Shown piece by piece: positions 1 to 34,287 of a DNA stretch of 34,287 nt. The stretch is from contig JAJPKD010000032.1 in the NCBI GenBank assembly GCA_021323895.1, forward strand, positions 1-34,287, in the 5' to 3' direction. Source of the DNA: Acidobacteriota bacterium (lineage in GTDB: Bacteria; Acidobacteriota; Blastocatellia; Pyrinomonadales; Pyrinomonadaceae). A program made the translations under genes and the position numbers. Every line of letters starts with the position of its first letter. Position 1 is the first letter of the stretch. The notes under the pieces were generated by a model, which worked only from the letters and a program-made list of their open reading frames with translations, was not told where the DNA came from and made no database searches.

Positions 1-422
<422 letters not shown>

Positions 423-481
423 TCTTTTTGAGGGACAAAGGCCCGCGGCTGCGCGTTACGAGTTGAAGGTGCAACGAAGCG

Positions 482-610
482 ATGAAACCAGATCGCTGGC
501 AAAGAGTTAAGGAAATTTTCCAGGCGGCACTGGCTGAACCGAAGTTTGATCCGATTCGCAGTGACCCGCGATTTCAAAACATTCTGAAGCGCATCGGCTT
601 CAAGGCGTAA
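482..610 (+). pseudogene. Internally deleted remnant of a Ser/Thr kinase gene (42 codons)
   Basis: This short ORF is missing from the ORF track. It starts at ATG 482 and ends at TAA 608-610. Its first 17 residues (MKPDRWQRVKEIFQAAL) match the N-terminus of the kinase that starts at 619 (MTPERWQKVKEIFQAAL). Its last part (EPKFDPIRSDPRFQNILKRI) resembles the extreme C-terminus typical of acidobacterial kinase-TPR proteins, not of the propeller kinase next door. The kinase domain and TPR body that should lie between are absent. The simplest reading is a former tandem kinase gene that lost its whole interior by an in-frame deletion. It could still be translated as a 42-residue peptide, but a function is unlikely. 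Confidence 0.7.
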
Positions 611-618
611 GCAAGAAG

Positions 619-3603
619 ATGACTCCGGAACGATGGCAAAAGGTTAAGGAGATTTTTCAGGCCGCGCTGAATCGCGCGCCTACAGAGCGCGCTGCGTTTA
701 TTTCTGAAGCCTCGGGCGGAGATGATCTTATTCGCAAGGAAGTCGAATCGCTCATGTCCTCGGACGGTCGCAGCGGGACGTTTCTCGATTCTCCCGCTTA
801 CGAAGCTGCGGCCGACGTGCTAGTTGATGAGAAGTCGGGATTGGGACCGGGCAGTGTGATCGGCCCATTTGAGATCGTTTCGTTCATCAGCCGCGGTGGC
901 ATGGGCGAAGTCTATCTGGCGCAGGATCGAAGGCTCAGTCGTAAGGTCGCTTTGAAGTTGTTGCCGGAGGCCTTCACCCGAGACGACGAGCGCTTGCATC
1001 GTTTCGAACAGGAAGCGCGCGCGGCGTCCGCGCTGAATCATCCAAACATCATCACCATTTATGAAATCCTGAAGACCGGATCGACCCACGCCATTGCGAC
1101 TGAGTTCGTCGAAGGCGAAACGCTGCGCAATCGTCTGGCGCATTCGCCACTGACGCTGCACGAATCACTCAACATCGCGATTCAAGTCGCCGACGCGCTG
1201 GCCGCGGCGCACAAGGTCGGCATCGTTCATCGCGACATCAAGCCCGAGAACATCATGCTGCGTCCCGACGGGTACGTGAAGGTGCTCGATTTTGGTTTGG
1301 CGAAACTAACCGAGCAATCGGCCTCAGTTTCAGTTGAAGAGGCCCTGACCAAGCAGGTACGCACCGGTTCAGGCGTGATCATCGGCACGGCCGGTTACAT
1401 GTCACCGGAACAAGCTCGCGGCAAACCGGTCGATGCGCGTTCAGACATTTTCAGTCTGGGCGCGGTCATCTACGAAATGGTGACCGCTCACAAACCCTTC
1501 GACGGCGAGACGCCAAGCGACGTGCTCGCGGCGATCTTGAAATCAGAACCAGCGCAGCTTTCTACCTTCCTCGCAGACGCACCGCCTGAACTTGCGCGCA
1601 TCGTTAACAAGACGCTGCGTAAGGATCGAGAAGAGCGCTACCAGGTCGTCAAAGATTTGCTGATCGATCTCAAGAGCCTGGCGCAGGAACTCGATTTTCA
1701 ACAGAGATTGAAGCAGACGCCGGCCATGTCCGCGGACGCGAGAATTAGTCCGATATCTGAAGCCGCTCAGCCTGCAATCGTTCCCACCGATCAAATCGTC
1801 GATGCTACGCCGACACAGATCAGTAAACCGGCTCTCAGTGGAGTGATGAAGGCGCGGCGTTGGCCGACTTTCGCATTGATCGCAGTCATTCTAATTGGCG
1901 GAGCCTTCGCTCTCTACAAGCTATGGTCAAAATCGAAAGAGATCAAAGCGCCCGTCGTCACTAACATTGCTCGCGTCACCGCGTGGTCAAGTCTTGATAC
2001 CCAACCCACGCTTTCACCTGATGGAAAATCTCTGGCTTACAGTTCTAATCACAACGGTAATTTTGAAATTTTCGTCAAGCAACTCACGCAGGGCGGTCGC
2101 GAGATTCAGTTGACTTCCGATGGCAAAGAGAATTTTCAGCCCGCGTGGTCGGGAGACGGTCAGCAGATTGCCTATTACTCAATGAAGGGAGGTGGCATTT
2201 GGGTGGTTCCGGCTTTAGGTGGATCGCCGCGCCAGTTAACTGATTTTGGATCCAGCCCCAAGTGGTCGCACGACGGCAGCATCCTCGCGTTCAATTCAGA
2301 CTCGAATCCTGATTTAGGCGGCGGCAGTGTCGGCTCGTCAACGATTTGGGTTGTGCCTACCCAAGGTGGCTCCCCAAGACAAGTCACGAAAGTAGGTAAC
2401 CCCGCAGGCGGTCACCTCGCGCCAACCTGGTCGCTTGATGACAAAAGGATCGTTTTCCTGGCGCTGAATTTCAGTACTCAGGTGTTGTGGTCAATTTCTG
2501 TTGACGGAAGTAATCTCAAACAGTTAACCGACAAGATGCTCGGCAAGGTGGGTCATCCGGTTTTCTCCGCCGATGGGCAATGGATTTATTTCGATTCTGG
2601 TGCGTTAATCCAGGCATTAGCCATCTCATCCCAAACCGGTGCGACGTTGGGCCAGCCGGTCAAGCTGGTGGACGTGGGCGCTTCTTTTGTCTCAAGTCTT
2701 TCCTTATCGAGTGACGGCAAACGACTAGCCTATAGCGTCCAGACGCAGAGCAGTAACATCTGGTCAGTTCCGGTCTCGCCAAAGACGAATGAAGCGACGG
2801 GTCCGCCTTACCCGGTCACGAATCAAACGGGTACCCGTAACAATCAGCCTGCCTTCTCACCTGACGGCCGCAAGATTGCTTTCCTTGAATTCATTCGCGG
2901 CGGCGGCGCTGATATCTGGGTAGCTGATGCCGACGGGAAGAATGCAATTCCCGTGACCACCGTGCCGCGCAATCTAACTCCGAATTGGTTTCCTGATGGC
3001 GATCAACTTGCTTTTGTTTCACTGCGAGACGGCCATCGCAGCGTCTGGGCTACTTCGGTGCAAAGCCGCCGCGAGCATCAATTGCTAAGTCTCGCGAAGG
3101 ATATTGACTACGTACGTTTATCGGCAGACGGGAAACAACTGCTCTTTAACTATGCCGATGACAGCGGGGTGATTAACGCCTGGATCGCGCCTGTCTCTGG
3201 CGGGCAGGCGAAGCAGATCACGTTTGATAAAGAGTTGGCCGGATTCGCTTGCTGGTCACCTGACGGAAAATTTGTCGCCTATCAAATGAAGCGAGGCGAT
3301 GACGCATACGTTATGTTGATACCGATTGAAGGTGGCGAGTCGATTCAACTTACTTCCGGTCATGGTCGCAGTTGGCCGTACAGCTTTTCGCCGGACGGCG
3401 ATAAAGTTCTTTTTGCAGGTGAACGCAGCGGCGTATGGAATGTTTATTGGGTCTCGCGAGCTACGAAAGAGGTGAAGCAGGTCACGAGCTATGCCAAGAT
3501 GAATGCTTTCGTCCGCTATCCCGCCTGGTCACCAACCGGCAATCAAATGGCTTATGAGTATTCCGAGACGACCGGAAATATCTGGCTGATGGATCTGCAG
3601 TAG
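619..3603 (+). CDS. Transmembrane Ser/Thr protein kinase with C-terminal TolB/PD40-type beta-propeller
   Basis: A 994-residue PknB-like (Hanks-type) kinase. The glycine-rich loop GGMGEV lies near residue 93, the ATP-binding Lys in VALKLL near 113, the catalytic loop HRDIKPEN at about 204 and DFGLAK at about 224. A Pro/Ser/Thr linker and one membrane segment (TFALIAVILIGGAFALYKLW, about 417-436) follow. The rest, outside the cytoplasm, holds around eleven PD40/WD40-like repeats of the form WSPDGK.IAY, as in TolB-type propellers, which in this architecture probably sense a ligand or protein. The N-terminal MTPERWQKVKEIFQAAL segment is a common leader of acidobacterial kinases. It lies downstream of an ECF sigma gene and a related kinase remnant, suggesting a signalling pair. 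It ends 9 nt before a convergent gene. Domain calls are firm; the signal sensed is unknown. Confidence 0.93.
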   Translation: MTPERWQKVKEIFQAALNRAPTERAAFISEASGGDDLIRKEVESLMSSDGRSGTFLDSPAYEAAADVLVDEKSGLGPGSVIGPFEIVSFISRGGMGEVYLAQDRRLSRKVALKLLPEAFTRDDERLHRFEQEARAASALNHPNIITIYEILKTGSTHAIATEFVEGETLRNRLAHSPLTLHESLNIAIQVADALAAAHKVGIVHRDIKPENIMLRPDGYVKVLDFGLAKLTEQSASVSVEEALTKQVRTGSGVIIGTAGYMSPEQARGKPVDARSDIFSLGAVIYEMVTAHKPFDGETPSDVLAAILKSEPAQLSTFLADAPPELARIVNKTLRKDREERYQVVKDLLIDLKSLAQELDFQQRLKQTPAMSADARISPISEAAQPAIVPTDQIVDATPTQISKPALSGVMKARRWPTFALIAVILIGGAFALYKLWSKSKEIKAPVVTNIARVTAWSSLDTQPTLSPDGKSLAYSSNHNGNFEIFVKQLTQGGREIQLTSDGKENFQPAWSGDGQQIAYYSMKGGGIWVVPALGGSPRQLTDFGSSPKWSHDGSILAFNSDSNPDLGGGSVGSSTIWVVPTQGGSPRQVTKVGNPAGGHLAPTWSLDDKRIVFLALNFSTQVLWSISVDGSNLKQLTDKMLGKVGHPVFSADGQWIYFDSGALIQALAISSQTGATLGQPVKLVDVGASFVSSLSLSSDGKRLAYSVQTQSSNIWSVPVSPKTNEATGPPYPVTNQTGTRNNQPAFSPDGRKIAFLEFIRGGGADIWVADADGKNAIPVTTVPRNLTPNWFPDGDQLAFVSLRDGHRSVWATSVQSRREHQLLSLAKDIDYVRLSADGKQLLFNYADDSGVINAWIAPVSGGQAKQITFDKELAGFACWSPDGKFVAYQMKRGDDAYVMLIPIEGGESIQLTSGHGRSWPYSFSPDGDKVLFAGERSGVWNVYWVSRATKEVKQVTSYAKMNAFVRYPAWSPTGNQMAYEYSETTGNIWLMDLQ

Positions 3604-3612
3604 GCGGCTCCG

Positions 3613-4611
3613 CTAAACATTATTCAAGATCGACAGCGCCGTGCCTTCAAAGATGCGGCGCTTTTCTTCTGCGGCTATGTCGAGCGTTTCAATAGATGAG
3701 ACCGCTCGCTCGATCGAGCCGAGGAGATGCGGATAGTCGCTCCCCATCACCATGTGATCCGCGCCGATCATGTCGCGCACCATCATCAACATGTGCGGGT
3801 TGAAATTCACGGTGTCGTAATAAAGCCGCTTGAGATACGTGCTGGGCAGCTCATCAATCTTCGCACGGCATTCGACAAAATCGCGCCAACCGCTGTCCAT
3901 GCGTTCCATCAAATAAGGCACCGCGCCGCCCAGATGCCCCACGATCCAGCGAATGTCCGGGAAGTCGCGAAACATTCCATCAAAGCACATGCGCGCCACA
4001 GCGAGTGTCGTGTCGAACATGAATCCAACGATCGGGCCGAGTACGTATTCGCGAAAAGGTTCCGTGTTTGCGGGCAGCATCGGATGCAAGAGAATGCAGA
4101 GCTTCATCCGATTCGCTTCGGCAAAGAACGGACGATACTCGGGTGAAGTGAGCGGCTTGCCGCCGATGTTGCTCAACAAGATCACTCCACTCATCTTTAG
4201 TTCATCAATCGCGCGGTGAAGTTCCCTCAAAGCGTCGTCCGGCGAATCCATTGGGATCGAAGCGAAGGCCTTGAACCGCGTTGGATGCTTGGCAACGAGT
4301 TCCACATACGCGTCGTTGACTATGCGCGCTATCTCTGGCTGATGCTGCGCGTCAGTAAAGAAAACATTCGGCGTAGAAAGCGACACGACTTCCACATCGA
4401 TGCCGACGCGATCCATGTCTTCGAGCCGCTTGGCCACATCCGTCATCGGCGGCGTCACACCGAAGAAGCGCGCGCCTCGATAAGTGATGATCGTTTGGCC
4501 GGAGGGACTCTTATCGAAAGAAAACTCAGACGGAAGTTCGCGAATCTTGTCGAAGTAGATCGGCGGGTAGAAGTGCGGGTGTAGATCGAATTTTCGAAGG
4601 GCGTCGGTCAT
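3613..4611 (-). CDS. Metal-dependent amidohydrolase (amidohydrolase 2 / ACMSD-like decarboxylase family)
   Basis: A 332-residue TIM-barrel protein of the amidohydrolase-2 family, which includes aminocarboxymuconate-semialdehyde decarboxylase and gamma-resorcylate decarboxylase. The metal-binding HxH motif is at residues 11-13 (FDLHPHFYP). A histidine-containing strand GHLGGAVPYLMERMDSGW and the late GSDYPH motif with the metal-binding Asp are both present. Length is normal for the family. Such enzymes decarboxylate or hydrolyse aromatic or unsaturated carboxylic acids in the cytoplasm; the substrate cannot be read from sequence. The ATG at 4609-4611 lies 18 nt after the stop of the upstream secreted-protein gene, so the two are probably co-transcribed, although no functional link is obvious. 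No strong Shine-Dalgarno is seen. Confidence 0.85.
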   Translation of the reverse strand: MTDALRKFDLHPHFYPPIYFDKIRELPSEFSFDKSPSGQTIITYRGARFFGVTPPMTDVAKRLEDMDRVGIDVEVVSLSTPNVFFTDAQHQPEIARIVNDAYVELVAKHPTRFKAFASIPMDSPDDALRELHRAIDELKMSGVILLSNIGGKPLTSPEYRPFFAEANRMKLCILLHPMLPANTEPFREYVLGPIVGFMFDTTLAVARMCFDGMFRDFPDIRWIVGHLGGAVPYLMERMDSGWRDFVECRAKIDELPSTYLKRLYYDTVNFNPHMLMMVRDMIGADHMVMGSDYPHLLGSIERAVSSIETLDIAAEEKRRIFEGTALSILNNV

Positions 4612-4629
4612 CGCGGAGATTTGACGCTA

Positions 4630-6405
4630 CTAATTAATGATCGTCAACCCGCCAGCCATGATTCGGCCACTGGAGGGTTGGGCCATCATCGGCCGCACGC
4701 CTAATACAGTCTGGGCCAGATCGATTTCCATCAACACACGAATCTCCGGCCGTTCGATTTGATCAGCCAGCGTGCGCGCGCGATCGAAATCCGTTTGACC
4801 CAACCCAGCAACGACTAAATCCAGTTGGTTCACCAGCCTGCCAAGATTGTTTGCGCCCGGCATCTGCCACTCGCCATCTTTCAAATATTGAAAGTCGATG
4901 CCGTCCAACAGCGCCGCGGCAGAGACGAGTTCGTTCAACTTGATAACCAGCGGCTGCAAGAGTCCGAAGCTTTGATCCGAATCCAACTTTAGGAACGCTT
5001 GTGCCAAGAGCAACTGAGAATTCAGTTGCTGCGCGGATTGCGGACTCGCGGCTACAATGCCCTTCGCCTCACTCAACAGATCCAACGCGCCCTTCTTATC
5101 ACCGCTCGATAACAGATCGTTTGCCGTGCGAAGGAGAATTTCGATCTTGCGATCGACGGTCTTGGCTTTATCCGCTAGACGCCGCGCCTCGACAAGTTTG
5201 TTGTTGCCTTCGAGAGCATTCGCCGCTTGATTCTCGATTTGATCCAACATTTGCCGGCGCTGGACCGGGTCGGGAGCCATGCCCGCAATTTCTTTGGCGC
5301 GATTGACGTCGCCGTTGGAAAGCGCTTTCCACGCCGCGTTTTGATAAAGCAAGTTCTGAAACTCGGGCGGATATTTTGACGCCAGCGCCAGCATGTCATC
5401 GACAGTTCCGTTCTCACTGATTTTGCGAAGCTCCTGATACATCTTCACCTGAGGATCGAGCGTGCGCTCAACTGTGTGCGACCAGTCGCGCAACTCGCTG
5501 GCTCGCGCGGGCGCATATTTTTCGACGAGCGGCTTCATCCGCTCGAGTTGATAGTAAAAATTCTGCGCCATGGTCATGCCGGTTTGCGTTTCGCGATTTG
5601 TCCCGAGCACGTAACCCAGAGTCGTATTCAAAAGATCGCGGTAAGTGTCTTCGTCAGCCTGCGGAGGCTGGAAAGAATTCAGCAGGTTCCACGCGTTGTT
5701 CGCGAGGTCGGGACTGCGCGCCATGTCGTCGTCTTTGATCTTGGCGACGATCTCCTGATAGAGAGCCTGAGCGGCGGTTGCATCTTTCTGAGAGAGCGGC
5801 GTCAGAAAAGCGATTACGTTCCAACTGAGTCCGCGTGACAGACTCGAGCGCGCCAACTTCAAAGCCGCGGCCGGATCCTTCGGTGCGATGATGTTCGCCA
5901 GCGTCATCTCCAAATTTGCCTCGTTTTGAAAACCCCATCCTCCGCGCGTCCGCGCATTGTTGTCTGGTAGCCGAGTTTGCCGAAGAGCCGAGATCGCGAG
6001 TTCAGCATCGTGAGCCGCAATTCGCATCACCAACTCCTGGCGCGCCTGACTGATGCGATTGATGTCGGCGTACACTTCCTGATCGCTGTAATCCAAATCA
6101 GAAATTCGCGAGGTGAGCTGCGCGATCGCCGCGGCGAATAAACTCCGCGCGCGCTTTTCATCGCGCGACCAAATTAGATCGCCAAGCGCGATTTCCGCGC
6201 GCATCCGATTTGACGGCGCGTGCAGGTTCATCGCTTGATCGGTCAACGTCTCGAGAAGGTCAAGCGCTTTCTTCTCGATCGCTGGATCGACCTTGGCGGG
6301 CGAGGCAATTGGAACTGGCGGCGGCGGCTCGATTATTTGCGCCTCGCCAACCGTCGGCGCAACCAGAAGCGAACAAAGCAGGAGGAGCATTCGTGGGTGG
6401 TTCAT
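4630..6405 (-). CDS. Secreted alpha-helical protein of unknown function
   Basis: The ORF track starts at 6426, but the better start is the ATG at 6405. It is preceded by AAGGACG at good spacing and begins directly with a signal peptide (MNHPRMLLLLCSLLVAPTVG, cleavage likely near GEAQ). The mature protein of roughly 570 residues is almost entirely predicted helix, rich in Ala, Leu, Asp and Arg. It has TPR-like helical pairs such as ALDLLETLTDQAMNL, RARSLFAAAIAQL and KKGALDLLSEAKGIV, but no catalytic motif that I recognise. It resembles hypothetical acidobacterial periplasmic proteins. The C-terminus (SSGRIMAGGLTIIN) is short and polar. The gene is followed closely by the amidohydrolase gene. 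A scaffold or regulatory role in the envelope is a guess only. Confidence 0.75.
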   Translation of the reverse strand: MNHPRMLLLLCSLLVAPTVGEAQIIEPPPPVPIASPAKVDPAIEKKALDLLETLTDQAMNLHAPSNRMRAEIALGDLIWSRDEKRARSLFAAAIAQLTSRISDLDYSDQEVYADINRISQARQELVMRIAAHDAELAISALRQTRLPDNNARTRGGWGFQNEANLEMTLANIIAPKDPAAALKLARSSLSRGLSWNVIAFLTPLSQKDATAAQALYQEIVAKIKDDDMARSPDLANNAWNLLNSFQPPQADEDTYRDLLNTTLGYVLGTNRETQTGMTMAQNFYYQLERMKPLVEKYAPARASELRDWSHTVERTLDPQVKMYQELRKISENGTVDDMLALASKYPPEFQNLLYQNAAWKALSNGDVNRAKEIAGMAPDPVQRRQMLDQIENQAANALEGNNKLVEARRLADKAKTVDRKIEILLRTANDLLSSGDKKGALDLLSEAKGIVAASPQSAQQLNSQLLLAQAFLKLDSDQSFGLLQPLVIKLNELVSAAALLDGIDFQYLKDGEWQMPGANNLGRLVNQLDLVVAGLGQTDFDRARTLADQIERPEIRVLMEIDLAQTVLGVRPMMAQPSSGRIMAGGLTIIN

Positions 6406-6667
6406 GGTCACGTCCTTTCGATGCACGATTCCCGGGGCGAAGCTAAACGGCTTTCGTTTGGAAGCCAGACTTGTCCAGCGCCATCAGAGGCGCCTCGAAA
6501 CGGAAGTTGAGAATGGTCGCAATCAGACTGCTGATTCTATTCTTCAGCGCTGCGTCTTTAAAGCATAAGCTGAAAGCCGGGTTTCCCGATGTCTTCAAAA
6601 GAGGTCTCGTCCAGATGTTTGACGCCTCACTTTGAGTATTGTTCCGCAAATCAATAGACTAAGGCCG

Positions 6668-7813
6668 ATGGCTGACACGCAAGTGCGCAAGATTCTCGAT
6701 AAAGCGTTGGGTGGCGAACGCCTGATACCGAACGACTGTACGACTTTGCTCGAATCTTATGACGTCGCCGCGATCGGCGCGGCGGCTGACGAAATTCGCG
6801 CGCGCCGTCATCCCGATAACATCGTCACATACATAATCGATCGAAACATTAATTACACGAACGTCTGCAACGTCGTCTGCACCTTCTGCGCGTTCTATCG
6901 CCGGCCTGGCGCGCCGGACACTTACGTGCAAACCATCGAATCGATTTGTGAAAAGATCGATGAAACGATCGAGCTGGGTGGCACTGGCGTGCTGATGCAG
7001 GGCGGGCTGCATCCTGATTTCGGCATCGAGTGGTACGAAGATCTTCTGCGCACGCTTAGCGCGAAGTATCCGGGCTTTCAGCTTCACTGTTTCTCGCCAC
7101 CAGAGATTCATAACATTCACCTCATTTCAGGTCTCGATTACGAGACGATCATGCAGCGCTTGAAAGACGCGGGTCTTTACAGTCTGCCTGGCGGTGGTGC
7201 AGAGATTCTCGACGACGAAGTGCGCAAACGCGTCGCGACCAAGTGCACGACGCAGGAGTGGCTCGACGTGATGCGCGCAGTGCACAAAGTTGGTTTGCGA
7301 TCTTCAGCCACGATGATGTTCGGCATTGGTGACCGCATCGAACATCGCGTGCGTCACCTCCAGCGAATTCGCGATCTACAGGATGAGACTGGCGGCTTCT
7401 TTGCGTTTATTCCGTGGACTTTTCAGCGCGAGAACACCGCGCTCGGCCGCAAGATTCAGACTGAGCCAACCGGAATCGATTACCTCAAGATGCTGGCAGT
7501 GTCGCGTCTGTTCATGGACAACATCGACAACATTCAGTCGTCGTGGCTGACGCAGGGATTGCGTTTGGGGCAGGTTGCGTTGCGCTCCGGCGCGAACGAC
7601 ATGGGTTCAATTATGATCGAAGAGAACGTGGTCTCAGCGGCAGGCGCGCACAATCGCGCTTCGGAAGAGACGTTGCGTTATTTGATCAGCGAGGCCGGTT
7701 TCATTCCGCAGCAGCGCGATATTTTGTACAGAGCTGTGACTCCGGAGCGCCGGCAAAAGTTGATGGAATTGGTGCCGGCTAAACGCGAATTGAAAGTGAT
7801 GTCGGTGGCGTGA
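6668..7813 (+). CDS. mqnC: Cyclic dehypoxanthinyl futalosine synthase (radical SAM), menaquinone synthesis
   Basis: MqnC cyclises dehypoxanthine futalosine to its cyclic form in the futalosine route to menaquinone. The radical-SAM cluster motif CNVVCTFC supplies Cys67, Cys71 and Cys74. The following segments GGTGVLMQGGLHPDFGIEWY, LPGGGAEIL and FAFIPWTFQRENT are characteristic of MqnC, as opposed to the paralogue MqnE. I prefer the ATG at 6668 (MADTQVRKILDKALGGERL, 381 residues) over the TTG at 6632 in the ORF track: family members begin with this VxxILDKALxGERL helix, and AAGG lies just upstream. No other mqn gene is in the window. The gene ends 8 nt before the convergent DUF1232 gene. Confidence 0.93.
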   Translation: MADTQVRKILDKALGGERLIPNDCTTLLESYDVAAIGAAADEIRARRHPDNIVTYIIDRNINYTNVCNVVCTFCAFYRRPGAPDTYVQTIESICEKIDETIELGGTGVLMQGGLHPDFGIEWYEDLLRTLSAKYPGFQLHCFSPPEIHNIHLISGLDYETIMQRLKDAGLYSLPGGGAEILDDEVRKRVATKCTTQEWLDVMRAVHKVGLRSSATMMFGIGDRIEHRVRHLQRIRDLQDETGGFFAFIPWTFQRENTALGRKIQTEPTGIDYLKMLAVSRLFMDNIDNIQSSWLTQGLRLGQVALRSGANDMGSIMIEENVVSAAGAHNRASEETLRYLISEAGFIPQQRDILYRAVTPERRQKLMELVPAKRELKVMSVA

Positions 7814-7821
7814 CTTGAGAG

Positions 7822-8352
7822 CTACGCTTTCTTGCGGCGAGCGCGCGAACGCTTTCCGGCTTCTGCTAGATCCTTCAGACGATCGGGTTGGGCTGCCGAT
7901 CCTTTTTCTTCAATCTCAACCATCAGCGGTTCAAACTTCGAAGCATTCACCAAAAGGCCGGTGCCTTCCGCGGTCGGTCTAACTTTCGAAATCAAAACGC
8001 GACTGATGCGGCGAGGAATCAGCAACGGCGCGACCGTGGCTGCGGATTCCGCCAAAGCAACGATATCGCCACCACCACGCCAGTGTTCGCGTACGACCAG
8101 GTCATCCGTGCGATCAATCAAGCGAAGCAATGTGAGCGAAATCAGAAACAGGTCGTCGATTTGGCCGACAAACGGAATCATGTCAGGGATGAAATCGAAC
8201 GGGATGATCGCGTAAATCAAGGCCGCGGCGAACAGCGCGCGCTCAGTACGCGGCACGCGCGAATCAACCATCAGACGCGCCGTCAGCGCCACCATGTTCG
8301 GCAGGAACATGAGCAGGTTCTTCATGCGGCTCTTGAGTTCGAGTTTGGACAT
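7822..8352 (-). CDS. YkvA/DUF1232 family membrane protein
   Basis: A 176-residue protein with the DUF1232 signature IPFDFIPDMIPFVGQIDDLF near residues 52-72, flanked by hydrophobic stretches (MLMFLPNMVALTARLMV, LFLISLTLLRLI). DUF1232 proteins are small, probably membrane-associated proteins of unknown biochemical role. The C-terminal third is soluble and ends in a very basic tail (GKRSRARRKKA) that could contact nucleic acid or acidic lipids. The ATG at 8350-8352 is followed immediately upstream by an array of 7-nt repeats (8355-8375) that occupies the place of the leader, and no clear ribosome site is seen. It is convergent with mqnC. Confidence 0.85.
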   Translation of the reverse strand: MSKLELKSRMKNLLMFLPNMVALTARLMVDSRVPRTERALFAAALIYAIIPFDFIPDMIPFVGQIDDLFLISLTLLRLIDRTDDLVVREHWRGGGDIVALAESAATVAPLLIPRRISRVLISKVRPTAEGTGLLVNASKFEPLMVEIEEKGSAAQPDRLKDLAEAGKRSRARRKKA

Positions 8353-8354
8353 GG

Positions 8355-8375
8355 TCAGTTGTCAGTGGTCAGTTG
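8355..8375. repeat. Heptamer array, 3 units (TCAGTTG family)
   Basis: Three contiguous 7-mers, TCAGTTG TCAGTGG TCAGTTG, lie directly upstream of the DUF1232 start codon. A second array of the same family lies in opposite orientation at 8499-8526, so the two enclose about 120 nt of the intergenic region. This resembles the short tandemly repeated repetitive (STRR) heptamers described in cyanobacteria. Confidence 0.75.
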
Positions 8376-8498
8376 CAAATACGTCTTGCCGGGCGCTTAG
8401 GTTCTAAAACCTTCTTGAAAGAGTCTAGTCGAGTGGCAAAGCTGCGGCAAGCTTCCGGCCTTTGGCGACTCATGATAAATTTGCGCCGCTCTTCATAG

Positions 8499-8526
8499 CA
8501 ACTAACAACTGACTACGAACTACTGA
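8499..8526. repeat. Heptamer array, 4 units (inverted TCAGTTG family)
   Basis: Four 7-mers (CAACTAA CAACTGA CTACGAA CTACTGA) end just before the GTG start of pta at 8533. On the reverse strand they read TCAGTAG TTCGTAG TCAGTTG TTAGTTG, the same family as the array at 8355-8375. They replace the expected ribosome-binding region of pta. Together the two arrays could pair as a long imperfect stem. Confidence 0.75.
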
Positions 8527-8532
8527 CAAACC

Positions 8533-9543
8533 GTGTCCATTCTTGATCAAATTCGCCAACGCGCAGCCTCAAACCCGCAGCACATCGTTCTTCCCGAAGG
8601 CGAAGACCCGCGCACTGTAGTCGCCGCGAGCGACGCAACACGACAGAGAATCGCCCGCATCACCGTTTTGGGTGACGAGGAAAAAGTGCGCGACGCAGCG
8701 CGACAATCGGGCGCGGACCTGGGCGGCGTTGATTTGATCGATCCGAAGCGTGCCAATGATTTCGAGAAAATGGTTTCGCTGCTCTACGAAGCGCGGCGCG
8801 CCAAAGGCATGACGCTCGATGAAGCGCGAACGGCTCTACGCGATCCGCTGTACTACGGAAATCTAATGGTGCGCGATGGCCGAGCTGATGGATCGGTTGC
8901 CGGCGCCACTAACACGACGTCGCACACGGTGCGGGTGGCGTTGCACTGCATCGGCGTGCGCTCCGGATTCAAATTGGTTTCGAGTTTCTTTTTGATGGCG
9001 CTGCGCGATGCGAGCATCGGCGAGAACGGCGCGATGATTTACGCGGACTGTGGAGTCGTAATCGAGCCGAGCGCCGCTGAGTTGGCTGAGATCGCGATTG
9101 CTTCGGCGGATTCATGTCGTGCGTTGCTGGGCGCAGAACCGCGCGTCGCGATGCTTTCGTTCTCAACCAAAGGATCAGCGAAGCACAAATTGATCGACAA
9201 AGTGGTCGAAGCGACTCGCACAGTCCGCGCGCGTGCGCCCGAACTTGAAATCGACGGCGAGTTGCAAGCCGACGCCGCGCTCGTGCCGATCATCGCCCAA
9301 TCAAAAGCCCCCGGATCGGCAGTAGGCGGTCGCGCCAACGTCTTGATCTTTCCCGATCTCCAGGCCGGAAACATCGCTTACAAATTGACTGAGCGGCTTG
9401 CGGGCGCGACGGCGATAGGTCCCATCCTGCAAGGCCTCGATCGACCAGCCAACGATCTTTCACGGGGCTGCAAGGCCGAAGACATCGTGGACGCAATCGC
9501 CATTACCGCGGTCCAGGCCCAGGCGCGCAAAGCTTCACCATAA
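8533..9543 (+). CDS. pta: Phosphate acetyltransferase
   Basis: Phosphotransacetylase interconverts acetyl-CoA and acetyl phosphate in acetate metabolism. The 336-residue protein is the short, single-domain form without the N-terminal DRTGG/P-loop region of the long E. coli type. Visible family segments are [11 protein letters not shown] near the start, [47 protein letters not shown] and [10 protein letters not shown], followed by [20 protein letters not shown]. The start is GTG at 8533 with no good Shine-Dalgarno; a heptamer repeat array ends 6 nt before it. No acetate kinase gene is adjacent, so the partner enzyme must be encoded elsewhere or be absent. Confidence 0.94.
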
Positions 9544-9626
9544 CTTTGCGAAGGCGCGGGCAACGTCAATGTGCCGCTGATAGCATCAAACTCGCGTACG
9601 CCAACAATTCGCCGGAGCAAAACCGC

Positions 9627-10733
9627 TTGCGTTCTCTCTTCTTAATCATCCTTCTGTGTTCCTTTTCAGCAGTTTCGCTGGCGCAGAATCCAAAACCGTC
9701 GCCAACACCGAAAGACGAGCAGGAGCCGGTGCGGGTCTTTACTGAGGAGGTGCGCCTGCCGGTTGCGGCGACCGACACCTATGGGCATTACGATCCCACG
9801 CTCGACATCGACGATGTGATGATTTTGGAAGATGGCCAGCCGCAGCAGATTCGAAGCATTCAGCATCTGCCGACGAACGTCCTGCTGTTGCTCGATCTTG
9901 GGAACCAGCTTGGATTGAAAGATACGAACTTGACGCGCGACGTGGCGATGCGCGTGGTTTCGACGCTTTATCAGGGAAATCGGATCGCGGTGATGCAGTT
10001 CGCAACCAAACCGGAATTGTTGCTGAATTGGACCACCGACAAAGCAGCCGTCGCGAGAGTGCTCAAGACGAAATTGAACTCGGGAAAGAACAGTCGCCTG
10101 TCAGACGCGCTCGCCGCAGCTGCCGATCAATTCAAGGATACGGCACCGGGAACTCGGCATCTCGTGATCGTTACCGATGGCGTCGAAGCGCCCGGCGGCA
10201 AAGTGACGATGACGAACGCGCTCAAGCAGCTCAATTCAGTTCAAGCGAGCGTGCATATCATTAGCTACACGCTCCTGGCGCGGGTTGCTTTGCAGGGACA
10301 AGGCAAGATCACTCGAGGTGGTAACGGCGTGCAACGCGACGGCAATCCTGGCAGCAATCCGGTCGCGAATGGCGATCCGACATTGCCGCCGGGAACGACG
10401 CGAACGCCAAGTTTCAAAATTGGAACGATTGATACCGACGTCGCCATGAGACGCAAGCGAAAGGAATACGAGCGCGCGACTCACGATAGCGAAAAGAACC
10501 TCACCGCCATCGCCGAAGAGAGCGGTGGCCAGATTTTGATTCCTGCAACCCCAAGTGATGTGTTGGCCCAGGCGGAAACAATTTCGCGGGACATTGGATC
10601 GCAGTACGTTGTTACCTACCGTCCTACTCGGCCACTGGCAAATGCGAAATCAGGCGAATATCGAAAGGTTGAGGTCGCGTCGCGGCGCGTAGGGCTCTAC
10701 CTTCGCAGTCGCCAGGGTTATGTGGTGCCGTAA
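9627..10733 (+). CDS. Secreted VWFA-related domain protein (acidobacterial type)
   Basis: A probable exported protein of 368 residues from the TTG at 9627, which has GGAG about 10 nt upstream and starts a clean signal peptide (MRSLFLIILLCSFSAVSLAQ). The ORF-track start at 9546 would add an uncharged leader that does not look like real protein. The mature part follows the acidobacterial VWFA-related layout: VRLPVAATDTYGHYDPTLDI, an ILEDGQPQQI strand, then a Rossmann-like VWA fold (NVLLLLDLGNQ, RIAVMQFATKPELL, HLVIVTDGVEAPGG). The metal-site motif DxSxS is not intact: the strand reads DLGNQ, so metal-dependent adhesion may be lost. A Gly/Asn-rich low-complexity insert (GGNGVQRDGNPGSNPVANGD) lies in the middle. 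Function beyond protein binding is unknown. Confidence 0.82.
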   Translation: MRSLFLIILLCSFSAVSLAQNPKPSPTPKDEQEPVRVFTEEVRLPVAATDTYGHYDPTLDIDDVMILEDGQPQQIRSIQHLPTNVLLLLDLGNQLGLKDTNLTRDVAMRVVSTLYQGNRIAVMQFATKPELLLNWTTDKAAVARVLKTKLNSGKNSRLSDALAAAADQFKDTAPGTRHLVIVTDGVEAPGGKVTMTNALKQLNSVQASVHIISYTLLARVALQGQGKITRGGNGVQRDGNPGSNPVANGDPTLPPGTTRTPSFKIGTIDTDVAMRRKRKEYERATHDSEKNLTAIAEESGGQILIPATPSDVLAQAETISRDIGSQYVVTYRPTRPLANAKSGEYRKVEVASRRVGLYLRSRQGYVVP

Positions 10734-10786
10734 CTGGTTCAGGATTCAAACCTCAATTTGCAGGGAGTGAGATCTGAATTCAAAAC

Positions 10787-10802
10787 CGTTAGCTGGCTAA
10801 CG
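10787..10802. other. Short perfect inverted repeat at the end of the HD-GYP gene
   Basis: CGTTAGC and GCTAACG form a perfect 7-bp stem with a 2-nt spacer and overlap the last codons and stop of the response regulator gene. There is no following U-tract on the minus strand, so it is at best a weak terminator or 3' end stabiliser. Confidence 0.3.
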
Positions 10803-11919
10803 CACTTAGTTGCGGCTCGGCGGCCGGCGTAATTGATTGCCACTCGGCTTCGTTCGGTTTGCGTTCCAGTGATTTCCGTCGCAATTCCTCCCAATCCTCA
10901 GGCGGCACGCGATGAAAAGCTTCGACAACCTTTGGATCGAATTGCCGGCTCGCCCATTCGTCCAATTCCTTCGCGGCGGCTTCATACGAGCGCCCTTGAC
11001 GATAGACCCGATCGCTGGTGATTGCGTCAAAAGCGTCGGCCACCGAAAAGATGCGCGCGCAAATATCGATCTCTTCACCTTTCAAGCCCAACGGATAACC
11101 TGAACCGTCCCACTTCTCGTGATGCTGCGCCACCACGCGTGCGGCGCCTTCGAGGAATTTTATTCCGCGCAGGATTTGCTGGCCGTGTAGCGGATGCTCG
11201 CGCATGCGGATCCACTCTTCGTCGGTTAGCTTTGCCGGTTTGCGGAGGATCGCATCAGGGACACCAATCTTGCCGATGTCGTGAAGTAGCGAGCCGAATT
11301 CCAGTGCCTTCATCTCAGCGCTGCTCAAGCCATATTCACGGCCCAGACGCAGACTGAAAGTAACCACGCGTTCTGAGTGTCCGTGAGTTTCGGCGTCGCG
11401 TGTTTCAAGTGCCGCAGTCAGTGCTTTCAAAGTCGATCGATACGCGTTCTCAAGTGAGCCCAGTGCGTCATCAAGTTCGGCGGTGCGCTGGCTGACCAAC
11501 TCTTGGAGATGATTTTCGTAACGACGCTTGGCAACGATCAGATCGTGATGTTCCAACGCGCGCTCGACTGCAGCTTCTGCCTGACGAAGATCGAAGGGCT
11601 TCATCAAGTAATCGAAAGCGCCCAACCGCAGCGCATTGATGGCGCTCTCGATCGTTTGCATTCCGCTGATCATCACTATGACTGTGTCAGGCGAGATGAC
11701 CTTGACATGAGGAATCATTTCCAACCCACTCATGCCGCTCATGGTGATATCGCTGATCACAAGCTGGTAATCGCTGGCGCGAAGCTGGGCAAGCGCGTCT
11801 TCGGCGGACGAGGCTTCTCCACATTCGTACGAGAACGAAAGCAGATCGTGCAAGACGCCGCGCACTTCAGCTTCGTCATCGACAATTAAGAGTCGGGGCT
11901 TAGCGATGGCTTCGGTCAT
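10789..11919 (-). CDS. Response regulator with HD-GYP output domain (cyclic-di-GMP phosphodiesterase type)
   Basis: A 376-residue two-domain signalling protein. The receiver domain covers about residues 8-122 with the acidic pair in LLIVDDEAEV, the phospho-acceptor Asp57 in VISDITMSG, and the switch Lys in MKPFD. A coiled-coil linker (ENHLQELVSQRTAELDDALG) follows. The HD-GYP domain has HD at 213-214 (LLHDIGKIGVPD), EHPLHGQQIL and HHEKWDGSGYP at about 266-276, so the metal ligands and the GYP motif are intact. RpfG-like proteins of this layout hydrolyse cyclic-di-GMP and so affect motility and exopolysaccharide production. No cognate histidine kinase is adjacent. An EPS cluster is present elsewhere in the window, but a link is only conjecture. 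A short C-terminal extension beyond the domain carries no motif. Confidence 0.93.
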   Translation of the reverse strand: MTEAIAKPRLLIVDDEAEVRGVLHDLLSFSYECGEASSAEDALAQLRASDYQLVISDITMSGMSGLEMIPHVKVISPDTVIVMISGMQTIESAINALRLGAFDYLMKPFDLRQAEAAVERALEHHDLIVAKRRYENHLQELVSQRTAELDDALGSLENAYRSTLKALTAALETRDAETHGHSERVVTFSLRLGREYGLSSAEMKALEFGSLLHDIGKIGVPDAILRKPAKLTDEEWIRMREHPLHGQQILRGIKFLEGAARVVAQHHEKWDGSGYPLGLKGEEIDICARIFSVADAFDAITSDRVYRQGRSYEAAAKELDEWASRQFDPKVVEAFHRVPPEDWEELRRKSLERKPNEAEWQSITPAAEPQLSALAS

Positions 11920-12102
11920 GATTGGGTTAGCTAAACTCTTGAACTTTTGTGGCCTGGTCAGAACGAGACTGCGAGGGAGGACGAGGGAAAAGCCGACCGG
12001 TTTTCACCGGCTTAGCCATTGTACAACGCTGCCATGCCATTGGCAAACACAATTTTATCAAGCAAAACCCGTGGAAAATGCCCTAATTTGACGGGTTGGC
12101 GT

Positions 12103-12132
12103 TTGACCGGTCGGCGCGGGCTACTCTAATAT
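12103..12132 (+). promoter_or_regulatory. Probable sigma-70-type promoter of tRNA-Leu
   Basis: A TTGACC -35 box (12103-12108) is followed by TCTAAT (12125-12130, 16-bp spacer) or the overlapping TAATAT (12127-12132, 18-bp spacer). The mature tRNA begins at 12151, leaving a short 5' leader. A second TTGACG lies at 12088-12093 but is too far from the -10 box. Confidence 0.6.
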
Positions 12133-12150
12133 GGCCTCCACGCGGAGACT

Positions 12151-12239
12151 GCCGGAGTGGCGAAATTGGTATACGCACCAGACTCAAAATCTGGCGAGGT
12201 TCACTCCTCATGAGAGTTCGAGTCTCTCCTCCGGCACCA
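12151..12239 (+). tRNA. tRNA-Leu (anticodon CAA)
   Basis: The acceptor arms GCCGGAG and CTCCGGC pair perfectly. The anticodon stem CCAGA/TCTGG encloses the loop CTCAAAA, giving anticodon CAA (reads UUG). A long variable arm (class II tRNA) and a GTTCGAG T-arm are present. The discriminator base is A, as expected for leucine, and CCA is encoded at 12237-12239. A promoter lies upstream and a strong terminator downstream, so it is probably a single-gene transcript. Confidence 0.97.
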
Positions 12240-12275
12240 AAGCCTTAGAGGAATTTCTTAGTTGCTGAACAACAA

Positions 12276-12311
12276 AAAGGCCGAGCGCCCTTTCAGGCGT
12301 TCGGCCTTTTC
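12276..12311. terminator. Bidirectional rho-independent terminator
   Basis: A 15-bp near-perfect stem (AAAAGGCCGAGCGCC / GGCGTTCGGCCTTTT, one G-U type pair) encloses a 6-nt loop, CTTTCA. The A-run and T-run at its ends allow termination in both directions. It lies 37 nt after tRNA-Leu on the plus strand and 19 nt after the permease stop on the minus strand. Confidence 0.9.
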
Positions 12312-12330
12312 AATTTGAGATCCAGCTTTC

Positions 12331-13974
12331 CTACTTGATGTGCGAGTCCACTGGACCAGCAGGGCTGCCCGGGCCTGAATCCGGATCGGCAACAGCTTGA
12401 CCCGCCGGGGAGATGCCGTGAGTAGCGATCTCGTGCGCAGTGTGACGGGCCATAACGCTGTGTCGTCGGCCATACGCGAAGTAAATCACCAAGCCTACTG
12501 CCAGCCAGACAATCAAACGCACCCAGTTCTCATACGGCAGCGAGAACATCAGTAGCAAGCAGGTCAGAATTCCCAGGATTGGTACCAGCGGGACTAGCGG
12601 TGCGCGGAATGGTCGGTTGGCATTCGGATTGGTCTTGCGCATTACCAATACAGCTCCGCAGACAATCACAAACGCAAACAGGGTTCCGATGCTGGTCATT
12701 TCCGCCAGAATGCTAAGTGGGATAAACCCTGCCATCGCGGCGACAAATACTCCAGTCAGGATCGTTGACTTCCAGGGCGTGCGCCACTTTGGATGAACGT
12801 CGCCGAAGAAGCTGTTCGGCACCAAGCCATCGCGCCCTAAAGCCAACATCACTCGTGGCTGACTCAACATCATCACGAGCAGCACTGACGTAATTCCCGT
12901 CATTGCGCCCGCGGCGACGAGGTATTGCATCCACACAAGTCCGGCCCGTTTGAAAGCATCGACTACGGGCGCGTCGATATTGATGTCTTTATAGGGAACC
13001 ATTCCCGTCAGCACTGCCGAAACGGCGATGTAGAGAAGCGTGCAGATTACGAGTGAATAGATGATGCCTTTCGGAACATCCTTCGCTGGTTCGCGCGCTT
13101 CCTCTGAGTGGACTGAAACGGAATCAAAGCCGATGTAAGCGAAGAAAATGATCGCGGCACCGGCGAACATGCCCAGCGGTTCGCCTCCGGCGGCGTGGCC
13201 GCCGAGGATCGTCTTGCCAAAGAAGCTCACACCCGTATAGCCATACGGTGCGAATGGATGCCAGTTGGTCGTGCCGTAAACGGTCAGGACGAGATAGCCG
13301 CCGATAGCGATAACCATCAACACGATGACCAGTTTCACGGCCACCATGACTGCATTGAAGCTGGCGCTCTCTTTGATTCCCTTGACGAGAACGATCGTAA
13401 GAATAAAGGTGATCAGCACGGCCGGCAGATCGAAATACGATCCAGTGGCGACAAATCCCGTATGAGGACAACCCTTGCCAACGCTCACGCAATAATTGAC
13501 CGGCGCGGAGCGAAAAATCTCGGGTATCTTTGCCGGTATCCACGACAGGCCTTCGTGAAAGATCGGAATGAACTCCTGAAAGTGCGCTGACCAACCGTGC
13601 GCCACGGTTGCTGAGCCAACGGCGTACTCGAGAATCAAGTCCCAGCCGATGATCCAGGCGAACAGTTCGCCCAACGTGGCGTACGCATACGTATAAGCCG
13701 ACCCGGCCACGGGCACCATCGATGCGAACTCTGCGTAACACAGCGCCGCGAACACGCACGCGAGTCCCGCCATTACGAACGACAACATCAGCGCCGGTCC
13801 CGTGCGGTCATGCGCCGCGACGCCAGTCAGAATAAAGATGCCCGTGCCGATGATTGCGCCGACACCCAGAGCCGTCAGTTGCACCGGACCAAGAACGCGG
13901 CGCAAGCGGTGACTACCGGCCTCTTCTCCCAGTAAAAGGCTGAGCGGTTTGGTCCTAAACAGTTGGTTAGCCAT
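12331..13974 (-). CDS. APC-family amino acid permease (cationic amino acid transporter-like)
   Basis: A 547-residue integral membrane transporter with about 12 hydrophobic segments. The N-terminal signature GVGAIIGTGIFILTG is the substrate-binding unwound helix 1 of the APC superfamily. It is followed by YAEFASMVPVAGSAYTYAYA and FFAYIGFDSVSVHSEEARE, which match the CAT-type (basic amino acid transporter) branch. Transport of amino acids with cation coupling or by exchange is expected; specificity cannot be fixed. The ATG at 13974 has GGAGGAT upstream at good spacing. The soluble C-terminal tail (SPAGQAVADPDSGPGSPAGP) is Pro/Gly-rich. It lies 44 nt downstream of another APC permease in the same direction, so both are probably co-transcribed, and a strong terminator follows its stop. 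Confidence 0.92.
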   Translation of the reverse strand: MANQLFRTKPLSLLLGEEAGSHRLRRVLGPVQLTALGVGAIIGTGIFILTGVAAHDRTGPALMLSFVMAGLACVFAALCYAEFASMVPVAGSAYTYAYATLGELFAWIIGWDLILEYAVGSATVAHGWSAHFQEFIPIFHEGLSWIPAKIPEIFRSAPVNYCVSVGKGCPHTGFVATGSYFDLPAVLITFILTIVLVKGIKESASFNAVMVAVKLVIVLMVIAIGGYLVLTVYGTTNWHPFAPYGYTGVSFFGKTILGGHAAGGEPLGMFAGAAIIFFAYIGFDSVSVHSEEAREPAKDVPKGIIYSLVICTLLYIAVSAVLTGMVPYKDINIDAPVVDAFKRAGLVWMQYLVAAGAMTGITSVLLVMMLSQPRVMLALGRDGLVPNSFFGDVHPKWRTPWKSTILTGVFVAAMAGFIPLSILAEMTSIGTLFAFVIVCGAVLVMRKTNPNANRPFRAPLVPLVPILGILTCLLLMFSLPYENWVRLIVWLAVGLVIYFAYGRRHSVMARHTAHEIATHGISPAGQAVADPDSGPGSPAGPVDSHIK

Positions 13975-14018
13975 TCAGAAATCCTCCGATGGTTTTTGAT
14001 AGCAGTGTCACGAAGAAA

Positions 14019-15563
14019 TCAGTATTCGCCTTCAGCCTTAGCTGCGGCCTCCGAGATTGAATCCTCGTCGCCCATGGCCGTGCCTAGCCTCTTCCAAATG
14101 AAGTAAACCGGAATACCCGTAATGACGATAATCAGGCCTGGCCAGGTTGTGGCTGTCTGATAGATGAACAGCACCGCCAGAATTACGGCGGCGCCGATGA
14201 TGTAAAGAATCGGCACGACCGGATAGCCGAACGCTTTGTAGGGTCGCTCTGCATCGGGTCGCTTCTGCCTCAACACGATGATTCCGGCAATCGTCAGGAT
14301 ATAGAAAATCAGCGCCGCGGAAATAACGTAATCCAGCAGGTTTCCGTAGAGGTTTCCATATGTAATATGGCCGGCCGCATCGGTCTTGATTGTGCGCGGC
14401 AGCACGAGCAACGCTGCCCAGATGCCCTGAATCACCAAGCCCCAGGCCGGCACGTGCTTGTCGTTCAACTGTCCCGAAGATTTGAAGAACAGCCCGTCGC
14501 GCGCCATTGCGGAATAGGCCCGGGCGCCAGCGAGAATTAATCCGTTGTTACAGCCAAAGGACGAAATCATGATCGCGACGGCCATGACGATCGCGCCGCG
14601 GCCGGAAAAGATCACGTTCATCGTGTCGGTGGCGACCCGGCCGGCGCCCTGGATCTTTTCAAACGGCAGGGTCGTCAAGTAGGCGACATTCGCCAACAGA
14701 TAAAGCGTGATTACGATCCCGGTGCCGAAGGCCAGCGAGAGCGGAATATTTCGTTTTGGATCTTTTACCTCACCGGCGGTGAACGTGATGTTGTTCCAAG
14801 CGTCGGCAGAAAACAATGAGCCGGTTTGTGATACGCAAATGCCGACGAACAAACCAAAAGCTGTGAGCGCGGTCAGGCCGCCGTTATCGATCAGCGATCC
14901 GCGGACTGTCCAGAGATTGCTAAAGTTCGCGACTCCAGCGCCAGTCTTCAAGCTGCCGACGACAATTCCCAGCACGATCAATCCAAAAAGCGCCGCGAGC
15001 TTCGCGGTCGTGAAGGTGTTCTGTACAAGCTTGCCCAGCTTCAACCCGCGCGTGTTCATGAAGGTCAACAGAACGATCAGCAACACGCCAACCAATTGAG
15101 CAGTCGAAAGCGAGACGGCGTAATTGCTGAAGAGATGAATCGGTGCGATCAAATATTTGTCTTCGCCGATGGAAGGCACCAAAACGCCAAGATATCGAGC
15201 GAAGCCGACAGCCACCGCAGCAATGGTTCCGGTCTGAATCACCAGGAACAACGTCCAGCCGTAGAGAAATCCCCACATCGGCGAAAACGCTTCGCGCAGA
15301 TAGACGTACTGGCCGCCGGCTTTCGGCATCATCGCTGCCAACTCGCCATAACTTAACGCCCCGACTACCGTCAGCACACCCGTTACGATCCACACGACTA
15401 GCAACCACCCTGGCGATCCGACGCGCTGTGCAATTTCGCCCGAGACAATAAAAATGCCGGACCCAATCATGGACCCGGCGACGATCATCGTCGAATCAAG
15501 CAGACCGAGACCGCGGATAAACCCGTGGGTTTTGGTTTGTGTGCCTGCGGCAGCTTCTGCCAT
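14019..15563 (-). CDS. APC-family amino acid permease (LAT/SteT-like)
   Basis: A 514-residue transporter with about 12 membrane helices. Helix 1 reads VAGSMIGSGIFIVSGEIA, and the following SYGELAAMMPKAGGQYVYLR is typical of the L-type amino acid transporter/SteT branch, which includes serine/threonine exchangers. Later segments include FGCNNGLILAGARAYSAMAR and, near the end, a cytoplasmic RQKRPDAERPYKAFGYPVVP loop that is common in this branch. The ATG at 15563 is preceded by GGAGGAAAC. It is the first gene of a probable two-gene permease unit; the two permeases are only distantly similar, so this is not a recent duplication. Substrate is uncertain. Confidence 0.92.
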   Translation of the reverse strand: MAEAAAGTQTKTHGFIRGLGLLDSTMIVAGSMIGSGIFIVSGEIAQRVGSPGWLLVVWIVTGVLTVVGALSYGELAAMMPKAGGQYVYLREAFSPMWGFLYGWTLFLVIQTGTIAAVAVGFARYLGVLVPSIGEDKYLIAPIHLFSNYAVSLSTAQLVGVLLIVLLTFMNTRGLKLGKLVQNTFTTAKLAALFGLIVLGIVVGSLKTGAGVANFSNLWTVRGSLIDNGGLTALTAFGLFVGICVSQTGSLFSADAWNNITFTAGEVKDPKRNIPLSLAFGTGIVITLYLLANVAYLTTLPFEKIQGAGRVATDTMNVIFSGRGAIVMAVAIMISSFGCNNGLILAGARAYSAMARDGLFFKSSGQLNDKHVPAWGLVIQGIWAALLVLPRTIKTDAAGHITYGNLYGNLLDYVISAALIFYILTIAGIIVLRQKRPDAERPYKAFGYPVVPILYIIGAAVILAVLFIYQTATTWPGLIIVITGIPVYFIWKRLGTAMGDEDSISEAAAKAEGEY

Positions 15564-15802
15564 CCGTTTCCTCCAGCTTGCTTGGCTGATTCTGCGGAAC
15601 TGCTTGTCGTATTAAGACTGCTCAGGGAGAGTTTGGAACGCGAGCCGCAATTATACTTAAATGCTTCTTCGTGTCGAGCGTTTTCGACGTTTTCACCGCG
15701 ACGTGAAGATTACGAGCTTTATTTCGCGATGTGGTTTTACACAAGATTGATGCGTGGAAAACCGCATTGCGAGTACAATTACGCTATAGTTAAATCCGAA
15801 GA

Positions 15803-17341
15803 ATGAGATATCGATCCCCCCTGGCCGCCACGCTTATTTCGTTGGTATTCGTGCTTTCAAGTTGTTCGCAGCAGACTCGCGAAGTTTCCAATGTCACGCC
15901 GCCAACGCCGACGCCTACCCCTGAGGTTGCGGCTATTACCCTTTCAGCCCTCGATGCTTTGCTCAGCGATCAGTCGTTTGTGCTGGAGCTAAAAGCAAAG
16001 ACTCGTCTGACTGATAAGCAGATCGCGAACCTGAAAAAGCTGTCGAGTGATGAAGTGGCGCGCATCCAGGCGTCAAATCTCGGGAAGCAGGCGCCCAATG
16101 CTGAAGATCCTCGCGGCCGGGCCGTCAGATCGATTCGAGACCAACTGGGAAATGAAAAGGCAGACGAAGTGTTAGCGCTGGCGTTTCAGCGCTGGTACAA
16201 CGGCCAGGATCCCAGGAAAAATGACGCCACGCTATTGAATGGTCCCAACGCAGTTCCTTCCGACACGCGCATTGTCGTCAACATTCCCGCATTTCGAATG
16301 GACATTTTTCGTGACGGCGCGCTCTTCAAATCTTACAAAATAGGCATTGGTTATCAGCAGTTTCCCTTGCCCACCGGCTTTCGCAAAGCCGAAATGATCA
16401 TCTTCAATCCGACCTGGACGCAGCCGAATGAATCGTGGGCCTCGAATCCGGGCGCGGTGACTCCGGCTGGAGCCGCAGGCAATCCGCTCGGGCCGATCAA
16501 AGTTCCCATCGGCGGCGCCAATCTGATTCACGGTGGCTAAGACCCGTGGAAGATAGGAACGTTTGCATCGCACGGTTGCGTTGGATTGACGAATGATGGG
16601 ATTAAGGATTTCGCAAGGACTTTCGCTGACGCGACCAACACTGAGCTGAAGGAAGATACGATGTTGGCTTTCTTGAAGACGAGAACCCGAACACAGATCG
16701 TCAAATTGAGCATGACTGTTCCAGTTGAATTGAGGTACGAGACCATCGTCTTGCAGGAAGGCCAGCTCTACGTTTATCGGGACGTCTACAACCGGAACAC
16801 GAACACTGAAGAGAATCTGCGCGCAGTATTCAGTGCCAACGGCGTCAGCTTTGACAGTCTGCCCGATGAAGAAAAGACTAAGGCACTGGACGCAGTCAAT
16901 GCCATGTCACTGCATCCGAAGAAGCAGCTCATGCCGAAACCAACGATGCCAACTGAGCAGGCTTCAACCGACAAGCATGTGATGGTAGCCGAACGGAAGG
17001 CTGAAATTGCACGTCAGGACAGACTGCGCAATCAGAAGGAAATCGTCATCGATATTCCGTCATTAAGCGGAAAAGGCTATCCAGGACCGAAAGATCTTTA
17101 TACCCCAAGTGGGAAGTTGGATCTCGAAGCGAACACGACGCCTAAGCCAAAACGGCCTCGCGCGAATCCCTCGCCTGAGGTTCAGTCATCGCCTGGCGTG
17201 ACTCCAATACCGGCGCCGCAGTCATCGCCGCGCACTAATTCAACACCGGTGCCGCTGTCATCGCCTCGCAGGAATCCAACGCCGGCGCCTCAACCAACTC
17301 AGGTCGTCCAGCCTCCCCGAAGTACTGCTTCCCCGCAGTGA
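15803..17341 (+). pseudogene. L,D-transpeptidase (YkuD) lipoprotein gene interrupted by an in-frame TAA
   Basis: One continuous reading frame of 513 codons is cut by TAA at 16538-16540 (codon 246); the ORF track shows the halves as 15803-16540 and 16586-17341. The N-terminus is a lipoprotein signal (LISLVFVLSSC lipobox). The YkuD domain starts near DTRIVVNIPAFRMDIFRDG and carries the catalytic block IHGG-stop-DPWKIGTFASHGC, with His243 before and the nucleophile Cys259 after the stop. Reading through would restore a normal YkuD motif, as one base change from AAA, CAA or GAA would. The frame after the stop keeps coding character to a Pro/Ser-rich tail with 36-nt repeats. Such enzymes make 3-3 peptidoglycan crosslinks or anchor proteins. 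Recent nonsense mutation, sequencing error and readthrough are all possible. Its 3' end overlaps dusB on the other strand by 107 nt. Confidence 0.85.
17186..17293. repeat. Three tandem 36-nt repeats in the L,D-transpeptidase tail
   Basis: Units begin TCATCGCC at 17186, 17222 and 17258 and diverge by several substitutions. On the plus strand they encode 12-residue Pro/Ser/Thr-rich repeats (SSPGVTPIPAPQ, SSPRTNSTPVPL, SSPRRNPTPAPQ), typical of a flexible wall-spanning segment. The minus-strand gene dusB ends inside the second unit (17235). Confidence 0.85.
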
Positions 17342-18320
17342 TTGTCTCGAAGTATTCCGAGATGCGATCGAGAATCTCTTCGACTGAATGCGAATGATAA
17401 AGCGCGGTGCGGAAGAGCGCGCCGCCTCTCAGGCCCCGCGTGAATTGACCGGCGAGCTGTTTCATTCTTCCAATCGCGGCGAGCTTCGGCATGTCCTGCT
17501 GCAGCATCTCAAAATATTCGAGCAGCAGCGCGCGCTTGTCTTCGAGTGTTGGTTGAAACGGTTCGCGTCCGTGCGCGACATCTTCGATCTGGCGGAAGAT
17601 ACACGGATTCGCCATTGCGCCGCGGCCGATTAATACGCCGTCGCAACCAGTTTCGCGAAAACGATCGAATGCTTGTTGAATAGTCGTGACGTCGCCGCTT
17701 CCCGAAACGGGAACTTTGACGACTTGCTTGATCTCGCGCACTAAATCCCAATTCGCCAAGCCACGATAACCCTGTTCTTTCGTGCGGCCATGCAGCGCGA
17801 TGTGTTCCGCACCGCATCCCTCGGCGCGTTTCGCCGTCTCGACCGCATTGATCGTGTGGTCGTAATAACCGGCGCGAATTTTTACGGTCATCGGAATCGA
17901 GATCGCTTTCTTGATCTCGGTCAGAATCGTTTCCAGCCTGGGATGGTCCTTTAATAGGCCCGAGCCGCCCCCGTGCTTCACAACTTTCGGCGCGGGACAG
18001 CCGCAGTTCACATCGAGAATGTCTGCGCCAACTTCTTCGGCCATCTCTGCCGCCATGCGCATGCGCTCAGGCTGCCCGCCAAAAATCTGCACGGCGAATG
18101 GCCGCTCGTTTTCATAGAAGCGCATTTGCCGCTTCGATTTGGGATTGTTACGCGTGAGGCCTTCGACTGAGATGAATTCGGAGACCGTGAGGCCGACACC
18201 GCCACGCTGCTTAATCAAGCGGCGAAACGAAATGTCCGTCACCCCTGCCATCGGCGAAAGGATCAAAGGCGGATTGATCTCGATGTCGCGAATCTTGAAA
18301 GACTTCACCAAAGGCCTCAT
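17235..18320 (-). CDS. dusB: tRNA-dihydrouridine synthase
   Basis: A 361-residue flavoenzyme that reduces uridine to dihydrouridine in tRNA D-loops using FMN and NADPH. Family motifs are PPLILSPMAGVTDISFRRL at the N-terminus, DVNCGCPAPKVVKHGGGSGL with the active-site Cys, the HGRTKEQGYRG loop, PVSGSGDV and GVLIGRGAMANPCIF (phosphate binding). The NifR3/DusB branch fits best, but Dus subfamilies are hard to separate by eye. The ATG overlaps the TGA of the upstream L,D-transpeptidase gene by 4 nt (ATGA), indicating translational coupling. The last 27 or so residues (PELVEAPALDSCEAMTAAPV) lie outside the conserved fold and are encoded opposite the tandem-repeat tail of the convergent gene. Confidence 0.93.
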   Translation of the reverse strand: MRPLVKSFKIRDIEINPPLILSPMAGVTDISFRRLIKQRGGVGLTVSEFISVEGLTRNNPKSKRQMRFYENERPFAVQIFGGQPERMRMAAEMAEEVGADILDVNCGCPAPKVVKHGGGSGLLKDHPRLETILTEIKKAISIPMTVKIRAGYYDHTINAVETAKRAEGCGAEHIALHGRTKEQGYRGLANWDLVREIKQVVKVPVSGSGDVTTIQQAFDRFRETGCDGVLIGRGAMANPCIFRQIEDVAHGREPFQPTLEDKRALLLEYFEMLQQDMPKLAAIGRMKQLAGQFTRGLRGGALFRTALYHSHSVEEILDRISEYFETITAGKQYFGEAGRPELVEAPALDSCEAMTAAPVLN

Positions 18321-18898
18321 GGTTCGATTTTCACGGGAGTTCCCACGCTCACGGCATTGAACACCTCGCGAATGTCTTCATTTTCCAACGCGACGCATCC
18401 CCAAGTCCAATCGCCGGTCGCGCCGTTGCCGTGAATGTAGATGTCGCCACCGAGTGGAGTGTTCTGTGGCGGTGCCTTTTTCGCAAGCAACGCTTCCATA
18501 ATCGAGTCGTATTGAGCTTTCGTGATCAAATGGTCGCGCAAGCCTCGCGCGGCGTGCGCCGCGTTTGGATAGCTGACGCCGAGCGAAAGGAAGAACGCGC
18601 TCTTGTCGTTCTTCGTGAAAATATAGAAATCGCCTTCAGGCGTGCGGCGATCACCTTGCTTAACTTTGTCGCCAACGGGACTCAATCCCAGTCCCACGCG
18701 ATAAGTGCGCACGAGTCTCCTGCCCGAATAGAGAAACAACTTTCGTTCAGCCTTCTTGACGACAATTCTTGGTTGGCTCAGCGGGAGCGACAGCGGTTGT
18801 CGTTGCGGATTATTGGCTGGCGCTGCGAACGGTAAGACACCGAGCAGCAGAAGACTCTGAATCAAAATTACACTACAGAATCTCGTCACGTTCGCCAC
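18317..18898 (-). CDS. L,D-transpeptidase (YkuD family), exported
   Basis: A 193-residue exported enzyme. It begins with a hydrophobic signal (MANVTRFCSVILIQSLLLLG, cleavage after FAAPA), then the YkuD core: PRIVVKKAERKLFLYSGRRL, the substrate-strand KQGDRRTPEGDFYI, and the catalytic block IHGNGATGDWTWGCVAL with His and Cys. This is the DWTxGCxAL subtype, different from the SHGC subtype of the broken paralogue 1 kb away. It should crosslink peptidoglycan or process its tetrapeptides in the periplasm. The GTG start at 18896-18898 abuts the stop of the S4 gene, and its TGA overlaps the dusB ATG, so the three genes S4, L,D-transpeptidase and dusB form a coupled unit. Both catalytic residues are intact. 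Confidence 0.9.
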   Translation of the reverse strand: MANVTRFCSVILIQSLLLLGVLPFAAPANNPQRQPLSLPLSQPRIVVKKAERKLFLYSGRRLVRTYRVGLGLSPVGDKVKQGDRRTPEGDFYIFTKNDKSAFFLSLGVSYPNAAHAARGLRDHLITKAQYDSIMEALLAKKAPPQNTPLGGDIYIHGNGATGDWTWGCVALENEDIREVFNAVSVGTPVKIEP

Positions 18899-19174
18899 TT
18901 ATAGATCCGAAAAGTCAAAACGGTTTTCGCTGATCAGTTCGACCAGATTTCCGGCATCACGTTTCGCGACATTACGCGTGCCTGGGACGCTCAACACTTT
19001 GAATTCCCTCAACGCATCTCGACGCTTCAGCGTAATCCGATCGCCGGTTTTCACGTTATGCGCCGGCTTCGCTTCGTGTCCATTCACCAAAACAAAACCC
19101 GCGTCGCAAAGCTGTTGAGCTATGGTGCGACGCGGGCAAAGACGGCTGAGTTTAAGAAAGAGATCGAGACGCAA
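18899..19174 (-). CDS. S4-domain RNA-binding protein (Hsp15/RqcP-like)
   Basis: A 91-residue protein made of little more than one S4 domain: MRLDLFLKLSRLCPRRTIAQ, then QQLCDAGFVLVNGHEAKPAH and VKTGDRITLK. Small S4 proteins of this kind (Hsp15/YrfH and YabO/RqcP) bind stalled large ribosomal subunits or peptidyl-tRNA in ribosome rescue. The start is TTG at 19174; an in-frame TAG three codons upstream excludes a longer form. The gene stops directly before the next gene's GTG. A heptamer repeat array begins 3 nt upstream, so there is no recognisable Shine-Dalgarno. The family call is firm; the precise role is inferred. Confidence 0.87.
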   Translation of the reverse strand: MRLDLFLKLSRLCPRRTIAQQLCDAGFVLVNGHEAKPAHNVKTGDRITLKRRDALREFKVLSVPGTRNVAKRDAGNLVELISENRFDFSDL

Positions 19175-19177
19175 CGT

Positions 19178-19205
19178 GAGCTAAGAGGTAAGAGCAAAGA
19201 GCTCA
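19178..19205. repeat. Heptamer array, 4 units (GAGCTAA family)
   Basis: GAGCTAA GAGGTAA GAGCAAA GAGCTCA form four contiguous 7-mers just upstream of the S4 gene start. A further, more diverged unit (GGGAAGA) may follow. The array at 19236-19256 reads as related heptamers on the opposite strand. Confidence 0.65.
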
Positions 19206-19235
19206 GGGAAGAAGCATTATGATCATTAATTACGC

Positions 19236-19256
19236 TGCTCTTCGCCCTTTGCTCCT
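19236..19256. repeat. Heptamer array, 3 units (TGCTCTT family, inverted partner)
   Basis: TGCTCTT CGCCCTT TGCTCCT are three contiguous 7-mers that end 8 nt before the 3' end of the ppiC-like gene. On the reverse strand they are AGGAGCA AAGGGCG AAGAGCA, similar to the array at 19178-19205, giving an inverted pair of arrays around a 30-nt centre. Confidence 0.6.
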
Positions 19257-19264
19257 TGCCGTGG

Positions 19265-20377
19265 TTACGGCTTTGGAAAAATGCCGAGGATTTTGCCTTT
19301 GCCTTTGTCCTGTTTCGGTGGCTTTTTGGTCGCTGCCGCCGGTGGCACGATCTTCAACAGAGGCTCGACTTGGTCTTTGTAGCTGTCGGCAATCTTGATG
19401 TAAGACTCGTTGCGCAAACCCTGCAAATAATCCTCGCGCGCTTTTTGCGACCGCTCTTCGGTCATAGCGCCGCGGACATCGTTCTCGTTGAACGTCGGCG
19501 TGTTGCTGCCGGCCGTGCGATTGTCCACGCGGAGAATTTGATAGCCTTCGTCGGTCTTCAGAGGATTGCTGACGCCGCCGGCCTTCACGTCCTTGACCGC
19601 GCCGGCGATGTCCGGCCGCAGATCGGGAACGCGAAACAGTCCAACCTTGCACGGCTTCTGGCCATTCTGCGCGGTCCGCTCTGAGTATGCCGCTGCCAGC
19701 GTGCAAAAGTCCGCGCCGCCGCGCACCTGCTTCACCAATTCATCGGCGCGCGCTTTCACATCTGCTTCCTGCTTTCCTGCGAGGCCGAGAAAAATTTCCG
19801 AGAGCTCTACGGATTCAGGTTTGAAGAACTTGTCCTTGTGTGCGTCGAACTACTTGCGCAGCTCGTCAACGCTGAAACCGTAGAAGAGTTTCGAATCGAC
19901 TTCGCTTTCCATCACGGCCTGTTTCATGATCTCGATCCGCATCGTTTGCCGCGTGCCGGTGGGGTCCAGGCCGGCCTCACGCATGGCTTGATCAAGTTTC
20001 TCGATTGAAGTAATGCCATTTTCTTTCGCGACGGCCAGCATTCGCTTGTTGACTTCGTCTTCGACACGCTGCGTCAGATCGAGTTCCTTGCCTTTCTGCA
20101 AAAGGAGCTGCTCGTTAATCAGCGTCGCGATCAATTCGGCTTTGTGCTTGTCAACTTCGGCGTTGGCCTGGGCCTCCGGCATGCCGTTTTGCTTCAAGGT
20201 ATCGACGCGCTCTTTCATCTCGCGCTTCAACTGTGAAAGTGTGACGATGCCGTCGCCCACCTGGGCGATCACTTCATCGACGACGACTGGTTCGCCTTCC
20301 TGCGCGCGCGCCGGTGACGGGGAAACGAAGCAAGCTGCGAGCACAGCCAGCAGGGCAAGGGCTAATTTGAATTTCAC
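19265..20377 (-). pseudogene. PpiC/SurA-type peptidyl-prolyl isomerase gene interrupted by an in-frame TAG
   Basis: A single frame of 371 codons is broken by TAG at 19850-19852 (codon 176); the ORF track gives the two halves as 19850-20377 and 19265-19759. The GTG start has AAGGAG upstream and a signal peptide follows (LALALLAVLAACFVSPSPARA). The first half is a SurA-N-like chaperone region (VVVDEVIAQVGDGIVTLSQL). The second half holds the parvulin domain (SVELSEIFLGLAGK, ADFCTLAAAYSE, GYQILRVDN). The junction reads DELRK-stop-FDAHKDKFF, where homologues typically have KKYYDAHKDKF, so a Tyr codon TAC or TAT mutated to TAG fits exactly. Periplasmic folding of outer-membrane proteins is the family role. 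The gene starts 69 nt after mfd ends. Nonsense mutation or sequence error is likely; readthrough cannot be excluded. Confidence 0.83.
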
Positions 20378-20446
20378 GAATCGGTACTCCTTAATTCTTT
20401 CTGAACTGGTGATTGATTTCTCTGTGGCGTCCGGATGTGGCTAATT

Positions 20447-23400
20447 CTACCCGTCAGTCTTAATTTGCAGCAACACGCGACGAGCCACTGCCAGCACTTC
20501 GTCCTTTTCTTCGTCACTCAGCGCGAGCCGCAGAACGCCGCTCGGTGCGAAGCTCGCGCCTTCGCGAGCACTAATCAATTCCATCAATTTGTCAGGCGAA
20601 ACACGAGCTTTTTCTGTCAATTTGATCGCGATGCCGTCGCGGATCCGGTCAATTGAAATAACGCCAACTTCCTCGGCCGCTTGCCGTAGCCGCGCATAAT
20701 CGAACAGGTCTTCCACAGGTTCTGGAATGCGTCCGTAGCGATCTTCAGTTTCGGCAGCAATCGCCGCGAGTGCCTCTTCGTCTCGCGCCGATGAGACGCG
20801 TTTGTAAGTCCGCAGCCGCTGGCCCATGTCTGAGATGTAGCTTTCCGGAATTGCGACATCGACAGCGAGATTGATCGAGACCGACGTTTCGTCTTCGACC
20901 TGTCCCCCACGCAGCTCGGCCACGGTGCGCTCGAGCATCTGCGTGTAAAGATCAAAACCGAGCGCATCCATGTGCCCGGACTGTTGGCCGCCCAGCAGGT
21001 TACCCGCGCCACGCAACTCCAAGTCGAGCGCGGCGATCCTTAATCCCGCACCCAAATCCGAAAACTCTCTGATGGCTGCCAGCCGGCGTCGCGCTATTGG
21101 CGTCAATTCCTGCGCTGCCGGAATCAGCAAGTAAGCGTAAGCCCTGCGGTTTGAACGGCCCACGCGGCCGCGCAATTGATAAAGTTGAGAAAGACCGTAA
21201 TTATCAGCGCGATTTATGATGATCGTGTTCGCACGGGGGATGTCTATGCCGTTCTCGATAATCGTAGTTGCGACCAGCACGTCGTACTTGTAATCAATGA
21301 AATCCAGCATGACGCGCTCCATCTCTTTCTCGTTCATCTTGCCGTGGCCTACGGCGATGCGCGCCTGCGGAACGAGCCGCTTCACCAGCGCGGCGATCGT
21401 CTCGATCGACTCGACGCGATTGTGAATGAAGAAGACCTGGCCGCCGCGCGCCAGTTCAAGTTCGATCGCGGACTTGATCACCGCGTCTGACGACTGCACG
21501 ACTTGAGTTTGAATCGCGAGTCGATCGCTCGGCGGAGTTTCGATCAGAGACATGTCGCGCAATCCGCTGAGCGACATGTTCAGCGTGCGCGGAATGGGCG
21601 TGGCGGACAGCGTCAGCACATCGACGCGCTTCTTCAATTGCTTTAGGCGCTCTTTGTGCGCGACTCCGAAACGTTGTTCTTCATCGACAACAACCAAACC
21701 AAGATCTTTAAAGCTCACGTCTTTCGAAAGCATGCGATGCGTGCCGATCACCACATCGATTTCGCCGGCTTCAACCTTCTTAACCACTTCCTTCTGTTCC
21801 TTGGTTGATCGAAAACGTGAGAGCAATTCAATCTTCACTGGGAACGGCGCGAAGCGCTGGCGGAAAGTTTCAAAGTGCTGGTACGCGAGCACCGTCGTTG
21901 GCGTCAGCACCGCCGCCTGCTTGCCGTCCATCACGGCTTTGAATGCGGCGCGCATCGCAACTTCGGTCTTGCCGTATCCGACGTCGCCGCACAACAAGCG
22001 ATCCATGGGTGTCGGCGTCTGCATGTCCGTCTTGACGTCTTCGATGGCAGTTTCCTGGTCGGGCGTCAGCGTGTATTCAAATCCTTCTTCGAACTCGCGC
22101 TGCCACGGCGCGTCCTGCGGAAACGCATGGCCCGGCACCAGTTTGCGCTCGGCGTACAGACGTAAAAGTTCATCAGCCATATCGCGCATTGCGCGCTTCG
22201 CCTTCGCCTTGGTCTTTTGCCAGCCGATTCCACCAAGTTTGTCGAGCGTCGGCTGATGACCTTCGGCGCTCGAATATCGCTGCACGAGATCGAGTCGCTC
22301 AACCGGAACATAAAGCTTCGCGTCATCAGCGTAATACAGCAGCATGAACTCGCCGCGCGGCTGTGGCGTAAGCTTCAGCTTGTCCGCGGGTTCGGTTGGT
22401 CCAAGATCGAGACTAACCAGCCCGCCGAACCGAGCTATGCCGTGATCGATGTGCACGACGTAGTCATCAATTTTCAGATCGCGAAAATCTGAAAGGAACG
22501 CCGCGGCGCGCGCTCGTCGCTTCTTCTCACGCTTGATTGCGGTCGAACGACGTTCGAGTGCGGGCTCGGCAGCTTCATCGAACAGATCGCCCTCGACATG
22601 AACAACTAGATGGGTACGCATGCCTCCGGCATGCTCTTGCACGCCAGAGGCGTGCGTACCAATTAACTCGAACCCGCCGGAGAGTTTTCCAAAAGTAACT
22701 ACCGCATCGACTGCGGGAGATTCTGAAGTGTCTTCGAATGAAGTAAGGCGCGCGTTGACTTCGTACTCGCGCAGGATCTCTGTGACGCGCTCAGCCACAC
22801 CGCGGCTCGGCATCACGAAAAGCGTGGTGGCATTCGCGTTTGCGTAACGGGTGATCACATCGCGCGCAAGATCCGGCAGGCGTCCGTGATAACGCATGAC
22901 GGATTGGGCGGTCCAGTTGATCTCGGTGTCAGTACCGCGAGCCATAACGAGCGGATCATGTGATCCGACCGGGCTATTTGATCCCGTCGCTACCACCACC
23001 CCACCCGGGCTGCCCGCGTGGGGACCCCGGTCTGCTCCGGGTTCTGACACGAACAGAAACAGCGGCTGCTTCTTCGCGCGCGCCTTGCCCACGGAAATCT
23101 TCGGCTGCTCCGCGTCGAGCGCAATTTCCTGATCGATTTTCGCGGCCGTGCGACCGAGCGCGCGCATCTCGATCCGTTGCCGCCGATCGATTTCTGCGCG
23201 CAATTCTTCAGCCGTCAGATATAGTTCTTCGGGACGCAACCCCAGATCATCCGCCGCATCTGTTTCCGCGAATCGGTCTTCGAGAGTCTGATACGCAGAC
23301 GAAAGAAAATTCTCGACCGCCACCGGTTCGTCGATGACCAGCACCGCTTCCTTCAGATAATCGAAGATGCTCGAGCGGCTTTCATGAATGATTGAAATCA

Positions 23401-24256
23401 GCCATTCCCAGCCCGCAAAGTCTTCTCCTTCGTCGGCGAACACGGTGCGGTCGCGCAACGATCGCGTGAACCTCTCATCTCGCCAATGCATGCGCGCGTA
23501 CGCAGCCCACTCGCGAAAATCGCGCGCGGTCACGATTAATTCGCGCATCGGTGGGATTTCGATCGTTGTCAGTTGAGTCGTTGAAAGCTGCGTCTCCGGA
23601 TCGAATTCGCGTATCGACTCGACCGTGTCGCCGAAGAACTCGATGCGCACCGGCGCTTCATGCCCGGGAGGCCAGACATCGATGATGCCGCCGCGGATCG
23701 ATAGCTCGCCGACAGCGCCGACGGGATCTTCGCGCACGTATCCGCCCGCGATTAATCGCTCGACTAGTTCTTCCGGAGAATGATCTTCGTCGCGGCGCAG
23801 GACCGCGCCGGCCTGCAAAATCTCGGACGCCGATACGGTTCGCCGCGCCAACGCGCGCGACGTCAGCAGCAGGAAGTCATTCGGCTGGCGCGCCAGCCGC
23901 CAGAGCGCCAGCGCCCGCCGCTCGAGAGTTTCCGTGCGCGGCGATCCGCCGGCGTACGGATCAGTTTCAGACGCCGGCAACACAGCGACTGCATCGCCGC
24001 AATCATCGACGCCACGTACCGCGCAGTACCAGAACGCGAGATCGCGCTCCCAGCTTTCGAGGTCTCGTTGCGCCGGGACGACCAGCGCGAACTGCTTTCC
24101 GGTCTCATGCTGCAGGGCTGCCAGGGCCAGCGCACGCGCCGGCCCGGCCACCAGTCCGCTGATTGAAATCACGCGCGCGCCGCGCCGAATCTGATCGAGC
24201 ACACCCCGAAACTCCGCGCTCTCGTTCACAGATTGCAGCGTTGCCTGGATTCCCAA
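20447..24256 (-). CDS. mfd: Transcription-repair coupling factor (Mfd) with two repeat-derived insertions
   Basis: Mfd removes RNA polymerase stalled at DNA lesions and recruits UvrA. The order is: UvrB-like N-terminal module (LPASETDPYAGGSPR, GAVGELSIRGGIIDVWPPG); RNA polymerase-interaction domain (DYVVHIDHGIARFGGLVSLD); RecG-like motor with Walker A LLCGDVGYGKTEVAMR near residue 757, DEEQRFG near 857 and TLSATPIPRTL; then QLRGRVGRSNRRAYAYLL and the TRCF C-terminal domain. At up to 1269 residues it is longer than the usual 1150 or so. Part of the excess comes from an insert at about residues 403-444, coded by a dispersed repeat, and a palindrome at about 533-548. The track start is TTG 24256. 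The GTG at 24227-24229 overlaps the TGA of the upstream ATPase gene (GTGA) and is a good alternative, giving 1260 residues. Confidence 0.95.
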   Translation of the reverse strand: MGIQATLQSVNESAEFRGVLDQIRRGARVISISGLVAGPARALALAALQHETGKQFALVVPAQRDLESWERDLAFWYCAVRGVDDCGDAVAVLPASETDPYAGGSPRTETLERRALALWRLARQPNDFLLLTSRALARRTVSASEILQAGAVLRRDEDHSPEELVERLIAGGYVREDPVGAVGELSIRGGIIDVWPPGHEAPVRIEFFGDTVESIREFDPETQLSTTQLTTIEIPPMRELIVTARDFREWAAYARMHWRDERFTRSLRDRTVFADEGEDFAGWEWLISIIHESRSSIFDYLKEAVLVIDEPVAVENFLSSAYQTLEDRFAETDAADDLGLRPEELYLTAEELRAEIDRRQRIEMRALGRTAAKIDQEIALDAEQPKISVGKARAKKQPLFLFVSEPGADRGPHAGSPGGVVVATGSNSPVGSHDPLVMARGTDTEINWTAQSVMRYHGRLPDLARDVITRYANANATTLFVMPSRGVAERVTEILREYEVNARLTSFEDTSESPAVDAVVTFGKLSGGFELIGTHASGVQEHAGGMRTHLVVHVEGDLFDEAAEPALERRSTAIKREKKRRARAAAFLSDFRDLKIDDYVVHIDHGIARFGGLVSLDLGPTEPADKLKLTPQPRGEFMLLYYADDAKLYVPVERLDLVQRYSSAEGHQPTLDKLGGIGWQKTKAKAKRAMRDMADELLRLYAERKLVPGHAFPQDAPWQREFEEGFEYTLTPDQETAIEDVKTDMQTPTPMDRLLCGDVGYGKTEVAMRAAFKAVMDGKQAAVLTPTTVLAYQHFETFRQRFAPFPVKIELLSRFRSTKEQKEVVKKVEAGEIDVVIGTHRMLSKDVSFKDLGLVVVDEEQRFGVAHKERLKQLKKRVDVLTLSATPIPRTLNMSLSGLRDMSLIETPPSDRLAIQTQVVQSSDAVIKSAIELELARGGQVFFIHNRVESIETIAALVKRLVPQARIAVGHGKMNEKEMERVMLDFIDYKYDVLVATTIIENGIDIPRANTIIINRADNYGLSQLYQLRGRVGRSNRRAYAYLLIPAAQELTPIARRRLAAIREFSDLGAGLRIAALDLELRGAGNLLGGQQSGHMDALGFDLYTQMLERTVAELRGGQVEDETSVSINLAVDVAIPESYISDMGQRLRTYKRVSSARDEEALAAIAAETEDRYGRIPEPVEDLFDYARLRQAAEEVGVISIDRIRDGIAIKLTEKARVSPDKLMELISAREGASFAPSGVLRLALSDEEKDEVLAVARRVLLQIKTDG
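22613..22660. repeat. Palindromic repeat embedded in mfd
   Basis: Two 21-nt arms (22613-22633 and 22640-22660) match at 18 of 21 positions as an inverted repeat around a 6-nt loop, CTCTTG; the arms begin GGTACGCATGCC and end GGCGTGCGTACC. Three mismatches are all T/C or G/A changes that keep G-U pairing possible. In the mfd frame it encodes GTHASGVQEHAGGMRTH. The form is that of a REP-type element inside a coding region. Confidence 0.8.
22926..23050. repeat. Dispersed inverted-repeat element (about 125 nt) inserted in mfd
   Basis: The stretch begins GTGTCAGTACCGCGAGC and ends CTCCGGGTTCTGACAC, so its ends are inverted copies (10 of 11 bases). Its left arm matches the arms of the elements at 25561-25683 and 28840-28961. 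It lies wholly within the mfd reading frame and encodes the low-complexity segment PGADRGPHAGSPGGVVVATG followed by SNSPVGSHDPLVMARGTD, which has no counterpart that I know in Mfd proteins. The interior contains a GGATCATGTGATCC palindrome. Confidence 0.8.
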
Positions 24257-25002
24257 AAATGTCTCGGTGGCGGACGTAATGGCTCCATCAAAATCTCAAG
24301 CATCTGTGGATAGCTGTTCAGGAATTGCCGCGTGACGGAATATTGTTCTGTCGCTTCATATTCGACGCGTTTGATTCCATCTTCGTCAAATTGATAAATC
24401 CAGGCGCGGGGATACGCGAGCAAAATCGGCGAGTGCGTCGCGATAATGAATTGCGATTCCTGCTGGACCAGGTTATGAATCGCCGAAACCGCAGCCATTT
24501 GGCGCGACGGTGACAGCGCCGCTTCGGGTTCGTCCATGATGTAAAGTCCGCCGCCCATCAATTTGTGCAACAGCGTAGCCATGAACGATTCGCCGTGCGA
24601 TTGGTGGTGCAGAGACTTTCCGCCGTAACCTCGCAAGTAGCCCGTCTCTTCCATAAAAGTCGCCAGGTTGTAGAAACTTTCCGCGCGCAGGAAATAATCA
24701 TCGCCCGGCTTCTTATAACTTCGCACCAAGCTGAGATATTGATAGAGATCGGAATGCGTCTGCGTGGTTGTGAATTGTGATTGCTTGGTGCCGCCTTCGG
24801 GATTGTGGCCCAGCGCGATCGCGATGGCTTCGATGAGAGTGGATTTTCCCGAGCCATTTTCGCCGACAAAAAAGGTGACGTCCGGATGAAACTTCAACGA
24901 CTTCAGCTTTCTCACCGCGGAAATGTTGAAGGGATACATTTCGGGGTTTTCGATCATTTCCCGCCGCAGGGAAATTTCTCTCAGATAAGGTTTGACTTGC
25001 AT
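24226..25002 (-). CDS. AAA/ABC-type ATPase, SMC/RecF-like (COG3910-type)
   Basis: A 258-residue ATPase without membrane segments. Walker A is FFVGENGSGKSTLIEAIAIA near residue 45. A signature-like HHQSHGESFMATLLHKLMGG follows. Walker B is GLYIMDEPEAALSPSRQ, and the switch His is in FIIATHSPILLAYP. This layout matches small stand-alone RecF/ABC-like predicted ATPases whose partners are not well known. The ATG at 25002 has GGAAG upstream and starts 14 nt after rfaE2 ends. Its TGA overlaps a candidate GTG start of mfd, which places it in the same transcript as the repair factor. A role in DNA repair is suggested only by this position. Confidence 0.88.
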   Translation of the reverse strand: MQVKPYLREISLRREMIENPEMYPFNISAVRKLKSLKFHPDVTFFVGENGSGKSTLIEAIAIALGHNPEGGTKQSQFTTTQTHSDLYQYLSLVRSYKKPGDDYFLRAESFYNLATFMEETGYLRGYGGKSLHHQSHGESFMATLLHKLMGGGLYIMDEPEAALSPSRQMAAVSAIHNLVQQESQFIIATHSPILLAYPRAWIYQFDEDGIKRVEYEATEQYSVTRQFLNSYPQMLEILMEPLRPPPRHFWESRQRCNL

Positions 25003-25016
25003 GACGGCGGGACTTC

Positions 25017-25490
25017 CTATCGCTCTTGTATTCGCTGAATGATATCGGTGGTAGAGAAGCCTTCCACAAAGGGCAAGCTCACCACGCGGCCGCCTGCGGC
25101 TTCGACTTCTTCGCGGCCATGAATTTGATCGAGGGTGTAGTCGCCGCCTTTCACCAACACATCCGGCAACAACTCGGCGATCAAAGCCCGCGGAGAAAGT
25201 TCATCAAACAGGGTTACGTAATCCACACATTCCAGCGCCGCCAAAATTTCCGCGCGATCATTCTGGTTGGTCAGCGGGCGGCCTGCGCCCTTTATTTCGC
25301 GCGCTGACGCGTCGGAATTGATTGCGACGACCAACGCATCGCCCAGCGCCCGCGCCGCCTGCAAGTAACGCACGTGTCCCACGTGCAGAATGTCGAATAC
25401 GCCATTGGTGAACACGAGTTTCTTCCCCGCACCGCGGAGCCGCGCGCGTTCGGTTGTTAGCTCCTCTCGTGACAGAATTTTTTTGCGCAT
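25017..25490 (-). CDS. rfaE2: D-glycero-beta-D-manno-heptose 1-phosphate adenylyltransferase (RfaE2-type nucleotidyltransferase)
   Basis: A 157-residue cytidylyltransferase-fold enzyme, equivalent to the C-terminal half of E. coli HldE, which makes ADP-heptose for LPS inner core. The nucleotide-binding [20 protein letters not shown] contains the HxGH motif. [20 protein letters not shown] and [14 protein letters not shown] are also family hallmarks. I place the start at ATG 25488-25490 ([11 protein letters not shown]). The ORF-track start at 25592 would translate a dispersed repeat ([13 protein letters not shown]) and is unlikely. No kinase half (RfaE1) is adjacent. It is the first gene of the long minus-strand string leading to mfd. 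Confidence 0.88.
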
Positions 25491-25560
25491 CGGATGGAAA
25501 ACTAAATTGTAAGGGCGCAAATCGTAAACGGCAAAAGGTTGTGACCAGGACTGACTTCGC

Positions 25561-25683
25561 GTCAGTACCGCGAGCGATAGCGAGCGGATCATGGTTCGCG
25601 TCGGTACCGCGAGCGATAGCGAGCGGATCAGGAGGGTCCTTCAAAACTCACTTGATCCCATCGCAATCGCTCCGGGTACTGAC
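25561..25683. repeat. Inverted-repeat element with a duplicated left arm, between rfaE2 and lysS
   Basis: The left arm occurs twice in direct order (25561-25590 GTCAGTACCGCGAGCGAT... and 25600-25629 GTCGGTACCGCGAGCGAT..., about 39 nt apart). A diverged right arm (25654-25683) runs in reverse and ends CGGGTACTGAC. Total length is 123 nt, close to the 122 and 125 nt of the two related elements. It fills most of the divergent leader region shared by rfaE2 and lysS. Confidence 0.8.
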
Positions 25684-25735
25684 AACACACGAGCTTCCTG
25701 ATCCCGCTCGTGGTTCTGTAACTATGCCTTTTGTC

Positions 25736-25763
25736 TATTAGTCAATTACCATTTACTATTCAC
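25736..25763. repeat. Heptamer array, 4 units, just before lysS
   Basis: TATTAGT CAATTAC CATTTAC TATTCAC are four contiguous 7-mers that end 6 nt before the likely lysS ATG, occupying the ribosome-site position. The reverse strand reads GTGAATA GTAAATG GTAATTG ACTAATA. Confidence 0.65.
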
Positions 25764-25769
25764 GGATTC

Positions 25770-27644
25770 ATGACCGTACCTTTTATCGAACAGAATGATC
25801 AGACCGTCGCGTGCCACGAACATCTCGAGGCTCTGCGCACGCTGGTTGGCAACGTCTATCCAAACAAATTCAAGCGCAGCAACGTGACGGAAACCGTGTC
25901 TGGCGAAGACACGATCACTTCGATTGTCACCGCGTTTAAGAAGCACGAGCCGCAGGTCCAGGAAGGCGAAAAGCCTTCCGCAGAAGTGCTGGAATCCGCC
26001 AATAAGGAATTGAATAAGATTCGCGTGCGCGTCGCGGGACGCATCGCCGCGCCGGCGCGCGTGATGGGAAAAGCCGCGTTTCTGCATCTGTCTGATGGCG
26101 GCTCGCGTCTGCAAATTTATTTGCGCCGCCAGGACATTGTCGGCGTGCGCAACAATGCAGATGGCGGTGAAGTCGATGGTTGGGAGTTATTCGGGCTGCT
26201 CGATCATGGCGACTATATCGGAGTCGAAGGGTTTCTTTTCGTCACCAAGACTGGCGAGCTGTCCGTGCACGCCGAGAAGTTGCAGTTCCTCGCAAAAGCA
26301 CTCTTGCCCATGCCGGACAAGATGCATGGCATCAACGATCCTGAAATTCGCCAACGGCAACGCTATGCGGATCTAATCGCGGGTAGTTTGAAGCTCGAAC
26401 GCGATGCGAACGATCTGACGCCGCGCGAAGTCTTCGAGTTGCGCTCGAAAGTGATTCGCGAGATTCGGCGCTTTCTCGATGAGCACGGCTACATCGAAGT
26501 CGAAACGCCGATGCTGACGCCGTTGGCAACCGGCGCCGCCGCGCGTCCGTTCAAGACGCATCACAACGCGCTCGACATCGATCTCTTCGCACGCATCGCG
26601 CCGGAACTTTACTTGAAGCGCCTGACCGTCGGCGGCTTTGAAAAGGTTTACGAGCTGAATCGCAACTTTCGCAATGAAGGCATCTCAACCAAGCACAATC
26701 CCGAGTTCACGATGCTCGAATATTACTGGGCGTATGCCGACGTGAACGACATGATGGACCTGCACGAAGAGATGATGCGGTCGGTTGTGTACACAGTGCT
26801 GGGCCATACCCATGTTAGCTACGGCGATTACGACATCGACTTCTCACAGCCGTTTCAGCGATTGAGAATGAAAGAAGCCATCATCAGGTATCAACATGAA
26901 AAATGGCTTGGTCAGCCCAACCCGATCGAGTTGAGTGGCGGAATTGATCCGATGATGTTGGGAGATTTTCATTACGCCGTCGCGCTAAGCAATTTTGTTG
27001 AAATGATTCCGGGTCTTGTTCTTTCTCTGTATCCAGGCCGAACTCTAAAAGAGATGCTTGAAGGAGAGAGAATAGGTAGTGAGGAGGAAACCAAGTTCTG
27101 GATTGGTGCGCGACGGAACTCAGAGAAAGTCGCCTTGGGCATGGAAACTTTGCCGCCGGATCGGATGGATTCCATCCTCGCAGGATCAATTGCAACAATC
27201 TTCGAGTATGTCGCGGAACGCCATCTAATTCAGCCGACCTTCATTACCGATTTTCCGAAACCAATCTCGCCGTTGTCCAAAGCTTCACCATCCGATCCTT
27301 CAGTCGCGGAGCGCTTTGAATATTTCGTCGGCGGCTTGGAATCGGCCAACGGCTTTTCTGAATTAAACGATCCGGAGGAGCAGTACCAACGCTTCAAGGA
27401 TCAGATGCTTGCGCGCGAGCGCGGTGACGAAGAAGCGATGGTCATGGATGAAGATTACATTCGGGCGCTGTCTTACGGGATGCCGCCGGCGGCCGGCATC
27501 GGCGTCGGCATCGATCGTCTGGTGATGCTGCTGGCAAACAAGCATTCGATTCGCGACGTGATTCTGTTTCCGCACATGCGGCCGGAAAGAACAGAAGGCA
27601 GTAAGCAGAAGGCAGAAGGCAGCGAGCCTTTGGCAGGATCGTAG
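25770..27644 (+). CDS. lysS: Lysyl-tRNA synthetase (class II) with extra segments
   Basis: This class IIb synthetase charges tRNA-Lys. I start it at ATG 25770 ([20 protein letters not shown], 624 residues); the TTG start in the track lies inside a repeat array. The OB-fold anticodon domain ([20 protein letters not shown]) is followed by the catalytic core with motif 1 near [11 protein letters not shown], motif 2 [20 protein letters not shown] and motif 3 [13 protein letters not shown]. The protein is more than 100 residues longer than the usual 500. Part of the excess lies between residues about 375 and 468 ([20 protein letters not shown] onward), where E. coli LysS has a much shorter loop; another part is near residues 35-75. 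The C-terminal tail ([19 protein letters not shown]) is encoded by heptamer repeats. The active-site motifs are intact. Confidence 0.92.
27594..27621. repeat. Heptamer array, 4 units (GAAGGCA family), in the 3' end of lysS
   Basis: GAAGGCA GTAAGCA GAAGGCA GAAGGCA form an exact 7-nt period and encode part of the dispensable-looking C-terminal tail of lysyl-tRNA synthetase ([10 protein letters not shown]). Confidence 0.75.
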
Positions 27645-27727
27645 TTCTGTCAGAAGCCCGACCGTGAGGGAGGGCATGACGCGACTACTAACTTTTGACG
27701 GAAAGTGATTTTTGGGGGAACACGACT

Positions 27728-28105
27728 ATGAACAAGAAACTTCTTGCAATTACGCTAATTGCGGCATTCGCGGCGATGCTTTACGCGCAGGGGTCGAAGT
27801 CGATCAAGGTAACCGGTTATCTGATCGATAACGCTTGTGCCGACGGCGCGAAGGAACTTGGCGCGCGCGCGAAGACCCACTCAAGGAGTTGCGCATTGAT
27901 GGAGAGTTGCGAAACGAGTGGCTATTCGATCGTCACCGAAGACAACACGCGCTACAAGCTGACCGAGACGAGTAACGACAAGGCGGCAGAGTTGCTGAAG
28001 AACTCTAAGACCGCGAAAGGCGTGAAAGTAACCGCTGAAGGCGAGTACAACGGCTCGACGCTCGACGTGAAGACAATCAGCGAAGCGGTGACCTCAGCAA
28101 ACTAG
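27728..28105 (+). CDS. Small secreted protein with conserved-looking Cys/His motif, unknown function
   Basis: The ATG at 27728 follows GGGGGA at good spacing and gives 125 residues; the TTG start in the track is upstream of this site. A signal peptide is clear (MNKKLLAITLIAAFAAMLYA). The mature protein of about 105 residues begins KVTGYLIDNACADG, then THSRSCALMESCETSGYSIV, with three Cys and one His in a C...H...C...C arrangement, and ends in a mixed beta-type segment (KGVKVTAEGEYNGSTLDVKT). Proteins with a VTGY.sD.aC...H..C....C..sG pattern are common in acidobacterial genomes, but I know of no function. Metal binding or a disulfide-stabilised fold is plausible. Confidence 0.8.
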   Translation: MNKKLLAITLIAAFAAMLYAQGSKSIKVTGYLIDNACADGAKELGARAKTHSRSCALMESCETSGYSIVTEDNTRYKLTETSNDKAAELLKNSKTAKGVKVTAEGEYNGSTLDVKTISEAVTSAN

Positions 28106-28155
28106 GTGTTAAGCTCGACCGTCTGCAAGGGCCACCGAGATAACTCAAACACAAA

Positions 28156-28180
28156 GAGAGCGGACACTCGGTCCGCTCTC
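28156..28180. terminator. Hairpin, probable terminator between convergent genes
   Basis: A perfect 10-bp stem (GAGAGCGGAC / GTCCGCTCTC) with a 5-nt loop lies between two convergent genes. In the minus direction it is followed by TTTGTGTTTG, a moderate U-rich tail; in the plus direction by CAAAATAG, with no U-tract. It most probably ends the minus-strand transcript. Confidence 0.55.
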
Positions 28181-28239
28181 AAAATAGACGTTCGTTGCTG
28201 AAGCTTCCCTCAGTTACGATCGGGCTTCTGACTCACTAA

Positions 28240-28732
28240 TTATTTCGCCGGCGTTTCCTGATGGAATGCCGCCTGCCATTTGCTGCCGCGCTGCACCCAG
28301 ACGCTGCTGGCCCACACCGCAGCGGGTAAAGCTGTTCCGCCGCACGTGCCGTCCTGCGTTCCTTTGTAAGTTATGATCGCCGTGCTGGGATTGAGCATGG
28401 TGATTTTCCAATCGCTCAACGAGAATGACTTCACCTCGCAGGGCATACTGGCCATCATCTCAGTCATCTCTTTCTTGGTGCCGACGCCTTGATCGCCGAC
28501 GTTGACGCTGTCGGCTGACAACCACATTTGAAATGGCTTCGCGTCTTTGTTCTTCCAGGCGCTCCACAGAGCGGTCTCATTAGCCGAAAGTTTCTTCAGG
28601 ATTTTGCGCTTTCGTCATGCGCGGTTTCGGTTTCGGGGATGGCGAAGGCGATGCCGCCGGCTGCGGCTGAGCAAAACAGAAAGTTGCGAACGCAAAAACC
28701 AGTAGCGCCGCTAACGGTAAGTGCTTTTTCAT
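28240..28732 (-). pseudogene. Secreted NTF2-like (DUF4440/SnoaL-type) protein gene with a frameshift
   Basis: Two overlapping frames make one protein. The first starts at ATG 28732, preceded by GAGGAG, and encodes a signal peptide (MKKHLPLAALLVFAFATFCF) and a Pro/Ser/Lys linker ending MTKAQ. The second, from just after this, encodes ILKKLSANETALWSAWKNKD and runs to 28240 (DGTCGGTALPAAVWASSVWV, then GSKWQAAFHQETPA). Removing one A from the CAAAAT run near 28604-28608 joins them exactly (TKAQ-ILKKLSANE). The E..LW.AW.NKD helix and the final GSKWQAAFHQE strand are typical of DUF4440/SnoaL-like proteins of the NTF2 fold, whose roles vary. Homopolymer sequencing error, slippage or true mutation could each explain the lesion. 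Confidence 0.75.
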
Positions 28733-28839
28733 AGTTTCTCCTCGGGTCGAAAAGTAGTTTGAAATCTTTGCGAACAAACAAACGGGAGTGAGTGCGCCGG
28801 AGTTCTACTACTTCGTGCCGGGAGTGTCAATAGAAAGCA

Positions 28840-28961
28840 GTGTCAGTACCGCGAGCGATAGCGAGCGGATCAAAGAGACTGTTATCAGTAGCGGTTCTAA
28901 CTAGATGAGGTTTTGGTTGAATCGTCATGTATCCGCTCGCTATCGCTCGCGGTACTGACAC
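28840..28961. repeat. MITE/BIME-like element with perfect 31-bp inverted arms
   Basis: The left arm 28840-28870 (begins GTGTCAGTACCGCGAGCGAT) and the right arm 28931-28961 (ends CGCGGTACTGACAC) are perfect inverted copies over 31 bp and flank a 60-nt centre. Total length is 122 nt. It lies in the 269-nt gap between the NTF2-like gene and the Ycf48-like gene and encodes nothing evident. It is the cleanest copy of the family also seen at 22926 and 25561. No transposase is nearby. Confidence 0.88.
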
Positions 28962-29001
28962 GAGTCGGCACAGATACTCTGGGTCGTCCGCTAACGCGGA
29001 C

Positions 29002-30120
29002 TTACTTCAACTGCGGCGCGTTCGCCTCGCCATACCTCAAGAGCGTCCCACCGAAGCCTACAGCCCAGCCAGGTTTTCGATCGACAAAGAAGAGTCGTTG
29101 TAAGGGGTGCGAGGTGGTGGCCGATTGAGAGAGCCAACGCGCGCCGCCATCGTTTGTATGCAACAGCAGGCCTTCGTTGCCAATGGCCCAGCCTTCGTTC
29201 GGATCGACGAACTTTACATCTAGCAGATCAGCATCGACATTCGATCTTTGCGCGAACCAGGTGCGGCCGCCATCGATCGTTTTGAAGATGCGTCCCGCTG
29301 TACCGACGGCCCATCCTAAATTGTTCGTGGCAAAGCTCGCTGCGGTGAACCGAACATTGGCGTCGTCGCGGATGATCCCGGTCTGCCAATTCGTGCCGCC
29401 GTCACTGGTTTGAATGATTGTCGCGCCAGCGCCGACCAGCCAGGCATGCGCGTAGTCGATGTATGCACCGCCGAGCAACAGGTGCTTTGTTGGTGAAGCT
29501 TGTCGCAGCCAATGCTCGCCGCCATCGCGTGTAGTGAACACAATTCCAGTTTCGCCAAACACCAGGCCGTGTTGACTGTCGGCAAAAATCGCGCGGACTA
29601 ACCGCACGTTCACGTCACCACTTCTAAAAAAGACTCGCTGCCAACTGAAGCCTGCGTCTTCGGTCTTCAAGAGATAGGATCGCGGCTCGTCGTTAGTTCT
29701 TAGTTTGAGCAGATCGCGTTCGACGACCAGCCAGCCAACATCTTCACTCGCGAAATAGGCATCCAGTAATGTGTCGCGGCCCAGGGCTGCGATCTTTTTC
29801 CAACTCTCACCGCCGTCGGTCGTGCGTAGCAGCGTGCCGTTGCTGCCGGCGACCCAGCCGCGATTTTGATCGAGAAAATAAACCGAGCGGAGCCAGGCCA
29901 TTGTGCCTGAAGGTTGTTTGGTCCAGGTGGCGGCTGAGGCAGTGAGCAGTGAGCAGTGAGCCGTGAGCAGAATTAGCAATAGACTGAAGAGTGAAAGCCT
30001 CGCGCCGAAGGTGCGAAATAAAATAGCCAGGGGCAAGCGCGTAGCGCGCAGCCCCTGGAAACAGGAACCCAAAATACGTCTGCGCCCCTTTTGGGGCGCG
30101 ATGAACGATTCTTTACGCAT
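29002..30120 (-). CDS. Ycf48/HCF136-like BNR beta-propeller protein, probably exported
   Basis: A 372-residue protein made of six or seven BNR/Ycf48-type blades with the repeat form GW.VG..G.ll.T.DGG..W (for example GWVAGSNGTLLRTTDGGESW, GWAVGTAGRIFKTIDGGRTW, GWAIGNEGLLLHTNDGGARW). Ycf48 assists photosystem II assembly in phototrophs, but non-phototrophic bacteria carry many relatives of unknown role. It is the last gene of the exopolysaccharide cluster, so a part in the envelope is likely. The only ATG is at 30120, but residues 1 to about 45 are coded by palindromic repeats (APQKGRRRI, GLRATRLPLA). The hydrophobic export signal (LFSLLLILLTAHCSLLTASA) is partly coded by a heptamer array. The true start may be a downstream TTG. 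Confidence 0.82.
   Translation of the reverse strand: MRKESFIAPQKGRRRILGSCFQGLRATRLPLAILFRTFGARLSLFSLLLILLTAHCSLLTASAATWTKQPSGTMAWLRSVYFLDQNRGWVAGSNGTLLRTTDGGESWKKIAALGRDTLLDAYFASEDVGWLVVERDLLKLRTNDEPRSYLLKTEDAGFSWQRVFFRSGDVNVRLVRAIFADSQHGLVFGETGIVFTTRDGGEHWLRQASPTKHLLLGGAYIDYAHAWLVGAGATIIQTSDGGTNWQTGIIRDDANVRFTAASFATNNLGWAVGTAGRIFKTIDGGRTWFAQRSNVDADLLDVKFVDPNEGWAIGNEGLLLHTNDGGARWLSQSATTSHPLQRLFFVDRKPGWAVGFGGTLLRYGEANAPQLK
29941..29968. repeat. Heptamer array, 4 units (AGTGAGC), inside a signal-peptide coding region
   Basis: AGTGAGC AGTGAGC AGTGAGC CGTGAGC occupy 28 nt. On the minus strand they encode LTAHCSLLTA of the Ycf48-like protein's signal sequence. Because 7 is not a multiple of 3, successive units are read in different frames. 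Confidence 0.8.
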
Positions 30121-30208
30121 CCGGCCGTGCTTCTATTTCGCCCCTTCAGGGCTCCTGGGTTTCGTTTAGATCCTTACCAGGGGCGGCGCTGCCGCTTGCC
30201 CCTGGCTA
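30024..30208. repeat. Composite palindromic repeat cluster at the 5' end of the Ycf48-like gene
   Basis: A perfect 16-bp inverted repeat (TAGCCAGGGGCAAGCG at 30024-30039 and CGCTTGCCCCTGGCTA at 30193-30208) frames the region. Inside are smaller hairpins: GCGCCCC TTTT GGGGCGC at 30082-30099, and CCAGGGGC...GCCCCTGG near each end. CGCCCCTTCAGGG is also present. The whole 185-nt block resembles a composite REP cluster and overlaps the first part of the annotated ORF on the minus strand. Confidence 0.8.
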
Positions 30209-30230
30209 CTTTCTCTCGCGCTTTCAGCGC

Positions 30231-31085
30231 TCAGAAGATTCCATACTTAAACAAATTGGCGAAGCTCAGCACCTGGGTAAAGCCCATGATCGTTTGCAGC
30301 TTCTTCAGCTTGTTGCCCGGAACGATCACTTGATCGCCGGGGACGAGATAAGTCGAATCCGGCGCCTGGCCTTTGTAGATCGCGGTGAGGTTTACCGGGA
30401 TCGGTTTCAACGTTCCGTCCTGTTGTTTGCGGAGCACCACGATCTTGCTGCGATTGCCGGTTTGCAAAACGCCGCCGGCTTCCGCGACCGCTTCCGCGAC
30501 CGACAGGCGACGGCTCATCAACTTGATGCCCGGCACCGCGACGTCTCCGACTACGCTGTAGCGATACGAGCCAGCTTGAGCCAGCGATACCGAGACTTGC
30601 GGATCGATGATGAATTCGTCGTAGCGCTTCTTGATCAGCTCGGCAACCTGATCCGGCGTCTTGCCGTTGACGAAGATGCCTTCCGGGATCAGCGCGAGAT
30701 AGACGCGGCCGCTGGGCGGAATCTTCACGCCCTGCTTCGAGTAACGATCCTGGTTGAAGACGTTGATCGAAATCACATCGTCGGGCCCCAGTCGATAGTT
30801 CGTGAAGAAGTTGTTGTAGTACGGCACGATCGCTTCTTCTTCCGAAGATTCGTCCATGCGATTCGTCTTCCCGTCCGGGGTGACTTGCTGGTCGTCTTTG
30901 CTCTTGTCGGCATTCGCCGCCACCGTTTTGTCGTCCACGGCGACTGTCTTATCCGCGCCCTGCTGAGTTCCATCAGCCGAAGTGCGACGTTGCCGCGTCG
31001 AATTGTTCGGCGATTGCGCGAATGTCACGGTCGTGATGCCGAGCATTACCGCCAGAGCCAGAGTTTGAGTTAACAGCTTCTTCAT
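30231..31085 (-). CDS. Wza-type polysaccharide export protein (Poly_export and SLBB domains)
   Basis: From ATG 31083-31085 (the TTG at 31103 in the track adds only six residues) this is a 284-residue exported protein. It has a signal peptide (MKKLLTQTLALAVMLGITTV, cleavage near TFAQ) with no lipobox Cys, then a long acidic, Asp/Lys-rich linker. The Poly_export domain follows (YRLGPDDVISINVFNQDRYS, SGRVYLALIPEGIFVNGKTP), then an SLBB domain (YRYSVVGDVAVPGIKLMSRR) and LVPGDQVIVPG near the end. Proteins of this family form the outer-membrane or periplasmic part of capsule and exopolysaccharide export. It is downstream of the sugar transferase and BY-kinase genes, as expected for a Wzx/Wzy-type pathway. 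It lacks the lipid anchor of E. coli Wza. Confidence 0.92.
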   Translation of the reverse strand: MKKLLTQTLALAVMLGITTVTFAQSPNNSTRQRRTSADGTQQGADKTVAVDDKTVAANADKSKDDQQVTPDGKTNRMDESSEEEAIVPYYNNFFTNYRLGPDDVISINVFNQDRYSKQGVKIPPSGRVYLALIPEGIFVNGKTPDQVAELIKKRYDEFIIDPQVSVSLAQAGSYRYSVVGDVAVPGIKLMSRRLSVAEAVAEAGGVLQTGNRSKIVVLRKQQDGTLKPIPVNLTAIYKGQAPDSTYLVPGDQVIVPGNKLKKLQTIMGFTQVLSFANLFKYGIF

Positions 31086-31105
31086 GATGTCTTCACCTTC
31101 CAAAT

Positions 31106-31125
31106 CGCAAATTTAACAATTTGCG
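31106..31125. promoter_or_regulatory. Perfect hairpin in the leader of the export gene
   Basis: CGCAAATT and AATTTGCG form a perfect 8-bp AT-rich stem with a 4-nt loop, in the 51-nt gap between the sugar transferase stop and the export gene start. It could act as a processing or weak attenuation site within the operon; a long U-tract is missing. Confidence 0.4.
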
Positions 31126-31136
31126 TTACTCAAAAC

Positions 31137-32522
31137 CTACGTACCCCTCCCAAACAGAATCGTCTTAATCGTTTCGAACATGATCGTGGCGTCGAGCGCC
31201 AGGTTCTGGTTCTTGATGTAGTACAGATCGTATTCCAGTTTCTTGCGCGCATCCTCGATCGATGCGCCGTACGGATACTTGATTTGCGCCCAGCCGGTCA
31301 GGCCCGGCGCGATCAAATGCCGCTGTTCGTAGTAATCAATTTCCTGCGCCAGTTGCGCAACAAAGTGCGGTCGCTCCGGTCGCGGCCCGACGAAATTCAT
31401 GTCGCCGCGCAGGATGTTCCAGAACTGCGGAATCTCATCGACGCGAATCTTGCGAATGATGCGGCCGACGCGGGTCATGCGATCGTCGCCGTTGCTGGCC
31501 CAAACCGGCCCGTTCTTTTCGGCGTCCGTTCGCATCGAGCGAAACTTCATGAGAGTAAAGACACGGCCGTTTCTGCCCACCCGCTCCTGCTTATAGAGCA
31601 CCGGCCCACGCGAATCGATTTTGATCAGAATGGCCGTGATGATCGCAATCGGCAGCGAAAGAATCGCGCCGATCAAAGCGATGAGCCGATGGATGACGAC
31701 TCGAATGACTTCATTGGTGCGCGCGCGGCTGCCGCGGCTGGAAAAGATCAACCAGCTCGGCCGAATCATGTCGAGCAGCACGCGACCCGTCAGCCTTTCG
31801 TAAAACGACGCGCTCTCTTCAATCGAAACATCGCCCGAAAGACTCAGCCGCAACAACTCCTGCGTCGGAAATTGCCCGCGGCGATCGCTGATGGCTACGA
31901 CCAGGCGATCGATATTTTCTTTTTTGACCAGCGAGCGCAATTCCGAAGTCAGGCCGATTACTTTGGGATTGATCAGGCTCTTGCCCACCAGCGCGGGATC
32001 GTTATCAACGAATCCGACGATGCGAAATCCGGCATCAGGGCGGCTGAGTGTTTCGCGCGCGATCTCAACTGCGAACGATCCTGAACCCACAATCAGAATT
32101 CGTTCGCCAACTTCCGGGTGACCGAGCACCCAGTGAATCGCCAGCCGCCATCCCACCATCAGCAGCAGCGCGACCGGCAGAGAAATCAACGACACGCCAC
32201 GGCCGAGCATCACTTGCGGCACTGCATAAAACAGCAAGGCCAGCGCAACCCAAGCGAGACCGAGCGCTTGCAGCAGGCGCAGCACAAGTTCGCTGCGGTC
32301 ATGCATTACGACGAAGTCGTACAGATCGAAAAGATAGAATGACGCGAGGCAGAAGACTGTTGCCAGCGCCGCTTTGTAGAAACCATTCTTAAGAATCAAC
32401 GCTTCCTCGGCGTCGGCCACGCCGAGACGCATGTACACGGCGACGATCAAACCGCTGAAGAGCAGCATTGCTTCGACCAGCAGCAGCAAGATCGTTCGCG
32501 CGTTGAATCTGGATGGTTTCAT
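31137..32522 (-). CDS. Polyprenyl-phosphate sugar phosphotransferase (exopolysaccharide initiation)
   Basis: A 461-residue membrane enzyme that transfers a sugar-1-phosphate to undecaprenyl phosphate, the first step of exopolysaccharide repeat-unit assembly (WbaP/WcaJ/EpsB type). Four or five membrane helices fill residues 10-130. A CoA-binding/Rossmann-like domain follows (ERILIVGSGSFAVEIARETL, GFRIVGFVDND). Another membrane helix (IALIGAILSLPIAIITAILI) then leads into the catalytic domain with KIDSRGPVLYKQERVGRNGR, FTLMKFRSMRTDAEKNGPVW, RKIRVDEIPQFWNILRGDMN and FVGPRPERPHF. Residue choice places it in the long polyisoprenyl-phosphate hexose-1-phosphate transferases. It starts 39 nt after the BY-kinase ends. 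Sugar specificity is unknown. Confidence 0.93.
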   Translation of the reverse strand: MKPSRFNARTILLLLVEAMLLFSGLIVAVYMRLGVADAEEALILKNGFYKAALATVFCLASFYLFDLYDFVVMHDRSELVLRLLQALGLAWVALALLFYAVPQVMLGRGVSLISLPVALLLMVGWRLAIHWVLGHPEVGERILIVGSGSFAVEIARETLSRPDAGFRIVGFVDNDPALVGKSLINPKVIGLTSELRSLVKKENIDRLVVAISDRRGQFPTQELLRLSLSGDVSIEESASFYERLTGRVLLDMIRPSWLIFSSRGSRARTNEVIRVVIHRLIALIGAILSLPIAIITAILIKIDSRGPVLYKQERVGRNGRVFTLMKFRSMRTDAEKNGPVWASNGDDRMTRVGRIIRKIRVDEIPQFWNILRGDMNFVGPRPERPHFVAQLAQEIDYYEQRHLIAPGLTGWAQIKYPYGASIEDARKKLEYDLYYIKNQNLALDATIMFETIKTILFGRGT

Positions 32523-32533
32523 GATTTGTTTCT

Positions 32534-32556
32534 TCCCTCTCCCAGAGGGAGAGGGA
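32534..32556. repeat. Perfect palindrome between BY-kinase and sugar transferase genes
   Basis: TCCCTCTCCC AGA GGGAGAGGGA is a perfect 10-bp inverted repeat. It lies 5 nt after the BY-kinase stop. Short CCCTCTCCC palindromes of this kind are frequent intergenic repeats in many bacteria. There is no U-tract in the minus direction, so full termination is not expected. Confidence 0.7.
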
Positions 32557-32561
32557 GTTTC

Positions 32562-33671
32562 TTACGAGACCCCATCCTCCTCGATATAGATCATCTCCGG
32601 CTCGCCGGATTCGCGGTACGCCGGTGCGTGTGGCGCATCTGCCACTTGCACCGGATCAGGAACAGCGACCGGGCGCGTATGACGCGGCTGATAATAGTAG
32701 GACGTGTCTTCAGCCTTCTCTTCCGCGCGATTAAGCACCACGCCCAGCATTCGCTCGCGCGGCAGTTGCTCCAGTAGTCTTTCCACGACTGAATACCGAG
32801 TTGCTGAGGCGCGCACGACTAACAGCGCGGCATCAGCGCGATTAATCAGAAGATTCGCATCGGTGAAGACGCCGAGTGGTGGCGCATCGATGATGATGTA
32901 GTCGAACAGCCGACGCGCTTCTTCCAATAAACGACTGAAGCGCGGACCGGAAAGCAGTTCCGCAACGTCTTCACGGGCTGCGCCGCCTGGCAGCAGATGC
33001 AAACCGGAAGGCTTCAGCTTCACGATGGCTTCCATTAATTTCGTTTCGCCCGTCAACACTTCGGAGAGGCCGTCGTCGGTTGCTATGCCGAGATACTTTG
33101 CCGCGCATGGCTGTCGCAGATCCGCATCGATCACTAGCGCGGTGACGCCGTCCGTCTGCGCCAACAACCAGGCCAGGTTGAGCGCGGTGAGCGTCTTGCC
33201 TTCGCCCATGCCGGCGCTGGTAATCACGAATGCGCGTTTGCCTTCGCGCTCGTTGGCTTCGAGCAGTTTCGTGCGCAGCGCCCGGAACTGTTCAGACTCT
33301 GGCGAACGCGGATCGGTGATCGCGACGAGATGTGGTTCGACGCGCGCGGCCAAGACTTCTCGCGAAGAGAACTCAGCGGCGCGCGCCGATCCAACAGCGC
33401 CCAAGGTTGCCCCAGCATCACGGAAGGCATTTCCGTCGGGGAGTGCCGGCCCGCCGGTCGCCTGCGCCGTGTGCGCAGTGGACGCTGAACTGAACGCCGA
33501 TGGCATTCCGGTAAAGGGAGCTTTCTCCCATGGATGGTCTTGCCCGTTCCGCGGAACGAAGTAAGACACGTTATCCGGATTGCCGTTACGGCTGACTGAA
33601 GGATTGTTGTTTGGCTTGAAGTCGCGCGGAGAAGATTGCGCGCGCTTCAAGGCATCATAGACTCTGCCCAT
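32562..33671 (-). CDS. CpsD/CapB-family bacterial tyrosine kinase (EPS regulation)
   Basis: A 369-residue stand-alone BY-kinase. The N-terminus (MGRVYDALKRAQ) is typical of kinases linked to exopolysaccharide clusters. After a long Pro/Ala linker come Walker A (VITSAGMGEGKTLTALNLAW, about residues 148-167), Walker A' (ALVIDADLRQP) and Walker B (DYIIIDAPPLGVFTDANLL). The tail contains Tyr residues suited to autophosphorylation (TSYYYQPRHTRP, and further Tyr near the end). It has no membrane part, so an activator with a Wzz-like domain would be needed and is probably encoded upstream of the window. The ATG at 33671 overlaps the end of the upstream ATPase gene by 17 nt, showing coupling. It most probably controls chain length or export of the polysaccharide made by this cluster. 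Confidence 0.92.
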   Translation of the reverse strand: MGRVYDALKRAQSSPRDFKPNNNPSVSRNGNPDNVSYFVPRNGQDHPWEKAPFTGMPSAFSSASTAHTAQATGGPALPDGNAFRDAGATLGAVGSARAAEFSSREVLAARVEPHLVAITDPRSPESEQFRALRTKLLEANEREGKRAFVITSAGMGEGKTLTALNLAWLLAQTDGVTALVIDADLRQPCAAKYLGIATDDGLSEVLTGETKLMEAIVKLKPSGLHLLPGGAAREDVAELLSGPRFSRLLEEARRLFDYIIIDAPPLGVFTDANLLINRADAALLVVRASATRYSVVERLLEQLPRERMLGVVLNRAEEKAEDTSYYYQPRHTRPVAVPDPVQVADAPHAPAYRESGEPEMIYIEEDGVS

Positions 33672-34287
33672 TGTTCCCCCTCCCGAGCCCGGAGCGTTTG
33701 AATGCCGCGCCCAGATCGTCGATTGAAGGCGGCTCGCTGCGAACGTATTCGTTAAAGACGATGCCTGAATCGTTCTCGGATGAGATTAAAGAAAATTCTT
33801 CATGCGTGGATTCGCTGCCGTGGCCATTTCCGTTTCCGTTTGCATGTCCATTACCACCATTGCCCATCGACCAAAGCTCGGCGCGAGTGGCAGCGGGAAA
33901 GATGCGTGCGGGAGCTTCGCGTTCTTCCATCTTCGGCACGCGCGGCAGGATGTCGAAAGTCTCGGCGACCTCCTGAATCATCGCTTTACTGATGATTTGC
34001 GCGCTCGCCGAGAATCCATTCAGCAAAGCATTGTCGCAAAGGTTGTTGATGGCGCGCGGAATTCCGGCGGTGCAACGAAAGATGTAGTCAATCGCGCCCG
34101 GCGAGAAGATGTCCGGGTTCTCAGCGCCCGCGACCTTCAAGCGTGAACTGATGTACTGCGCCGTCTCTTCGACATTCGGCAGCGCCTTGATCTCGCAACG
34201 CAGCGCGACACGTTGTTTGAGCTGGCGTAGCTCGGGATAGTTCAGGATGTCGCGCAGTTCGGGCTGACCGGTCAAAACGATCTGCAA
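33655..34287 (-). CDS. ExeA/XrtA-associated type AAA ATPase, C-terminal part (truncated by window edge)
   Basis: The frame is open to the right edge, so the N-terminal Walker motifs lie outside the window. What is visible is the ExeA/GspA-like AAA part: MQIVLTGQPELRDILNYPEL, then LKQRVALRCEIKALPNVEET, AIDYIFRCTAGIPRAINNLC (sensor-2-like GIPRAIN) and QIISKAMIQEVAETFDI. A low-complexity Gly/Asn/His stretch (NGGNGHANGNGNGHGSESTH) and an acidic tail follow. ATPases of this kind occur next to BY-kinases in exosortase- and EPS-associated clusters. The last 17 nt overlap the BY-kinase gene. The Met shown as start in the track is an internal codon. Its mechanical role in EPS secretion is not established. 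Confidence 0.88.
   Translation of the reverse strand: MQIVLTGQPELRDILNYPELRQLKQRVALRCEIKALPNVEETAQYISSRLKVAGAENPDIFSPGAIDYIFRCTAGIPRAINNLCDNALLNGFSASAQIISKAMIQEVAETFDILPRVPKMEEREAPARIFPAATRAELWSMGNGGNGHANGNGNGHGSESTHEEFSLISSENDSGIVFNEYVRSEPPSIDDLGAAFKRSGLGRGNNGQSL

Follow-up and report, generated by a model that had tools for sequence, protein, structure and literature searches.

Why should tandem arrays share a repeat step of seven nucleotides but not a sequence, and why should they gather at the edges of genes? The question is raised by the window, a 34,287-nt stretch of DNA that makes up the whole of contig C317 in the draft MAG of a soil bacterium, 4.40 Mb in 322 contigs (G000). The named relatives of its lysS gene are MAGs from Blastocatellia and Pyrinomonadaceae, Acidobacteriota, and an Rfam search of the window returned tRNA only. 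Gene prediction relied on a simple dicodon finder made by the author. Rates for G000 are based on 439.5 kb of contigs chosen by number, without regard to content, and an independent validation set comprises 80 loci from other genomes.

Heptamer arrays and their period

Heptamer arrays had been listed at seven positions in the initial annotation, and all seven are present, four of them recovered by TRF (8354-8375, 19178-19203, 27592-27622 and 29939-29970). The remaining three (8499-8526, 19236-19256 and 25736-25763) fall under the TRF threshold, the first two being inverted partners of stronger arrays. The pta hairpin has a 5' G-rich arm of three GTCAGTT/GTCAGTG units (8354-8375, minus strand; TRF and segment score), which lies 1 nt off the start codon of a DUF1232 gene (7822-8352, minus strand) and has orthologous arms in G002, G006 and G004. 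Its 3' C-rich arm, CAACTAA CAACTGA CTACGAA CTACTGA (8499-8526, plus strand), stops 6 nt 5' of the GTG start of pta, the phosphate acetyltransferase gene (8533-9543, plus strand; PF01515, TIGR00651), and other genera carry arrays of other units in the same slot. The second pair joins a left arm of GAGCTAA/GAGCAAA units (19178-19206, plus strand; TRF) to a degenerate right arm, CTCTTCG CCCTTTG CTCCTTG (19236-19262, plus strand), which adjoins a PpiC-type rotamase gene (19265-19759, minus strand); folded as single-stranded DNA, this pair is weak (z -1.1).

A decayed ATTTACC-type array (25736-25763, plus strand), weak when taken alone, lies 6 nt 5' of the ATG (25770) of lysS, which encodes lysine--tRNA ligase (25770-27644, plus strand); orthologues of this array before lysS are clear at loci L093, L105, L110, L121 and L123, and also in G001, G004 and G014. 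The 3' end of the same gene carries a G-rich GCAGAAG array (27592-27622, plus strand; TRF), and over 27592-27644 this heptamer array is translated as the C-terminal tail of LysS. A similar tail is found in G004 and none at the end of the protein in G002 and G014, while the lysS of G006 has another heptamer hairpin (TTTGGAC) 3' of the stop codon. LysS also holds, at residues about 380-472 within its catalytic domain, a segment of some 95 residues common to G000, G001, G011, G010, G023, G018 and others and without counterpart in G004, G002, G006 and G014, close relatives included. The last array of the window, of GCAGTGA units that are C-rich on the minus strand (29939-29970, plus strand; TRF), is located upstream of the likely start of a YCF48-like gene, and full GTGAGCA hairpins occupy the orthologous gap in G002 and G006.

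Lag-7 autocorrelation over the whole window is unremarkable (0.248), with the codon lags 3, 6 and 9 dominating, so the lag-7 excess is a local one. The genome-wide excess over lags 6 and 8 that the initial annotation had called for is found: the segment score yields 22 lag-7 arrays in the 439.5 kb of G000, from which 19 loci chosen for the word TGACNAC were excluded, as they were from all G000 frequencies, beside 4 at lag 6 and single arrays at lags 8, 5 and 10. Stricter local clusters number 16, 2 and 1 at lags 7, 6 and 8, and a third-order Markov simulation at these stricter settings produced zero lag-7 clusters. The corresponding array counts at lags 7, 6 and 8 are 33, 15 and 4 for G006 (400 kb) and 23, 8 and 5 for G002 (398 kb). 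In a 3.2 Mb sample of Acidobacteriota loci, which takes in the 19 loci chosen for TGACNAC, lag 7 accounts for 315 arrays, beside 60 at lag 6, 33 at lag 8, 3 at lag 5 and 2 at lag 10. Nostoc plasmid DNA (750 kb, namely one megaplasmid and 50 kb of a second plasmid) shows 28 lag-7 arrays versus 5 at lag 6 and 6 at lag 8, and 100 kb of E. coli K-12 contains zero lag-7 arrays. The lag-6 excess is coding: all 78 lag-6 arrays of the validation loci lie inside genes.

That unit length never differs, as had been asserted, holds in the window; outside it, octamer intergenic hairpins of the same build, for example with CGCAAAGG units, occur about one-tenth as often as heptamer ones. In the validation set, 18 of 24 octamer arrays have an inverted partner, and 17 of 17 octamer hairpins have their G-rich arm on the 5' side. 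Since the octamer class has the same architecture, a strict counter of seven, the mechanism proposed in the initial annotation, is unneeded; the step is seven and, less often, eight. Octamer hairpins with CGCAAAGG or CTTTTTCA units were seen at L102, L109, L129, L143 and other loci, with a polarity like that of the heptamers.

The Acidobacteriota set contains 134 distinct array units, among which TCA/TGA and GTCA are enriched, and 15 of the 28 Nostoc arrays use a word that occurs in this set, compared with 15% of random Nostoc heptamers. Unit words are not arbitrary. G-skew was considered as a special property of the units and rejected, random intergenic heptamers being at least as skewed as array units; the orientation of the units alone is special. 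A Nostoc-like GTCATTA/GTCATTT heptamer array was also noticed in two Yersinia ruckeri plasmids (NZ_CP025802.1, 19940-19981; NZ_CP133441.1, 30040-30081), where the gene overlying it carries an LPD29-domain annotation.

Pairing, polarity and placement at gene edges

Lag-7 arrays are intergenic in 18 of 25 cases in the unselected G000 sample (where about 9% of the bases are intergenic), in 29 of 33 in G006 and in 18 of 23 in G002. The enrichment at gene boundaries that had been anticipated is borne out: 59 of 93 arrays come no further than 10 nt from an ORF edge, where 22.9 were expected. A role at ribosome sites or start codons as the common theme is not supported. Stop codons have 86 arrays at a distance of 10 nt or less and start codons 46, of which the start-edge part may owe something to the gene caller (it tends to set starts after stop-rich arrays) and the stop-edge part is far less exposed to this bias. 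Because the arrays adjoin stops more often than starts, they are not a ribosome-site device.

Instead of standing alone, most arrays are paired. The TGACNAC pattern has 74 matches in the G000 genome, against 4 for a reversed-pattern control, and minus-strand matches are followed by plus-strand ones some tens of bases further on. An inverted partner in the same gap was found for 83 of 108 intergenic arrays, a count that retains the 19 TGACNAC-chosen loci of G000, compared with 9 in a direct-orientation control. The proportion is 89 of 125 in the independent set (direct-repeat control, 15) and 186 of 314 when gene calls are dispensed with (control, 28). The inverted pairs noted at two loci of the window are real, and they represent the rule and not an oddity. 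Seven G000 hairpins folded as single-stranded DNA gave z values from -3.5 to -8.7. Arms most often consist of four or five units (82 and 67 of 223 arms), and the loops of the TGACNAC family are non-homologous and range from 2 to 154 nt.

The two arms also follow a fixed order, G-rich at the 5' side and C-rich at the 3' side, in 109 of 124 hairpins defined without gene calls (p 9e-19). With gene calls this order is seen in 74 of 80 hairpins of the first set, among which the 19 TGACNAC-chosen loci of G000 are again counted, and in 79 of 88 of the independent set. An artefact of the gene caller, acting through in-frame stops in one strand, was rejected as the source of the polarity, which persists without gene calls and in hairpins whose units are free of stop codons on both strands (17 of 21). 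Neighbouring TGACNAC arm pairs read minus then plus in 25 of 25 cases. Broken down by gap type in the first and the independent set, the polarity holds in 4/4 and 4/5 convergent, 6/6 and 4/6 divergent, and 62/70 and 58/64 co-directional gaps. In 72 of 80 and 66 of 75 arrays the G-rich strand points away from the ORF closest to it, in all gap orientations, whereas G exceeds C at only 54-59% of array-free gap edges. Being independent of the direction of transcription, the polarity rule points to DNA and not to mRNA. The Nostoc sample showed no polarity (5 of 10).

Conserved slots and candidate explanations

G000 and G006 belong to one genus, with a median protein identity of about 69% over all reciprocal best hits. 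Among 56 orthologous gaps, few as a basis for slot statistics, all six that bear an array in G000 hold one in G006, which has 11 in total. The array at 29941 in the window is probably a seventh such case, overlooked owing to a gene start placed too far upstream. The unit family is kept in four of the six shared gaps and differs in two. All 77 nt of the L031 gap align between two species without a single gap, rare unit variants included. At L049, CGTAAAT stands against AGATTTC, both arms having changed together, in gaps of 101 and 99 nt, and three species have three different units at L048. Over longer distances, 12 of 20 genomes have an array in the pta slot, whose units fall into at least five families across genera (TGACNAC, TCACTTG, TGAAAAC, ATTCATC and TTAAATG); for the lysS slot the figure is 9 of 26, with several families. 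At a response regulator gene with an HD domain (10789-11919), array-free in the window, an array occurs in 1 of 26 genomes, an illustrative contrast given that these three slots were not blindly chosen.

The arrays are thus arms of intergenic inverted repeats, or hairpins, which have one arm or both near an ORF edge, be it a start or a stop, are inherited at fixed slots and have an exchangeable word; when the word is replaced in both arms together, the step of 7 nt is retained along with pairing and polarity. The initial annotation was right in what it observed and partly so in its interpretation; it had overlooked that hairpin pairing is general, that the hairpins have a strand polarity and that the slot is conserved as the unit changes.

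What would be kept, on a reading of these sequences to which we give a little under an even chance, is a structure instead of a sequence motif, namely a strand-asymmetric hairpin that repeats in steps of 7 nt. A mechanism acting at the DNA level is thought most likely. A putative factor would bind or process the hairpin, tolerating many words and requiring a G-rich/C-rich pair of arms with a 7(-8)-nt step; new words might occasionally enter both arms when templates are switched or arrays recombine, and the array would be halted by coding sequence at the ORF edge. Sequence alone cannot tell selection by a protein from replication chemistry as the origin of the hairpins.

Several results count against this structural reading. 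The free N position of TGACNAC matches across paired arms in only 27 of 97 cases, and arms from the same locus resemble each other no more closely than arms from different loci (0.812 versus 0.821), for which reason neither base-by-base selection for pairing nor recent copying between arms is seen in this family; that the arms are fold-back copies of each other was rejected for TGACNAC on the latter figures. Divergent gaps place the two arms in different transcripts, the Nostoc sample is without polarity, within-genus cases of the same slot with a different unit are few (the two of six above), and no candidate protein was found. A broader proposition, that bacteria possess a general class of intergenic hairpins whose maintenance depends on period (7 nt, at times 8), polarity and pairing and not on sequence, in long-conserved slots where the word is swapped in both arms, is regarded as rather doubtful. 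If true, it would imply a putative factor or a process of replication or repair that reads a 7-nt step and is common to distant phyla.

The arrays might alternatively be a functionless by-product of mutation, in which polymerase slippage with a 7-nt preference acts on hairpin-prone intergenic DNA, coding selection confines the products to gaps, and arrays persist since nothing removes them. This is a possible account that we consider distinctly less probable than not. It draws on arrays that are long and homogeneous, such as (CTTCTGA)x10 at L029 (1566-1638) and (CTGACAA)x10 at C236, and on the relation of array counts to genome size (rho 0.45), and slippage does occur in families other than TGACNAC. 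In TGACNAC, which is the largest family, two units side by side have the free base in common at 0.315, against 0.366 in within-arm shuffles, which supports for this family the earlier statement that simple slippage is not at work and argues against contingency microsatellites; units of the same arm are somewhat more alike (0.41) than those of different arms (0.33). The equal likeness of arms within and between loci, the modal arm of four or five units and the gap-free L031 hairpin speak against slippage as well, and slippage alone predicts neither inverted pairing nor polarity. The hypothesis that G-poor heptamers before start codons are leaders bound by S1 or cold-shock proteins in place of a Shine-Dalgarno (SD) site, as MacGregor proposed for TAACTGA, is an improbable one for these arrays. 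Start-proximal arms are indeed G-poor and end a few nucleotides 5' of the start, an SD-like 5-mer occurs at 1 of 41 array-fronted starts, the figures for all genes being 86 of 351 and 73 of 336, and the Beggiatoaceae repeats are placed alike (PMC4679880). The leader idea explains the start side, not the more frequent stop sides or the convergent gaps, which have no start and nevertheless hold arrays of unchanged polarity; where relatives lack the array at pta or lysS, moreover, the leaders are ordinary ones.

Non-autonomous mobile elements of the REP/REPIN kind, moved by a RAYT (Y1) transposase, would likewise be palindromic, intergenic, multicopy and near ORF ends, most relatives carry RAYT genes, and across 60 genomes RAYT counts rise with array counts (rho 0.47). 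Both counts track genome size, however, and within the family the correlation is not significant (rho 0.25, p 0.13), so that RAYT as the driver was rejected as confounded. The arrays have no fixed sequence, tag or conserved palindrome, their loops are non-homologous, and genuine REP-like families of G000 look quite different, all of which renders this origin very unlikely. Less credible still are bidirectional intrinsic terminators: hairpins are somewhat more frequent in co-directional gaps (12.4% versus 7.3% and 9.0%), but a T run follows the C-rich arm in 8 of 110 cases, against 4 of 110 on the other side, and in divergent gaps the arms lie close against start codons. For terminators, REPINs and G-quadruplexes alike, the arrays lack a trait that defines the class.

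Two REP-like palindrome families, often in inverted pairs, are present in the window itself (25556-25630, 27656-27675, 28842-28863 and 28938-28959). GTCAGTACCNNNAGCGNTAGCG has 133 matches in the genome, with 0 for the reversed control, and GCCCGACCGTNAGGGAGGGC has 95, with a control of 0. Copies of GTCAGTACCNNNAGCGNTAGCG flank a fragment of a Y1-transposase (RAYT-like) gene at G000:C88:408-578, and the two families look like a REPIN/RAYT system in Acidobacteriota. As for the hairpin nuclease SbcCD, its SbcD component scores above the curated cut-off in 6 of 60 relatives, whose array counts are 30, 18, 1, 0, 1 and 0, beside a median of 18. Loss of SbcCD as a permissive factor is not significant (p 0.11) and was kept as a lead only. 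The relatives concerned are G038, G039, G042, G046, G050, G054 and G007. In the family of G038, the single SbcD-less genome has 1564 TGACNAC matches and the four with SbcD have 0-1; the absence of SbcD is a possible lead on hairpin tolerance.

Comparison with known heptamer repeats

The STRR sequences of Calothrix and Nostoc are intergenic, multicopy repeats of 7-nt tandem units, with several words per genome. The arrays described here share all of these features, and the likeness to STRR drawn by the initial annotation proves apt in view of the lag-7 excess of the Nostoc plasmids and the words that they have in common with the Acidobacteriota set. STRR2 (TTGGTCA), in its reverse-complement rotation AATGACC, is among both the Acidobacteriota and the Nostoc array units; of the published STRR words, this one occurs among the units, most of which are other words. 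The present set has more than 100 words, with pairing and fixed polarity as the rule; in the Nostoc plasmid sample, 15 of 33 arrays are paired and polarity is absent.

The existence of cyanobacterial STRR heptamers is cited by Rehm et al. (2015, PMC4692102), who described GGGNATC/GGGGAYT repeats in Xanthomonas and Nostoc with a four-unit preference, intergenic between aligned ORFs and in some cases forming inverted repeats. These repeats sit near the ORF on the 5' side of their G-rich strand, regardless of how that ORF is oriented, and were attributed to G-quadruplexes (PMC4692102). A G-rich strand directed away from the near ORF and a preference for four units (here a mode of 4-5) are shared. 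In contrast to the Rehm repeats, most units here contain no GGG, their G-rich strand having two or three G, and hence lack the four G-tracts. G-quadruplex formation is not needed for the placement rule, because units mostly without GGG obey the same rule.

The TAACTGA repeats of Beggiatoaceae lie before start codons at which SD sites are rare, in forward orientation, with an inverted repeat found once (MacGregor 2015, PMC4679880); a single unit word is involved, and related heptamers are rare (PMC4679880). Common ground consists of the heptamer unit, the intergenic location, the adjoining start codons and the rarity of SD sites there, whereas the present arrays comprise 134 units instead of a single forward word, occur in pairs and favour stop over start edges. 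Mrazek et al., as cited by MacGregor, found heptanucleotides to be the commonest repeat category (PMC4679880). For Geobacter metallireducens, the relevant passages of PMC2700814 describe multicopy tandem heptamers, GGACCGG and MTYCTGA, drawn as fold-back strands and annotated as regulator binding sites or RNA elements; CTTCTGA is an array unit here as well (the L029 array at 1566-1638), and those passages contain no study of slot or unit evolution.

The kind of repeat is therefore already known. No paper on a many-word hairpin rule, on slot conservation with word replacement or on the extension to Acidobacteriota was found in the open-access literature, and these three aspects appear to be new. 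Earlier explanations were made case by case, invoking G-quadruplexes in Xanthomonas, translation leaders in Beggiatoa and regulator sites in Geobacter; a single rule of placement and polarity across 134 words argues that such explanations miss a common cause, and turns "why seven?" into a testable question.

Follow-up and report, generated by a model that had tools for sequence, protein, structure and literature searches.

The question raised by this locus, from a soil acidobacterium (Pyrinomonadaceae, Acidobacteriota), is how a palindromic repeat comes to lie in the reading frame of a repair gene, and what becomes of it there. The window, that is, the whole stretch of DNA analysed, is 34,287 nt long; positions 22926-23050 hold a 125-nt stretch with GTGTCAG at its start and CTGACAC at its end, as the initial annotation had described. 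The same annotation had placed this repeat in the mfd frame, and it was indeed found inside a 1269-aa open reading frame (20447-24256) whose product matches TIGR00580 and the Mfd Pfam domains. The stretch was confirmed as two dispersed arms in inverted orientation, a REPIN as defined by Bertels and Rainey (2011; PMC3116915), in frame in an otherwise intact mfd. The following features are referred to below:

20447-24256, minus strand: mfd, transcription-repair coupling factor (1269 aa, TTG start, frame open through the insert; TIGR00580)
22926-23050, minus strand: in-frame REPIN, an inverted pair of REP arms coding for residues 403-444 and absent from the linker of other genera
22980-23050, minus strand: long arm of the REPIN, with B-type ends and an inner hairpin; the complete arm is present in relatives
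22993-23033, minus strand: inner hairpin of the long arm, the sole copy in this genome (1 match here, 3-19 per relative in six relatives)
22926-22957, plus strand: short A arm of the REPIN (2 mismatches against the A arm)
25559-25685, no strand: intergenic repeat cluster identified by arm matches (A arms 25559-25590 and 25598-25629, inverted B arm 25654-25685)
28840-28961, no strand: intergenic REPIN identified by arm matches (inverted A arms 28840-28871 and 28930-28961), with a single-stranded DNA fold of z -13

The mfd element consists of the long arm (22980-23050), a 22-nt spacer and the short A arm (22926-22957) in inverted orientation. On the coding strand its translation is VSEPGADRGPHAGSPGGVVVATGSNSPVGSHDPLVMARGTDT (ORF residues 403-444), rich in Gly, Ala, Pro, Ser and Asp; the segment of about 40 residues, rich in Gly, Pro and Ser, that had been proposed before is exactly 42 residues long. 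The proposed match to intergenic elements nearby was found to hold for the arms of both neighbours and to fail for the rest of the mfd copy, the right half of which is a long arm with the extra inner hairpin (22993-23033). A separate second repeat nested in the REPIN was considered and is not needed, the hairpin belonging to the long-arm form that is standard in relatives. The hairpin has 3-19 copies in every one of the genus's six other genomes and a single copy here, in mfd, so the element is a standard long-arm form, otherwise no longer seen in this assembly.

The A arm (GTGTCAGTACCGCGAGCGATAGCGAGCGGATC, 32 nt) has 102 matches at ≤3 mismatches in the 4.4-Mb genome and a reversed control pattern has 0, which excludes chance; 29 matches were obtained in this genome with the sister arm B (CCCGGAGC...GACGGG). 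In the stretches extracted from this genome, 87 distinct arm clusters were counted, the majority being inverted pairs; about 14 of the 87 lie within supported genes, the copies being mostly extragenic. A degenerate arm pattern matches 34-285 times per genome in all seven members of the genus, and the other genomes of the family have 0-24 matches each. Folded as single-stranded DNA, the mfd copy gives a hairpin with z -3.3, the value for 28840-28961 being -13. Within the window, the longest reading of an rfaE-like nucleotidyltransferase ORF (25017-25592) begins within a REP arm, and its true start is probably downstream.

A search for copies inside other genes, over the extracted stretches, returned, besides the arm matches above, at least five more full in-frame REPINs in conserved genes: mutS2 (L100; TIGR01069), an lhr-type helicase gene (L090; partial gene, NF010338 match below cut-off), addB (L080; partial gene, TIGR02773 and PF21445), carB (L073; TIGR01369) and an rlmI-like methyltransferase gene (L017). 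Three of these insertions are clean with respect to solved homologues: in carB exactly at residue 477 of the E. coli large subunit, in the rlmI-like gene between 160 and 172 of 1wxw, and in mutS2 between 287 and 299 of 8qpp. Single arms were found within genes for an RND permease, a GH57 protein, a cysteine desulfurase-like protein, a methyltransferase, a geranylgeranyl reductase-like protein (two arms), a PIG-L protein (N-terminal) and a weakly matching DNA polymerase IV/ImuB-like protein. The ORFs that run through repeats at L010, L021, L097, L113, L115 and L117 lack Pfam support and were discarded as spurious.

In the relatives, G004 carries a REPIN at the same rlmI site (L017/L046; two genomes, same position), the lhr-type gene has one site shared by G001 and G002 (L043/L048) that differs from the site in this genome, a xanthine dehydrogenase-like gene (named by eye) has one site in G002 and G004 (L041/L289), and a prmA-like gene of G003 (also named by eye) holds a REPIN. 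Among the shared-position REPINs of the rlmI-like, lhr-type and xanthine dehydrogenase-like genes, arm types differ in some, and the shared positions may reflect either inheritance or repeated insertion.

The presence of mfd, mutS2, addB and the lhr-type helicase gene on this list suggests an alternative in which REPINs were targeted to repair genes, or selected there, for altering repair, for example mutability. Repair and recombination genes make up 4 of the 6 full-REPIN hosts in this genome, the same tendency has been reported (PMC3733652), and unrelated REP families occupy the mfd linker in other genera (see below). However, carB, rlmI-like, prmA-like, xanthine dehydrogenase-like and other genes also carry REPINs; the sample from G002, which was limited to perfect arm matches and so favours young, non-coding copies, shows no repair bias; and long multidomain proteins have more linkers, the numbers moreover being small. 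Targeting or selection of this kind is considered rather unlikely.

The reading frame of the in-gene copies bears on their translation. On either strand, two frames of each arm are open. All of the 12 in-gene REPINs measured start at a codon boundary and have a GTG..CAC length of 2 mod 3, giving VSxPxA...DPxA...TDT, those cases in relatives that came from a one-frame protein search being biased to that frame. The seven found by DNA pattern or given at the outset (mfd, mutS2, lhr, addB, carB, rlmI-like and the G002 xanthine dehydrogenase-like gene) all agree in frame; the alternative open frame would encode a hydrophobic stretch. The in-gene lengths predict a mobile unit with a net size of GTG..CAC plus 1 nt, modulo 3. 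Among intergenic pairs, the three length classes are about equally represented (14/14/13). Because the in-gene REPINs share one frame and the intergenic pairs show no preferred length class, the view is favoured that in-gene copies would be translated and filtered at the protein level. Absence of the insert from the protein, by RNA removal after transcription or by ribosome bypassing, could be imagined for an insert that forms a GC-rich hairpin, but its length keeps the frame, no expanded mfd linker contains a stop codon, and a single frame in all in-gene REPINs is not required by skipping; this possibility is very improbable.

The mfd site was compared across relatives by counting the residues between the bracketing FLF and YHG motifs (two extra matches in other genera were pattern artefacts). 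The linker so defined has 18-19 residues in 56 genomes of other genera. Within the genus it has 19 (G005), 25 (G001), 26 (G003), 43 (G004), 53 (window) and 70 (G006) residues; mfd was also searched for in G002, with no match. The alignment with close relatives that had been suggested includes an empty site in G005, with PHADDKSEE only, and a related B-A REPIN of 86 nt at the same place in mfd of G004 (QHXI01000058.1). About 14 nt present in G005 are missing from G004, and the exact empty-site footprint in mfd is blurred. A short perfect palindrome lies in the linker of G001 (GCGCAAGTTCACAACTTGCGC; L128) and another in that of G003 (GGCGGGCAACGCCCGCC; L129). The G006 linker starts with GTGTCAG and has several GC-rich hairpins, including that of the long arm. 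In a tree of the C-terminal part of Mfd the genus is united (100/100) and the inner forks, except G003+G005, are unsupported; one event or two for the window and G004 copies are both compatible with this tree.

On this comparison the mfd segment is an insertion. The initial annotation had named conservation of the segment in Mfd proteins of distant relatives as the mark of an old linker; it was found to be absent from other genera, where the linker is constant. An old, ordinary linker that merely resembles the repeat could draw on the variability of the region within the family, but it is contradicted by the 18-19 residues held constant in the 56 genomes and by REP arms that are near-consensus at the DNA level, and is hardly credible.

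The host gene gives every sign of being functional. Its product scores 1028 bits against NCBIfam TIGR00580 (cut-off 800), with the Pfam domains UvrB_inter, CarD_TRCF_RID, DEAD, Helicase_C and TRCF located on both sides of the insert. By the Nei-Gojobori method, dN and dS with respect to G004 are 0.071 and 1.23 over the 400 codons before the insert and 0.060 and 1.05 over the 811 codons after it, dS being near saturation, so that the low dN is the informative figure; dN/dS ratios with respect to G005 and G006 are similarly low. The earlier statement that a conserved repair gene stays open is borne out by dN far below dS on either side, which indicates purifying selection on Mfd on both sides of the insert and a host gene that is working. 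Decay of mfd, or an artefact of a MAG of 322 contigs in which repeats can mis-join contigs, is extremely unlikely given a single open frame, two conserved halves with low dN and the occurrence of a related REPIN at this position in a separate assembly (G004, QHXI01000058.1).

An AlphaFold2 model of residues 1-726 (33 sequences, mean pLDDT 80.8) was matched by Foldseek to solved Mfd structures. Residues 404-440 have pLDDT <50 and lie between a helix (369-383) and a strand (444-451). The alignment to E. coli Mfd ends at residue 341 and resumes at 455, which places the insert just after the N-terminal UvrB-like module, where it had been expected, and before the RID. The natural reading of the model is a disordered, exposed linker. 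Given its predicted disorder and the purifying selection on Mfd to either side, the insert is most likely translated and tolerated, and its effect on Mfd may be close to neutral.

A candidate for the mobilising enzyme is encoded on contig C88: a protein of 171 aa that matches PF01797 (Y1, IS200-like) above cut-off. Its gene is preceded by three direct A arms and followed by several arms. Homologues were found in G001, G002, G005 and G006 at 39-67% identity, and in G003 only as a short fragment (47%); most of the homologue genes in relatives are bracketed by the same kind of arms. In four aligned proteins Asn-His-x-His and a downstream Tyr are invariant. Further PF01797 matches occur on G000:C6 (split across two frames) and on C216. 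The C88 gene and its flanking arms have the REPtron layout of REPIN/RAYT systems (PMC3116915, PMC8266576). Since about 100 arm copies occur together with a Y1 transposase gene flanked by the same arms, the mfd element is most likely a RAYT-mobilised REPIN, and the C88 protein would be the enzyme that moved it.

Taken together, the mfd segment is very probably a RAYT-spread REPIN that was inserted in frame and is translated and tolerated as a disordered linker. Such an element would be a mobile hairpin built of two REP arms in inverted orientation; being non-autonomous, it would be spread by a REP-associated Y1 (HUH) transposase that the host encodes. It would have entered mfd within the genus, at the point where the N-terminal UvrB-like module joins the domain that follows; with arms that are stop-free in some frames and the frame kept, it could be read through as a 42-residue disordered loop at a place where Mfd tolerates length. 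That most copies are intergenic may be due to the removal by selection of most other in-gene insertions.

The same linker has also been expanded by other repeats. In G039, which belongs to another genus, it holds four tandem in-frame units of 111 nt (37 aa), each including a copy of G039's own repeat, CTCCCT(A/G)GCGGTCGCGTTTCTGCC (83 matches genome-wide); the units (L238, G039:C12:402600-404100, about 403012-403368) lie slightly N-terminal of the insert position in the window. A related repeat has 6 matches in the genome of G086, with one copy in the same mfd linker. Upstream of PLFLFP, the mfd linkers of G035 and G056 (L237, L226) include segments composed of short direct repeats, for example CCGAAATCCGAAATC, a different kind of repeat-derived expansion. 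In G086 that genome's REP was also seen in frame (G086:C29:12409, L340) after the N-terminal segment of an apparent 2-oxoglutarate dehydrogenase E1 (by eye). The Mfd linker as a whole is a recurrent landing or retention place, and it is proposed that several repeat families have expanded it because it is permissive. A bolder version, in which the inter-domain linker of Mfd acts as a genuine hot spot in Pyrinomonadaceae, with RAYT-type elements preferentially entering or persisting there, in repair proteins above all, and with mobile palindromes continually supplying linkers that tune transcription-coupled repair, is regarded as unlikely.

In-gene REPs outside Rickettsia have been published already. 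Di Nocera et al. (2013; PMC3733652) described REPs and REP dimers in genes of many non-rickettsial bacteria, often repair genes, encoding 20-82 residues; linkers were proposed as tolerant sites, and two Xanthomonas recB genes carry a REP at about the same site in two species. Table 1 of that paper gives no RAYT for the CGTC/RPE class, and Mfd is absent from its main text. Both studies have palindromic pairs inside coding genes and prominent repair genes; the phyla and repeat families differ, and the present case adds insert-free relatives and the repeated expansion of one linker. With REPIN/RAYT systems (PMC3116915) the present family shares the inverted REP pair as a unit, high copy number, a mostly intergenic location and clusters beside a Y1 transposase gene. 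It differs in its arm, GTGTCAG...GGATC, which lacks the end GTAG tag of classic REPs (an internal GTAG occurs in C-type arms and is absent from the A type), in the long-arm form with an extra hairpin, and in its several in-gene copies. A literature search returned no description of this REPIN family.

The Rickettsia RPE, which the initial annotation had cited for coding insertion, remain a valid parallel, being palindromic elements that have entered many conserved genes in frame and are translated there; they are an analogue only, the hosts here being free-living Acidobacteriota and the elements RAYT-associated, and REPIN/RAYT is the closer kind. To call such insertion uncommon elsewhere was too strong in view of PMC3733652 and at least five more cases here. 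The present family is a well-documented further case of a known kind, and an unusually clear one of a single linker used repeatedly.

The in-frame spread of RAYT-associated palindromes is thereby extended to free-living Acidobacteriota, with an empty-site comparison over >50 genomes. One repair protein is available as a natural series with 0, +6, +7, +24, +34 and +51 residues in one linker, in which neutrality or effect is directly testable. The series shows how repeated additions of protein sequence at a single site can arise from a mobile element with arms that are stop-free in some of their frames.
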